64,000 bases of DNA from Byssothecium circinans (taxonomy: Eukaryota; Ascomycota; Dothideomycetes; Pleosporales; Massarinaceae). The notes below the pieces were generated by a model, which made no database searches, was not told the DNA's origin, and worked only from the letters and a program-made list of their open reading frames with translations. The translations under genes and the position numbers were made by a program. Below are positions 1-64,000 of this stretch, piece after piece; position 1 is the first letter of the stretch; the number at the start of each line of letters is the position of its first letter. The DNA lies in NCBI GenBank assembly GCA_010015675.1, contig ML977036.1:38289-102288 (forward strand), read 5' to 3'.

Positions 1-146
1 AGAGCAAGAGATCCAGGATATCTATCATATATCAGAGTGGGATGACGCCTTCTAGCTCCTTGTACACAAACACTATCCCTAAGAGATATATTTGGGGATC
101 AAATCAATCAATCGTCAATCAATTCACCTCCCAAATCATCACCAGG

Positions 147-220
147 TCAATCAGGTCAGTTCTCGAGGGCTCCGAGTACCAAATCAGGTCCAATTCACCT
201 CTAAAAACTGACCTGATTGA
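147..220. repeat. 15-bp perfect inverted repeat in the leader of the coiled-coil gene
   Basis: TCAATCAGGTCAGTT at 147-161 is exactly reverse-complemented at 206-220, with a 44-nt spacer. A direct repeat, CAATTCACCTC, also occurs at about 120-130 and 191-201. The structure lies about 150 nt upstream of the start codon at 365, so it may be a regulatory site or an RNA hairpin in the 5' leader. Its function is unknown. Confidence 0.6.
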
Positions 221-364
221 TTGATAGCAACTCTGCTCCATACACGCCTCCTCTACCACGCCTTCTCATCACCCTTACTCCATTACCAACGCCTTCCACG
301 GACGCCTTCTACGAACGAACTCCCTCCGTTCACGAACGTTTCCCACTCATTGCTCGGATCAACC

Positions 365-430
365 ATGTCGTCGTACGACTATGACTCCGACACCAACATG
401 TCGTCGTTCGACTATGACTCCGACACCAAC
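365..430 (+). repeat. 33-nt tandem duplication at the start codon
   Basis: Nucleotides 365-397 and 398-430 are identical except for one base (A to T, Tyr to Phe). They duplicate the start codon and the first 11 residues, so translation could begin at either ATG. The near identity suggests a recent event. Confidence 0.85.
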
Positions 431-2009
431 TATGGCCTCATGGACATACTCTCCATATTGACAAACCGACATCAACACATCAAGGCATATCGAGCTACAG
501 ATGAACGACGGGCGAGAGATGAAGTTGAACGACGGGAGAGAGACGAAGTTGAACGCCTACAAAAAAAGAAGGCGCATGCTGAAACTGTGCTCCACCAGGA
601 GGTAGCAAAACGTCTTGTACGCGCGGTCTGTTATCTGAAGGAGAAGGCAGCGGAAGTGACCGAGGAAAATGAGAGGCTCGAAGAAAAATACACGGCGTTG
701 TTTGAAGAAGCCACCAGGAAGCTAGGGGCTAAGGGGGAAGAGTGTCGACAGCTCAGGGATGACAAAGAGCAGGAATACGAGAAGGTCAGATTGCTCGAAG
801 AACAAGTGGCCAAGAGGAGAACCGAGAAGAAAGAACTGATCGAGAAGGCCAATGGCATGCTCAAGGCCAAGAATCAGGACTGCGAAAAGCTTAAGACGGG
901 CAAGGAGCAAGCAGAAAAGAAAGCTCGGGTGCTCGAAGAACAAATGACCAAGAGGAGAACTGAGGAGAACGAATTGATCGAGAAGGCCAACGACAAGCTT
1001 GAAGCCAAGAAACAAGAATGTCGGCAGCTCAAGACCGACAAGGAGCAGGCAGAAAAGATTCAAAAGAAGGCATCAAGGCTCAATGACGAGATGCGTGCGG
1101 AATTGGCGAAAAAAGATGCTGAGCTCCACGAGAGGCGCCAAAAAGAGGCCGTTGTCAAGAAGCACCTTGAACAAACAAAGAAGGATCACGACAAGAAGGC
1201 TAGAGAACTCCATGCGGCCCAGGAAGAGGCGAAACACCTACGGGCTCAGCACCAGGATCTTCGGGCCTCCGTCGTTACCGTGAATGTGCATTTTGGGTCT
1301 AAGGGCGGGAGTAGCAGTATCCAGGGAGATGCTAGACCGCCGGTTAATGGTGGTGTGGATGACAGGCAGGCGCAGGCTGAGTTGACTGCGAACTTCAATA
1401 AGGTACCTAACCCCCCTCCCTACACCACCAAAGCCCAAATTTGTTCGACGTCGTATCAAGGATCTGATCAGGGAGAAGGACAGTGACAAGAATATCTGCG
1501 ACGAGCGGGATGACGACCACAGAAAGAAGGCACAGGCACACGAGAAGCAGCACGGCCACGATCTTGAAGCCATTATCGCTCTCAACAACAAAGTCGAATC
1601 ACTCGCACAGGAGAAGGCCAAGCTCGATAGAGACCTTGCCAAATCCGCCCACGACCTGGATGTTTGCACGGAAGCATTTGCACTTTTCCGCGCCCATGCC
1701 TTCAATTGTCTGAAGATGCCGGAGATTCCACTCGGAGATGGCCCAATTAGACGAGCGGTTGATGAGCAGTTGCTCACAATGTACGAAATCTCACGGAAGC
1801 TGGACTCACAGCAGTCCTTGGTGGCCAAAGAGAGGGGGGTCGCGATAGAGCAGCTTCAGAGAGCGGTTAAATCCCTGAAGGACTTGCACGAAACGTATGA
1901 GCGGGACACAAAAATGTTTCGAGAGGTAGCAGAGTTCCACCGAGGTGAGATCCGTTCTTTACTGCCGTATAAAGAGGCGATGGAGAGACTGGCCGTAAGA
2001 ATGGGTTAG
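365..2009 (+). CDS. Long coiled-coil protein with tandem 46-residue repeats (unrecognised family)
   Basis: Two exons, 365-1402 and 1461-2009, separated by a 58-nt phase-0 intron (GT at 1403, AG at 1459-1460), give about 528 aa. The start at 365 has an A at -3; an in-frame ATG at 221 exists but precedes sequence without coding character. The N-terminus carries an 11-residue duplication (MSSYDYDSDTN / MSSFDYDSDTN). Most of exon 1 is charged heptad-like coiled coil with 2.5 copies of a 46-residue repeat (DNA 722-859, 860-997, and from 998). Exon 2 continues the coiled coil (DLIREKDSDKN onward) and ends in a more globular helical segment. No enzymatic motif or membrane segment is visible. It resembles lineage-specific hypothetical coiled-coil proteins of filamentous fungi; a structural or scaffold role is only inferred. 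It borders a decayed tract that holds remnants of similar sequence. Confidence 0.75.
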
Positions 2010-4900
2010 TTGGAGGAAGGCGGCGAGTCTTGAGAAGGCTGGAGAAATCATCTCAAAATTCACCTCAGAGCATGAGAAGAGGGCGAACATTGTAGTTAAG
2101 CATGAATGGAATCGATTATTTACATGCCCGTTTCTTCATGTGTGTGCATCAGGAACTTGTGTAGACAATTTTTATCCAGGGGAGAAACATCACCTAGCAG
2201 TTTATTTATAAGGTAAGCTTTAATGCATTGTTATTTCGACAGGATGCCTTCCCATAAGACAGAGCATTAGATGGCCGCACTACATCCCTCTTACCCTGGT
2301 CGCCTGCTCGGGAGTGTAGAGCTTCTTGATAAGCTCTTGACGCTCATCCGTCTGAAGTTTCCGCAGTGTCTTCGCCAACAGTGCACCGTTCCCGTTGCCG
2401 TCTTGGTTGTCGGGGAAAAGAAGGCCGTAGAATAAATAGATTATCTTACCTTCCAAAAGGACGTAGGATTAGTTAACCTTATTGTTTATAGAGAGGGTAT
2501 ATGTCGCTGCTATCGACGTATTAAGGCTCGGGGGTATTGGTTGATCTTACTGTTTATGAAGAGAGGGTATATGTCCCTGCTGTCGATATAGTAAAGCTCG
2601 TTTTCCATGGCGTCTGGTGGGGAGCATTGCGATTGCGTACTAAAGTCCGTATATAACGGCCGTACTAATATAATTATACGTACCTTGGTATATACAAACT
2701 TACCTTTCACAGTCTAACCATAACAACTACAACAACGACGATGGATCCACGAGTGCTGGCTCATAGTAAGTTGCACCTTCTCCTAAAATAGGATAGGGCT
2801 AATGATGCAGACGCCGCTTCTCTGTCACCTTGTTGGTTCTCTCACAACCGTGCAGCTTAGCTTCATTTAGATACGTCGTCCTGTTTTAGAGGATAGGCTA
2901 TTTTCAATGTAAAAAGGTTTTGGAACAATGTCTAGCAAGCATATGAGAAATTACAAAACGAAAATGTTAACCCCCCTCCCCTCCCTCTTCCCCCCAACCA
3001 GCCTCTCACCCCTAAAATACAAGAGAAATTGACCAACCATAACTCTTAGGTCTCATTGGCGGCATTCATACTCTTTTATAACAACTCGGTCGTTTCGATA
3101 GCCTCCTTGCGGTGAAGTGCTCAAGGAGCTCGGTTCGTTTTTCTTTTGGGAGGTCTGGATGGACTGAGGTGACAATCTCTCGTATCAGCTTTGCCCTCCC
3201 GTATTCTCCCAATCCACCACGAGGATGCAGTTGTCGCTGTTTTCTTTCTCTTGTATTTCCATCCTTCCCCACCCTTTCAGACTCGTCTCACTCAGAGCAA
3301 GGTCGGTAACCCATTCTACCGTGCTCCCGAGGCACCCAGACTTGGCCTGTGGTAGATTGATGGTGTAATTAAGGATTCGCTTATCTAATGTCGTTTTCAT
3401 CCATCGCCCGCGTTCCGTGAGGCTTGAGGTTGAGGAAAATGGACCTTATGGCCTAGTCACCGAGGTCGTTGGCGTACATTTTCCAGGGCTCAGATGGAGT
3501 CTTCTTTTTCCCTTGAGTGTGACCTGAGTGCTCGAATACGCTCTTCAGCCTTCGCGAGGTCTCGGTCATCTCCACGGACGAGCGAACCGTAAATTTGTCG
3601 CAAGCGTACAAAGTAGCCGTTTCGGTGGTCGATTTTCCCGTGTGAGGGTTTGTGCTATACATTTGGAGGCAGAGGGAAGACTACCAGTCGTGGATATGGA
3701 GGGCCTTGTACCATTATAACTACAGGCTGTGCACGCTTTATAATGTTAGCACGAGTTATATGTAGAGGGAGGGAATACCTTGCGCCTTTATATAATACAA
3801 GAATGCCGCGACTCAACCTGCTAGCTGCTCTACTAACTAACCTTCGTCGCCTTCCTTATTGTACTCGGGCTATTAATAACTCCCATCGTTTAACAATCAG
3901 CCTTAACTGACAAGAGCTATAGGCGTCTATTAGCGGCCCTCACCTCCTTCTAAGCCTCCTTGTCTTCTTCAGTTTTTACGGCAGTGTTTGCAGCTATTTA
4001 GAACAGCTTAGCCGTATTTCTATCCATCTTAAGATACTTAAGAAGCTCGCATTGTTTGGGGGGGTTAGGATGTATTAAGGTGACAATCTCTTGCATAAAT
4101 TCCGCCTTCTCCTCCCAATCCTTTTAAACGCTTTTCTGTCCCTCTAATGCACTTGTATCTTTCCCTATGCTGTCTGCAGCATTATCTGCTTTACCGTGAT
4201 TCGATTATTGACAGTTGTGGGACGCATTGTAATACTGCGTTTTCACCAAGATTAAGGCCGAAGCCTTTCTAGGGGTTCGAACGGTGGCAACGCTAGGACA
4301 CCCGTGAACGGAGGTCTTCCGTTTCCGAGCGGCACCTTGAGATCTTCTCGCGCGAGATCGCTGGTCTTGCCGGAATAAGGTCCACGCAAGATTTCGGAAA
4401 CAGGTCGAGGTCGAGGCAATGGCGGCCGGTTGAGTGGGCGCTCTCCTGTTATGGTGGTGGAGAAGGTGGACGGCGGTGGGAGGTTTGTATAGAGGTTGGT
4501 ATCACGCGAAGTAAAGGTAGGCGACGCTCTCCAGGACCGCTTCCCTTTATCTCACTTACCTGGGCGTTCTGCCGTTGACCCACCTGTTGCTCCTTTACGC
4601 ACCCCTGCTTTGTCTTACTTCCTCTACTATCTGCCTTGCACCTCGCCCTCTTCCCGCCAGATCTACAATTTGTCCATCAACAAAAACGCAATATGGCGGA
4701 TGCAGCCGGCAATCCCCGGGTGCACTATCTAACAGGTATGCAAGGTGAAGGCTAGGACTAGCTATAAATCTAGGTAAGAAGTGTGGCAAAGGTAAACGGC
4801 AGTACTTGCCATGCAATCGACGCAGTTCGCTCGCTACTTAAAACGCACAACAACAGTAGAGCTTTCATTACGACCTTTCCCAAAAGTGCCAGTCTATTAG
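2010..4900. other. Gene-poor decayed tract with minus-strand coding remnants
   Basis: No intact gene is seen. Minus-strand fragments keep coding character in broken frames. About 2425-2275 reads LAKTLRKLQTDERQELIKKL. About 3660-3490 reads DLAKAEERIRALRSHSREK. About 3210-3066 holds REIVTSVHPDLPKEKRTELL, and about 4130-4000 a diverged counterpart, QEIVTLIHPNPPKQCELLKY. Stops and frame changes separate them. The helical, charged composition recalls the adjacent coiled-coil gene, so these may be remnants of relatives. The remaining sequence is AT-rich with no recognised element. Confidence 0.45.
2471..2600. repeat. Imperfect tandem duplication (about 70-bp unit)
   Basis: 2471-2530 and 2541-2600 align with scattered substitutions. 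Both contain TTTATRRAGAGAGGGTATAT, then GTCSCTGCTRTCGAYRTA and ARGCTCG. Most differences are transitions, compatible with an old duplication or mild RIP. Confidence 0.6.
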
Positions 4901-5066
4901 AAGGACGTGGCATACACAGAGTGAATCGACTAGAACATCATAAGGCTGTTGCATTATAATGCATCATATGGCTTTCCCTTCTCCGACTTCCCATCCTTCC
5001 ACCCGACCTCTTAGCACTTCACCAACGCTTAATCTCCATCTTCAACCAACCAATCCCATAGCCCCC

Positions 5067-8000
5067 TCAGAAATCCCAATCCTTCATCCACCTCCCCACC
5101 CACTCCTCCGTAACCGGCCCCACCTCCCTCAAAGCCCTACTCCCCTCCCTCGCCTTCTCTGTCCCAAACACCACATCACCAGCGCCAATATACTTAGCGC
5201 CCAACATACCCCTAAAGAAGTCCAGAATCTTGACTGCCGGGTTCGCAGCCACCGCATTCGCATTATTCGGATCGACCTTCTCGAGCTCCGCGACCCACTC
5301 GGACAGCGGCACGGGTGCGGCGGGGAAGGCAGGGGAGATAGTGGAGGAGATGAAGGGTAGGAGGGAGGTCCAGGGCTGTAATGTTGGGTTGATGAGGTGG
5401 TAGACTTGGAGAGTTTCCGGGGGGTTGGGGGAGGAGGGGAGGGAGAGTTCGAGGATGGTGGATGCGGCTGTGTCGACGGGGATCCAATCCACGTTATCCA
5501 GCATCGTCTCGTCGGGGATCTTGCCCATTGTCTGTGCCGTCTTGAGGAGCAGCGGGAACCATTCATGCTCATTCCACTTCGCGCCGTTGTCTTTCTCGCT
5601 CGGGCCTGCGATCTGGCCGATACGGATAATGGACGTGGGGATGTGGCTCTGAGTCGAAGCAGCGGCGAGGATCTGTTCCGCTACGGCTTTGGACTCTGCA
5701 TAGCCGATCTTCTGGGCTGCGCTTGCGGTTGGTGGGATGGCTTCTGGGACGACCTTCTTGGGTTGGTCGTTATTGGGATGCCAGTCTCCGACCGATGAGA
5801 TGGAGGATATAAACACAATCCGTGGGTGAAAAGTGCTCGCAGCGCTGAAATTGATGAAGTTCTGAACACCTCGAATGTGTACTGCTTCGAATGAGGCGAG
5901 GGAGTGATTAAAGTCTACCTTCCAGGCGTTGTGAATGACCAGGTTGACGGATTCACGTAGACCGGAGATGATCGAGCCAGCGAGACCAAAATCAGGCTTG
6001 CCGTAGTCGGCTTGCAGGAAAGTAATGCGGGCGACATCTAGGGCAGGAGGTTGGGTCCAAGTTGAAAGCGACTGCGTGATGCGTTCATGCGCGTTTGCGG
6101 ATCTGTCGAGACATGTCACTCTGGCGACACGCGGGTCTGAAGCCAGTTTCAGCAGAATTTGGGTTCCTAGTGAGCCAGTTGAGCCAGTGAGTAGAATGTG
6201 GAGGTTCGACTCTTGCGGCTTGAGTGCGTCTGTTGATATGGGCGACGGAAGACCTTTGATGTTCCTCGACACCATGTCTGCGATCCTCTTTTCCCGAGCT
6301 TCGTCGGATTCAGGTGGTAGCGAAGTATCATTCGTTGACACCAGGCGGTGGTGAAGTGCTTCCGAAAGGCTGTGAATGGAAGGGTGCTCATAGACGAATC
6401 TCGCAGTGATCCAGGAGACGTCTTGGCTACGTCCGGACGCGATACCTGCTTTGAGCAACGAGATAATTTCTGTCGTCTGCAGCGAGTCGAGTCCAAGAAC
6501 AAAGAGGTCGTCGTCTTCGCTCAGTGAGTGGTGCTTGAATGCCGAAGAAACGACATCTTTAATGAACTTGGTGACGGCTGCCGAATCGTGTGAAGAGCCT
6601 AGCTTGATATGCTGCAGGTTCTTTGAAATATCCTGCGAGTGTAACTCAGCCACCTGCTGTTCGTACTTCTTGCCGCTGGAATTGCGGATGACAGTTCCCT
6701 TGGGAGACCGCTCGAACGGCTTATCCTTCGACCCGATCAAAACCATGTCCCTCGTAATCTTTGCATGGGCTGGAGCTTCCGCATTCGCTTTCTCGATAGT
6801 CGGCCACACAGCCTCCAGTACAGCGGTCGTATCCTGAGAGTAGTCTTTCAGCTCGAGCACAAGAGATGCCTGAGGGTAGCTGTTGCCAATGATGAGCGCA
6901 CCGGCGACAAGGGGGTGTGCAGCGATTTGCGTTTCACTCGGTACCGGATTGAACTTCTCGCCATTCGAGAGGACAATAATATCGTCAGCGCGGCCATGGA
7001 ATCGCCATAGCCCAGGCTTCGTGGGGTGCGGCTTGAAGAGATCTTTGGTGCGCCAGACATCCACATCGGGGAAGTTACAGGAAACGTTTCGAATGCCAGC
7101 CAGATCAGGGTTCCTATGCATAATCATCTCAAAGCTGCCATCCACGGATGGCTCCATGATGGCTTCCTGCTTGGGGTGCCATTCGAGACTTGCCCAGTCT
7201 TCCCGCAGGGGAACAAGAGCCTGGATGGCGCCAGTCTCAGTCTGGCCATAGAACTGACACACATCAGTCACTTTGCTGAGGGCGTCACCTGCAGCTTGTG
7301 ATAATGGACCACCTGCATATAACAAGAAGTTGAGTGATTTGCACTTCTCAAGGCCACCCGGTTCCTGGACGAGTTGCTCTGCGATGATGGGCGGACAGAA
7401 GATCGACTTGAGCTCGAAGTGGTCCATGATCTCATTCACGAGATGGCCGGTCGGTGGGCGCGTCGGAGGGCTCATGACAAGGGTAGCGTTAGAATAGTAA
7501 ATTGGAAGCATGACCATTGAAGAGAAGCCAGCAAGGTGAAACGCCGGGAACGGCGAGAAGAAGTGCGCCTTCTGCGGGAAATCCCATAGCGACCAGTTTT
7601 GGTTGACACGGCCTGGCACGGTGGGGAGATTGCGGTCATTGTCTCCAACTGCAAAGGTGCCATGGTTCATTTGGATAGGCCGCGGTGCACCAGTCGAACC
7701 GGAAGAGTGGAGGATTAGGATTGGATCCCATTTTGCTTCTTCAAAGGTCTTTTCATAGGGATAGTGTGGAGTGTCGGGGCGAATGAGCGATTGCAACGGC
7801 TCGACTAGATGAAGCTGTAAACTCTGGCGATGCTCCAGCAACGGCTTCACTAGTCCCTCAACCTCAGGCGCATATAGGAGATGCGAACATTCAGTTTGCT
7901 CGAGCAGAGACGCATTCATCCATGGCGAGTTTCTCAATGATGGAAGTAGCACCTAAAATTATGAGACATCACGATATACACCTCGTAGATCAAGCTTCGT

Positions 8001-8284
8001 ACCTTGTATCCACACTTCACCGCAGCCAAGAAGACTACAACGTAGCGAAGATCTCCGAGGCCCATATAAGCGATAGTGCCAAAGTTTGGGCTTCGCCCAA
8101 ACGTGCCATCGATCCACGCCGCCACATGATTCGTTGCTGACGCAATATCGGCGAATGTAAAGCCTTTGAATCCGTCGCCAATGTTGTTGGTCAGAGGTAC
8201 TGAAGCGTAGACTAGATCCGGCTGTTTTTTTGCAAGCTCGTCGACCACGACGGGCATGAGTCGGGAGCCGTAGCGGGGAGTCAT
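5067..8284 (-). CDS. NRPS-like adenylate-forming reductase (A-T-R)
   Basis: Exons 8284-8003 and 7952-5067 with a 50-nt phase-0 intron give 1055 aa. The ATG at 8284 is chosen because the reading frame further upstream has no ATG before a stop. Domains in order: an AMP-binding adenylation domain, with A3 motif LHSSGSTGAPRPI near residue 174, FYGQTETGA (A5), and a GRADDIIVLSNGEKFNP tail; a carrier domain with the phosphopantetheine Ser in LGLDSLQTTE near 580; and a C-terminal NAD(P)H thioester reductase, with LTGSTGSLGTQ near 680 and YAESK near 844. No condensation domain is present. The family activates a carboxylic acid, loads it on the carrier arm and releases it reductively as an aldehyde or alcohol; the substrate cannot be read from sequence. 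No tailoring gene is immediately adjacent. All key motifs look intact. Lys2 itself is unlikely given the short N-terminus. Confidence 0.9.
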
Positions 8285-10939
8285 GATGGGCAATACGAAC
8301 TGCGAGTTTGCGAGCAATGCTGTGGGTGTGGCGGGAAAGAAAGCGGTCAATTCTAGTGTCCCGACACTCAGAGGGACAAGTCATGAGAGCCCCTCCTGCG
8401 GCGCGGTTTGGTTAGTCTGGTATCCCCGCAGCAAGCGATGGTTCTCAGGCCGTTCGCGGGAGGAAGATGCTCGCCGCTGGCGTGCGTACACCCGGCGCCG
8501 TACGGTCACCGAAGAACCCTGCAGTACAAGGAAAGTTATTACCCATGTGGATGGAGATGAAAGGCCGACAGGGGAGTCCCGATATATTGGCGATTGGGTG
8601 CTGGGCAGCGGCACGGAAGTGCCTTTGCCAAGTAGCTAAGCCGTCTGCGACATGTATCAAACACATCTTCATAATACTTTCAGTTTTTCGTACCATTTTC
8701 CCGACTTTTGCTTTAAAGCGAGAAATGTTGTGAGGCAGTGCCGTGCGACGGGAGCAACCTATGTTGCTGTCAGACGGAGAGGGCGAGATGAGCCGTCCAA
8801 ATTAGGCTAGTTCCCGCTCGGACCAGTCGGCGACTGATCCTTCCTGAGGTCCCCACCAGATGTCTCCGTCTCCATCTCAAATCTTCGCCCTCTCTGAATA
8901 ATACGATAATGTGGAACCTCGCATTTCACACCATCTATATTCTTAACGTCTTGTCGCTCTCTTCCCATGTGGCCGATTGACTGGCTCGTCCCTGTCGAGC
9001 GGGTCGCACATGTGCTTCATCTTCCCGCGAACCACCGCATCGATGATCCCGGACCTGAAAGCATACCTTCTAGAAACATGTGTAGGTAACAAGCGTGCAA
9101 TCGCTGGGAACATGGCTCATCACATCCGGTGGCTCTTCAACTAGCGGTTAATAATGTCTCAGACAAATACCTACTGGGTAAGAGTGTGTGCACTGACGCC
9201 TCTAGTGGAGCTTTGCTACGCTAGCAATTATCCACCTTCATGACGACAGAACGAACAAGCCATTTTGACTGACCAAAAAGTCCCGACAGATCCGGTTCTC
9301 CACGCGGATTATTTTAGAGACCGACCTGCACTTATACATCGGCCATATAACGGCAGTGGCGTGTCGCTCGGCCTGCGCCAAAAAGCTTGGGGCCATCTCA
9401 TCACTATCTTTACAACAAGCGAGTGGAGATGACAGGCCCCAACGCACAAGGGTACCGTCAAAGCACCTAGGCCGCGCTCGATTGCGGGCCGCCTCAGGCA
9501 GATTCTCAATGTGCGGTCTGCGGAGTTTGCGCCTTGTTCTCGACGGACATGTAGGGCGACATTTTACGGGGCTGAAACTCTTACCCATGGTCGGAAGTTC
9601 GGATTGCCGTTGATCGATGACGGAATTCATTCTTTCTGAACTCGTGGGCTGAATCAGCTCATGGAAATGGTTCCGGCATGGTTGAATGGCTCATCGATCT
9701 TACTGAGGAAACGTGAGCCATAATATCAAGATGTCGTACGATATTATTGGGGTCATCGACCTTCCAAGCCTGGAATCAGCAGAAGCTACGCGCTAACCTG
9801 AGCGGTGCTCAGATCGAGTGAGATTGATTAGGTATTGTTACTAGTTCCCGGGGTCTAAGCTTTGTCAGGTATCATTGACGAGGATCGGCGTTCGCATTCT
9901 ATCGTTACATGGCGGCATACCATCTTTCGCGCAAATTAACCACACCTCTTCAACCCCTTCAGGACGCCATTCCATCCACAAGGACGAGAGGTGGTGCAGA
10001 AGGATAGGACGCGTGGCTGTTAAGTTATTTGGCCTGGATCTGACAACCTCACATAATATACTAAGCGTCAAGGATGGCGGGAGAACCGGAAGAATGCTTG
10101 CAATGCCTTGTCCAATGCTAAGGTTTGCCAACCCTCCATCAACCCCAGGCTTCAGCGCCTCTCCCGCAACGACGCTTTTTCCACTTGTGCAGTCAGCATT
10201 CTCATCGATTATTACTGTATCTACGCATGGCGAAGGTGTTCCCCAAGACGAGGAGTTGGGACACAAGCGCCTGCCGAATTAGTATACGATTTCAATGCAC
10301 GATCATGGAACCCGTTCCGCTACTGCGTTGATTCCTACCTATATCGCAACTCTATCTCTTGCACAACACCGGGGCTACCGTTTGGAGATCCTCAAAAGCT
10401 CCAAGGCGCGAAAGAGGGTTGCTTCATCCATGTTGACCACCCGGCCTCGTGTTGACGCCCGTTGCCGATCTTGCTGACGCCCGTACAGGGCTACATGGTG
10501 CTACCCACCTCAACGAAGCCGAACGAAGGCAACTCAACTCTTTCTTCACATGTATACAGTAGAATGCAGTAAGCACTTAATACGGGTATTTCATGGATCG
10601 GCGGCCTGAGATACTGGACGTTTGAACGGGGACCAGGGCCATCCTCAGGGTGTAGTCTGGAAATTTCCGGCCTCGAGTACCAAAGTGAGTGGTCGCCGAG
10701 TACGACAGGGTTATCTGCGCCTCTATGCAGGTTAACTCGAGCCGTCTCTAGAATGCCTTTTGTCTTGCCTCTGCCCTGCGGACGCCACGATCGCTTGATC
10801 CTCTTTTTTCCGATTTCGATTTTTATGATCCAAATTGCTCGCCACATCACTCTCTGCTTCGCCGCAGGAATACGTGGGATGTAAAGAAGAGCTAGGTTTT
10901 GATCATCCTCGTCGTCTGAACGCGTGGAAACGGCACAGC
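8285..10939. other. 2.6-kb intergenic region without a supported gene
   Basis: This separates the minus-strand reductase from the plus-strand rhodopsin-domain gene and holds both promoters. Two open frames of over 130 codons lie antisense to each other at 9865-10282. Neither has a recognised domain or a convincing intron partner, so they may be a decayed gene. Nothing else with coding character is evident. Confidence 0.5.
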
Positions 10940-12343
10940 ATGGCGGGTGAAGGGTCATTGGGCGAATCCGCGCCGCCGAAAGATGTAGACCTTCGCCATC
11001 TTTATATGGGCATCATCATCGCTGTAACTGTCGTCTCAATCGTCATCGCATGGCTACGAGTGTACACCCGCGTCTTCATCTCGCGGAATCCAGGATGGGA
11101 CGATTGGATCATGTTAATGTCCACGGTAAGTCGCATACTCACGATCAAACTCTTGAACTATGCGACCAGTTCACTGATATATTATATAGCCCATCACCCT
11201 AATTACAAATGGCTTCCTCCTCCGCGCCTTTCAACTCGGACTTGGTCGTCACCAACATTACGTTCCTAAAGCGCAAATTCCAGAATGCTTTAAATGGCTC
11301 TGGGCTGCCGAACCCACCAACCTCTTCGCACTATACGCCGTGCGCGTCTCCATCGCACTGTTCTTCTTGCGTCTAATCCCCCAGCACCAGAAGGGTTATC
11401 GGCGCATCATCTGGATCTCCATCTGGGCGCTTACTCTTTCCGACGTCTACGTTTCCATTACCTACTTCATCCAATGCATTCCCATCGAGAAGGTCTGGCT
11501 GCCTGATACGCCGGGGAAGTGTCTGCCAAATGCAGCGTATGAGGCAGCGCCGTGGGTGTATCAGGCTGTTAGCATTCTAGCGGATATCGCTCTTGTCAGC
11601 ATCCCGTTGTTAATGTTTCGGACTCTGAACCTGCCGAAACGAACAAAGATTGGAGTCATCGTCTTGTGCTGTTTGGGTGTTTTGTAAGTCATTCTCCGTG
11701 GAGGATTACCTTGATCTATGGCGGGAAGAGGACTGACTGGAACTAGCACATGTGCAATCGCCATCGCCAAAACCGCACTCCTGCCAGCGCTCTTCGACCA
11801 CGAGGAAAAGGATAAAACATGGTCCCTAGCGCAACTATGTTTCTGGGCACCGTAAGTTTCCCCCCATCCTGGCTCCGTCACCAAGCTCTTGAAAGAATCA
11901 CGCACTAACATGCCCCAAGAATGGAAATCTGCATCGGCATGATCTGCGGCTGCGTCCCCTGCCTCAAACCCCTCTACCACCGCATCCGCGGCAACAAACC
12001 CCCCGGCTCCCATCTCCCCTCTTCCTACGCCACCGGCTCGCAAGGCGGCACAGCCTTCAGAGCAAAAGGCACAAAATACGGTGTCCGTGTAACCGCTAAC
12101 CGCGATGACCGATCGAAGAGCGAAGAATCCATCCTCCGAGACGGCGCAGCCGACATCGAACTCGGGACCGTCGGCAGTACGGGACTGGGGAGTGACGGGA
12201 GGGACAGTCCAGGGTTCAGTGGAGCTACGGCAGTAGGAGGAGGAGCAGCACCATTGAGCAGATCGAATACGAATACGGGCACCATGGGCATTTTGCGAAC
12301 GACACAGGTGGAGTTCCGGAATGAGCCGTTGAAGGCGAGTTGA
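10940..12343 (+). CDS. Rhodopsin-domain integral membrane protein (PTH11/SAT4-like)
   Basis: Four exons, 10940-11125, 11190-11683, 11747-11851 and 11920-12343, give 402 aa; introns are 64, 63 and 68 nt. Hydrophobic segments fit the seven-helix fungal rhodopsin-like domain: IIIAVTVVSIVIAWLRVYTR, the landmark GWDDWIMLMS after helix 1, a helix-3 region VRVSIALFFLRLIPQ, WISIWALTLSDVYVSITYF, VSILADIALVSIPLLMF and IGVIVLCCLGVLFTCAIAI. The roughly 120-residue C-terminal tail is hydrophilic and rich in Gly/Ser. This large family is usually orphan; some members (Pth11) are GPCR-like surface sensors. A seven-helix plasma-membrane protein is well supported; ligand and signalling role are unknown. A truncated member of the same family lies near 37.3-37.7 kb. 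Confidence 0.88.
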
Positions 12344-14275
12344 TGACGGTCCCTTTTGTATGAGTAGCATGAATTAATGCGTCTACTTGGATACGGGTAT
12401 CTTTCCTATGTTGGATATAAATTATGGGCTGGCTGGAGTCGATTTTAGCGTGCTTGGGATTTTGGGCTTTTTTTGGACTGTCTTATGAGTAGGAAATATA
12501 GATACCCCCCTTTCATCAGTTGCCGTCATCCTCGTTCCACCAATCTTCTCTCCATCGCCATCAGAGCAGAGTGTTATCAGCACGGTGCAAGAGAGAAAAG
12601 GAGAGCGAGTGAGTCGCTTTAACATGCAAGTCGAGCGTCAACTAAATGTCCTTCCAAAGCCTTTCCTGTGCATACACGACGCCGTAGATAGTGTGACCGC
12701 ACTCACCAACAAGCTCTTACACTTACACTTACACCTACACCTCCGACCTCAGTAACGCCGAAAGCACTGCGACTACTGCGACTAGATAGTCCCTACACTT
12801 ACTTACACCCGCCGATCAGACAGATACTCCTGACTCACGGCCCCAAACCAGCATCTGAATCCTTCATCCTTTCATCCTTTCTCCCCAGAGTGGTCCCCAC
12901 CACCCCCTCCCCCAGAAAACAGAAACGGTAAAGGCTTCGAAAAACGAAAGCGAATGCGGGGAAAACACAGTGCCGGACTGCCATGTCTGTCTGCTGATAC
13001 GAGCCAGTCTGACAACAGGTCCGTGCCCAGACGAGATGGATGGGCTGACGGCCTGATAGGCTGACAATACTTACCTACTGATGGCTGGAAAGTTTAGGGT
13101 GGTAGACTATCAATGCTTGGGAATCACGGGCGGGAGTGGCACGCGTGTGCAGATAAGATTCGATGCGATTCGATACGATACGATACGATCAACCGTTGGG
13201 TACGACAGGGGGCGTTTGAGATAGGGGCGGGAGCTTTTGATCTTCGTTCTGAGGTGTTGTTTCCGTTGGGGTTGGACTTGGGGCTTTGCGATGGATTGAG
13301 CGCGCGCGGAGCATTGTAGCCGTCCGTTGAGTGAGATGGTTGCATGGTAGGGAGTTGGTCAAGATGTGCATGTCATCGCGATCACCCCACACGCGGGAGG
13401 AACGTCTCGTTCCGTCCTGTTCCTTAATCCTTGGGAGGCTAGGAGCTGGGAGCTGGAAGCGTGGTGTCGTCTATCGCTTGGGTTGCGTTGCGTTGTGGCT
13501 TCTGCGAAAGGGGGTGCTGGACTGGTGTATCGTCTCGTGCGTATTTTGGTCGTTGGAGGCGTCTAATTAATACAGGCCAAGAGGAGAAGAAAGGGTGTGC
13601 TGAAGTGTATTTTACGTTTAGCTCGAAATTAACTCCTACTATGCATGTAAATCCATGGAGCTTTTAAACATCGGCTAGCCCTGAAGTGACTGTTCCTTGT
13701 GATACTTATAACTAGGCCCGTTTTCGCGTTTAGTAGTCGTGTTTACGTGGTTGATGCGTAGGTATGTTCTCGACCTCTAACAAGTCTCAGCACTGCATGT
13801 GTGTTATCTTTAACTTGTAACAGACGCTCTTCAAGTAAAGAACTCTTCCTTCCCATACCGACAACCATACATATCTCGCGTTCAGTAGTCGTGTTAGCGT
13901 CGATCCGATGTGTATATCTTCGACCCCAGACAGACAACTCTCAGCCTTGAGTGGAAGAAACAAGTAGAGGCTCAAATAATTGATTGATGGCAAGGACATG
14001 AGTGTTGAAACCAGTCTATTGGCAAAGAAAGAGTACGTCTACGAGGAAGAGCAGCGGTGCACGCACGCACCCATCGGCCAAAGCTGAAAGAGATCCATAT
14101 CCGTAATAACTCCTCCCGTTACCTTCCCATCCTTACCTATCCTATACCAAACAGGCAGAAAAACCCAGGTATCCTAATCCAATCCGAAAGCATCCCAAAC
14201 GCCAGCACCAATCCAATCCAATCCAATCCAATCCCTTCACCCAAACCCAAACCCAAACCCAAAAACTATACAACC
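12344..14275. other. 1.9-kb intergenic region with simple repeats
   Basis: No coding sequence is supported. It contains short tandem repeats: ACTTAC-like hexamers near 12719-12745, GATAC/GATTC pentamers near 13158-13190, CCAAT pentamers near 14207-14233 and CCCAAA hexamers near 14238-14262. The last two lie just beyond the stop codon of the minus-strand gene and would fall in its 3' UTR. Confidence 0.5.
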
Positions 14276-15625
14276 TCACTGATGAACCTGACTAATCTGG
14301 CCTCCCTGCGCTGGCCCACCCCACTCGCTCTCATCATCACTCCCGACATCCGTCCAACTACTCGGCGTCATAATCCCCCTATTCTCCTCCCCTAGCTCAC
14401 TAAACCCGGCCTCCGAGAATCCCGCCTCAGTGAACCCGCCCTCAGAGAAGATCTCAGAGCGCGTGTCCTCATGGTCTGTATCATTCTGCAAGCTCAAGAC
14501 AGCGATGTCCTCGGCTTGGCTACCGATGACAGAGGCGCCGGTGAAGGCCGAGGCTTCGGAGCGAGGGGTCAGGGTGCCGGTGGAGATGTTTTCGGCGTCT
14601 TCGAAGGGGTGCGAGGAGGAGGCGAAGGAGTAGAAGGATTGCGCGGCTTGATCGTCGGCGTCGGCGTCGGGGGTGGTGGAGATCACGGAGCCCGGGGCCG
14701 AGGCGGAGGGGATGGAGGCTGTTTGGATGTTCTCCGGGTGGAGGTACACGGAGTCGGGGCTGAGGTCGATGAGTTGGCCGGCGGTGGCGGAGGAGTGGTG
14801 TTCGTCGCCTTCGATGGTAGCGGAGCTCTCGCGGGATACAGATACGGGTTCAGGCTCAGCGTACGTGAACGGCTGAGGTGAAGGCGCTTCATCTTCATCG
14901 CGGTCGAATAGGATGTGGTCGTCGGAGAAAGGGTTACCAGCAGCTGCAAGAGCCGCACCCGCTGCGAACGAAGCCGCACCAGCGCCGCGGTTCCTGAGGC
15001 CGGAGTCCTTAGTTTCAGTCCCCGTAGTCGTCACCGCGTGTGCGTCCTTCAACATCCCATTACTGCCCACGAGATCGTCGAAGCTGCGCTGACTAGCATT
15101 CCTCTTCCGCCTCTCGCCCCCCCTTCGCTGCCTCTCCTCAAGTTCCACCTCCTCCCTCCCAATCCTCGCCAACTCATCCAGATCCACCGCAACACCCTCC
15201 TCCCTCGCCTTCCTCACCAGTTCATTCCTCCTCTGTCTCGCAGCCTCCTTCTTCCTCTCTTCGAAATCGCCCTCAGTCTCTGACTGCCTGCGCGGCTGTA
15301 TATCGTCGCCGAGGGAATGCAGGGCGACGGCGATCTTGCGGCGCGATTGTTCAACCCATTGCCGCACTTGGGGGGATTCGTAGATGGCGATGCCGGCGGC
15401 GACGACGATCGATGCGGCGATGATGATGCCTGTTTGGAGGGGGTGGTTAGGCGGGGGACGGCGTGAGTTGGGAGAAGAGGGAGATGAGGAGCAAGGGTAA
15501 TGGCCGGGTCCTGCAAGCAGGTTGGCATATAAACTTTATACACTTGATGGAGGGAACACGGCAGCGCGCCTTGCATGGAACATCTGAATGGAGCTGAGCT
15601 CACCTTTCGCGAGTGGCGCGGGCAT
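14276..15625 (-). CDS. Single-pass membrane protein with long acidic/Ser-rich tail (unrecognised)
   Basis: A 22-nt first exon (15625-15604, MPAPLAK) is spliced across a 174-nt phase-1 intron to exon 2 (15429-14276), giving 391 aa. The N-terminus has one transmembrane helix (GIIIAASIVVAAGIAIY, residues about 8-24), followed by ESPQVRQWVEQSRRKIAVAL, a charged helical stretch rich in Arg/Glu (about 50-110), and a low-complexity Ser/Asp/Glu/Ala tail with FSEGGFTEAGFSEAGFSELG repeats. I believe proteins with this N-terminus recur in Pezizomycotina, but I know no assigned function. The tiny first exon is easily missed by gene finders. An internal-membrane tail-outward topology is inferred from the Arg/Lys-rich segment after the helix. 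Confidence 0.78.
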
Positions 15626-16070
15626 GATGGCGATGCAGCACGGAAGTGCACTTGTTCGTTCGTAGGTGCGGACGTGGAGGGGGTTTAGGTACGCAATATG
15701 TAGGTGGAAGATAGCTAAGGGATACTGCAGCCTAGAGGCTTACAGAGGAGAGAAGAAGAGAAGACGTATCGATACGTAAGTTGAGGCGGTGCTCAACTGT
15801 CGTAACCGCTCCGCTGCCGCCACCTGACGCACGGTTGAGCGTTTTGGTGGGGTCGAGTCGGCGGTTGGTGGCGAAATGTTGACCTCAATGGAAAAAGGTA
15901 CAATCACATGAGCTCGATTGCATTTTCCCACGATGTATTAGGAGATGTGATGGCAGTCATCTTCTTTTGTCTACACCAAGATATTTATGACCAAGACTGT
16001 GTATCAACGCTATGTGAAACAATCTATAAACAAATGCTCCACAAATGCTGAGACGGAAACACTGTCTGAA
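15626..16070. other. Promoter region of the minus-strand membrane protein
   Basis: 445 bp between the start of the single-pass membrane protein and the 3' end of the MFS transporter, both on minus. No coding signal or repeat is seen. Confidence 0.4.
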
Positions 16071-17942
16071 TCATGCGTCACGATGTCCATTGTGTTCCTC
16101 TTTCGCATTCTTTTTGATCGCGTGCTCGTGCCGAATGCCCCAAAAGCATACCAGTATTCCCAACACGCTCGATCCAAGCGTGACATAGTATGCCGCTCGA
16201 TAGCACACAAGTCCTTCGTCGCAGTTGCGCTCACCCGAAGGTTGGACTTCGGAGTGAGAGTCGTACACTGCGCCATAGAAGAGGTTGAAGACGTTGGCAC
16301 TGACTACCGGTGCCAAAGTCATGAATCCCCAATTGACTGCGAAACCGTCGGGACCAAATGCGTCCATAACAAGCGCTGGAAGGACGCCAAACAGAATGCC
16401 ATAAGCAAGACCACAAAGTCCGGACACGACCCAGAGGTGGTGTGGGTCTTCAATACGAATGGCGCTTATTTGCGCGATCATAAACACGGTCCCCGAGATG
16501 GCTGCGCACCAATATCGCGACTGACCCAGCTTTTTCACAATCACGTCAGAGCCGATGCCAGACGAAAGTCGACCGAAAAATGAGCCCAGCGAAATGATTG
16601 ACACGTGCAACAATTGGCGGTGGGTGACGAAGTCTTTGTCGAGAGTAGTGTCGTAGTGATTCCAGAGCGCCTGGACGTCGTGGCCAATGTTGCTGTGCGA
16701 GTTAGCAAGCACTCCTAGATGTTTGCTTCATGGAACTTACTTGATGGTCATCAATCCAACACCGGTCAGCAAGCCCATCAAAACCCACAGCTGCCAAAAC
16801 TCGATCTTATAGAGCAACGCAAGCCCAGTCACATCTAAACACTGTGAGCGACTCGTCTTCACACTTGCTGCGTCGTCGTCGGGAGGGATATCGCCCGGTA
16901 TCGACAGGAGGGAAGAGGTTTCGTCTGAATCGCCATCCTGTTCGTCATCGTCTGGATTGAGAGTTGGTAACTACAAGGGGGGCACATAGACTGGTGGAAA
17001 GAAACTGAATACTTACTGACTTCTGGCTGGGGTAGCGAAGAGCGGCCAAACTTGCTGCTTGCGTTGCTGCCGTTGGATCTTGTCCGGTGCAAGAGATTTG
17101 AGTTTCTCCGGGCGTGATCGGCCGTGGGGAGCACTGTGTAGCCGCTCTTTGGGTCCACGACATGCAAGAAGGGTAGTGCTGCTAGCACAACTAAGGAAGT
17201 GCCGAAAGAAAGGAGAAGAAGGTATCCGGATGTATCTCCCGGAAAAGCAGTGCCAGCAATGAGGGTGTAGAAGAAGGCACTTAAACCGAACGCCGCGAGA
17301 GGGAATGCTGACGCACTCCCGCGATGTGTCGGCCAATTGAGGGCCGCTGTCGCGGTCAATAACAGTCTCCTGAATGGTCTCTATATCCCTACCTGTCTTC
17401 AAAGCAGCTTGGAATGCCGCACAGCTTCCGAGACCAGATACAAAGGAACAGAGCGATATCAGCCCCACGCTCATAGAGCCGACGCCTCGATCGTACGCTA
17501 TCCGGTGTCAGTCCAGTCTTCCAGCCATCCTAGCGCAGCATACCAACGTGTATCGGAAAGTATCCCGCAAACAAGGCGACCATGCCAATCAAGCCAGAGA
17601 GCCGAGGACTCTTCCTATCCGTGATCATGCCCATAGGTATTCCGGAGAGATACATGCCGAGGTTCGCAGACGTTCCCTAGCCAGGTCAGATAGTGCTCGA
17701 TAGCAGTAGATGGAAACGAGCTTCGTACGATGACATTGCTCTGAGTCGCCGAAAGTTGCAATTTGTCGGCGAATTGGGGCGCCCATGCTGAGTAGGCATA
17801 CTATCAACCATCAGTGTCTGTTCTCGGTGGATATGGGAGGAAACGGTACGTTTGTCCCGCATGCAAGAGCAATGGCAGTGGCGGCGACGACGGACACGAT
17901 CCGCGTCTTCTTATGTGTAATGGTATACTCTTCGACGCCCAT
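16071..17942 (-). CDS. MFS transporter, nodulin-like / Mch1-related
   Basis: Seven exons, 17942-17850, 17800-17729, 17676-17544, 17497-17393, 17346-17017, 16951-16741 and 16692-16071, give 521 aa; introns are 46-65 nt and phases close exactly. Diagnostic segments are ACGTNYAYSAWAPQFADKL in helix 1, NLGMYLSGIPMGMITDR (MFS loop 2-3), SGLGSCAAFQAALKT, ALNWPTHRGSASAFPLAAFG, and SLGSFFGRLSSGIGSD opening the second half. A hydrophilic central loop (about 230-320) separates two six-helix halves. Members resemble the yeast YMR155W/Mch1 group and plant nodulin-like MFS proteins. They are placed in plasma or vacuolar membranes with unknown substrate. The gene is divergent from the Serinc gene with 390 bp between starts. 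Confidence 0.88.
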
Positions 17943-18332
17943 GGCTGCTCAGGGGAGCCGAGAATCGTACGTCACCGCGAAATCATAAAGTTGGGTGTGC
18001 AAAGAGGGACGCGGGTTGGCAAGACGCGCCTGGCTAGTCAACAATTGGGCTCGTAACACTGGATTGCGTGGTCGAAGCTGTGAACGACGGGGCAAAAGGC
18101 TCGATAGACGCATACAAGAATAGAAACAACAGTGAATGTAAAACGCTCAAGCTGAAGCACTGAGGCATTGAAATGAGGGTCCGATCGGAGATAAGATAGA
18201 TAGCCAAGCTTTCACGCATGCCAAGAGCGGCCGGCGCGAGGTGTGCGTCAACTGGTGAACGTCACCGGGCATCCGCCAACTCCACACCTCCCCAACAACC
18301 ACCCGCCTTGAACCTCACCTAGCATCGCAAAC
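17943..18332. promoter_or_regulatory. Divergent promoter between the MFS transporter and Serinc genes
   Basis: 390 bp separate the two start codons (minus 17942, plus 18333), so both promoters must lie here unless one leader overlaps. No repeated or palindromic element stands out. Confidence 0.55.
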
Positions 18333-19877
18333 ATGGGCGCTGTGCTATCGCTCCCCCTCCTTGCCCTTCCCTCCGTCGGCTCAGTACGTCCATCTCCCTC
18401 TCTCCTCTCGCAGAACTGACCAGCCTCCGGTTATGGGCCATCGCCGCCTCGTGCTGCGGAGCTGCCACCTGCAGCGCCGTCTGTAGTTCATGCGGAAAAT
18501 GCGGCAACAGCATTGCAACGCGTATCGCCTACGCCCTCATTCTCCTCGTCAACTCGATCGTGTCCTGGATCATGCTCACAGACTGGGCCATGAAGAAGCT
18601 ATCGCACCTCACGCTCGACTATGTCGATATCAAGTGCCACGGCGAGCAGTGCTACGGATATGTCGCCGTCCAACGAATCAACTTTGCGCTGGGGTTCTTC
18701 CACATCATCATGGCTATGATGCTGATCGGGGTGCGGAGCTCGAAAGACGGACGCGCGCCGATTCAGAATGGGTTCTGGGGCCCCAAGGTTGTCGCGTGGC
18801 TTGGGATGGTTGTGTTGACCTTCTTCATTCCGAACTCGTTCTTCATCGTCTGGGGAAACTATTTCGCCATGATCGGCGCATGTCTTTTCCTACTCATCGG
18901 GCTGATTTTGTTGGTGGATCTAGCGCACAACTGGGCCGAGTACTGCCAGGAGAAGATTGAAGTCACTGAGTCGAGAATCTGGACTGGGCTTTTGGTCGGA
19001 TCGGCACTGTTCATGTACCTGTCTTCGTTCGCTATGACCGTGGTCATGTACATTTACTTTGCGAAGAGCGGCTGTGGAATGAACCAGGCAGCCATCACGG
19101 TACGTACTCCGGTTGTCAACTGGAAACAAATACTAACAAACTCAGATCAACCTCTTGCTGCTCCTCATATCATCCGTAGTCTCGATCCACCCCGCCGTCC
19201 AAAGTGTCAACCCCCGCGCCGGCCTCGCCCAATCCGCAATGGTCGCCATCTACTGCACCTACCTGACTCTCTCCGCTGTAGGCATGGAACCCGACGACCA
19301 CCAATGCAACCCCCTGATTCGCGCGAGCGGCACCCGCAAAGCCACCATCATTATCGGCGCAATCGTTACCTTCATCACCGTCGCATACACCACGACCCGC
19401 GCCGCAACGTACGGTCTTGCGCTGGGCGCTCAAGGCAACTCGTATGGGAACGGCTACACGCAGGTCGGAACTGAAGACTACGAACACGGTCTCGTGTCCC
19501 AACAGCCCGAATCCCGCCGCGAAATGCGCCAAGCAGCTCTCCGCGCTGCTGTGGAATCTGGATCTCTCCCCGCTTCCGCGCTTGATGATGACGACAGCGA
19601 CGACGAGGATGACACGCCCAAGCCTAGGGACGATGAGCGCAACGCTACACAGTACAACTACTCCCTCTTCCACATCATTTTCTTCCTCAGCACCACCTGG
19701 GTTGCTACCCTCCTCACATCCAACTTTGACGAAAAGGACATGTCGAACGACTTTGTACCGGTCGGGCGGACGTACTGGGCTAGTTGGGCGAAGATTGTCA
19801 GTGCGTGGGTGTGCTATGCCATCTATGTGTGGAGTCTAGTGGCGCCGCTTGTGCTTCCTGAACGATTCGATTATTGA
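18333..19877 (+). CDS. Serinc/TMS1 (TDE1) family membrane protein
   Basis: The family is recognised from MGAVLSLPLLALPSVGS at the N-terminus, SCCGAATCSAVCSSCGKCG, KCHGEQCYGYVAVQRINFAL, LVDLAHNWAEYCQEK, YIYFAKSGCGMNQAAIT and NYSLFHIIFFLSTTWVATLL near the C-terminus, with about ten hydrophobic helices. Exon 3 starts at 19146 after a clear intron (19100-19145). The first intron is less clear: only donor 18388 (GTCCAT, weak) with acceptor AG at 18413 keeps the frame, giving exons 18333-18387, 18414-19099, 19146-19877 and 490 aa. The more attractive donor at 18384 gives a stop. Serinc proteins are multi-pass lipid-associated membrane proteins of ER, Golgi, vacuole or plasma membrane; a phospholipid-scrambling role is known for animal members. 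An acidic cytosolic loop (DDDDSDDEDD, DNA about 19583-19614) lies in the C-terminal third. Confidence 0.9.
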
Positions 19878-20227
19878 TGGGGAGAATTCTCGTTTGTCAA
19901 GAGGAAAACTGTTGGTCTGCGAAGGGGTGGCAATAGTATGGTTATTAATAGTATTTCTTTTGTATCGCATAGGATGTATGCCATTGTTCATCTTCGTTCC
20001 TCTCACTCTGCTCGGTTCTGCGTGCGTCTTGCTATGCGCTAGGTTCTTGCAAAGGTCCCTTCTTCGACGGTGCGTGAAGCCGCGCATACTTGCTCCTATT
20101 ACCGCCTTCATCTCTAATCCGAGAGTTCCTCGCGAGGTCTCGAATCCACGTTCACGCACCACCTCTTCTAGCTCGGCGTATTGTTCGTTGGGCTGTATAG
20201 GTTACATCCTATCCCCCATAGCACACT

Positions 20228-21487
20228 TCACCCTTTTTCTGGCACCCTTTGCATCTCCGATCCGCTTTTTGATTCAGTCATAGGTGGTGGACTCTCCGCC
20301 GTCTTCTCACCACCCACAGCCTTCTTATTTTTCGCCCCAGGCGGCCTTCCAAGCCTCTTCCCGCTTTCCGAAAACCTCGGCCGCGAAACATATTTTTGCA
20401 TTTGCCTCTTCTGCTTTCCCTCGGAGCTTGCGTTCCTCACCCCCTTAACCGTATTTTTGGCACCAGGCGGTCTACCCAATCTCTTTCCATTCTTGCTGTG
20501 AGTCGCCGGTACAGCCTCTTTTCCCTCGGCCTTCTTAGACTTCTTGCGCTTCGCCTTAGCCTTGCCCTCTTTTACATTCCGCGACGTCACGTCCTCAGCC
20601 CCCTCGATGGTTTTGACGAGTTTGGTGGTTTCGTCGTCCAGCGCCTCGCGCTCGGCGGAAATAGGGGAGCCGAGCCATGTCAACCGCACGTCTTTCTTCG
20701 TGCCCTCGGCGCGGAACTTCTTCAAAGCTTTGAGGCGTTGTGAGCGCGCGCGCGTGGTTTTCGACGACGGGTTTGGGCCCCATTCAGACGGTGCGGGGAG
20801 CAGGACGCGCGGTGTGTGTCGTAGTGTTACGCCAACGCCTTCGAGACCGCGCTCCGAGGCGGCGTGGTTCCAGAGGAGTTGCTCGACGGTGCCGTCCGGA
20901 GTGATCTTGACGAAAGCTAGTGGTCGGCGGCTGGTGCTTATGGTGTGCAGGACACCGCTTGTGGCATTATGCGCTGTGACGAATAGTCCTAGGACATCAT
21001 TGCGGCTCTTCCATTCGGGAGGCACGTTGCTGAAGGAGCCCTCGAGTTCGCGGATGTGTGTCGGTGCGCTGTTGTATTTCGTGCCTTTGCATTGCACGAT
21101 CACGGGGATGGGTTCGCGGAACGGGGGGAGCACCCAATGACCGATTAGGTCGATGCCGGCGTCTGATTTGCGGCCGGTGCGGAGGAGGGAGAAGCCGAGG
21201 CGGAGGAGGGAGACTGCGGCTGTGTATTCGTAAAGCGTGCCGACGTAGACGGTCGAGGCTTTGTTGAGGTTCTTGCGCTCCGCGTAGGTGAGGAAGGTGG
21301 AGAGCGAGTTGTGGTGCGTGGAGCCGGGGGAGACGATTAGCTTAGGGACGTCGATGGGGGCTGTGTTGGAGGTCGAGGTTGTGACTATGCGGCGTGGGAT
21401 GAGGGTTTGCGGAGGTGTTCGGGGGAGTCGGTGAAGGGGTACTGGTGAGAGTGGTTGTTTGAAGCATGATGGGCGGAGGGAACGCAT
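20228..21487 (-). CDS. Mitochondrial Rrg7-like protein with Mrr-type nuclease fold and AT-hook-like repeats
   Basis: Single exon, 419 aa. An Arg/Ser-rich N-terminus (MRSLRPSCFKQPLSP onward) fits a mitochondrial targeting sequence. The domain at about 55-210 matches Rrg7/DUF2034: FLTYAERKNLNKASTVYVGT, LYEYTAAVSLLRLGFSLLRT, GRKSDAGIDLIGHW, and IPVIVQCKGTKY. The Asp in GIDLIG and the Q-x-K in VQCKG fit a PD-(D/E)xK nuclease core of Mrr type, with Gln in place of Glu. Yeast Rrg7 is required for respiratory growth; its molecular activity is unsettled. The C-terminal half is Lys-rich and contains two copies of GKRLGRPPGAKN, an AT-hook-like motif, about 45 residues apart. That suggests DNA binding, perhaps to mitochondrial DNA, although a nuclear role is possible. 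Confidence 0.82.
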   Translation of the reverse strand: MRSLRPSCFKQPLSPVPLHRLPRTPPQTLIPRRIVTTSTSNTAPIDVPKLIVSPGSTHHNSLSTFLTYAERKNLNKASTVYVGTLYEYTAAVSLLRLGFSLLRTGRKSDAGIDLIGHWVLPPFREPIPVIVQCKGTKYNSAPTHIRELEGSFSNVPPEWKSRNDVLGLFVTAHNATSGVLHTISTSRRPLAFVKITPDGTVEQLLWNHAASERGLEGVGVTLRHTPRVLLPAPSEWGPNPSSKTTRARSQRLKALKKFRAEGTKKDVRLTWLGSPISAEREALDDETTKLVKTIEGAEDVTSRNVKEGKAKAKRKKSKKAEGKEAVPATHSKNGKRLGRPPGAKNTVKGVRNASSEGKQKRQMQKYVSRPRFSESGKRLGRPPGAKNKKAVGGEKTAESPPPMTESKSGSEMQRVPEKG

Positions 21488-21839
21488 TACTGTGTATATG
21501 AAGGAGAGACTAAGATGTGCAACATATTTACAAGAAGGAGTGACGTGAAGAGCAGCGTAGAAAGTGTAATAGAATGATGTGTGGTTAGGAGATTTGGAGA
21601 CATGGCGCGTAACTTTTCGACGCGTGCCGAGACTTTACAACGCGCTAGTCAGCCCTATGGCTTCGTAACGGTTGAGCTTCAAGCAATGACTTCACTCCTT
21701 TACCCACCACCATCCTACACTCCCACTCCACTCAGATTTCGCAATCGACCTCTAGAATAATAACCAGAGCTTATAATTTACTCGAAAATACAATTCTCAC
21801 CTCGAAAGCTTCTTGGAGGCCCACCTCAACCCCGCAACA

Positions 21840-22361
21840 ATGGCCGACATACTCACGCAAATACAAGACGAGCTGGACATGGTACACCTACTCCTCTCCC
21901 ATATCCCCTCAAAACTAACAACCTCCCAGCTCCTAAACCAGATGCAGTCCTCCCTCGCCTACATCCGCGTCCGCGCCCCACCCGCCGCCATCCCAAACCA
22001 ACCCCTCCTCTCCACCTTCGCCGAACACGAAGCCCAATCCGCCGCCGCACAAGCCGCCTCCCAACCCAACTCCAACCCCTCACAGGCCGCCCCTCCACCT
22101 CCACCACCGTCGCCAGAAGAGTTCCAAAAGGACGTTCGCGAACTGAGCCGCGACCTCTACCTCAAGGAACAGCAGATTGAGGTCTTGATTGCGAGTCTAC
22201 CGGGCTTGGATACGAGTGAGAAGGAGCAGGTGGAGAGGATGAGGGAGTTGGAGAGGGAGCTGGAAGGGTTGGAGGGGGAGAGGGTAAGGGCGGTTAGGGA
22301 GAAGGAGGGGTTGGTCACGTTGGTGGAGGAGAGGATTAGGAGTGCGAGGAGTGTGCGGTGA
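21840..22361 (+). CDS. MED21: Mediator complex subunit 21
   Basis: Single exon, 173 aa, starting MADILTQIQDEL, typical of fungal Med21/Srb7; an ATG at 21813 would add nine residues and is less like the family. A Pro/Ala/Gln-rich linker (about 50-100) separates the N-terminal helix from a conserved C-terminal coiled coil: ELSRDLYLKEQQIEVLIASL, PGLDTSEKEQVERMRELERE, then a basic end. Med21 pairs with Med7 in the Mediator middle module and bridges activators to RNA polymerase II in the nucleus. The gene is divergent from the Rrg7-like gene, with 352 bp between start codons. Confidence 0.85.
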   Translation: MADILTQIQDELDMVHLLLSHIPSKLTTSQLLNQMQSSLAYIRVRAPPAAIPNQPLLSTFAEHEAQSAAAQAASQPNSNPSQAAPPPPPPSPEEFQKDVRELSRDLYLKEQQIEVLIASLPGLDTSEKEQVERMRELERELEGLEGERVRAVREKEGLVTLVEERIRSARSVR

Positions 22362-23034
22362 TGGAAGATGGGTTGGGGGAGTATAGGGGAGGGGAAGAAG
22401 GCGGAATGATGTGGTGTTTTGTGATACCCGCCGATTGGCAACGGCTTGTGCGATGGAGGGCTTTTCCTCTGCGGAGCACTTGGATACACGGACGATGTTT
22501 TATGCGACACTCGATTGCATGAGGAACGGCTCTAAATATCTGGAAGAAAAATTCAGCGCATCCTTCACTACTTTCGACCGAATTGCCTCGTTGATTCGGT
22601 GACTTTTTCCCCGAAATAAGTCTTGCTAGCTTGTAGACTCGCCATTACATACTCAGGCCGCTGAATTGGCGAGATCATGGCCGACTGGTTGAGTGCGCTC
22701 CACCCACGAGCGGGCTAGTCGCCAGCGTGCTGGTGATCCAGAGTAATCACAACTGTTGAGGAGTATTGCTGGGGAGGAGTCATGAAACGTTGAGTAGGAT
22801 AGTGGGTCTTCGATTCGTTTACATGAAAACTTACTTCTTCAAGATCAAATACGCGCTAGCGAATGACAATTAACACCACTACTTCTCCCTCCTATTCATA
22901 ACGTACGCCAAAACTTACACAAATTACTTATATACGAAAGCTACCTTAAGTGCCAACTTCCTCTGCTCCACGAGAGCTCCCTCCAAGCACTCCACTCTCA
23001 TCACAGTCCAATAAAAACCAAACACAAATCCACA
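22362..23034. other. Intergenic region at the edge of the accessory island
   Basis: No coding sequence of any conviction in 670 bp. It marks the transition from recognisable core genes to small unrecognised ones. Confidence 0.4.
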
Positions 23035-23325
23035 ATGCCGCCGTCAATCACCCTCTACCAACCCACACGTCCGTCTATTCTCGTTCTCCTCCTACTCTCC
23101 GCCTTAGTTCCCCCCATCTACCAAGTTTTAATACCATACCCCCAACTTATCTACTTCTTCCCCGTCATCATCCACTTCGGCATCTCCGTCCTCTCCGTCA
23201 CCACAAACATCCAAACAGTACTCTACCGCTCGTGGAACAAGGCGTCAGAGACTTATATCACGCTTCTGGCGACGGTCTGTGTGCAGATCGGGTTGTTTTG
23301 CGAGAGGTATTCGGTTAGGTATTGA
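23035..23325 (+). CDS. Small multi-pass membrane protein (unrecognised)
   Basis: A 96-aa open frame starting MPPSITLYQPTRPS. Three hydrophobic segments are visible: ILVLLLLSALVPPIYQVLI (about 14-32), LIYFFPVIIHFGISVLSVTT (about 38-57) and YITLLATVCVQIGLFC (about 74-89). No family is recognised. The leader ACAATG context is good. The hydrophobic pattern argues for a real protein, but its small size and lack of known relatives leave doubt. Confidence 0.5.
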   Translation: MPPSITLYQPTRPSILVLLLLSALVPPIYQVLIPYPQLIYFFPVIIHFGISVLSVTTNIQTVLYRSWNKASETYITLLATVCVQIGLFCERYSVRY

Positions 23326-23788
23326 TGGGACGTGGAGGATGTGTTTGAGTCACTTTGCGTTTGTTTTTTTGATGGTATTTTGGTTTGAAAATAATCGGTA
23401 CTGTCGGCTTAAAGGGTTGCTGGAGGAGATGAGGTTGGACGTGCTGTGGGTGAGAGGATTCTAGAGCGTCAAAAAGGTGCGTGCCTGGAATGTGTCGAGG
23501 CAAAGGTATGGCGTGTATTTGCTGTTTACTTTCAACTTGCAATCTGAGCTTGGAGACTTTGTGTACAATAAGGTACGTATAGCAACGGCGTTAAAAGCCA
23601 TATTAGGGCCTGTTTTGGAGAGCGCTTCACCAAATCATCTTGGCCGGCTGAATGCTCGTCAACTCCATGGTAGAAGAGAAGAAAGGTGGTTATCGCAGCA
23701 AGTTCTGATTCCCCTTAGCTGCCTTACTAACTATACTCTTACATCTACGCACAACATAACAACACCCCTTTCACACCACTCCCAACCA

Positions 23789-24127
23789 TCAAATTTCAGA
23801 CCAATCATTAGCCACCTCACTAGGCACAGGTGTCCCCATATCACTTCTTTCCCAATCGTCTCCGCCCCTCCGGCGCTGCATCTCTGCAGCATGCTCAATT
23901 TCCCTGTTCTCCTTCACGATCTTGCATCTCGGACATAATGACGGCTCCCGGTCTCTTTTTAACCCTTCCTTACTTTCCGTTCCGTGCCTCTTTTCCAGCT
24001 CTTCTATACGTTTGTGCAGTTTCGCGTTCACTTGGCGCAGCTCCTTGTTCTCCTCTTCCATTCTCCCGTAATCAGTTTTCGCGGACCGCGACACGAGCCG
24101 CAAATCCTCCAGAGACTCCTCAAGCAT
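23789..24127 (-). CDS. Small coiled-coil protein, possibly the 3' part of a frameshifted gene
   Basis: 112 aa from the ATG at 24127. A coiled coil spans about 1-55 (MLEESLEDLRLV, RMEEENKELRQVNAKLHKRI), followed by a CPRC pair and a polar tail. The frame stays open upstream of the ATG for at least 20 further codons of coding character (QVQNVDYYQHIA). A 32-codon open frame in another phase (24270-24172) begins MPRDLTDFDLYQNLKQDYH and would join naturally to it if one or two bases were missing or extra near 24180. Either the longer ancestral gene is frameshifted or the upstream frame is a uORF. Function is unknown. Confidence 0.45.
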   Translation of the reverse strand: MLEESLEDLRLVSRSAKTDYGRMEEENKELRQVNAKLHKRIEELEKRHGTESKEGLKRDREPSLCPRCKIVKENREIEHAAEMQRRRGGDDWERSDMGTPVPSEVANDWSEI

Positions 24128-24598
24128 GGCGATATGCTGGTAATAGTCGACGTTCTGAACTTGTGTATTATTTATTGTGTGGAGTGTGCGGCGCTGAGTC
24201 GGGCTGCTGTGATGTGATAGTCTTGCTTGAGATTCTGGTAGAGGTCAAAATCAGTGAGGTCTCTAGGCATGATGGGAACAGAGAAAATATAGGTAGGCGA
24301 GCGGAATTGAATTTCTTAAATCTAGCCGCTCAGATGGACAACGTGTCCAAATGGTGTGCTGGCGGACAGGTATCTGCCTCATTGAATACTACGTCCACTG
24401 AACGTGTTACGCGGCGCTAGCTCGATTGTTTCAATTTACACGTACGCAGATCAATAAGTGTTAAGTTTGGAGCTGTACAACAGCAGTCACAGATATTCCA
24501 TGATAGTGTTTGCCAATTATACCGGGTGAAAAAAGGGGAATGACTAGCTGTCACCATTCACTATAGAAAGCGAACCGCCAAACATCACCCAAAAGGGC

Positions 24599-24603
24599 AA
24601 AAA
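24599..24603 (-). terminator. RNA polymerase III terminator of tRNA-Met
   Basis: A run of five T on the minus strand begins 13 nt after the tRNA discriminator base (24616), the expected position for a pol III stop signal. Confidence 0.7.
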
Positions 24604-24615
24604 GAATACTCATTA

Positions 24616-24746
24616 TAGCAATTAAAGGTTTCGATCCTTTGACCTCCGGGTTTCAATTTTATATGAGCCCTGATTTGGTTAGTGAGAGAATATGATACAA
24701 CGAGCTGGTGAAGCTTACCGGCGCTCTTCCCCTGAGCTAAATCGCT
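24616..24746 (-). tRNA. tRNA-Met(CAT), elongator type, with two insertions
   Basis: Read on minus: acceptor arm AGCGATT (24746-24740) pairs with AATTGCT (24623-24617) with one G-T wobble, discriminator A at 24616. The D arm is GCTC/GAGC with A-box TAGCTCAGGGG. The T arm is AAAGG/CCTTT with loop ATCGAAA; B-box GGATCGAAACC. The anticodon stem is split. CCG (24721-24719) is followed by 49 nt (24718-24670), then GG, loop CTCATA with anticodon CAT (24665-24663), then a 10-nt insertion TAAAATTGAA at the canonical 37/38 position, A38 and CCCGG. Deleting both insertions restores stem CCGGG/CCCGG, a seven-base loop with U33, a five-base variable loop (AGGTC) and a full cloverleaf. The 10-nt insertion is a normal site for a tRNA-endonuclease intron. 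The 49-nt insertion is described separately. Confidence 0.82.
24670..24718 (-). other. Spliceosomal-type intron inside the tRNA-Met anticodon stem
   Basis: The 49-nt insert starts GTAAGC, contains CACTAACC near its 3' end and finishes AATCAG. This is the same layout and length as the mRNA introns in this window (46-65 nt, GTAAG, CTAAC, CAG). It sits between positions 29 and 30 of the tRNA, where canonical eukaryotic nuclear tRNA introns do not lie. Because a G follows each boundary, the insertion could be shifted by one base. How a pol III transcript would be processed here is unknown. Confidence 0.65.
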
Positions 24747-25000
24747 TTGTAGTTGATTGATGGAAATCTCCGGGCACTATTAAATACATATACATGGATG
24801 GTTTATCTACGGGTTGTGGGAGGGGTCGTCACACTGGCATCTGAGCGTTTGAGTGAGTCACCGCCGCGGCCGAAAATTTCAAACTCACTACATGAAGAAA
24901 ATTGCGGGGACGGAAGGATACTAACGCCTACAGGCGCACCCAGTGATTCCTAAATATAGATCAATAGTCGATATACTAAATTGCTGCTCATCTGATTCTA

Positions 25001-25291
25001 CTATGGCAATACATCAGGAACTACTTCTAACATCTCGCTCGTCACCGCGCTCAGCCTCGCCATATGTAAAAGCGCGGAGTGGACATGTTTCCTCAGCTCT
25101 ACAACCAGGACAGCTTGCCTCTCGACCAGATCTTCCAGCTCATTGTTTCTGTCTATCAAGACATTTATCTTATTCGAAAGACTTGCGATTTCTCCTGCAA
25201 GATCTCTCTCGTCACGAACGTCGTCGTGGAGAGGCGCAAGTGAAGGTCTTGAGTCGGAAGCCCGTTCAGATGGGTTATTCGGAGTTGACAT
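25001..25291 (-). CDS. Small coiled-coil protein (unrecognised, island gene)
   Basis: 96 aa beginning MSTPNNPSERASDSRPS at the ATG at 25291; the frame is open further upstream but less coding-like. A polar N-terminus is followed by heptad-like helix (LAGEIASLSNKINVLIDRNN, ELEDLVERQAVLVVELRKHV). No known domain. It resembles its neighbours in size, strand and helical content, suggesting a lineage-specific group. Confidence 0.45.
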   Translation of the reverse strand: MSTPNNPSERASDSRPSLAPLHDDVRDERDLAGEIASLSNKINVLIDRNNELEDLVERQAVLVVELRKHVHSALLHMARLSAVTSEMLEVVPDVLP

Positions 25292-25593
25292 GTTGATTGG
25301 AAAGTTATGAAAGGAAGGTTGGAGATTGAAGAGGCCTTCACGGTACGGGGTTAAGAGGGTGTCGTGCACTTTATGAACGTCATGTATTCTTAAATGAGCT
25401 GAACCTAACAGCCCACAACATTGAAAAGTCTGAAGTGAAGTATCTTTTCCCGGCTTGACTCTACAGCTCACGCATGAGCTGTCCCCACAACATATAGAAA
25501 GCTTTCAAACGAACTGTCCAACAATATTTCAAGTCAAATAATATAAGCACAAGTATAGAACCTCCCCAACGCAGCGATAACATCAACCAAACC

Positions 25594-26109
25594 TCAATCC
25601 AATAAATTCGTTGGCGGACCAGCTTTCTCACAATCCTTCCACCGAATCTGGCTCCTCAGTACAACATTATTCTGCTCCGGCGTCTTCTCTTTCACCAACA
25701 CCATACCCAATATGTCGTACAATTCCGAATCCACATCGACAATATCCTCCTCATCGTACATCGGCCACTCATCCTCCTCCCCGTACTCGCTCTCCACTTC
25801 CTCTATCGACCCATTCATATGACTAAGATTCACCGGCGCTGCCACCTGGATTGGCTTCTTCTCACTCGTCGAATTTGTTGCTTGGTCTGCCGCTTGTTTG
25901 ACTTTCTTGCGACCGAATAAGCGGCACCACCAGGAGGAATTCTCGGCTCGAGCTCGTCGTTTCTCAGCTTTGCGGTGCCCGCGATCAATGTGGTGGAGTT
26001 CGCGGGCATTGTTACGGTCGAGCCGATCTTGAGTCCGGTACCATTCGTCGTCGTCGTCGAAGAGTCCGATGCTGCCAGCGTGGAGTTGGCCGTGACTGTC
26101 GAAGGGCAT
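25594..26109 (-). CDS. Acidic small protein with basic WWCRLFGRKK patch (unrecognised)
   Basis: 171 aa from ATG 26109. Residues 15-60 are strongly charged (DDDDEWYRTQDRLDRNNAREL, then HRKAEKRRARAEN), followed by SSWWCRLFGRKKVKQ and an acidic second half (EEVESEYGEEDEW, DEEDIVDVDSELYDILGMVL). No signal peptide or transmembrane helix. The frame remains open for about 20 codons above the ATG, so an additional 5' exon is possible. Function unknown. Confidence 0.5.
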   Translation of the reverse strand: MPFDSHGQLHAGSIGLFDDDDEWYRTQDRLDRNNARELHHIDRGHRKAEKRRARAENSSWWCRLFGRKKVKQAADQATNSTSEKKPIQVAAPVNLSHMNGSIEEVESEYGEEDEWPMYDEEDIVDVDSELYDILGMVLVKEKTPEQNNVVLRSQIRWKDCEKAGPPTNLLD

Positions 26110-26793
26110 ATCGAGTTGACTCGGATGCTGAAAAACGCTGGTCAGACTCCAGAGTCGAAGCAGCAGTGCGGAAAGAGAGGGATGGGATAGAGATGTCGGT
26201 CGTTGAGAACTGAGAAAGGGAGAAGGAGATTAATCGCCAGAGGAGTTGGATTAGCGTAGCATGGAGTAAGATGGAGGACCGCTGTCACAGCAACAGGCGA
26301 TTGCTCAGTGCGACTGACTTCAATGTGACCCTTTGGGAAAGTGACACTTTTTTTGCTTTCAAATCGGTGTACCAGGATGCGCAAGCACCACATCGGTGAC
26401 ACGGTGGCTAGCGTGATTTCGTCACTGACACCGCTTTCTCCGCAAACGCAATCACCACATGGAAGGAACTCTTGAGGAGCTTTCCCATTTCATAAGGGTA
26501 TGCTGCCGTTGCCATAATTTGGATCAATGCTGTATTGCTGTTGCGCATAATCATCATTAACAAAAGCTTTCAGACAAGGATGGGGATACCAAGGCGGAGA
26601 AGCCTGTTGTTGTCACATTCAATGTATATGTTTGGAGCACCCAAAGTTTTATTCACTAGTTGATAACTGAATTTCCCACCCCCTACTCAAGTTCTGCGAT
26701 CTTATCATTTATCACGCCCATGTCGGCCAACTCCTTCCTTCAACGCTTCAAAGGTCATATAGCAATGGAAGATCTGACTAGCACATCTATGCC
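26110..26793. other. Intergenic region of the island
   Basis: Holds the upstream region of the acidic-protein gene and, at its far end, the 3' flank of the next island gene. An 11-bp word, TCACTGACACC, at 26422-26432 recurs at 28354-28364, each time upstream of a minus-strand island gene. Nothing else is evident. Confidence 0.35.
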
Positions 26794-27246
26794 TCAACCT
26801 TGACTCTCAATCTGCCTCTTTTCTTCACTCGTAAAATGCTGCCGAAGCCCCTCCAATCTTTCTTCGACCTCCCTATCCACTTTCCTCAACACATCGAATG
26901 GACTCTCCGGGAATTCCCGCTCCGTCGCCGACAGCAAACATCGCTCAGGAGAAATGCCGTCTTCTCGCATCTTCATGACGTCCTGGTTTCCCCTAAGCTG
27001 ACTTCTGACCTCCTTGACGTGGTCATTTCCCTGCCAATATGCCTGCAGCTGCTCGTTTCTGACCATAGGATGAATGAAGGCTGTAGAATTATCTCCTTGC
27101 TTTATCTTTTGGGGCGTGGCTTTGGCGTATTTCTCCACAAGGGCGAGGTTGTTGTTGATGGTGGCGAGTAAAGCGTCGTATTGGTCCCATTTAGCGGCGA
27201 TGAGTGGCGCCATGGGTCGTGGTTCGTGGTTATCGGAGGTATTCAT
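26794..27246 (-). CDS. Small helical protein (unrecognised, island gene)
   Basis: 150 aa starting MNTSDNHEPRPMAP at 27246; an ATG at the upstream open frame (27369) is less likely. The body is predicted helical and charged (KWDQYDALLATINNNLALVEKY, LRKVDREVEERLEGLRQHFT). No domain is recognised. Same strand and size class as its neighbours. Confidence 0.5.
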   Translation of the reverse strand: MNTSDNHEPRPMAPLIAAKWDQYDALLATINNNLALVEKYAKATPQKIKQGDNSTAFIHPMVRNEQLQAYWQGNDHVKEVRSQLRGNQDVMKMREDGISPERCLLSATEREFPESPFDVLRKVDREVEERLEGLRQHFTSEEKRQIESQG

Positions 27247-27749
27247 TCCCGAAAGCGTGGAAGTGGTGATTCGAAGAAGAGCGGGTGTTGGTTGAGGCGG
27301 AAGGTGGGAACTTAAATGGTAGTAAGGACCGTTGCAGTTGTAGAATGGGATTACTTCTTTAACTTGCATCTTCTAGAACTGTCAAACGGATTCAATCTTC
27401 GATTTCACAGCTAAATCGCTGGGGTGGAACTGAGAATCTTGAGACATGGGCTTCACCGACAATCACAGCAGACATGCAAACTTCATCCAAGGCATGATTT
27501 ATGGGGACGATGGCGTGAGAATCAAACAAACATGGTTTCATTGATTCAGAGTGATTTAGTTCGGTGAATTGTCAAACGCGCTGGCCTGTTTGCAAACTTA
27601 GTGCGAGCTAGCACTTTGAAGTTTACCACAGTACGGCTGCTATCATTTCCACGACTTTCAGGCTGTGACCTGTAACTTTTCTACGTGGGACTCAGGTATA
27701 TCGCAAAAAAAAAGGAAAGACTCACCTGTTGCATTACCCCAGTGTAAAT

Positions 27750-28238
27750 TTAGACTTGCGCATTTTGAAGAAGAACAGATAGCAGCTTACTCGTGAAAAA
27801 TACCTTGTATTTCTCAATGTACACTATAGCTTTCTCCATTTCCTTCAGCAATTCGCAAACCATCTCCATCGGACTCTGCATCCCAATAGCGCACCCCTCA
27901 TCTGGGTCAAGGTAGTAATTCGGCGACATAACAAAGCGCCGATAATGAGATACCACTGTCCGCAACCTAACATAGCTGTGACCAATATGAAGTATCATGC
28001 ACTGTGCGTTAAGGAGGTTTGCCCTCTTAGGGCGTTGTTCATCGTTAAATATCCCTTGACAAGCATTCAACCTGTTGGACGCCTTCTTGATGAGGCTCTG
28101 GAGTTTGGTGATTCCTGACTGTGCTTTTTTCAGGTGCTTGTCGTATTCATTCCGTGCTGTGTAGCGAGTGATCTTTAAGGGGTCCGCGACATGGACCCAG
28201 GGCCAAAGCCATTGAGGAACTGGTGTGTTGAAGTCCAT
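27750..28238 (-). CDS. Small helical protein (unrecognised, island gene)
   Basis: 162 aa starting MDFNTPVPQWLWPWVHVADP. Four helical stretches seem likely (YDKHLKKAQSGITKLQSLIK, ANLLNAQCMILHIGHSYVRL, SPMEMVCELLKEMEKAIVYI). It is compositionally balanced and clearly protein-like. No family is recognised; the helix-rich layout resembles the next gene upstream on the same strand, though direct similarity is weak by eye. Confidence 0.55.
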   Translation of the reverse strand: MDFNTPVPQWLWPWVHVADPLKITRYTARNEYDKHLKKAQSGITKLQSLIKKASNRLNACQGIFNDEQRPKRANLLNAQCMILHIGHSYVRLRTVVSHYRRFVMSPNYYLDPDEGCAIGMQSPMEMVCELLKEMEKAIVYIEKYKVFFTSKLLSVLLQNAQV

Positions 28239-28525
28239 GATCAGTGAAGCTGATTAGAAGGTGGGTTTTCTCTGAGTCGATCTTTGGGCGAACGCAATAT
28301 ATATGAATTCGACGTTACGAGCACTGAGATGCTGACATGGCCTGGATGATTCATCACTGACACCAGACATCAATTACCACACGTCACAGGCTTAAATTTT
28401 AGGAGCGCAAACTTGTAGAGATGATACGGAATGGAATCAGTGTGTGATGGTGCGGATGGAGTGTCATGCTTGCTTATACGTTCTGTGGGTATCTCAATTA
28501 TATTCCTCTTCACACTATAAACAAT

Positions 28526-28975
28526 CTACGCCTTCTCATACATTTCCAACAACCTCAACTGCTCAGTAATACCAAGCAGTGATTCCTCCACTATCATCAT
28601 CGCCATCTGCACCGAAGCGCTTCCAAGCTGCAACTTCACCACCTCCGCCGGATTATACGGGGATATCTTTGTGCGATCTATTTTCTTAATACTCGCCTCA
28701 ATCAAATCCAAATGCCGTGAAGTCTTCTCTACCAACTCCCTGGTATTATGCACAAGTGCTAAAGCTTCTTTGAGCAGTAAGGTGGCGGTTTCGAAGTATC
28801 CATCTGCGTGGATTTCGCTGATCTGTGCGGTGAGAAGTTGCTCGCTCCGAGATAGTTTTGTCTTTGCATTGTTGGTATTGGATCTAATGCCTGAGAAGTG
28901 GTGGTCAAATCCACTTCACAGCGTTTCAAGGCTCTTGGTGGATATAACCCGGCCTGTATGTGAAGACGTAGACAT
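28526..28975 (-). pseudogene. Small helical protein gene interrupted by an in-frame TGA
   Basis: ATG at 28975 opens a 150-codon frame (MSTSSHTGRVISTKSLETL) that is broken by TGA at 28918-28916 (codon 20) and then runs open with good coding character to 28526, ending LEMYEKA. The part after the stop is helical (SEQLLTAQISEIHADGYFET, LLLKEALALVHNTRELVEKT). No GT-AG intron of usable length spans the stop. It is a recent pseudogene, a sequencing error or an initiation at a later codon. Function unknown. Confidence 0.5.
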
Positions 28976-30411
28976 GGCCAGAATATTGAGAATCTGAGAG
29001 TAGAGAAAATGGGTGCGGAGGAGAGAGGAAGGTAAGAGAGGAGCTCGCTCTTTTAATAAATGTATAAGACCCTACACTGCTGTCTGTCTGACTAGTGACG
29101 GTGTCTGATACTTCATCGGTCTAGAGTGACATATCAGGAGTGAAGGCACGGTGAAAAACAGTCTTACAAGTGACGATATTCAGCGTGGGAGTTTGGGAAT
29201 GACACAGGTAGTGACATGAATCAATCAGTGAAACCCACATAATTCTCGATCCCCGTTATGCTGCGCCGCCATATCAAAGGCAGGCTTCCAAACTTTCAGC
29301 GCAAAAGCCTTGGTGTTTATCGTTTGCTTTTCGAAGCTAGGCCTTGCTCTAAACACCTTAACAGAGTGAACCATGTTCTGCCTCTCATACATCAGCTTTC
29401 TCTTCCTCGTGCTATTTTACCCTATAGGGGCTCGATATGGCCGAATTAGCGAAGCATCCTATCATGCTCAAGAGACCTTTCGGGCCACAAACACTGGATG
29501 CACAATTCGCGATGATAGGGTAGCACGCTTGTACTTTGTTGCGGACGAGGCGGCTCTAAGATCGGTTTGGGGGTTTGAGATCTCTTTGGTCATCAAAACT
29601 CACTGATCACCATCGCCCTGAGTATCGGGCTAGAGTCTGCATCAACTAATAGTACGGTCGCGCTGAGCTCATGCATCTGTATTTTGGACTTCCAAAGGAC
29701 CAGGTCTGATCGAAAAGTCTCTTTTAAGGGATCATTTTCTCGCAGCACACCGTTTACTACAGCAGCCTGCTGATACACTCACAGTAGGTCGAAAAGAGTC
29801 AATATTGAGGTGATGGAGGAGCGTGGTTTATGATCGTGATCGAGGTCGTTTCGAAGAGCGATAAATGCAGCGAAGGATCATGGCGGATAGCTGCGGAAAC
29901 TTTCGATGCTGAAAAGAGATGGGTCACGTGATAATATAATGCGCGCGGGCCTCTCGGACGGAACTTCGGCGACTTTGTAAAGGTGAAAGGATTGTTTAAC
30001 GACCCCTGAGCTTAAAGCTGATGTCGGAGATTCATTTCCACTCTTATCCAAGCCACTATCGGCGTTGGATTTCTTGTCGCCGTTGCTGAGCTTTCATGCA
30101 GAGCACATGTGTCAACGTTGACACTGGCTGAGCTCTGTATGTGTGTTATCGATATCGTCATCGACCGCTATGTTTCGGTCGAAGAATCGTCGCGATTTTG
30201 TTTGAGTGATGACGTGCGGCGCGTCACTCATCTAGAGGGGATGATCATCAGTCGGAGTAAGCAATTCAACGCTAGGCCGCAAATGGACAATCGGAGTCCG
30301 ATGGCATCCAACGCGTCTAGGCATCTTACATCTTAGATACCACATATAAACAGTACGATCCGCTTCCAAAAAGAAGCCAACGACAAATACAAAGCTTCAA
30401 GGACCTTCATA
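28976..30411. other. 1.4-kb intergenic region
   Basis: No gene supported. Short open frames exist on both strands but none has domain or intron support. Several TGACA/TGTCA words occur near 29092-29230, upstream of the interrupted island gene. Confidence 0.4.
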
Positions 30412-30987
30412 ATGGGTTTCGAGTCGCCCCCATCTCTAGTCCACACCCTACAGACCATAGTCCCGGTCTCCCTCATCTTCCTCTCCGGTAAGCCTCCACA
30501 ACATTACCGCTCCACTCAAAATCTCAACTAATCCATTTGCAAAGGCGTCTCAGCATGCCTCTCCCTCTGGGTCATGCCTCTCACCCAGCTCCTGCCCCCC
30601 AAACAAGCAGCACGCCAATCCTTCCAAACCGTCGTCTGGGGCGGCCAATACCTGCAATCATCAGCGCGTGCACTCGCTGCATCCCTACTCATCACCACCG
30701 TTCTGACCTCCCAACTCGCGGATCCGAAGGAATCCGCTAAGTGGAAGACCTGGGCCTTCTGCACCGTCTTGCTCCCGCTTGTTGCTCCCTATGAAATCAA
30801 GCTTATTTTCCCGCTAAATGATCGCATTGATGACCTGGGGAGGAAGATGGAGGCTGGTGAAGAGCTGGACGCAGTTGAGAGGAGGGAGCTGACCCAGTGC
30901 TTCAAAAGCTGGGGGCATTTGAACTATGGACGAGTAGCGTTGCCGCTTGTTTCGGGCGTTGTGGCGTTGTTGAACAGGAGTAGCTGA
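30412..30987 (+). CDS. DUF1772 membrane protein (anthrone-oxygenase-like family)
   Basis: Exons 30412-30487 and 30545-30987 with a 57-nt phase-1 intron give 172 aa. The fold has four hydrophobic segments: VSLIFLSG joined to VSACLSLWVMPLTQLL, SARALAASLLITTVLTS, WAFCTVLLPLVAPYEIKLIF and VALPLVSGVVALLN. The PYEIKLIFPLNDRI segment, followed by a charged helix, is typical of DUF1772 (PF08592). Some members act as anthrone oxidases in polyketide pathways; most are uncharacterised. Being 1.1 kb from the oxidative genes, it may be part of that neighbourhood, but no polyketide synthase is present. Confidence 0.8.
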
Positions 30988-31178
30988 GCTGTGGAAAGCA
31001 TGTTTGAGCGGAGAATTGGAAGATGGAGCAAGAAATGGATATACTGTGTGCTATAGCGGTTTCGCAAGATGTCCGTCAGGTCGGTCGAGAATGACCAAAG
31101 ACTTATACAAGTAATAGAAGGAGCAAGGTGATTACTCAAAACTCGTCATGTCTTAGCTGAAAATTAGCCTACGAACTC

Positions 31179-31680
31179 AAGGCCAGTTCTCCTGCTCTGC
31201 TGTCCAGATATATTTCACCAAACTACCAGGACTCTGCAGAGCCACAAGGACTGCTTTCGCAGTCGCATTGTTCCTCCACTACCATTCCACATACGCCACA
31301 GCAGCCTTACCAAACTTACCACCACAAGTAGCCAAGTACCCATATAGCCAGCTAGTATCGAGGGTCAACGCGAAGTTTTAAAAGCCCAGCGCCGATCTCG
31401 TAATCCTTCATCGACTGTGGCCTTGTCAATTCCTTTTCGAAGGAGAAACCATAAAAGGAGAATCGCTCCACGTACCGTGCTGTAGCCCATATCGCCCTTC
31501 TCTCCAATAAAGGAAGTAACAGGGGCTTTGATCTCCTGCAGTAAATACCTCCGATCATCCCTGCGCATGCCCGCCAATAACCGGTTTCCCGTCCGCAGAA
31601 ATAACGTACCCGTGGCACCTTGTTTGGGAGGGATACCAGTGTCTTCGCCCTGCTTTTGTTTACCGAAAACCACACTAAAA
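31179..31680 (-). pseudogene. Decayed alpha/beta-hydrolase (chlorophyllase/lipase-like) fragment
   Basis: On minus, 31325-31179 reads CGGKFGKAAVAYVEW, then TAG, then WRNNATAKAV and a typical C-terminal end (SPGSLVKYIWTAEQENWP, stop). This matches the C-terminus of secreted fungal alpha/beta hydrolases, with Trp changed to stop (TGG to TAG). Upstream, IKAPVTSFIGEKGDMGYS in a different frame fits the acid-residue region of the same family. At least one frameshift and one nonsense codon separate the parts, and the N-terminal half with the nucleophile is absent. Confidence 0.5.
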
Positions 31681-32115
31681 TTGCATTGGAATCCTTTTTA
31701 ATCATTGTTTCGGCGTCCGCCTTGTTGACGTCTATTCGCTCTCGATATTATAATGCAGGGAAAGAGCGTCGCATGTGCACAGAGAGGGACGGGACGGTCA
31801 AACAACGCGCATGCTCTCTTTAACTCGTACATATCAATGGCGTACACACTATGAGAGACAACTAGTGGTTGTTTTTAGAGAAAAGCTAATAAGAGCGATG
31901 AGGTTTTCGAGAAGGATTTGTGACATCTTGGTCCATGCGTTGTGCTCTCGGTGGAGGAGTTGAGATCGCGTACTGGTGGCGAGACTTCACTCCTTTCACA
32001 TGTATTTGTTCTACACGAAAGCATTCAAAGAGAGACTGGATTTGGCAGATTAATAGACATCAATTTGAAAGCTATCCATTGTATCATTTTGGCGGCATGT
32101 GCTAGCCCTCGTAGT

Positions 32116-34321
32116 CTACATATCAGTTCTTCGACCTAGCAGCATCTTTAATTGACCAAAAGCCCATGACCAGAGACCTTCAACGTACCTCCTCGCTGTG
32201 AGTACCCAGTTGGATACTCCACCAGCGCGGAAAATCCGGCCTTCGTTGGCGTCAAATTCCACATGTACATCTCGCCTTGGTATCAGACACCCTTCTCGTA
32301 CACAAGATGCCAGGTTTACAACACTAGGGCGATGTGTCATGTGAAGGGCTCTGGATGGCTGAGTACCGCTGTACATAGCCAACTTCATACGCCCCCTTCG
32401 ACTCAATGGTGGTCCGTCATCATATTCCCGAATGTAGTATGCCAGATCACTTGTAGGATCAAACTCAGCATGGCTGATCCCATTCCCCAGAAATGAAAAT
32501 CGATTCTGAGAATAAGAAAATTGCCAATCCTCGCTACGAATATCTTGCATGGCCTGGAGATAGTGCAGAGTGCTGCCGGGCCACAATGTTGGTACTCGAC
32601 CGGAGATTGTATGGTTTTTGTGACCAGACCGGCATTCATCTGTGTATACAGTATGCTTCATGAAGCCTTTTACGTGCTCCATAAAGGCTGATTCTGCGGA
32701 AGTGGAAGGGCAGAAGGAGTGGATTGGCTCAGTTTGGTATTGATCGATCATGCGTACGATGTAATCGGCCTGTGCTTCTGGTGATTCTTAGTACTATAAT
32801 ACCGCGCGCAGACGTAAAACTCACCTATTGCTACCATAGTCGGCCCATTTGCAACTGGAGAGTATGGTCCAAGAAACATCATGAAGTTGGGGAAATTCGC
32901 AATCCCAATCCCAAGGTAGGAAGAGGGTGTCTTCTCCCAAGCACTCTGGAGGTTCACTCCTTTGAGTCCAATAACTGGGAATCGTGGTACAAAAGAGGTG
33001 TCGTAACCCGTCGCACATATGATGACTTCCACATGATGCCGCTCCCCTAGTTCATCAACGCATCCTTCTGAGTAGAACGCTGACACACCAGCTTTGACGA
33101 TACGGACGTTGGGCTTCGTAACGCTCTGAAGTTGATTAGTGCGTCATCATAGAGATGCCTTCGAAGTCTATCTCACATTCAGATAGCCTGTGTCCGGCGC
33201 AAGCCGTCGACAGCCAACACCCCACTCTGGTACCAGTGCGGCTTCCATGTCCTTGTCCTTGAGCGCAAATTTCATCGAGCGACGCAGCATCTCTTTCATC
33301 TCGATTTGCAGCTTCGAATCGGTAAGATAAAGCGCTGAGAACGCGATGTTAGTGTTCCTTGACATCCATCGGGTATTGTGGCTTACAGAAAATACTGTTC
33401 ATAACAGTCTCATTGTGTTTGCGGAGAGCGATGTGCTTGTCAGGATACGAACGAAACACTTGAATTTCATCCTTCGTAAACGATTTCGATTCACCGGAAA
33501 TTGTGGGAAGTACCCATACTGGCGATCTCACAAAATTAACGACGCGTTCGACTGCTGGCTGGATCGCAGGGAGTATTTGCAACGCTGATGATCTAGAAGA
33601 GCTGTTAAGAATTATTCTTTCGATAGCTGATTCCTTGACGTACCCGCTCCCCAAAAGTGCCACAGTTTTTCCGGTGAGCTCCACGGATTTGTCCCAACAC
33701 CCACTATGGACAACGTTGCCCTTGAACTCCTGTATCCCAGGTATGTTTGGGAATGCGGGTTTGTTCAGATATCCGCATGCATGAATAAGGATATGACAAC
33801 GATCGTGTAATTTCTTCCCGCTCTTGATATCCAAAATTTCCACTTCCCATTCACCGTCGCACTCAACCCAAAGAGCGTGTTGAACAGAATGAAAGAGGCG
33901 GATATCCTGCAGCCCGTATTTCTCGCAAAATTTGGTGAAATATTCTTTGATCTCTGATGAGCTCGCATAAACAGATGACCAGTCGGGCTTTGGTTCGAAC
34001 GAATACGTGTAATTGTGAGCGGGAACGTCGCAAGCGCAGCTTCAATCTCTCATTAGCTACAAGGACCGAAGCTGACAGGAAGACTTACCCTGGATATTGA
34101 TTCTCATGCCAAGTGCCCGCAATATCTTCATTCTTTTCGTATATCTAAAGCCATGAGAAACATTCGCCGAGTACGACTATGTGGGAGCTTACGGTGAGTT
34201 CGACATTGCTGCAGTGTTTGTTGAGCTTGTAAGCTAGCAGTAAACCAGAGGCTCCCGCGCCGATACAGATGACCTTGATAGATCGCTCTGCATAGATTGA
34301 CTCGCAATGTAAAGGCTCCAT
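32116..34321 (-). CDS. Flavin-dependent Baeyer-Villiger-type monooxygenase
   Basis: Seven exons, 34321-34193, 34144-34089, 34039-33644, 33592-33387, 33334-33177, 33125-32825 and 32777-32116, give 635 aa; introns are 47-52 nt. Motifs: FAD Rossmann GAGASG (residues 21-26), GTWHENQYPG, the type I BVMO fingerprint FKGNVVHSGCWD (about 166-177), a second Rossmann GKTVALLGSG/SSALQ spanning intron 3, ICATGYDTSF, and AQADYIVRMIDQY. The family uses NADPH and oxygen to insert an oxygen next to a carbonyl or oxidise soft nucleophiles; the substrate is unknown. The C-terminal extension after HMTHR is longer than usual. It is divergent from the P450 gene with 768 bp between starts, so coexpression is likely. 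Confidence 0.9.
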
Positions 34322-34497
34322 AACATTCCTTTGCTTTCTACGAGATGAGATTTCTAATTGCGCGAAGGTGGACGTTATTTATATAATTGCCGAATAACTG
34401 CAGATCAGCATATTCGCCCGTGATAGATAGTAAATTACAATATTTAATTTTCACTTGCTCCGTGAATTTGATGCTGACCGCATGGTGGAGGAGTTAC

Positions 34498-34770
34498 CCC
34501 CTTGTTAACAACCATAGGCAGTTGCCATACGTCGTATTCTCCAATATTGCCGTATTTTTTGGTGTCTAAGGGCGCATTCCGGAAAGTAGTTGTGCCGCAC
34601 GGAGGTCCGCCTCGTTACCAACCACAGGGAATAGTGGGGTAGTCATCCTACGCCGCATTTCGATATTTGCTGCATTGCTTGGGGTTCACTGGGGCGTAAG
34701 GATGCATCCCGAATAGGTTGTTTGTGCCGCACGGACGCGGATATTCCGCCTTGTTGCAGACTACAAGAAA
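34498..34770. repeat. Imperfect tandem duplication inside the BVMO/P450 divergent promoter
   Basis: Two diverged units, roughly 34498-34612 and 34613-34755, share order and spacing of words. TTGTGCCGCACGGA is exact at 34590-34603 and 34732-34745. GCGCATTCCGGAA aligns with ATGCATCCCGAA. TCCGCCTCGTTACCAACCA aligns with TCCGCCTTGTTGCAGACTA, which begins a third partial unit. The 14-bp exact word within degenerate flanks suggests a conserved binding site. Confidence 0.6.
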
Positions 34771-35089
34771 CACTACTGCTCTTGCATTACGGCTAAAAAT
34801 CCTGCCTCAATCGCCTCAGCATTCTGCTCAAGATTTTCATTTGCAATTTACATTCGGACTCCGTTCATATTGATCTGCTACTTGGCTTCTTATTCCGCTA
34901 ATGTGGCACGACACGAACTGAGTGTCACAGGGGAGCCGTACATCGTAGAAACGTCACGATCGTTTTTCGCTTTCACATTCGCGGTTACAACATTTCAAAC
35001 CGGCGGAACAAGATTCTGTGGACACTACAAGCTTCTCTCTCCTCTTAAAATACATCCCATTCAAGCCTTCTCTACCGACATTTGTCGCA

Positions 35090-36684
35090 ATGGAGACAGC
35101 GACATTCGGCTGGGCAATCATTGCCGGTCTGTTATACATACTGGCACTCGCCATCTACCGCGCCTTTTTGAGTCCACTCGCAAAAGTCCCAGGCCCAAAG
35201 TTGGCTGCGATGACGCAGGGCTACGAAATGTACTACGACCTCATCGAAAAGGCTCGGTTTCCTTGGCAGATACAAAAGCTGCACGACGCCTATGGTATGA
35301 TTATTTCATTCACCATTGGTACTCTGATTGACACATGCTCGAGGTCCTATTGTTCGAATCTCGCCTGCAGAGGTTCATATAAACGACCCAGCCTTCGCCG
35401 ATTCCTTCTTCGCTCCGCCCTCGTCCATCAAGCTAAACAAATACAAACCACATCAAAACCAGTTTGGGATGCCAGAGTCGACCTTCAATACGATTGACGC
35501 CGACTTACACAAGAGGCGGCGAGGTGCACTTGCCCCATTCTTTTCTCGAAGAAGTATCAATGCCCTTGAGCCCGTTCTTCTCGAGAAGGTCAACCAGACA
35601 TGCAATCGACTTCAAGGTTTCAAAGACTCCAAAGCTCCCGTGGACTTGCGCCTCTTGTTCTCATGCATGACCACGGATATAATCACAGAATATGCCTTTC
35701 CTAACTGCTTCGATTTACTGGCGGATCCAGACCTCGCACCCGCCTGGCGAGACACATTCGCAAACGGTTTAAGAAATTTTCAGTGGTTCAAGCATTTCCC
35801 ATCGCTGTGGAGTGTTCTGAGATCGATTCCGGATAAGATGCTCTTGAAGATGGCTCCACAGATGGCGATAACGCAGAATTGGGAACGCAGCAACCAAAAG
35901 CTAGTCAAGGAGATAGTGGAGACATTCGATCCCCAAAGCAAGAACCAGAACCATGTTACAATTTTTCACGAACTGTTGGCAAGCGATCTTCCTAATCATG
36001 AGAAAAGCTACGAGAGGCTATGGCAGGAGGGTTCAGCCCTCATCGGAGCTGGCGTCGAAACGACTTCCAACACTCTTACGGTAGCGCTTTATCATTTGTC
36101 AATCAACAAGGATAAGCTTGCCCATCTCAAGAAAGAGCTTGAAGACGTTATGGTTGACCCAAATCAACTAGCGCCATGGGCCAAGCTAGAGACGCTACCC
36201 TATCTTACAGCAGTGATCAAAGAGTCGCTTCGACTAGCCTACGGTACCACTTCTCGGTCCATTCGCGTGGCGCCCAGCACAGCAATTCAATACGGGAACT
36301 ATATACTTCCTCCTGGAACGGCAGTATCCATGACAGTTATGCTTCTTTGTCAACATCCGGACTTGTTCAAGGATCCTCAGTCTTTCAGACCTGAACGATG
36401 GCTGGATACGAACCAACCATCTGACATGTATGTTTTTGGACGTGGCCTGCGCATGTGTGCCGGACAGAAGTAAGCAAATGCCATACCACCTCCATTGCGG
36501 CTTTAACAAGCTAACGAATTTCAGTCTAGCTTATGCCGAGCTTTATCTCTCACTTGCAGCTCTCGTTCGCAGGTTCACATTGGATCTGTTTGAGTCAGAT
36601 TTTTCGGATATTGAAGCAGTATGTGATGCAATGATGCCGATGCCGAAAGCAGATACGAAGGGTGTGCGGGTTATTGTGTCTTAG
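35090..36684 (+). CDS. Cytochrome P450 monooxygenase
   Basis: Exons 35090-35294, 35344-36469 and 36525-36684 give 496 aa; introns 49 and 55 nt. An N-terminal membrane anchor (FGWAIIAGLLYILALAIYRAF) is followed by the Pro hinge KVPGPKL. The I-helix oxygen-binding motif GAGVETTSN is near 302, ExxR in KESLRLAYG near 360, PERW (FRPERW), and the heme loop FGRGLRMCAG near 432-441 with the Cys ligand present; intron 2 falls directly after it. Microsomal, needing a P450 reductase. It is paired head-to-head with the monooxygenase and lies 2.5 kb from the prenyltransferase; oxidation of a prenylated aromatic product is a reasonable inference. Confidence 0.93.
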
Positions 36685-37260
36685 AGTTGACACCTTCTAT
36701 TTTCTTGTTTCGGGTGTGTTCCCTGGCTTCTTTTAGGCCTTCTCATCACGTACCTATCGCAAATAACCAGTACGCTTGGCCGGAGCGACTTGGTGCTATA
36801 GCTTAACCTTCAACTCCATCATTTATGTAATCCAGACCGTGGCATTCCCTATTTGCTCCATAGACTTGGATAACTCACTCATTTCTATAATCATGACATG
36901 GCCTGATTTTAAGCGACTATATCTCTCAAAATTTTGATTGAAGCATTTGAAGTGATTCAGCACGATACGAGTGGAAAAGAAGTTTTTTAACTACCTAAGT
37001 AGAGGCCGATATTTTGTATCAAATGAATAACTGTTCCATTTCTTAATCACGCTTGAATGAGCCACAGGATAGTATAATGACGACCGAAAGTTGGAAAGCG
37101 CTTTCACTTGATGAACACATTTCATAAAAGAGGGATAGCTTGCTGATCTGTCTATACCAATACATACATATGTGGAAAAAATGCCGAACCAACTCAATAA
37201 CACCAGAAAAAGTGATTGGTTGGCGCCTCCTACTTATTATACGAAGTGATGATGGGGGGG
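36685..37260. other. 3' flank of the P450 gene
   Basis: AT-rich sequence with no supported gene. It runs into the point where the rhodopsin-domain relic on minus ends abruptly. Confidence 0.4.
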
Positions 37261-37264
37261 TCTT

Positions 37265-37699
37265 GTCAACGAACTTTCAAGAAATTGAACAACTTGCTCA
37301 GTGGCATGTCCCATTGGTGCACCTCTGAGCCATGATTCATAGCCAGGGTGCCGAGGGTTGTATAGGCAATGAAGCAGAGCTTTTCGTCTTGCCAGATTGA
37401 CCAAGTTTGCTCGAAGTCTAGAGCTCACCCAAGCGACAATCATGGTATCTTGCCCAAATGTCAGCGTGCGGGTTGGGAAATTGGCAGTTGCGGGTCCACT
37501 TATAATCCTCCCAGCCGTGGGCTTTTATCACAAAGATACGACTCCAAATTCGCAAGATCACAGCCAGTGAGCTAACTCCTAGACTGATACCTAATGTCAG
37601 TATCATTACGGGGAACATGTTTTCCGGATTCGAAAAGTTGTGAACGCCATTGGGCAATGGCTGTAGGGCTGGCGTGATATCAAAGATGGTTGAACTCAT
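37265..37699 (-). pseudogene. Truncated rhodopsin-domain membrane protein
   Basis: The first exon reads MSSTIFDITPALQPLPNGVH and a transmembrane segment, FPVMILTLGISLGVSSLAVI, ending RIWSRIFVIKAHGWEDY. That is the family's helix 1 and the GW(D/E)D(Y/W) landmark. Downstream pieces in other frames continue the expected order: MIVAW, then YTTLGTLAMNHGSEVHQWDM and PLSKLFNFLK. The intron after GWEDY does not keep frame with any GT-AG pair I could find, and the remaining helices 3-7 are absent. It appears to be a 5' fragment of a gene, related in family to the intact copy at 10.9-12.3 kb. Confidence 0.6.
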
Positions 37700-39134
37700 A
37701 TTGAATCCAACAGAAGAATTAACTCAGCAGAGGAAGCGCGCAAGTAGAACAGGATATGGCGTTCGACGATAGAGCGATCGTTGGAGCAGAAGGACAGTCA
37801 GATGGAATGTTACGTATCAAGATAGTCTTGTACCAAGCGCTTCTCCAACATCCATGCATTGAAGCCGAGCCTGTTTTACATAGGCTGCAGGGGGAGTGCT
37901 TTGCTGTGATCAACGGACCTGCAGCCGGCGTGCCACCTGTTAGCTTGGTTCATACAAGGCCATATGGGCCCTCCCGCCTTGCCCGCTCCTACCATAGCAA
38001 GGGTAACGCATGAGTGGTAGGTGGTCAAGGTACTTCGCTCGCCGAACTAGGCGGGAGGCTTCTGGACAGTGTCATCCTACAAGCCTACCCCAGTAGAAAA
38101 TAGAGTTAGTGTTGCCAAGGGAAAGTGGCCATCTTTGTGGTGTAGCCGTCTTTGTGGTGTTGCCGTCTTTGTGGTGTAGCCGTCTTTGTGGTGTGGCCGT
38201 TAGGTATTAGCGTCGCGCTAGGTGCCTAAGCTTAGCGGGAGCGAGTAGTGAGCCATACGTTTATGCGCCCCTCCATCCGATCTTACCTGAGGTAGTTAGT
38301 CTACCTAAGTGGGCCCGTGGAACGGCACTGCCCGAAGACGTCCGGTCTAAGACGTCCCGCCCAGTTCATGCCGCTTCGTTTACATGCCTCGCTGCAATAT
38401 AGAACTCCGCCGGACTAGTTTGAACCAATGGGCATCTGAAAATATCCCGGACGGTATCATAAAATGTATCAAATACGAAAAGCGGCAATCGCAAGGATGT
38501 AATTACCTAGCTACACCGCGTTACCTCGTGTTGGACTGAACGGTACTTGGCCGTTGCGGACGGTTCAGTACTCTCCTTCCAGCCTAGCGTCAGCTCCTGC
38601 CTATAGAGTCGCTTCTCCTGAGCCTCACCGCTCTACATACAAGACACCATATTCCCACGCTTGCTCTCGGGTCTCCACTGTCCAACACCTCGTCAACCTA
38701 CGCGTGAGGCGTCGCCTATACGGAAACCGAAAATTCAGTCGGGAAAACTGAAGGCTCACCACGGACATTTGGCACTCGGGTCCGCAAAAGCTGTTCTCGG
38801 ATCCTACGAAATTTATAGGCTGCATGTCTCGATCAACACGGCAGGCGCAACACTACGAAGGAACACTGGAGATGGAGAACCTCAAGTTTAGCCAACCAAA
38901 TCTGATCATCGGGTCTGATATAGATTGGCATGCTCGTTTGTTATGACCCGATTTGCCTTCTATTCGGCGAAGTGTTTTCATTTTGTCCCCGTCTCCGCCT
39001 TGCAGCATTATCAATACTGCCGCCCAGCTTCTGACATAAAGTTACCATATAAGCCTTCTCAATAAGGTTAAATGCGAGCGGTATTGGAAATAAGAGAAAG
39101 ATTTCCATTACTGAGTTTTTCAAGTCATTAAAAG
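37700..39134. other. Gene-poor region with minisatellite, upstream of DMATS
   Basis: No supported gene. It includes the 17-bp tandem repeat described separately and short open frames without domains. It may contain remnants of an unrecognised mobile element, but no terminal repeats were found. Confidence 0.4.
38129..38196. repeat. 17-bp tandem repeat, four copies
   Basis: Four head-to-tail units of consensus CCGTCTTTGTGGTGTAG, with one or two substitutions each (first unit CCA, second TTG, fourth TGG at the end), followed by a partial CCGT. Confidence 0.85.
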
Positions 39135-40527
39135 ATGTTCACAATCAAGGACGTACGATGCCACCATGAGGAACAGGTGAGGCCGATAGCTGTTCGCTTT
39201 GGAAGGGCGCTGCTAACATGGTATTCAGTCAATCGAAGGAGAGGGCTTTGGGAAGAAGGCTAAAGAGCCAGAACAGCCATGGCAAACACTTAGTCGTCTG
39301 GTCCATATCTTCAAGGACTCGAACGTGGAGTCCTGGTGGAATCTTTCTGGGCCAATCCTTGGAACTCTGATGGACGAGGCAGACTACGACTTGCAAAGCC
39401 AATACGCCTGCTTGATCTTCCACTTGTACCACATCGTGCCTCGCCTTGGATCCGCGAATACTTCTCCGGTAAACAGTCCGAGGTGGAGAAGTTTTATGAC
39501 TGACGATTTTTCACCGCTGGAGTACAGTTGGAACTGGGACACTCGGCAAAGTGGCCCAAGGATTCGATACAGTGTCGAGCTTGTAGGCGTAAATGCCGGA
39601 GCATCCATTGATCCGTACAATCAACAATCAACAATTGAGCTTTGCGATCAACTGCGACGCGATCTTCCAGGGACCGACTGGACTTTATTCAACATCATGC
39701 GAACCGCCTTCTATGATCCGAACGCTACTATCACGAACATGACACCCGAGGAAAACGACCGAAGCTCACCATCGTCACTGTTTCTCGCCTTTGAACTGGG
39801 AAGACACATCGCGACGAAAGCGTACTTCTTACCCGTGAAAGCCGAGCAACGTGGTATATCACGCGTCGTCGTCCTCGACGAAGCCATCGAGCTGCTCCGA
39901 AAGAGCGGATATCCGTGCGTAGGATATGAGCAACTGAAGCGATTCATGGTCACCGAGCAGGGTTCGATGCTACAAGTCATCCTAGTTGCAATTGATTGCA
40001 TCGGATCGGAAGAGTCTCGCTTTAAGATATATCTACGGTCCCCACACACCAGCTTTGCCAGTGTTTGCGAAATGATGACACTCGGATCTACCCTGGATTC
40101 GCTCCCAGCCATGGCTCGAACTAATCTGAAAGACCTGTGGCGACTGACACTCGGCCTCTCCCCAAACTTCTCCGAAGCTGACAACCTGCGACCCAACCGC
40201 CACGAAACCGCTGGAATACTTTATTATTTCGATATAAAGCTCCGTGGCTCTTCTTTGCAGCCAAAGTTGTACATCCCCGTCAAACACTATGCAACGAATG
40301 ATGCCTCAGCTGCGCATGGGCTTGGGATGTATCTCAAAAGTCGAGGACAAGATACCTATTTTCCCAACTACATGAGAGCGTTGCAGAGAACGTGTACGCA
40401 TCGTAGTCTTGATGCGGATAGCGGGTACCAAACCTACATCGGAACCAGTGTTCAGAGAGACGGTTCATTATCTCTTTGTTCCTACATCAGTGGGGAGGCA
40501 TATTATACAAATCGGATGTGCACTTGA
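39135..40527 (+). CDS. DMATS-type aromatic prenyltransferase
   Basis: A 42-nt first exon (39135-39176, MFTIKDVRCHHEEQ) is spliced by a 52-nt intron (CTAAC branch) to 39229-40527, giving 446 aa, the usual family length. The N-terminal part fits: PWQTLSRLVHIFKDSNVESW, the motif region around GPILGTLMDEADYD, and YACLIFHLYHIVPRLG. The ABBA-fold body follows with VELVGVNAGASIDPYN (conserved region near the substrate Glu in relatives), YFLPVKAEQRG, FDIKLRGSSLQPKLYIPVKH (pyrophosphate-binding basic residues) and a C-terminal SGYQTYIGTSVQRDGSLSLC strand. These soluble enzymes transfer a dimethylallyl group to tryptophan, tyrosine or other aromatic rings. The acceptor is not predictable here. Its neighbours are P450 and BVMO. 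Confidence 0.92.
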
Positions 40528-40751
40528 TTGTTTCTGGTTCTGGGTTGCTGTTTTCTGTGGTCTAGGGGCACAGTGCTAGGGCTGGTTAGGTACTAGGTTG
40601 AATCGTTAGAATTAGGCCGCATTTGAATTACAGTCATCGATCTTTCACAGCTCATCAGAGGGAAACAGTGGTCGTTTGTTTGTGTGAAAGCAAGGCTGGT
40701 ATTTGAGAACGTAACCTTGGAGATGGCTTGCAGCACAGCACGACGGGCGCC
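40528..40751. other. 3' flank of the DMATS gene
   Basis: No gene or repeat seen between the DMATS stop and the MITE. Confidence 0.4.
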
Positions 40752-40753
40752 TA

Positions 40754-40941
40754 CACTACAACCTCGTTTTCCCTAAAATAGGGGATAAATACCCTATTAT
40801 AAGGTATCTAACCCCCTATTTAAGGGAAAGAACCCCTAATTGCGCAAAAAAATCACCCTACTTTAGGGTGTTTTAGACTCTAAAATAGGTGTTAAAAGAT
40901 GCAAAAAATGCCCCTATTTTAGGGAAATAGCAACCATAGTG
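40754..40941. mobile_element. 188-bp MITE of Tc1/mariner type with TA target duplication
   Basis: The element is bounded by TA at 40752-40753 and 40942-40943. Including the TA, the two ends form 33-nt terminal inverted repeats (40752-40784 and 40911-40943), identical over the outer TACACTA and the inner TTTCCCTAAAATAGGGG and diverged over nine bases between. Inside are more CCCTATTTTAGGG-like palindromic words (about 40787-40800, 40811-40826, 40855-40870, 40880-40890). It has no coding capacity and would need a transposase in trans. Confidence 0.75.
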
Positions 40942-40943
40942 TA

Positions 40944-41534
40944 ATGACTGTATTGAACGGCAAACTAATGAGAATGATAAGATTTTTCGCAATGGTATGG
41001 CCTACAATCTCGTCATGGCACTATGCATAAAGGATGCGCTAAAATCTAAACGGCCCCCATGTTATTTCCGTCAACGGTCAGACTACCTAGGCAAGGCTGC
41101 GATGCCACATCAGTCCCGTAAATTTCCGATCATTTCAACCAATAATACCTGCCTTCCAGTAAGCCTTCCCTCTTTACGGGACAAGCTTGTCATATTTTAG
41201 GAAGAAAAGCGACCAACCCTGGAAGCTTCCTAGTCCACAACAACGAACTTAGGTTAGAATGAGCACCGCCTCGCGACCGTTGGATTTCCGAACGACTCCT
41301 TTGAGCAACTGAAAGTCGACGAGCGAACCACTGTCATGGTTGGGAATTCGTATAAGGAAGCACTGGGGGCTTGGATTCGTAAAGTAGTTCAATTCACTTT
41401 CTTTCATCGGTTCTTCTATCTTAACCCAGTCTTTCATTTCAAAGAGTCGTTCATTTACTAATTACCTGCGTTACTTTCCCGACACCACTTATACCCACCA
41501 ACTTATATTTCTTTCCTTCGAAGCATTAAGCATA
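40944..41534. promoter_or_regulatory. Upstream region of the cutinase gene
   Basis: 590 bp without supported coding sequence; it includes the cutinase promoter and leader. A 62-codon minus-strand open frame (41437-41249) was judged insufficient. Confidence 0.4.
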
Positions 41535-42507
41535 ATGAAGTCCACCGTTATCTCTTCAGCTCTCCTCGCCTCCCTCACGATTGCGAGCCCGGTCGATGTA
41601 CCCCGCGGTACCCCAGCAAAAATCGATGTCTACACAGAGATGGACGACATCACCGCCGGCAAGAGCCCCTGCAAGGGCAACGCTGTCATCTTTGCCCGTG
41701 GAACTTTCGACTCTGGAAACGTTGGTGTGTGGGTCGGTCCCTATCTCCACGCAGGACTTATTGAAGAAGACGAAGACTTCGCGTTCAACGGCGTGTCTGA
41801 GCAGGACTATCCAGCCAACCTGATAGACTATGCCAAAGACAATGGGAGCGAGAATTGCGGAAAGTCAATGGCCAAGGCCGTGGAGGCCTACGTCAAGAAG
41901 TGCCCGACCGCCAACGTTTTCCTATCTGGATGGAGGTATGATTCATTCCCTCTATGGATATGAAGGTCCACGCTAATTCCGCCACAGTCAAGGCGCTCTG
42001 TGCGTACACAAGGGTGTCAAAGCCCTCGCCAAGTCAACCGCGTTCGGGAATGTCAAAGGTGTCGCCACTTTCGGCGATGAAGCCGCGCTTATGCCCTCCG
42101 TGCCCGCTTTCCCGAAGGACTTGCCTGTAGAAGCCTACTGCAACCAAGATGTGGCCGCCCCGGACGTCCTCTGCACCGATTCCCTGACCTCTGGCTTCAA
42201 GCTACCCACCTCCATCTCCGAGTTCAAAGATATCGTCATCGATGCCCTAGTTGATCTCCTCAAAGTCGCTTTCACCTCGGACCAGAGGACGCAGGCTGTG
42301 AAGCTACCGTTCACGCTGGCTTACAACTTCTTCGGCGTCACCGACTACTTCACGCAAGACCTCAAGACCGGAAATCTCCGCCGCTGGATGGTCTTGCCTC
42401 CTCACTTTGTGTACGGGAGCAATGGTATGGCGGCTGACGCTGCTAAGTTCTTCGGCAAGGAAGCAAAGAAGGCAAAGGCTGCTGCTGCCAGTATCCGCAG
42501 TGGATAG
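41535..42507 (+). CDS. Secreted cutinase-family serine esterase
   Basis: Exons 41535-41935 and 41988-42507 (52-nt phase-2 intron) give 306 aa. A signal peptide is clear (MKSTVISSALLASLTIASP). The family core begins CKGNAVIFARGTFDSGNVGVW, matching the cutinase ARGS...GN.G region including the oxyanion segment. The nucleophile motif GWSQGA is created across the intron (Ser codon split AG/T). The acid residue lies in a Cys-bounded segment (YCNQDVAAPDVLC) with an insertion compared with classical cutinases, and the His is likely in LPPHFVYG. At about 290 mature residues it is longer than classical 200-residue cutinases, with an extra segment (about 180-230) before the His. Probably extracellular hydrolysis of cutin, suberin or other esters. 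Confidence 0.88.
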
Positions 42508-42777
42508 ATACGACTTTCCGTTGTAAGATCTGATGCGTGATGTAAAAGGAGCAAGCACAGGATGTGCAAGATTCAATATACAAATCAGAAGGACCAGTCC
42601 GATTCTTTGCCATAGAAGTACTTGATAAGTCCACTAACATTACGGTCAAGCCATCATGGTCGGGGTCTACCCACAGCCTGGGCAAGCACTCGCGCGACCA
42701 CAAGCGCAGCAGATGACTAAGACCCAGGGGTTCCGCCACGACCGCCGCCGAATATCGAGACATTCTCACTCCACCTC

Positions 42778-44578
42778 TCAATCCATCTTCTCCGCGCCCT
42801 CAACAGGCACCACCACACCCTCACGACTGCGACTCGTCCCCGCACTTGTACTCCCCCCCGACCCAATCCCCGCCAGCACCACCATCTCGCCCTCAACATC
42901 AACATCCATAAAATACTTAAAATCCAACCCCCTCAGCTCATCCTCCTCGCTCTCCCTCAAATGCAACCCAGGAATCCTATCAATAATGAACAGCAGAATG
43001 ATAGACACGGCGAAACTCCACACCGCACACGTACACGCCGCCGCAAGCTGATACCCCATCTGCCTGTAATTCCCATCCCACCACCCCCCCTCGAACGCAT
43101 TACTCACCCCATCCAGCGCCGGGACCCTCCTCGATGCAAAGAGCCCCGTGAGAACATCCCCCACGAAGCCGCCGACGCCATGGATGGCGAAGATATCAAG
43201 CCCCTCGTCGACGCGGAGGAGGTACTTGTAGCGCACGGTGAAGAACGAGGATAGGGATGTGAGGGCGCCGATGAGCGCGGCGACGTAGACGGGGATGTGG
43301 CCTGCGGCGGGCGTGATACCGACGAGGCCGCTGATGATGCCAGAGCAGAAGCCCAGGATGCTGAATTTGCGGTGGAAGCCGTATTCGAGGAGGACCCAGG
43401 TGATGCCGCCGCCGCAGGCGGCGAGGTTTGTGTTTATGACGACGTAGATGGATCGGAGGGAGATGTTTGCTGTCGAGGCTCCTGTTGGAAGTGTACTATC
43501 AGTTCCCGAATACCACTTCGGCTCGCATCATGTGGGGGAAAAGGTGAGGCGCATGATGAATGGATGGATGGACGAACCGTTAAAAGCAAACCACCCAAAC
43601 CAAATAAACACAGTCCCTAACCCCACCAAAAACGGGTTATGCGGCCGGAAAACTACCTCCCTCGCTCTCACACTCAAACTCTCCCCCCGCGGATCCCTCC
43701 TCTTCCCCAACATAATCGCCCACGCCAGTGCCGAGAAGCCGCTGGCGATATGCACAGGTCCACTGCCCGCGAAGTCATACACGCCAAGCTCGTATAACCA
43801 ACCGTGAGGATTCCATTCAAAGTACGCGAGGACGTAGTACACGAACGTGGTCCAGCAGAGCAGGAAGAGCATCGACGGCCATAGGCGACCGCGTTCGAGC
43901 ATCGCGCCGGCGAGGATCATGGCCGTGGCGGTGACGAAGGTGAAGCCAAAGCAGGCGTAGAGGATATCGGGGATGTCGGGGTTAGCGAGGGAGGGTTGGG
44001 CTAGGACTGCCGGGGTAAAGGTTAGGGATGGGATGGAGGTTGAAGGGGGGACGGTGTGGGTGATTACCGTTGTGGAGACCGGCGAGAGAGAGGTCGCCGA
44101 GGAAAGGGTTGGTGGTGTGGGATTGGTAGAGCGAGTATCTACTTCTACGTCAGGAGGAGCATATGGCATAGCTTTGGAGTGATCTCACCCGTAGACCCAG
44201 AATTGTATCCCACAGGCACACGCGCAGAACAGGGATTGGAATATCATAGTCAAAGCCGATTTTCGGCGATGCATGCCTGCGTAGAGGAACCCGATGGCCT
44301 TTCCATACCTGTTAGAATCAAAGCTCAAAGTTTCCACTAAATGGATGGATGTAATATACCGGAGTGATTTGCCTAAACCATGCATTAGGTTGGAATACTT
44401 TGAGAGTAGGTAGACGTGATTATACTCACCAGCAAAGAATCGTAGCTACCAGCATCCAACATATATCTCCCTTATCATACGGCGCGTTAAGATCCTGGGT
44501 AAGCACATCTCCACCAAGAGGATCAATGCCATACTCAGGAAAGCTGGTAATAGGCGTAGGAGCAGGAGGTTCCGCCAT
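42778..44578 (-). CDS. Ammonium transporter (Amt/Mep family)
   Basis: Five exons, 44578-44430, 44308-44189, 44138-44068, 44006-43578 and 43481-42778, give 490 aa; introns 121, 50, 61 and 96 nt. Recognised from LYAGMHRRKSALTMIFQSLF (helix 2), YSLYQSHTTNPFLGDL, the Amt signature region VYDFAGSGPVHIASGFSALA with the first pore His, FNGASTANISLRSIYVVINT and IHGVGGFVGDVLTGLF with the second pore His. Eleven helices are expected. The cytosolic C-terminus is about 60 residues with DELRGLDFKYFMDVD. A trimeric plasma-membrane ammonium permease, usually repressed by good nitrogen sources. The third exon (71 nt) is easily mispredicted. Confidence 0.93.
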
Positions 44579-45091
44579 GTCTCAGATCAAACATCAAAAC
44601 AAGCCTCGAAAATCTCTCCAAAGTCCAACGAGTGCGCACATGCTACATGGCAAGTACCTGCCCGCTCCACTTATATCCCTTTCACCCCATCAGCGTTCCA
44701 GTACCGGTACCTAGTTCATCATCGCTGCTCAGAGTCGGTACAGATAGGACAGGAAAACGCGCTGCTTAACAACCAATCAACTTTCCATCCAAAAAGCCCC
44801 CGAACATGGGTTCGGGAAACCATCACCAAGGAACGTTAGACGGAGCCCGCGTTCCAAGCCCGTTATCTTCCCTATCTTCAACGTCCACCCCGCAATCTAG
44901 GGCGGAGTGCGTGGTCGCCAAGGAATGCGGAGCGGAGCGCCGGAGACTCGAGTTAGAATCTGGGCTTGGCGAGAGATAAGGTATCTGTAATGTTTGATCG
45001 TACTGGTACTCGTCTCTCTTCTTACACGCCTACCGGCTTTAAAAACGTAATTCGAATTTCGAACGCAGGAGATAAAATCTGTTTCCTTCCA
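44579..45091. promoter_or_regulatory. Promoter region of the ammonium transporter
   Basis: 513 bp between the transporter start and the MutY stop. A perfect 7-bp hairpin CCCGAAC-ATGG-GTTCGGG lies at 44799-44816. No GATA-factor cluster could be confidently called by eye. Confidence 0.4.
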
Positions 45092-47059
45092 CTACTGCTT
45101 CCCCTTTACGAGGTCCCAGCACCGCCTCATACCCGTCGACAAAGTCTCCCCGTCCATGTCCTCCATCGCAACCCATTTGCGCGCCGGAGAACCCGAGATT
45201 TTGGCTTTAGTTGCACCTGCGTCCAGACGGAAACGCTGCACGTGCATCGTGAGCTTGAGGTGGCTAAACACATGCACCAGCGACCCCAGCTCGTCCACAA
45301 ACTGCGCTTCGCCGAAATCCACATCACCTCCTGCATCGATACCGTCCAAAAAATTCCTCGCCGCGGCTTTCCTCGACGCCGTGGTGTTCGAAGAAGACGG
45401 GAGAGTGGACTGTGGAAACTGCCATAGAGAGGCGAGAAGACCTTTCGCTGGTCTCTGCTCGATCAACCACTTGCTTGGTAGATCTGGGGCTGGCGATAGG
45501 AGCTCGATGATGCATATTACGGCTTCTTCTTCTGCGACTTTCTTTTTGGGGATTTTCTTGGGGAAGAGGGAGCAGTATGCTGTTATGCGTTTGAGGGTTG
45601 CTGTGTCTGATGAAAGCGTTGGTGTTGATGATGCTTTTCTCTTCTTCGAATCGTTGGCTTGCGCTGATTCCAAATTCTCGTCGTTCTCCGCAGTGGAGAG
45701 CGGATCGGGTTTCGCGGTTGGTGTCTTGACGGCGAAGTAGTGCGAGATAGTCCTCGATGGCGCCTTCTTTGGTTCGACTTTCCTCTTCTTAGTCTTGCTC
45801 GATTTCGTGGCAACTTCTCCCTCATTTTCTTCATCATCGTCATCTTCAGGCGCGGTAGCCAAATCCTCAGTATCCAATCCTTCACACAACGCACACGCAT
45901 CCTCAATATCCCCCACCTCTTCTTTCACTCCATTTGCCTCTTTCCCGCCCTTCCCTCTCTTCCGCGCCAACACCGCCCCCTCCGCGTAACCTCTACAGGT
46001 GCCCTGTATCGGACACTCCTCGCACTTCGGCCTCGGCGTACAAACCGTACTTCCTAACTCCATCAATGCCTGATTCCACATACCCGGAGCCTTGCTCCTC
46101 TTCCCATCTTCCTCGCCTTTCAATCGACCCACACTCTTAACCAACAAATCCGCGACGTCCCATAACTTATCATTTATCTTCTTGTCTTTACTATCAGCAT
46201 AGACACCCAACTGCCGACTCAAAACGCGAATCACATTGCCATCCAGAACAGGTTCAGAGACGCCAAAAGCGATACTAGATATCGCGCCGGCGGTATACCG
46301 ACCGATTCCCGGGAACTGTTGCAGCTCTTCGGCGGTACTTGGGATAAGACATTTCGAAGAGGAAGATGGCTTGGATGCCGATTTCGCGATCATGGCTTTG
46401 GAACCTTCATGTAGCCGAGTAGCACGCGAGTAATATCCCAAACCTTTCCAAGCGGCAAGAACATCGTCGTGGTTTGCCTCGGCGAGGTCCTGAACAGTAG
46501 GCCATTTTGCGATCCATGATTTGAAGTAAGGGATGACAGTTGACACGCGTGTTTGTTGGAGCACTATGTAGAATTAGCATCTGTTCTTTGATGTGCTCTG
46601 AAAACTCGATGCACGTGTAGTTGAAGGAAGGATGCCAAATACACGTGACCGCGTGAAGTCGCGTAAGATCGCGGCTCAACGTGTACAAAACGACCAGACA
46701 TCGATAAAAGGGCCAAACTCACTGATCTCACTAACCCAAACTTCATACGCCCTCCTCGCCAACACCTCATCTAAGTCATCCTCTCCCTCCCTTCCCTTAA
46801 AAATCTCCGGATCAATCCACTTCTTCCGCCACGGCATACTCCGCTTTTCCTCGATCCCCTCAAACCACCTCAGCAACGCGTCCACGCTCTTCCCATCATC
46901 TAAAAGAAGTGGGTAGTGATACCCTAGCGTATGGTTACGCGCAGGCGGTATTGCTGCAGGAAGCGGCGAGTCAGGTTTGGGGAAAGAGGTGAAGGTGGGT
47001 TTAGAGGGAGGGACGCGTTTTGATGGCATCGCGGGTTTTGCTTTTCTGCGCGAGGGCAT
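45092..47059 (-). CDS. A/G-specific adenine DNA glycosylase (MutY homologue)
   Basis: Exons 47059-46723 and 46563-45092 (159-nt phase-1 intron, joined at ATG of MLQQTRV) give 602 aa. The base-excision enzyme removes adenine opposite 8-oxoguanine. Motifs: catalytic Glu in SEIMLQQTRVS, helix-hairpin-helix FPGIGRYTAGAI, catalytic Asp in LDGNVIRVLSR, the Fe-S cluster cysteines CTPRPKCEECPIQGTC, a long Lys/Glu/Ser-rich linker (about 330-430) with KKRKVEPKK as likely nuclear localisation signal, and a C-terminal Nudix-like domain (PSKWLIEQRPAKGLLASLWQ) for 8-oxoG recognition. The first Fe-S spacing is C-x5-C instead of the usual C-x6-C. The start at 47059 (MPSRRKAKP) gives a basic N-terminus; an ATG upstream (47125) is possible. 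Confidence 0.93.
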
Positions 47060-48595
47060 TGCGGGATATATAGATGTGGGACTATTAGGATGATGTGTGC
47101 AGATAAGAGTGTCGTTGTAGTGCACGTAACATGTATTTTGGTGATTGAAATATCCATCAATCCATGTTCTACGCCAACGCGTAGGGAAGGAATCGCGCTA
47201 GTCCTTCCACAAGCACACTAGTCCCCTCACCACCAATCAAACACTGCCGGAGCACTCCCTCCGCTTCAAACGCACGTCAATCCCTTTGTTCCTTAATCAT
47301 CTCCATAATTTTCCAACTCTCCGCCTGAGTCAAAAAAGCTCCTCGCTAATATATTACATGCGAGGTAGATCATATCACTCACCCCCTATTATACTATCAT
47401 ATGTGAGCACCAACAATAATATCGTATCTACCCCAGCTATATCCCATCCTCTTATACCCCCACTCACGATGTGCTCTATGATCTATCGCCAATAAACTTT
47501 AATTCCGATGCGGGCACAACCCTACAAAAGGGGATACGTATTCGTACCACGTACGCGAGACACTGTGTGCTCCCGAGGTCGCCTTTAGGGAAGTGCGCGG
47601 CCGTGACAGCTCGTTTGGTTATCAAAAAAATGCCAAGTCCCGCGATAGATTCAAGGTCTAGATGGGGAGAAAAGGACGAGATGAGATGAGATGTGATGCG
47701 ATGTGATGTGATGTGACAATCATCCAAAGGTCGTATTTGAGATCCGGAACGGATAGTAAACAACTATATGAAAAAAATCCCTCTCCCTTTTCCCTCTCCC
47801 ACCTTCCCCGCAATGCAGAAAGAAAATCCAAGCAAGCCCTTGTCCCGTGACGCTGACACTGACAATTATTGATGCACCGAAGAAACCCAAACTCAAACCC
47901 AATATCGAGGAAAAAACCCGTCCGTTCGATCGATCCGTTATACATGAATGCAACGATAAATAAACACAAAAAGAGAAGAAGAAGAAAAGGAGGGAAAGGA
48001 ATGAATGGAAATGCCAAGCCTCAATCATATAGTGATCACCAGCCTCGACAGAAGGAGAAGTGTAGAACATCCCCGGAGTACCGAGGGGGCGCACACCATA
48101 TCCAAGTGGGGCATCGCTCTGCGATATCACCCCAAACCCCAGCCCTTAGCGTAGAGCCAGGTATTCCAAAAGGCGATGTGAGAAGAAAAGATAAAGACCA
48201 GCTAGCGGTCAAAACCAGGTAGCTTCTTCGCCAACACATGCTCGCATGTATAAATTATACCAGACGTAGAAGACAATGACCAGCAGTGGTAGTAGTAATA
48301 GTACACATAATGGAACTTAACAGAGTTCGGAATCCGAGGTATCAGCAGCGCACATGACAAAGGAACATAGCTGCGCAGGTATCATAGAAAAAAGAAGACG
48401 GGCAGAAAGAATAGATAGACAAGAGGAAAGACGTTAGCACATGACCGACAGAAAGGAAATCCCAAAATTCCGATGATGGTAGGTGAATGTACCTTCTTTC
48501 CTTCTTTACCTGACCGTAGAGATGTAACGCCAGTAATCGCACTTTTGGAAATGATGGATATATAAAAGGAAAATGGTGTAGGGAGAGTGTTTGTA
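47060..48595. other. 1.5-kb intergenic region
   Basis: Contains the MutY promoter side and the long 3' flank of the PH-domain gene (minus). A run of GATGA/GATGT pentamers spans about 47678-47716. No gene is supported. Confidence 0.45.
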
Positions 48596-51145
48596 TTACA
48601 CCGCAACAGATCTCGCGGGTGTGACTGGAGGCGGAGCAGGGAGCGGCATGGTTGGCGGTGGAGCTGGAGGGGGCAGTCCTATGTTCGGCATACTGCGGCT
48701 AGGCACAAGGCTCTTGGGTGGTGTCAATTGCTGGCCCTGACCCCTTAGCACAGGCGTGATGGATGCGTAGGGGCTAGACTGCACAGGAGTAAGGTTAGGC
48801 GCAGGCACAGGTGCCGCTGATGCGCGCCTACCTGTACCAGGCACAAATGAGGGCGTGTTGGAGATTGCGCGCGAAGGACGTGACGATGAGAGGAACGGCG
48901 CATGGTCGGTGCGGATTTGCACAGAGTTGGGACGGCGTAGTTGCTGGCTGGGCGGTGTGCTTTGCACGGATTGCCGCCGTGCTGTTGCCGTGTTGGGGGG
49001 AGACTGAACGGGCGCAGTTACTGAGCGGTTGACTATGATGCCGAAGGGAAGAGGTGCTGGTCCGCTGTTTGTTTGGGATGAAAAACGACGGGGGACGACG
49101 ATGGAGCCATCTGCATTGTGCTGCGCCTGAGGGCGCACCGGGAAAGGTCGGAGAAAAGGTTTAGGTGTCGCTGATACGCGACGTTCGGAGCGATTTGATA
49201 GGGTCGCGGTATTGGGAAGACTGCCAATGGTTGACTGAGGACGAGACGTCGGCGGCGTGGGCGCTGGCTGATTCGGCGGCGGCGAGAGGTTTGTTGGTAT
49301 CCTTGAAGGCGGCGCGCTTGAGCTCCTCGCACTGTATCTAACCAAATTAGGATAAGGTGGTTGACGAGTGTGCAGAAGAAAGCTGTAGCGACCGTTATGT
49401 GCGGCTGTACTTGCAGCTGCAGGTGTTGACGCAGGCGCAGGTTGACCCTGCTTTGGAGATTCGCGGGTCGTGGGCGAGGTGGGACCATAAATGGAGTGAC
49501 GTTGAGGTGTTGAAGGTGTGGCAGCGGATAGAGAGCTGTCCTCATTAGTGACGGGTAGAGGCTGCATGGATCTTCTGCGAGTCGTGCTGTTCCCTGGAGA
49601 CATATGAAACGACCTGAGGGACGTAGCGCTTCGGAGCGGCTCTCCTTCTAAAGGTGCGAAAGCTTCTTTGAGCGGCGAATTCGGCGCTGGGGACGAGTTT
49701 CGCGATGTGTTCCTAGTGCCGGTGCCGGATGCGGATGTAGCCGTTGACATGTAGGAGAATCGGCTGCGCTCACGCAATTGCTCCAGTTGCACCTGATCAT
49801 GCGAAGTCACAGTTGTCGCGATAGATGGAGCCTCTACAGACCTACGGTTTACGTTGTATCGAGACCGAACACTGACAGAGTCTGTGAGGCTCAACGTCTT
49901 CTCGCTGCGATCGCCCTCCCATTCGGATGTGACAATCTTGGGCGAGTCGTATTGAGACTGCAGCGGTGAATCGACCGGTCCTGATTTACTCATGCGGTTC
50001 GGATCGCGCTGAGCAAGATGGCGACTGGTCGGAACATCTGCTGACTTCTTCTCTGGCGCCTCGTCAATGGACGAACCTTCACTCGATCGCGACTCTTCAC
50101 TGCTCATCTTCATCCCACCCAGGTTCTCAATCTCGCGTCGCACAGCAGTCATCCACGATTCCATCTCTTCTGCACTTTCCATGACTAGGAGAAAACTGGT
50201 CGCCGTCCTCCTGGCTGTCGTGCTCTGCAGCCTTAGCCGTGAAAAGATAGAGTGCCTCGGCGTGGTAGTCACAGTGCCATCCTCGCTTGCGCTCTGGGAT
50301 ATTTGTAATACCCAGTGTTTCCCGGGGATTAGATCGCAAGCGAATGCCGCCGATTCGTTTCCAAGCTTCAAAACCTTTTCGGGTAGTCGGTCAAACGGGC
50401 CATCGCCAGCGTATTGGAGGACGTGTCCTGAAGTGACGAGAACGTAAATCTTGTTGGTCAATTGAGGCGTCGATCCTAGCACCACATTTGATGTCAGACG
50501 TCTGTTGCCCTTCTCCAGCTTCTTGTGCTCTGGAACACCTTCCAATGGTTCCGTCAGATCGCGACGGCTGTTCGTCTTCTCCCGGAGCAGCTCGGCCTGC
50601 CTTCGCTGACTCTGAGTCCGTAGCAAGACGTCTGGCGAGAAGGTGCATGCTTGCAAAGTGGCGTACTTGATCGATTGCGGGTAGGCCTGGAATAGTGGCG
50701 GCGGATTCCAATGCTCCTCTATTGTACTTGTAGGTCTAGCTGGGGTCGGTGACCGTTGGAAAAGCTGGCTGGACCGCATTCGTTGCGCCTGTTGGACCTG
50801 TGGCGGCGGATTGTGCCTTAAAGAGGACTTCGGTGGTGAAGACGGTGGCTTTTGTGGGGACGGTGGCTGCATGGGTACAGCGAGTCCAACCTCAGTATGA
50901 CCTCGCGACTTTTCGACCTTAGGCTTGCTGAATAGATTGAAGAGTGACATCTTGGAGGGTGGTCGCTCAAGTTTCGTTGCCGGTTTGAGGGTCGATGACT
51001 TGGAGGGCATCGGTGCTGGCGACGCGGCTTGTTCGCGCATGTTTCCGTGGGATTTACTCCGCCGCCAGAGCGAGGACGAGTTGTCATGAGCGAGGTTGCG
51101 GAGGGCATGGCCAGGGCCCAGCTTAGCCTTGTCGTTGGAGAACAT
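48596..51145 (-). CDS. Large PH-domain protein with disordered C-terminus
   Basis: Single exon, 849 aa. A Ser/Pro-rich N-terminus includes MSLFNLFSKPKVEKSRGH. A pleckstrin-homology-like domain follows at about 210-345: KIYVLVTSGHVLQYAGDGPF, RLPEKVLKLGNESAAFACDL, IPGKHWVLQISQSA, then a closing helix ESAEEMESWMTAVRREIENL. From about 350 onward it is low-complexity Ser/Pro/Thr/Arg, rich in SP/TP sites, ending with poly-Pro stretches (PPPAPPPTMPLPAPPPVTPA). No catalytic domain. Such fungal PH proteins probably bind phosphoinositides or proteins at the cell cortex; the specific function is unknown. Confidence 0.85.
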   Translation of the reverse strand: MFSNDKAKLGPGHALRNLAHDNSSSLWRRSKSHGNMREQAASPAPMPSKSSTLKPATKLERPPSKMSLFNLFSKPKVEKSRGHTEVGLAVPMQPPSPQKPPSSPPKSSLRHNPPPQVQQAQRMRSSQLFQRSPTPARPTSTIEEHWNPPPLFQAYPQSIKYATLQACTFSPDVLLRTQSQRRQAELLREKTNSRRDLTEPLEGVPEHKKLEKGNRRLTSNVVLGSTPQLTNKIYVLVTSGHVLQYAGDGPFDRLPEKVLKLGNESAAFACDLIPGKHWVLQISQSASEDGTVTTTPRHSIFSRLRLQSTTARRTATSFLLVMESAEEMESWMTAVRREIENLGGMKMSSEESRSSEGSSIDEAPEKKSADVPTSRHLAQRDPNRMSKSGPVDSPLQSQYDSPKIVTSEWEGDRSEKTLSLTDSVSVRSRYNVNRRSVEAPSIATTVTSHDQVQLEQLRERSRFSYMSTATSASGTGTRNTSRNSSPAPNSPLKEAFAPLEGEPLRSATSLRSFHMSPGNSTTRRRSMQPLPVTNEDSSLSAATPSTPQRHSIYGPTSPTTRESPKQGQPAPASTPAAASTAAHNGRYSFLLHTRQPPYPNLVRYSARSSSAPPSRIPTNLSPPPNQPAPTPPTSRPQSTIGSLPNTATLSNRSERRVSATPKPFLRPFPVRPQAQHNADGSIVVPRRFSSQTNSGPAPLPFGIIVNRSVTAPVQSPPNTATARRQSVQSTPPSQQLRRPNSVQIRTDHAPFLSSSRPSRAISNTPSFVPGTGRRASAAPVPAPNLTPVQSSPYASITPVLRGQGQQLTPPKSLVPSRSMPNIGLPPPAPPPTMPLPAPPPVTPARSVAV

Positions 51146-53070
51146 GGCGTGTATAGCCGGATATAGTCGGTTCGCTCTTTAATACATAGGACGGATCTAG
51201 AGGATGGATGGTGAGGGAGAAATTCGGAACAACAAATCGAGGGGCGCAATGCTCTGCTCGAGTAAACGCAACGTGGGCAGAAGGTCGGTTGAATGGTGGT
51301 GTAAGCCCGCCGTGCTAGAAGCACGATGTGGCACGGTGCTTACAGCGGCGACTTGAGACAGCTATCGACCATCTACGGACAACGAGGGGCAGAAGAAACA
51401 AAGCGAGTGACTGGTGTTCAAGTGAGGCGCTTTGACAATGTTGAGAGCCGGTTCGGGAATCAGAGGTCTGGACGGAGAAATCGGAGAGGTGGTGAACGAA
51501 TGTGTAGCCGGCGGGGCAATTGCGAGTAGAAACGCGGATCAAACGAGAGGACAGGACATGACATGGACGGCTGTCCTACAGAGGGGATGGCTGCAAATGT
51601 GGGAGTAGTGACTGAGGCAACGAAGAGGGGAGAGGGGAGCGGACAGAAGAGAGAATAGTCGAGACTGAAACGGGTGGAGAAAGGTTGATTTCAGGGCGAA
51701 TCTTGGGCGCGGGCGTTGAAGGCCCGACAGTGATGTGCTTCTATGTCAATCGTGGGCCACGGTGCAGGCACTGCAGGGGAGGCTTCCTCAGGCTCCGAGT
51801 TGGTATGATGTGGACAGGCTCGGACTGCAGGACGCCCCCTATCCCCTATCCCCATGCCGCTCCCCTGACGCGCTAGGCCGCAGCGTGGTCGGTTCGTCGC
51901 GGGCGTGTTTGACGACTGAGATGGTTTCTTTTATACTTTCTTTTGCACGTGGACTGACTTATTCTTGCATCTGAGTGTGTCCTCCAAAGTTGGCCCTTTG
52001 CGATGCGGGCTGTGGCATTGGAGCGAGCACTGAAACTGCTGAGACTGCACGCCGAAAGGAACTCTGAGTGACTGAGGTCAGGCCAGGGTCAGCATGCCCA
52101 CAAGGCCTGTTCCAATTTGATGATGGCTTGAGATTTGCAGGGAGATGGTTCCCGCCGCGCTCCGATTTGCAGGCAAAAGCCATCCGATGCCGTCCGCAGA
52201 CGATCCCTCGCCGGGGACACGGCTGGCCTGCGATGGTTGAGCTCGACGAACAGCAGTTCCCTGACTACAGGGAGGCACAAAGCCGTCGACAAGTGTCCAG
52301 CACGTGCTATGGGTGAGGCTGCGGTGTCTGGGCTGGGGGCTCTGGTGTTCTCGAGCATGTGGTCTGTGGTCTGTGGTCTGTGGTCTGTGGCCCGCCTGTG
52401 TCGCAGATACATGGCGTACGTGTTGGTGTTGTGCATCAGTGCCGTGGACCGGTAGCGGGAGATGGCCAGTTCGCCCTCTGGCTGGGACCAGTCACCCAGG
52501 CACAAGTTCGCCAGTTGGCCGTTCCAACGTCCCAACGGCGTGCATTGATGATTGAGCAGCTCAAGCACAGACGGGCCAGTTGCCGATCCGAGGTTGACGG
52601 CACTCGGCATGCATCTGCGGGCGTGGAATGGAGCAGTCACATTACATGCTGTATTGAATTCACAGGATAGATTAACTGTACGCGACGCGACGTGTGTGTA
52701 AACAACGTGGAAACAGCACCGTGATACTTACGTGTTGCGGGTGCTGTAGAGTCTCGTCATCCGTCATCGAGACGGCCTGCATTGAAGAAACGTGAATATC
52801 TACAAAGCTCTCGTGTCAAGTACAAAGCCAGCACTAAAATCCACGAACCGTAGTATAAGTAAAAGAAATCCTTAAAGCTCCATCGAGTTTGAACAATACC
52901 GTAGACCTCTCAAAGGGAAAGCTGCACATCAGCCGACCCCACCAAGCCTCCTCCAGCCACAACGTCTCTCCACCATAACGCAGCAACGTTCCACCTCCGC
53001 ACCACCCACTCCTATGACATCTTCCTCCCCACACACCTCCTATTCTTGACCAAATATCTACCCCACCGCC
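51146..53070. other. 1.9-kb divergent intergenic region
   Basis: Separates the PH-domain gene (minus) and the Ser/Pro-rich coiled-coil gene (plus); both promoters lie here. A GGTCTGT heptamer is repeated four times at 52361-52388. Open frames here have no domain or intron support. Confidence 0.5.
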
Positions 53071-54241
53071 ATGCCTCCAGATCTCAACTCTCTCCCACCC
53101 TCGCCCTCACCCTCCTCCACACCCCGCATCAGCAGCACCCCCAACCCACCCTCAACCACAACAATGTCGCACTCGCCCACCGCCTCCCACACGCCCCCGC
53201 ACTCCCTCGCCGCCGCCGCAACCATGAACGCCGGGATCCAGAACGAGGACCTGCGCCGCCAGTCGTCGGGTAGCATGCGACGCGAAGTCGAGCGTGCCCG
53301 CCGCAGATCCAGTATAAGGATGAACCTCAACTTCAACGACCCTAGTGTCCCAGCGCCGGGGGAAATGCAGAGGAGCCCGAGTTCCAGGAGCAGGACGGGC
53401 ATGTTCGGTGGCAGTCCGCACCATGAGCGGGCGCCGAGTCTGGGGGAGCTTCACCAGGAGCTGGAGTATGAACAGGAGGGGCAGGTGGTACGTATACTGC
53501 CCACATCTCCATACCATTGTCTAACTTTTTTGTCTCTCGTAGAACCGCCTGCTCAACATGATACGCACCCAACAAGCCCAAATCCAATCCCTCCAAAACC
53601 AACCCCCCTCAGCCTCCACCTCCGCCGTCGTCGACGACAGCACACCCACATCCGAACGCTCCATGTCCCTCTCCCACACCCCCTCGGCGTCCATTCCCCA
53701 CCGCTCAAACTCCCCCTTCGCACTCACACCCAACCCGCGCGCAAACATGAGCCGCCAATCCTCGCTCGCCGACCGCTCGCGCGGAAGCAGCCACACGGGT
53801 TCCCCCGCCCTGCGACCCGTGTCAAGCCACGGCCACGGCTACGGCCACGATAGCCATGAATTCCTCCCGGCGCCTGCTGCCGCTGCTGCGAGTCTGCACA
53901 CGAGGGACGAGAGCGCGTTCTACCAGGCCGAGACGCAGATGCTGACGCGCGAGAACCAGATGCTGAAGCTGAGGATACGGGAGCTTGGTACGTATAGTCG
54001 TCACTTTTGCCCGGAGTTTTTGTTTTATTTAGAAGGTTAGAATAGCGAAAGAGAAAAGGGATATATAGCTGACTTTACTGCCACAGAGAGACAGCTTGCC
54101 GAAACCCATCCGAATAGCTCCGTCACGCGCTCCCCGATCCTATCGTCGAATCTGCATACGAGTCCGCCGCATAGCCGGCGCCCTACTCATGCCGATGAGG
54201 GAGCTGGTGCGGGTTCGGGTGCGGGTGCGGGGACGGGTTGA
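53071..54241 (+). CDS. Ser/Pro-rich protein with short coiled coils (unrecognised)
   Basis: Exons 53071-53487, 53543-53987 and 54087-54241 give 338 aa; introns 55 and 99 nt, phases close. The N-terminus is low-complexity Ser/Pro/Thr; then EDLRRQSSGSMRREVERARR, a helix SLGELHQELEYEQEGQVNRL continuing over intron 1 (LNMIRTQQAQIQSLQ), another Ser-rich stretch, and a second helix AETQMLTRENQMLKLRIREL continuing over intron 2 (GERQLAE). The C-terminus is a Gly/Ala repeat (GAGAGSGAGAGTG). Both introns fall inside coiled coils and restore the heptads, which supports the model. No known domain; perhaps a scaffold or transcription-associated protein. Confidence 0.72.
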
Positions 54242-54935
54242 GCGAACCGTGAGCTACGTCTTTGATGAGATCTTGCGATTGCTGTTCCTGTAGCGATATC
54301 CTAGGCGTTTTTGGGGGGGCTGTACGAATAGGACGGGACTTCTGCAGGCCGCGATCATGCATAGCGAAGGCTTTCGTTGTGGCCAATGGGAACCGGGGGA
54401 AATGGTGTTGGGGAACTAATTAACTAGCTGGGCGTTATTTGGTTGTGTAGCTCAGCTCATGCGTGGCGATCCGTCGATCTACCTACATCCCGCCCATCTC
54501 CCTGCCCGGCTCGAGGGAAGCATGTAATGAAAAATTCTAGACTCCCAGACTTGCACAATTCTCCATGCTAGGGGAGAAAAAAAAGAACACGGTGAAAAAA
54601 AAAGGTTCACATCAATGAAGATGCAGGGATATACTACAATGAATGCCAGCCAGTTGAAACTCATACCCTAACCATTCCTTTTCTTTCTACCTAGCCTCGC
54701 GCTCGCGCTCCCTTGCCCTACCGAGCCTACCCTATGGAGCCTCCACACTGCTTCCCATTCACCAGACCATCCGACCATCCCACCCGTAACGCCAAGTACG
54801 CCAGCAATGAATGCTAAAAGATAGGAGAAGGTAAGCAAAGTCGCAGGAGCAATAAAACAAGACAAGCTAAGATCAACGAGGAGAGCGCTAGCGCAGATAA
54901 TGCCAGTAGGCAGCTTCCCAGGAAACGAAAGAAAT
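54242..54935. other. Convergent intergenic region
   Basis: 3' flanks of the Ser/Pro-rich gene (plus) and Sec62 (minus). Contains A-rich runs near 54580-54604. No gene is supported. Confidence 0.45.
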
Positions 54936-56246
54936 CTACTCTTCCTCCGACTCGGCCTCCTCCACGGTCGCGCGCTGCGGCCGTCGCGTCACGTCGCCCG
55001 ACGCCGCCGTATCGACACCGGTGGGGTGGGAAGCTTCGTCCACAGGCTCCGCGTCTTCGGCTTCGGCTTCTTGGACCCGGATTTCTGGGGCGGGGGAGAT
55101 GGCGCCTTTCCTCTTCGCTGGCTTTCCGTTGGCGGCGGCGCGGGCTGCGGCTCGGGCGGCCTTCTTTTCCTTCTTTGCGCGTTTCTTGTTCTTGATATCC
55201 TCGGGCGTCTATGACATATACGTTAGCTACAACGCCGCCAGTAGTTAGTGAGAAAGAGGTAAAGGGTCCTTACCTCCTGCCATGCCCACAACGGTCTAAA
55301 CGAGTCAAAGAAGCCCACATCCTCAAACAAATTCGGATACAGCCAGAGTCCGGGGCTCGCCACAAACATGGTAATAACGAAAAGAATCAACCGGAAAATC
55401 GCCATGGCAAAGAACAACGCAATCAATCCCAGCATGCCCATACTCAGGTACCACACACCCTGGCGCATAAACAGCGGCCACAGCGGGAACAGCACGACAG
55501 CCATAATACCGACCAGCGCACCCACCGCGTATAGCTTCTGTTTCCACTGCGAGCCCTCGTACAGCCAGATGTAGTAGCAGTCGTCGTTGGCTTCTTGGTG
55601 CTGCTCGATGACTACGTTCCATTGGCCTTTGACGCGCTTGGGCTTGGCGTGGTTGTGGCCTTCATGGGCGGCGGCTGGGTCGATTTTGGAGACGCGCAGC
55701 GCGAGGAGGGAGAGCGGGAGGAGCTTGAATGTGTTTTCGGCGGAGGCGCGGTCGTGGACTTCCGGGAGGAGCGGGTTTTTGGTGCGGGCTTTTTGGTATT
55801 CGGGGGAGAGGAGGGCGCGGATTGCGCGTTTTACTATACAATGTTAGGATTCCAATCTGCGAGTTGTTCTTTATACGGAGGTGTGATTCCATACCTTTGA
55901 ACATGTCCTTCCTCTTCTCATCGTGGATGACCGTCCGGGGCTTCAGCTCCTGTCCTTTCAGCCAGTTGGCCACAGCAAGCGCCTCTGGCTTCGGCGGGCC
56001 GGGTTGGATAGGTTGTTGTCCTTGCTGCTGCTGTTGTTGCTGTTCCTGCTGCGCCCGCTGTTGCGCTTGGTGTTGGGCCATGGCTTGTTGTTTGAGACGG
56101 GCGATGTATTCGGGGACGGACAATCCATGTTTCTCCGCATCGGCGGCGATCTGGCGTTGCATTGCTTGGATCTGTTCGGGTGTGGGCTGCTGGCCGGGTG
56201 GCGGCATGGGCATGCCCTGAGGCTGCGATTGGTCGTCGTCACTCAT
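54936..56246 (-). CDS. SEC62: Translocation protein Sec62
   Basis: Exons 56246-55895, 55833-55274 and 55208-54936 give 394 aa; introns 61 and 65 nt. N-terminus Met/Pro/Gln-rich with a poly-Gln stretch (about 66-82). The Sec62 domain begins ALAVANWLKG and KDMFKVKRAIRALLSPEYQK, with VIEQHQEANDDCYYIWLYEG. Two transmembrane helices follow (AVGALVGIMAVVLFPLWPLF and GMLGLIALFFAMAIFRLILF), then ASPGLWLYPNLFEDVGFFDS, typical of the family. The tail is basic (KKRAKKEKKAARAA) then acidic (EEAESEEE). Sec62 works with Sec63 and the Sec61 channel in post-translational import into the ER. Confidence 0.94.
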
Positions 56247-59238
56247 TGTGCGGGGGAAATGTGTCGAGTATGCAGTTGATGGGAGTTGATGAAGGAAAGT
56301 AGGCAGGTTCCGGTTGCGCGCGGCGGAAGCTGAGGTTCGGGGGTTTTATCAATGTAGTCTACGTTTCTTGTCCGAAATGTGGTGATGCCACATCGCCAAC
56401 CCACCCCAGCACGGAACCAAAGGATGATCCGCTCCGGCCTTGGCGAAGAAAACTACAAAACCTTCGGCTCTGAGCTTCTGTCCCTCGTAAACTCGCCCCC
56501 ATGGAATTGTGGTCTCATTGCGAAGCCTCAAACATGGTTATGCACCGCTTATAGTCCTCAATAGTAAGCTGTCCCCACACTCTTCTCATCTCAGCGCACT
56601 GCTGACGTGAACAGCGCTGCTCTTTGTCCGGCCATATCATCGCCCTTCGCCTTTGTGCGGCCGCCGTGGAGAACAAAAAATCTCACGAGTGCGCGCCTCA
56701 CTTGCTGTATGGCTGCAGGCTGAAACCGCCCTGTCGTCACTTCATCTGCGGCAAGGCGCGCGGGCGTCCTCGATATTTCAGGGAGGCGTGCTGCCTTCTG
56801 GACTAATGCCGTGTCACTACTGCACAAAGCCGGCGTAGCAAACATCCACCAACTTGGAGCAATTTATCTCTACCAATCGTGCCGGCTTTCGGGCATCGTC
56901 GACCCGGCGCATGGTCGATAAATATCCAAAGCTCGCTGTGCCATGGGGACTTGGACGGGCCGGTGCAGCGGTCGGAACCCGTAGTCCCATTTAATCTCAT
57001 CGAATCGGAGTCAATTCTCTTGGTGCTCGTCCACAGTTTGGAAGCACTCCACAGCTGGACGTGATGAACTCTGGCTGGGTTTCGATTTGGGATTGCAGGA
57101 TTGACGTGATGTAACTTCACCAACACTCTGGCCCTTTCCTCTACCTAGGTAGCCCTATGGAATAGGCCTATTTTGGCGTGAAGGAGAACAACGACCTTTT
57201 ACTCACCGCGGTACTCTTGCCTCTGGCGTGGGTACAGTGGTCCATCAATTTAGGTCTACATGAGCATATCTGTGACATATTATAGTTTGTTGGAGGCTTG
57301 AAGTGATGACTGTCTGGGTGTACGTTTCGCACAGCTATTGCCAACTCTATTCTCACTGGCACTAATACCACGCTTGCGAGGCGGTGGCGCTGATGAAACA
57401 CTACGGAGTAAAATGAGTCAATGCCATATCGGCGATGGGCTTGAGCTTCCTGAAATGGCGATTTGCGTTGGCCGGTGGTGCTGAATTATTATTGATAGAC
57501 CCCGATGTCTGTCAAGGAGGTCAGCAAAGGCGTCCGATTTGGCAGCATTAATCTAGGCTAAACGGTTCGCGGCGAGCAACGCCTGTCATGCAAGAGCCCC
57601 AGAATTAGGAATACCGGTGTGCATGTAGGACTTCAAGTGTGTCGATTTAGAGGGGAGGGACCAGGGCCATGGCAAAGGCTGCTCTGGCACGCTTCAGTCC
57701 GGATGTTAGCAGCGTCTATGGTCTTGGCATCATCTCGACAACCGTCGTAGTGGAGTCAGCTTGAGCGGCCTGTGGTCAGCCCGTGTGCGGATCCTGCCAC
57801 TCAACGGTCAGGGTGGGCGAGGGATATGCAGCCACCGCGAGTTTGTTTCGCCGCGGCCTGGGTGTGATGCGGTGATGCTGTGCAAGCGCCGCAGCGTCCG
57901 CCCGGCTGGCACCACTTCAAGCTGGACCTGCTGTGAATGTCGTGCGGTGCATATAAGAAGAGGGGGTATTATTATACTATTGTCGCTGCTGACGGCTGAC
58001 CACATCGCCCTGATTGCCCTGCTCGGTGTCGTGTACAGTCACTACATATGCACCGCGCCGACTCGACGTCTCCCGTGATCATCATTGGTGTTGTAGGGCG
58101 GACTTGCAGGCTCCCCTGGCTCTATGTGCGCGCCAAACACAAGCCACCAGAGCTGCCAACGTCTAACCTAGTGCTTGGTCTCCCGCCGCAATCTACAGTA
58201 CCATACAGTACGCTCGTCATCCCGCTCCGCTTGACCCGCTGGACTATTGCTGCTGCTCTGCCTGCCTGCTTCTGCATCACCACTCCACCACCGAGGCCGT
58301 GGTAGAAGACGCCGTGGTTGATTGATCGGCAACGCTCCGCTCCCAGGCCTGAGTCCGACACGGCTGCGTCGCCACGCTGTACCTGTACCACACTCCCAAC
58401 CCGCCGTTGTACGCGTGCGCCCTCACAGCCCTCCACTATCGCCGACACGCCCGGCCAGGCAGAAGCCACATCGCATAGGGACTGCGCTGCCCTGCCCTAC
58501 TTCTGCGATTGCGCTGCCCTGCGCGGCGCTGCACTGCACTGGGGGCCTTGTCGATTGTCGACGTCGTGGGAGTGGTTCCACGCAAACCTCATCCTGCCCT
58601 CACCACTGACTTCTCGCACTCCGTCCGCGACATCTGGACAACACGTTGCCCTGCGCCCTTGCATGCACCGCACCCGCACCGCACCATCGCTCCTGCCTCG
58701 CCTGAAAAGCTTATCTATCGGCCGCTGCTTCCCCGCGCACACGTCGCCCCTCCTCGTCTAGAAAGAGAAACCGCGACTGCCCACGGCTGACCATCGACGC
58801 TTCCGTCACAAACGCCAGACCCTTCTTCACCAGCCCGAATCGTATACATAGACTCTCAGCGTCCAACTTGCACACAGATCGCTGCGTCCGCCTAAACATA
58901 AATCTCCGCGTCCGCTAAAATTACGCAGGCGGAGCGCCGCTGCTCGCAGATTGGTCACGATTCATAAGACATGTCATGCGCAGCAGGCGAGCGAGGACTT
59001 CGCAAAGGCATAGGCACGAGCCGGTTTGGGTGAGAACGTCTTCTAGCATTGAGTGCAACGCCTATACCTTCGTGTAGGCACCGCGCGACGAGGCAGTCTC
59101 ATTCGCTCTACTCGCAGCCATCGACGCATCCGACCGCTGAAAGAAACACCACCACACCTCACTTCACATTCCAACTTAGCTACCTGACACCTCGCAGCCG
59201 AACCATCACCTCCCCATCTGCCGCTATCTACAGTCACC
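56247..59238. other. 3-kb intergenic region upstream of the GT41 gene
   Basis: The longest gap in the window. It contains the Sec62 promoter and the upstream region of the GT41 gene. CT-rich and CA-rich stretches over 58.1-59.2 kb look like a long pyrimidine-rich promoter or leader. Open frames are short and unsupported. Confidence 0.5.
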
Positions 59239-62200
59239 ATGACGATGGTTCGACAGCACCCTCCCCCGCCGCAACCGCCGCTGCTTTCCCCATCAGGAAT
59301 CTATGAACAACCTCTCCCCTCACCTCACGGCCAGCTCCTCCGCAATGTCTCGAACCTCGAGCAGAGAAGTCTGGCTCTGCAGCCACCTCCCCAACAGTAC
59401 GCTTTCCCTCTGTCACGACACAATTCCTATTCGCAGGGCATAGAGGGCGGGCGCGGCAGTGCAAAGCCGCCTGAGCATATGCTTCGGCGCAAGACACCCA
59501 AAGGGATACTCGCAGCCGCCTACGATGGCACATCGATCGAACAGTCGGAAAAGCCCCACGCGACCAAACACATCTTACTTCCCGTGACGGCCGAGTCGAA
59601 TATCCCGTATGGGATCAAGCAGGACTTACCGCTTAGGTCACCAGGCGTCTACGGCGAACATTCCCAGGTCAGGCAGGATGCAGCGTCCGACTGGAGCCCA
59701 TCTCTTTATTTCGAGACAGGTTCTGGTCGAGCATTGCCCCAGATTGACTCCATGTTGAACCAGGCGCCCCCGCTGCAGGCCCACCAACAGTATCCCATGG
59801 GGGGGCATCAGTACGGTGGAGCTCCCGACTACCCTTTACACAGCCAACTGGGTCCCACCGTCTCAAACGATCAAGGCCCTTTCGGTCCATACTGGCATGA
59901 CGGCACTTACATCCCATACCAACCTGCTGCTCTTCGAGATCCCCGTTACTACAGTCATCATGGTCCGAATTGGACCCATCCACAACATAATGCATTCTTG
60001 AGCCACGCTTATAATGCCGTGCCCAATCTTAATATCCATCCTAATCCTTACCAAATACAGCAACCTATACCGTATGGAAGTATAGGCAGGCCGTCGCTCG
60101 ACTACCCCCCTCAATTCCCACAAGGCCAGCAAAATGTGGCAATTGATTACCAGAACCATCCGCTCCCATTACCATCTAAACAACGCTCGCATGCCGATTA
60201 CTCACTGTCGACGTCCGGCCAGACCACGCCTACGGCTGACCACTTTGCGGCATCGAATCCGCTCGCTGAATTCGGCCCCCAGTCTCTAAATGCGCAGTCG
60301 CGGGAGAAGGTGTTTTCGTGGGCACATGCCGTGTACGTCGATCTACTGAAATATCTACAGTCCACACGCAAGTCAAACTCGCAACATCCGAATCGTCATC
60401 AGCAGCCTGCACGGCCGCACATCTACCCAAAACCCCCGCGACAACCGGCCGCGAACTTTTCCGATGCATCTACCAGCAGCAACACCCAAGCGCTGGTAAG
60501 ACCTGATACTTCTCGAACTGCGTCGTACGATTCTTATTCACAGACTTTACCCAATAGAGATACCTTCCAGAGACCGCCACATCATCGCTCTTACTCTGCC
60601 TGGCCGGCTAGTGCGACGGACCCAAACTTGCATAGACCACAGTGGCACCCTGTACCACAGCAGCCTTATGTAAACTCTCCCCAAGTTCACCCGCAGATGC
60701 CAGGAATGGAACCATTACGTACATTGCGGCGTATGTCAGGTTCTGTGGCAGGCGTACAACCCCTTCGTAATGAGACACCGCCGAGTATGACCGCCGCCTC
60801 AGCCTTGGATGCACTCACCAAACATTGTGAGGAGAGTAAATGGAATTGGATAGATGGTATATTACTAGGTGGATGTCTTGCTTACGCATTGGGAGACTAC
60901 CAGAAGGCACAGGATTGGTATAAGCATATTTTGACGTTAGACAAAGAGTGAGTCGAGCCCTCTTTTTTTTTTTTTTTTTTGGGACAAATTGCTGACCATG
61001 TTTAGTCATGTTGAGGCCACATCGAACCTCGCGGCAACGCTGCTCGCTCTTCACCAAAAGCGCGAGGCTGAGCAATATTGGAGACATGCCGTTGAGCTTA
61101 GACCAAGCTACTTTGAGGCGGTCGAACATTTGATTGGGTTGCTGTGCAGTTCAAACAGAGGCCAAGAAGCTGTCCAGGTCATTGAAGAGGTGGAGCGCTC
61201 GCTCAAGATGGTCAAGAAGAATGACATACTCAGGAACGCCGATATTCTTAGCGAGCGTTCCACTTCGTCAGTGAGCGAAACGTCGAGCCTTTCGGAGGCA
61301 TCGGATCGACCGATTTTCGATTACGAGGTGGATAGCGAGTCTTCCATAAACGATCTTGAGGAGCTTCCAGGCTCTGACCAGCCAGGTTTTGGATCAAGTG
61401 GATACGCTATTCCTGGTTGCGACAATGGCCGTATCCTTGCTTTGGTCCATGCAAAGGGCAACATGCTGTATGCTCTTGGCGACAATGCTGGTGCGGCAAA
61501 AGCATTTGAGAATGCTGTGCTTATCGGGGCTGGGTTGCAGGTCCAAGGAATCGGTGGACTAATTCAGCGCATCCTTTCACGTGTGGGTTATGCTCCAGAC
61601 GAGCGCGCCCTAGACGGTCGGCCTGTTCCCCCATCGACCGATCCCATTCTCCTTCACCCGGAGCCAGCATTGAAGACCGCTCAGCTTTGTTTCCCACCTC
61701 ATGGGCAGCTTCCTGGGCTGCAATATGTTGCCAGCGAAGGAATGTCTCGGAAAGCAGCAATCTCGACCACAAGCAACTCATTGCTATCACTGGCCAAGAT
61801 TTTCCAGGACGGCATGTCAACCAACTCACCAAAAGCTACCGCCTTTCAAAGCAACTACGGTGTTAGAGAGATACTCGCTCTATACTATCTCTCTCTTTCC
61901 TTGCAACCAAGTCCCTCGACGGCAAACAACGTCGGTATTCTCCTCGCCAGCGTGCAGCAGTCCGCGCCTTCCAAACAGGCCTCGGTATCCAACTCAATGT
62001 ACAAGTCGCAAATTGTTCCAGGTCTAGTTCCGGGAAGCGGCATTGCGCTCGCTCTTGCGTACTACAACTACGGTCTACTTCTCGATGCTCGACACGCACA
62101 TCTATATACGAATCTTGGCAGTCTGCTGAAAGACATTGGTCAACTCGATGGCGCTATTTCCATGTACGAACAAGCTGTATCATGCGACAAGAACTTCGAC

Positions 62201-64000
62201 ATTGCTCTTGCAAACTTGGCCAACGCGGTGAAAGACAAGGGGCGAATCTCCGATGCCATCTTATACTACAAGAGAGCTGTCAAGTCTAGTCCCGACTTTG
62301 CAGAGGCCGTTTGTGGGCTTGCCAACGCGTTGAACTCTGTGTGTGGCTGGAATGGAAGAGGCGGCATTGCTAATGATGGCGGCTCCCGCGATCGCTGGCA
62401 CGTTGATGACAACGGTATGTTGCTTGATGCTCGTGTTGAGAACGCAAAGAGCTTCGGCTGGATCCACAAGGTTGTAAGTCTGGTTGAGAAACAACTTAGC
62501 GATGGCGAAGATTGGGGTCGGGGTATCATGGATGAGCATTTTATCGACCAACTTTCACAATCGCTCACTCTCGTCACTAGCACGTCGCAGGATGCGAAGG
62601 AAAAGCAAGACAACCTCCGGACTACTTTGGTGAAGTGGAAGGGTCGTAAGTGGGAAGGTGCCCGTATTGTGCGTCTGATTGAGCGCGCCATCAAGCGGAT
62701 CGCCTGGCAGTGGTACCAGGACATGTACAAAGCTGGAGGCAATCAACGACCGTCTTCCGCCTACAAGAGGCCGCAACTTCCAGCCGCTTTGACGGTACCT
62801 GCGGCACCTACAGTGCTACCATTTCACACCTTCACTTGCCCAATGTCGGCAAAGCAAATTCGTCTCATCTCTCAACGGAACGGCCTGCGCATATCTTGTT
62901 CCACGCTACGAGCACCTTGGCTCCCTCCGACCGTCTACCCACCGCCCGCTCCGCCCGCGCCATACTTAAAAGTCGGATATGTCTCGTCAGACTTTAACAA
63001 CCATCCGCTCGCGCATCTTATGCAGTCAGTGTTCGGATTACACGACAGGTCCCGCGTGAAGGCTTATTGCTACGCCACTACTGCGACGGACAACTCTGTT
63101 CATCGCCAGCAAATTGAACGGGAAGCGCCAGTGTTTCACGATGCCAGCAGTTGGCCTGCGGAGCGGCTTGTGGGCCAGATTCTTAACGACGGTATTCACA
63201 TCTTGATCAACTTGAATGGATACACGCGCGGAGCTAGGAATGAAGTGTTTGCAGCACGTCCGGCTCCCATTCAGATGTCGTTCATGGGCTTTGCTGGTAC
63301 TCTGGGCGCGGAATGGTGTGACTACCTTCTAGCCGACGACACTGCCGTTCCACCAGACACGCTTCGCGGCTGGCGGCGCAACATCGACATGGAAGATGCG
63401 CTTGTTGATGAAAACAGCGGAGGTACCGATGATAACTGGATCTATGGCGAAAATATCGTCTACTGCCGAGATACATTTTTCTGCTGTGATCATCGCCAGA
63501 GTGCTCCAGATGCGCAAGGAGAGCAACTTGACTGGGAAGCAGAGCAGGCCCGGAGATGGAATATGCGGAAGGAGATCTTCCCTCTTTTGCCCGACGATGC
63601 CATCATCTTGGGCAACTTCAATCAGCTATACAAGGTAAGCTTATTGACATGTAAAAGTGTGACTATCACTAACAAAATTAGATTGAACCGACTACTTTCC
63701 GCACCTGGCTCCGCATCCTCCGTCGACTTCCCAAAGCCGTTCTCTGGCTGCTTCGCTTCCCTGATCTGGGTGAAACCAATCTCAGGCAAATCGCCCTTCA
63801 ATGGGGTGGCCCAGAGGTCGCTTCCCGTGTCATCTTCACCGACGTGGCACAAAAGAGTCAGCACATCGCCCGTGCTCGTGTCTGTGATCTCTTCCTCGAC
63901 ACCCCTGAATGTAACGCCCACACTACCGCCGCCGATGTCCTCTGGTCCGGAACTCCGCTCCTCACTCTCCCACGCTACAAGTACAAGATGTGCTCGCGCA
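59239..64000 (+). CDS. O-GlcNAc transferase-like protein (TPR + GT41), 3' end outside the window
   Basis: Exons 59239-60947, 61006-63634 and 63682 to beyond 64000; at least 1,552 aa. The N-terminal about 500 residues are low complexity (Pro/Gln/Tyr/His). TPR-like repeats follow: WNWIDGILLGGCLAYALGDY, HVEATSNLAATLLALHQKRE, then AHLYTNLGSLLKDIGQLDGA and DIALANLANAVKDKGRISDA. The GT41 catalytic region starts near 1220: VGYVSSDFNNHPLAHLMQSV (active-site His region), LNGYTRGARNEVFAARPAPI, GNFNQLYKIEPTTFRTWL and DTPECNAHTTAADVLWSGTP, the nucleotide-binding segment. The family transfers GlcNAc (or fucose in plant SPINDLY) from a nucleotide sugar to Ser/Thr of nuclear and cytosolic proteins. The fungal form is long with an insert between catalytic lobes (about 1345-1410). 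Intron 1 contains an 18-T run (60963-60980). Confidence 0.92.

Follow-up and report, generated by a model that had tools for sequence, protein, structure and literature searches.

Predicted spliceosomal introns in the initiator tRNA gene and other nuclear tRNA genes of Byssothecium circinans

The initiator tRNA-Met of the ascomycete Byssothecium circinans appears to be encoded by a gene that is interrupted twice, by a spliceosomal intron of the U2 type within the anticodon stem and by an ordinary tRNA intron at 37/38. We put at about 0.87 the probability that this is a working gene, transcribed by RNA polymerase III (pol III) into a pre-tRNA carrying both introns, and that at least 14 other tRNA genes of the genome are to be read in the same way. 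Nuclear tRNA introns are taught as the work of the Sen endonuclease alone, at 37/38; we know of no nuclear tRNA gene with a spliceosomal intron, nor is the spliceosome known to act on tRNAs of this sort. The gene lies in a stretch of 64,000 nucleotides, here called the window, on contig C60 of the B. circinans assembly (Dothideomycetes, Pleosporales, Massarinaceae; 48,443,569 bases in 109 contigs). The MutY-like ORF at 45095-46573 of the window is 100% identical to a B. circinans protein, and a cutinase of this species matches at 41388-41963. An H/ACA snoRNA, snR80, is found at 57111-57261 on the plus strand (Rfam RF01269, 51.9 bits).

The window gene and its sister copy

A first-pass annotation had proposed, at 24616..24746, a tRNA-Met gene with a 10-nt insert at 37/38 and a 49-nt insert at 29/30. 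The coordinates were exact, with the gene on the minus strand (24746-24616), while the elongator identity that was implied had to be given up: the gene is of the initiator type. Its sequence runs AGCGATTTAGCTCAGGGGAAGAGCGCCG (49 nt) GGCTCATA (10 nt) ACCCGGAGGTCAAAGGATCGAAACCTTTAATTGCTA, with the following parts, all on the minus strand:

24719..24746, exon 1: acceptor 5' strand, D arm and nucleotides 27-29; full pairing with the other exons; A1:U72
24670..24718, 49-nt spliceosomal-type intron at 29/30: GTAAGC...CACTAAC...ATCAG; site common to the initiator gene of contig C16
24678..24684, branch-site-like CACTAAC within this intron: predicted branch A at 24679, 9 nt from the intron 3' end
24662..24669, exon 2: nucleotides 30-37, anticodon CAT
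24652..24661, 10-nt canonical tRNA intron at 37/38, TAAAATTGAA: C32 able to pair with the G at intron position -3
24616..24651, exon 3: nucleotides 38-73, with the T arm (A54/A60) and the acceptor 3' strand
24729..24739, box A, TAGCTCAGGGG, unbroken
24627..24637, box B, GGATCGAAACC, unbroken
24599..24603, T5 run, candidate pol III terminator, beginning 13 nt past the tRNA 3' end
24756..24767, upstream ATTTCCATCAAT, common to the window and C16 initiator genes

Removal of both inserts lets all arms pair, as had been claimed, in 21/21 stem pairs, and ARAGORN then reports tRNA-Met(CAT). The resulting cloverleaf, with its CAT anticodon, has A1:U72, a GGG/CCC anticodon stem, A54 and A60, hallmarks of initiator tRNA-Met.

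Further tRNA-Met genes were sought with a pattern, CTCATA followed by a T arm, designed to catch them with or without an intron in the 5' half. Among the 11 places where it occurs in the genome, three are tRNA-Met genes: the window gene, a second initiator on contig C16 and an elongator on C76. The sequence of the C16 gene is AGCTGCTTGGCGCAGTGGAAGCGCGCCG (GTAAGT...TACTAAC...CAG, 54 nt) GGCTCATA (GAGTT) ACCCGG..., with its long intron likewise at 29/30 and only 5 nt at 37/38; it has the initiator features of the window gene and the same 21/21 pairs. The intact tRNA-Met(CAT) copies elsewhere that might have marked the window gene as dead were thus sought without success, as both initiators found in the 48.4 Mb have the 29/30 insert and the single elongator has an intron too. 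A pattern for the unsplit 5' half of an initiator (GGAAGMGCGNNGGGCTCATA, two mismatches allowed) finds one place, with CTCATT instead of CTCATA, and ARAGORN sees no tRNA there; no intronless initiator was found in the genome by pattern search. BLAST is too blunt for such a search: with either initiator copy as query it misses the other, so that the copy count rests on patterns.

Unspliced, the window gene is silent to the usual tools. ARAGORN at default settings and an Rfam search at E<=10 find no tRNA at the locus, and a tRNA covariance model built from 20 spliced tRNAs gives it 11.3 and 8.9 bits, chance level, with matches elsewhere in the window at 11.0 and 9.0. When 79 spliceosomal-like introns of the 64 kb were removed one at a time, a tRNA emerged only from removal of the 29/30 insert (0/120 in the reversed sequence). 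With only the 49 nt removed and ARAGORN left to place the other intron, the C16 gene becomes Met(cat) and the window gene Ser(tga); this last label is an ambiguity of intron register, and it counts against the two-intron reading.

Single-intron folds were considered as well. When long introns are allowed, ARAGORN reads the window gene as Phe(gaa), its C16 counterpart as Arg(tct) and the elongator as Leu(cag) (rows assigned by coordinates). On shorter stretches it reads the window gene as Ser(tga), with an intron of 59 nt, in a fold that keeps U33 but in which a T-C mismatch closes a four-pair anticodon stem, and the C16 copy as Arg(tct) with a three-pair D stem. The two-intron fold has 5/5 anticodon-stem pairs and CAT in both initiator copies. 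We rejected the single-intron folds because they disagree between paralogues, whereas removing both introns gives Met(cat) with ARAGORN in all three Met genes; the better single-intron fold that would have removed the first claim was accordingly not encountered. Among the finders, tRNAscan-SE 2.0 is described as seeking non-canonical introns in archaeal candidates (PMC8450103, in part).

Intron-bearing tRNA genes across the genome

The window gene had been noted as a lone oddity, and this it is not. Spliceosomal-type introns, 16 in all, were recognized in 15 tRNA genes on 13 contigs, at places from the acceptor stem to the T loop. The spliceosomal-type reading of the first insert held up in every check applied to it. 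The 13 genes beyond the initiators came from matches to RF00005, the Met pattern, BLAST and lists of B boxes:

Elongator Met, C76: intron in the D loop
Lys(CTT), C4: intron at 52/53
Lys(CTT), C11: intron at 52/53
Lys(CTT), C24 (L096, G000:C24:209130-209530): intron at 57/58, splitting box B
His, C8: intron at 52/53
Thr(TGT), C53: intron at 50/51
Thr(CGT), C37: intron at 3/4
Ser(GCT), C33: intron in the variable arm
Val(CAC), C4: intron in the D loop
Arg(CCT), C23: GC...AG intron in the D loop, from reading of the sequence and the ARAGORN fold after splicing
Arg(CCG), C8 (L088, G000:C8:948650-949100), minus strand: intron in the D loop
Arg(TCT), C18 (L089, G000:C18:86730-87180), minus strand: introns in the D loop and at 26/27
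Arg(ACG), C12: intron at 4/5, with a weak branch motif, TGCTCAT

Positions come from hand alignment, and those in the D loop may move by one or two bases; in Arg(CCG), His and Val the splice sites can be placed in registers that differ by a few nucleotides. Removal of all introns gave the expected isotype in each of the 13 genes tested, and the remaining two come out as Thr(CGT) and Arg(ACG). A canonical intron at 37/38 is present as well in 11 of the 15 genes, that of Val(CAC) being 16 nt long according to ARAGORN. The Arg(TCT) gene combines a canonical intron with two of the spliceosomal type, one of them GC-AG, separated by an exon of 8 nt. In a limited search for copies, all those found had an intron for the initiator (2/2), the elongator Met (1/1) and Lys(CTT) (3/3), as had the only copy found of Ser(GCT), Arg(CCT), Arg(CCG), Arg(TCT), Thr(TGT), Thr(CGT) and Val(CAC). 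An insert-free copy was also found for His and for Arg(ACG).

The census of nuclear tRNA genes stands at 50. At least 44 matches to RF00005 (63 of 1497 candidates scored), less nine that were set aside, left 35, to which patterns and BLAST added 15. Introns of the spliceosomal type thus occur in 15 of the 50 nuclear tRNA genes identified, a proportion that is no unbiased rate since the Met genes were searched for by name. The nine comprise five repeats (L047, L048, L052, L054, L059), L051 on a 32-kb contig, and the degenerate L029, L055 and L056. The five repeats are dispersed, near-identical tRNA-like sequences of 81 nt whose 3' flanks resemble one another; they are either a repeat derived from a tRNA or an organelle tRNA copied into the nucleus. 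Excluded from the 50 as well are L083 (234-348) and L084 (242-358), near-identical tRNA-like genes that score about 50 bits against RF00005 and share an unusual conserved insert in the anticodon region, with no GT-AG solution. The search for B boxes covered 100 of 139 places, and its GC-restricted repeat all 56 of 56. Anticodon patterns for Phe, Tyr, Asn and Trp led to no confirmable tRNA in the genome, so that the census is incomplete, and BLAST with eukaryotic tRNA queries gave a single match, read as Pro. Since, in addition, BLAST with one initiator misses its sister, diverged intron-free copies of some isoacceptors are possible.

Virtual splicing with a branch filter gave 49 tRNA matches in 425 trials, many of them overlapping loci or registers, against 0/311 in the reversed control. 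In these trials ARAGORN mislabelled the window initiator and the Lys gene of C24 as Ser(tga) and Arg(TCT) as SeC(tca), and it missed the His gene of C8, Arg(CCG), Arg(CCT), Thr(CGT) and Arg(ACG); a further run regained four of these five, Arg(CCG) in several registers. No tRNA emerged from the B-box candidates L085, L086, L091, L098-L102 and L120-L125, nor from the anticodon-pattern candidates L109-L117.

Signals of splicing and transcription

The 16 introns are 48-64 nt long. Fourteen begin with GT and two with GC, the first six bases being GTAAGT (6), GTAAGC (2), GTATGT (2), GTTAGT (2), GTAGGT (2), GCAAGT (1) and GCACGT (1), in keeping with a GTRNGY-like consensus. All end in AG (CAG 13, TAG 2, AAG 1), and all have a branch-like CTNAY (15 CTRAY, 1 CTCAT) with its A 9-12 nt before the intron end. 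In shuffled sequences of 14 introns, with three registers allowed, the same rule was satisfied in 0.08-0.3% of trials per intron. Three mRNA introns of the window resemble them, with spacings of 9-11; each was verified by setting its spliced translation against a deposited protein:

MutY mRNA intron, 159 nt: GTGAGT...TGCTAAT...CATAG, spacing 10; spliced product identical to the Byssothecium protein
Cutinase mRNA intron, 52 nt: GTATGA...CGCTAAT...CACAG, spacing 11; spliced product identical to the Byssothecium protein
TMS1 mRNA intron, 46 nt: GTACGT...TACTAAC...CTCAG, spacing 9; spliced translation continuous with the Clathrospora homologue

Across nine ORF pairs of the window the top intron candidate has a spacing of 9-11 in four, an unverified one at 10 among them; the other five, unverified, give 16, 17, 18, 31 and none. 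Among the 21 canonical 37/38 introns of the genome, one starts with GT and another ends with AG, but none combines a GT/GC start with an AG end; the branch rule cannot apply to most of them, given their shortness.

These signals bear on the thought that an unusual tRNA splicing endonuclease cuts the inserts, of the sort at work in archaea, red algae and nucleomorphs. Removal of non-canonical introns has indeed been reported in algae and nucleomorphs, with the bulge-helix-bulge (BHB) motif seen as critical in Cyanidioschyzon (PMC4090602, in part). Here, in the single register tested, none of the 16 introns formed a complete BHB central helix of four pairs, and the best reached three; the yeast enzyme is said to cut at 37/38 only (PMC4033280, in part). 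An endonuclease would leave the GT-AG ends, the branch motif and its fixed spacing unexplained, and we consider this origin very unlikely.

That the intron-bearing copies are pseudogenes, killed by an intron or an intron-like insertion, would suit the insert-free copies of His and Arg(ACG). Against this, for ten isoacceptor sets every copy found in the limited search carries an intron, and the two initiators have diverged in a telling way. Their exons differ at 14 of 72 sites, 12 of which lie in stems and make up six pairs changed on both sides, so that six of the 21 stem pairs are doubly changed and none is broken; when those 12 sites are substituted at random, all pairs survive in 0.8% of trials. 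Their 29/30 introns are 61% alike in a gapped alignment. Because of these compensatory changes both copies look selected as tRNAs. The window gene is most likely an evolving functional gene and not a fresh casualty, which makes the recent silencing once envisaged for it improbable, and a general death of these genes is scarcely credible.

The signals expected of pol III genes are also in place. Boxes A and B can be read across the junctions by eye, with the exception of the Lys gene of C24, where box B is split by an intron that itself contains a box-B-like GTTCGAATC. The introns at 52/53 end in CAG, the final G of which is the first G of GTTCGA; in the D loops of Arg(CCG) and Arg(TCT) the initial G of the intron completes box A, and in Arg(CCT) the last G of box A is replaced by C. 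In 15/15 genes a run of at least five T begins no more than 41 nt past the 3' end. A TATA-like upstream motif, as a perfect 6-mer, precedes 10 of the 15 intron-bearing genes as compared with 16 of 27 other tRNA genes; in the two acceptor-stem cases it stands 42 and 44 nt ahead of exon 1, distances also covered by other tRNA genes. Readable boxes, TATA-like motifs and T runs are the trace to be expected if selection maintains pol III transcription across the intron. It is hardly to be believed, then, that the tRNA sequences merely lie within longer pol II transcripts with ordinary introns, their use as tRNA being incidental: the intron signals do match those of mRNAs, but at 15 loci on 13 contigs the intron sits within a cloverleaf that its removal restores, terminators are present throughout and the TATA-like motifs are those of other tRNA genes.

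As to where the introns come from, a mobile family (introners) was sought with BLAST for 13 of the 16, and each matched itself only, except that of Arg(CCG); no family appeared. Over 48 nt the Arg(CCG) D-loop intron shares 85% identity with the 5' flank of its own gene. It is likely a recent local duplication in which a branch motif was acquired or improved.

A proposed pathway, its precedents and its meaning

Directed by boxes A and B, pol III would transcribe the window gene as far as the T run. U1 would pair with GUAAGC and U2 with CACUAAC of the pre-tRNA, and the spliceosome would remove the 49 nt in the nucleus, whereupon the anticodon stem could form and the tRNA refold. Trimming of the ends and export would follow, and the tRNA splicing (Sen) endonuclease and a ligase would at last remove the 10-nt intron at 37/38. 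The spliceosome is placed first because the 29/30 intron parts the strands of the anticodon stem, which the endonuclease reads. What the sequences show is the anatomy of the genes, the signals they have in common, the compensatory changes and the failure of the searches to turn up an intron-free initiator; that pol III transcribes the genes, that the spliceosome acts on them and acts first, and that the mature tRNA is functional is what we infer. To be weighed against the spliceosome are the exons it would have to handle, down to 8 nt between introns in Arg(TCT) and 3 nt plus leader in Thr(CGT), which are extreme. Pol III transcripts have no cap, and this too counts against spliceosomal processing.

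Precedents are partial. A 1993 paper on a deuteromycete reportedly described spliceosomal-type introns in a fungal nuclear 18S rRNA gene, likewise mRNA-type introns in a gene for a non-coding RNA, with the difference that the transcript is made by pol I and the host is rRNA. Besides fission yeast, some other fungi have mRNA-type introns in the gene of U6, which is a part of the spliceosome and whose intron is attributed to reverse splicing. The nearest pol III precedent is the U6 snRNA gene of fission yeast, which, like the tRNA genes here, has an mRNA-type intron in a short pol III RNA (PMC10484740, in part). Unlike U6, the hosts in B. circinans are tRNAs for Lys, His, Thr, Arg, Ser and Val, with initiator and elongator Met. 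The U6 gene of this genome is intact and without intron (contig C14, L118); at about 1501-1600 and 1754-1816 of L118 it faces a shorter inverted U6 match about 150 nt away.

The canonical 37/38 intron, removed by the Sen endonuclease and tRNA ligase, is present at 10 nt in the very gene discussed, whereas the new introns lie elsewhere, are longer and have GT/GC-AG ends and a branch motif. Archaea, Cyanidioschyzon and cryptophyte nucleomorphs share with B. circinans sites other than 37/38 and several introns per gene, 29/30 being one of the archaeal sites (PMC4090602, in part); their introns have a BHB or are very short and are linked to the endonuclease, in contrast to those described here, which showed no complete BHB helix in the register tested. 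According to the same source, insertions in eukaryotic D or T arms are mostly taken as pseudogenes, with nucleomorphs and a red alga named as exceptions. In the open-access literature covered (including parts of PMC11782384, PMC6461891 and PMC13149111), no nuclear tRNA gene with a spliceosomal intron was seen.

If the proposed reading is right, the spliceosome acts on capless pol III transcripts with exons of a few nucleotides, and such tRNA genes escape standard finders, as the window gene escaped ARAGORN and Rfam. Both initiators, the only elongator Met found and several isoacceptors found as sole copies would need splicing, on which ground the spliceosome is probably an obligatory tRNA-processing enzyme in this lineage, with translation initiation and part of decoding dependent on it. 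By the same probable account, ordinary intron gain invaded pol III tRNA genes at no fewer than ten positions, limited mainly by boxes A and B, and one intron was copied from its gene's own promoter flank. B. circinans would then be a natural system for asking how introns enter and survive in non-coding genes. With mRNA-type introns in many tRNA genes, that of the start codon included, translation would be tied to splicing, and protein synthesis, to judge from sequence, should depend on the spliceosome.
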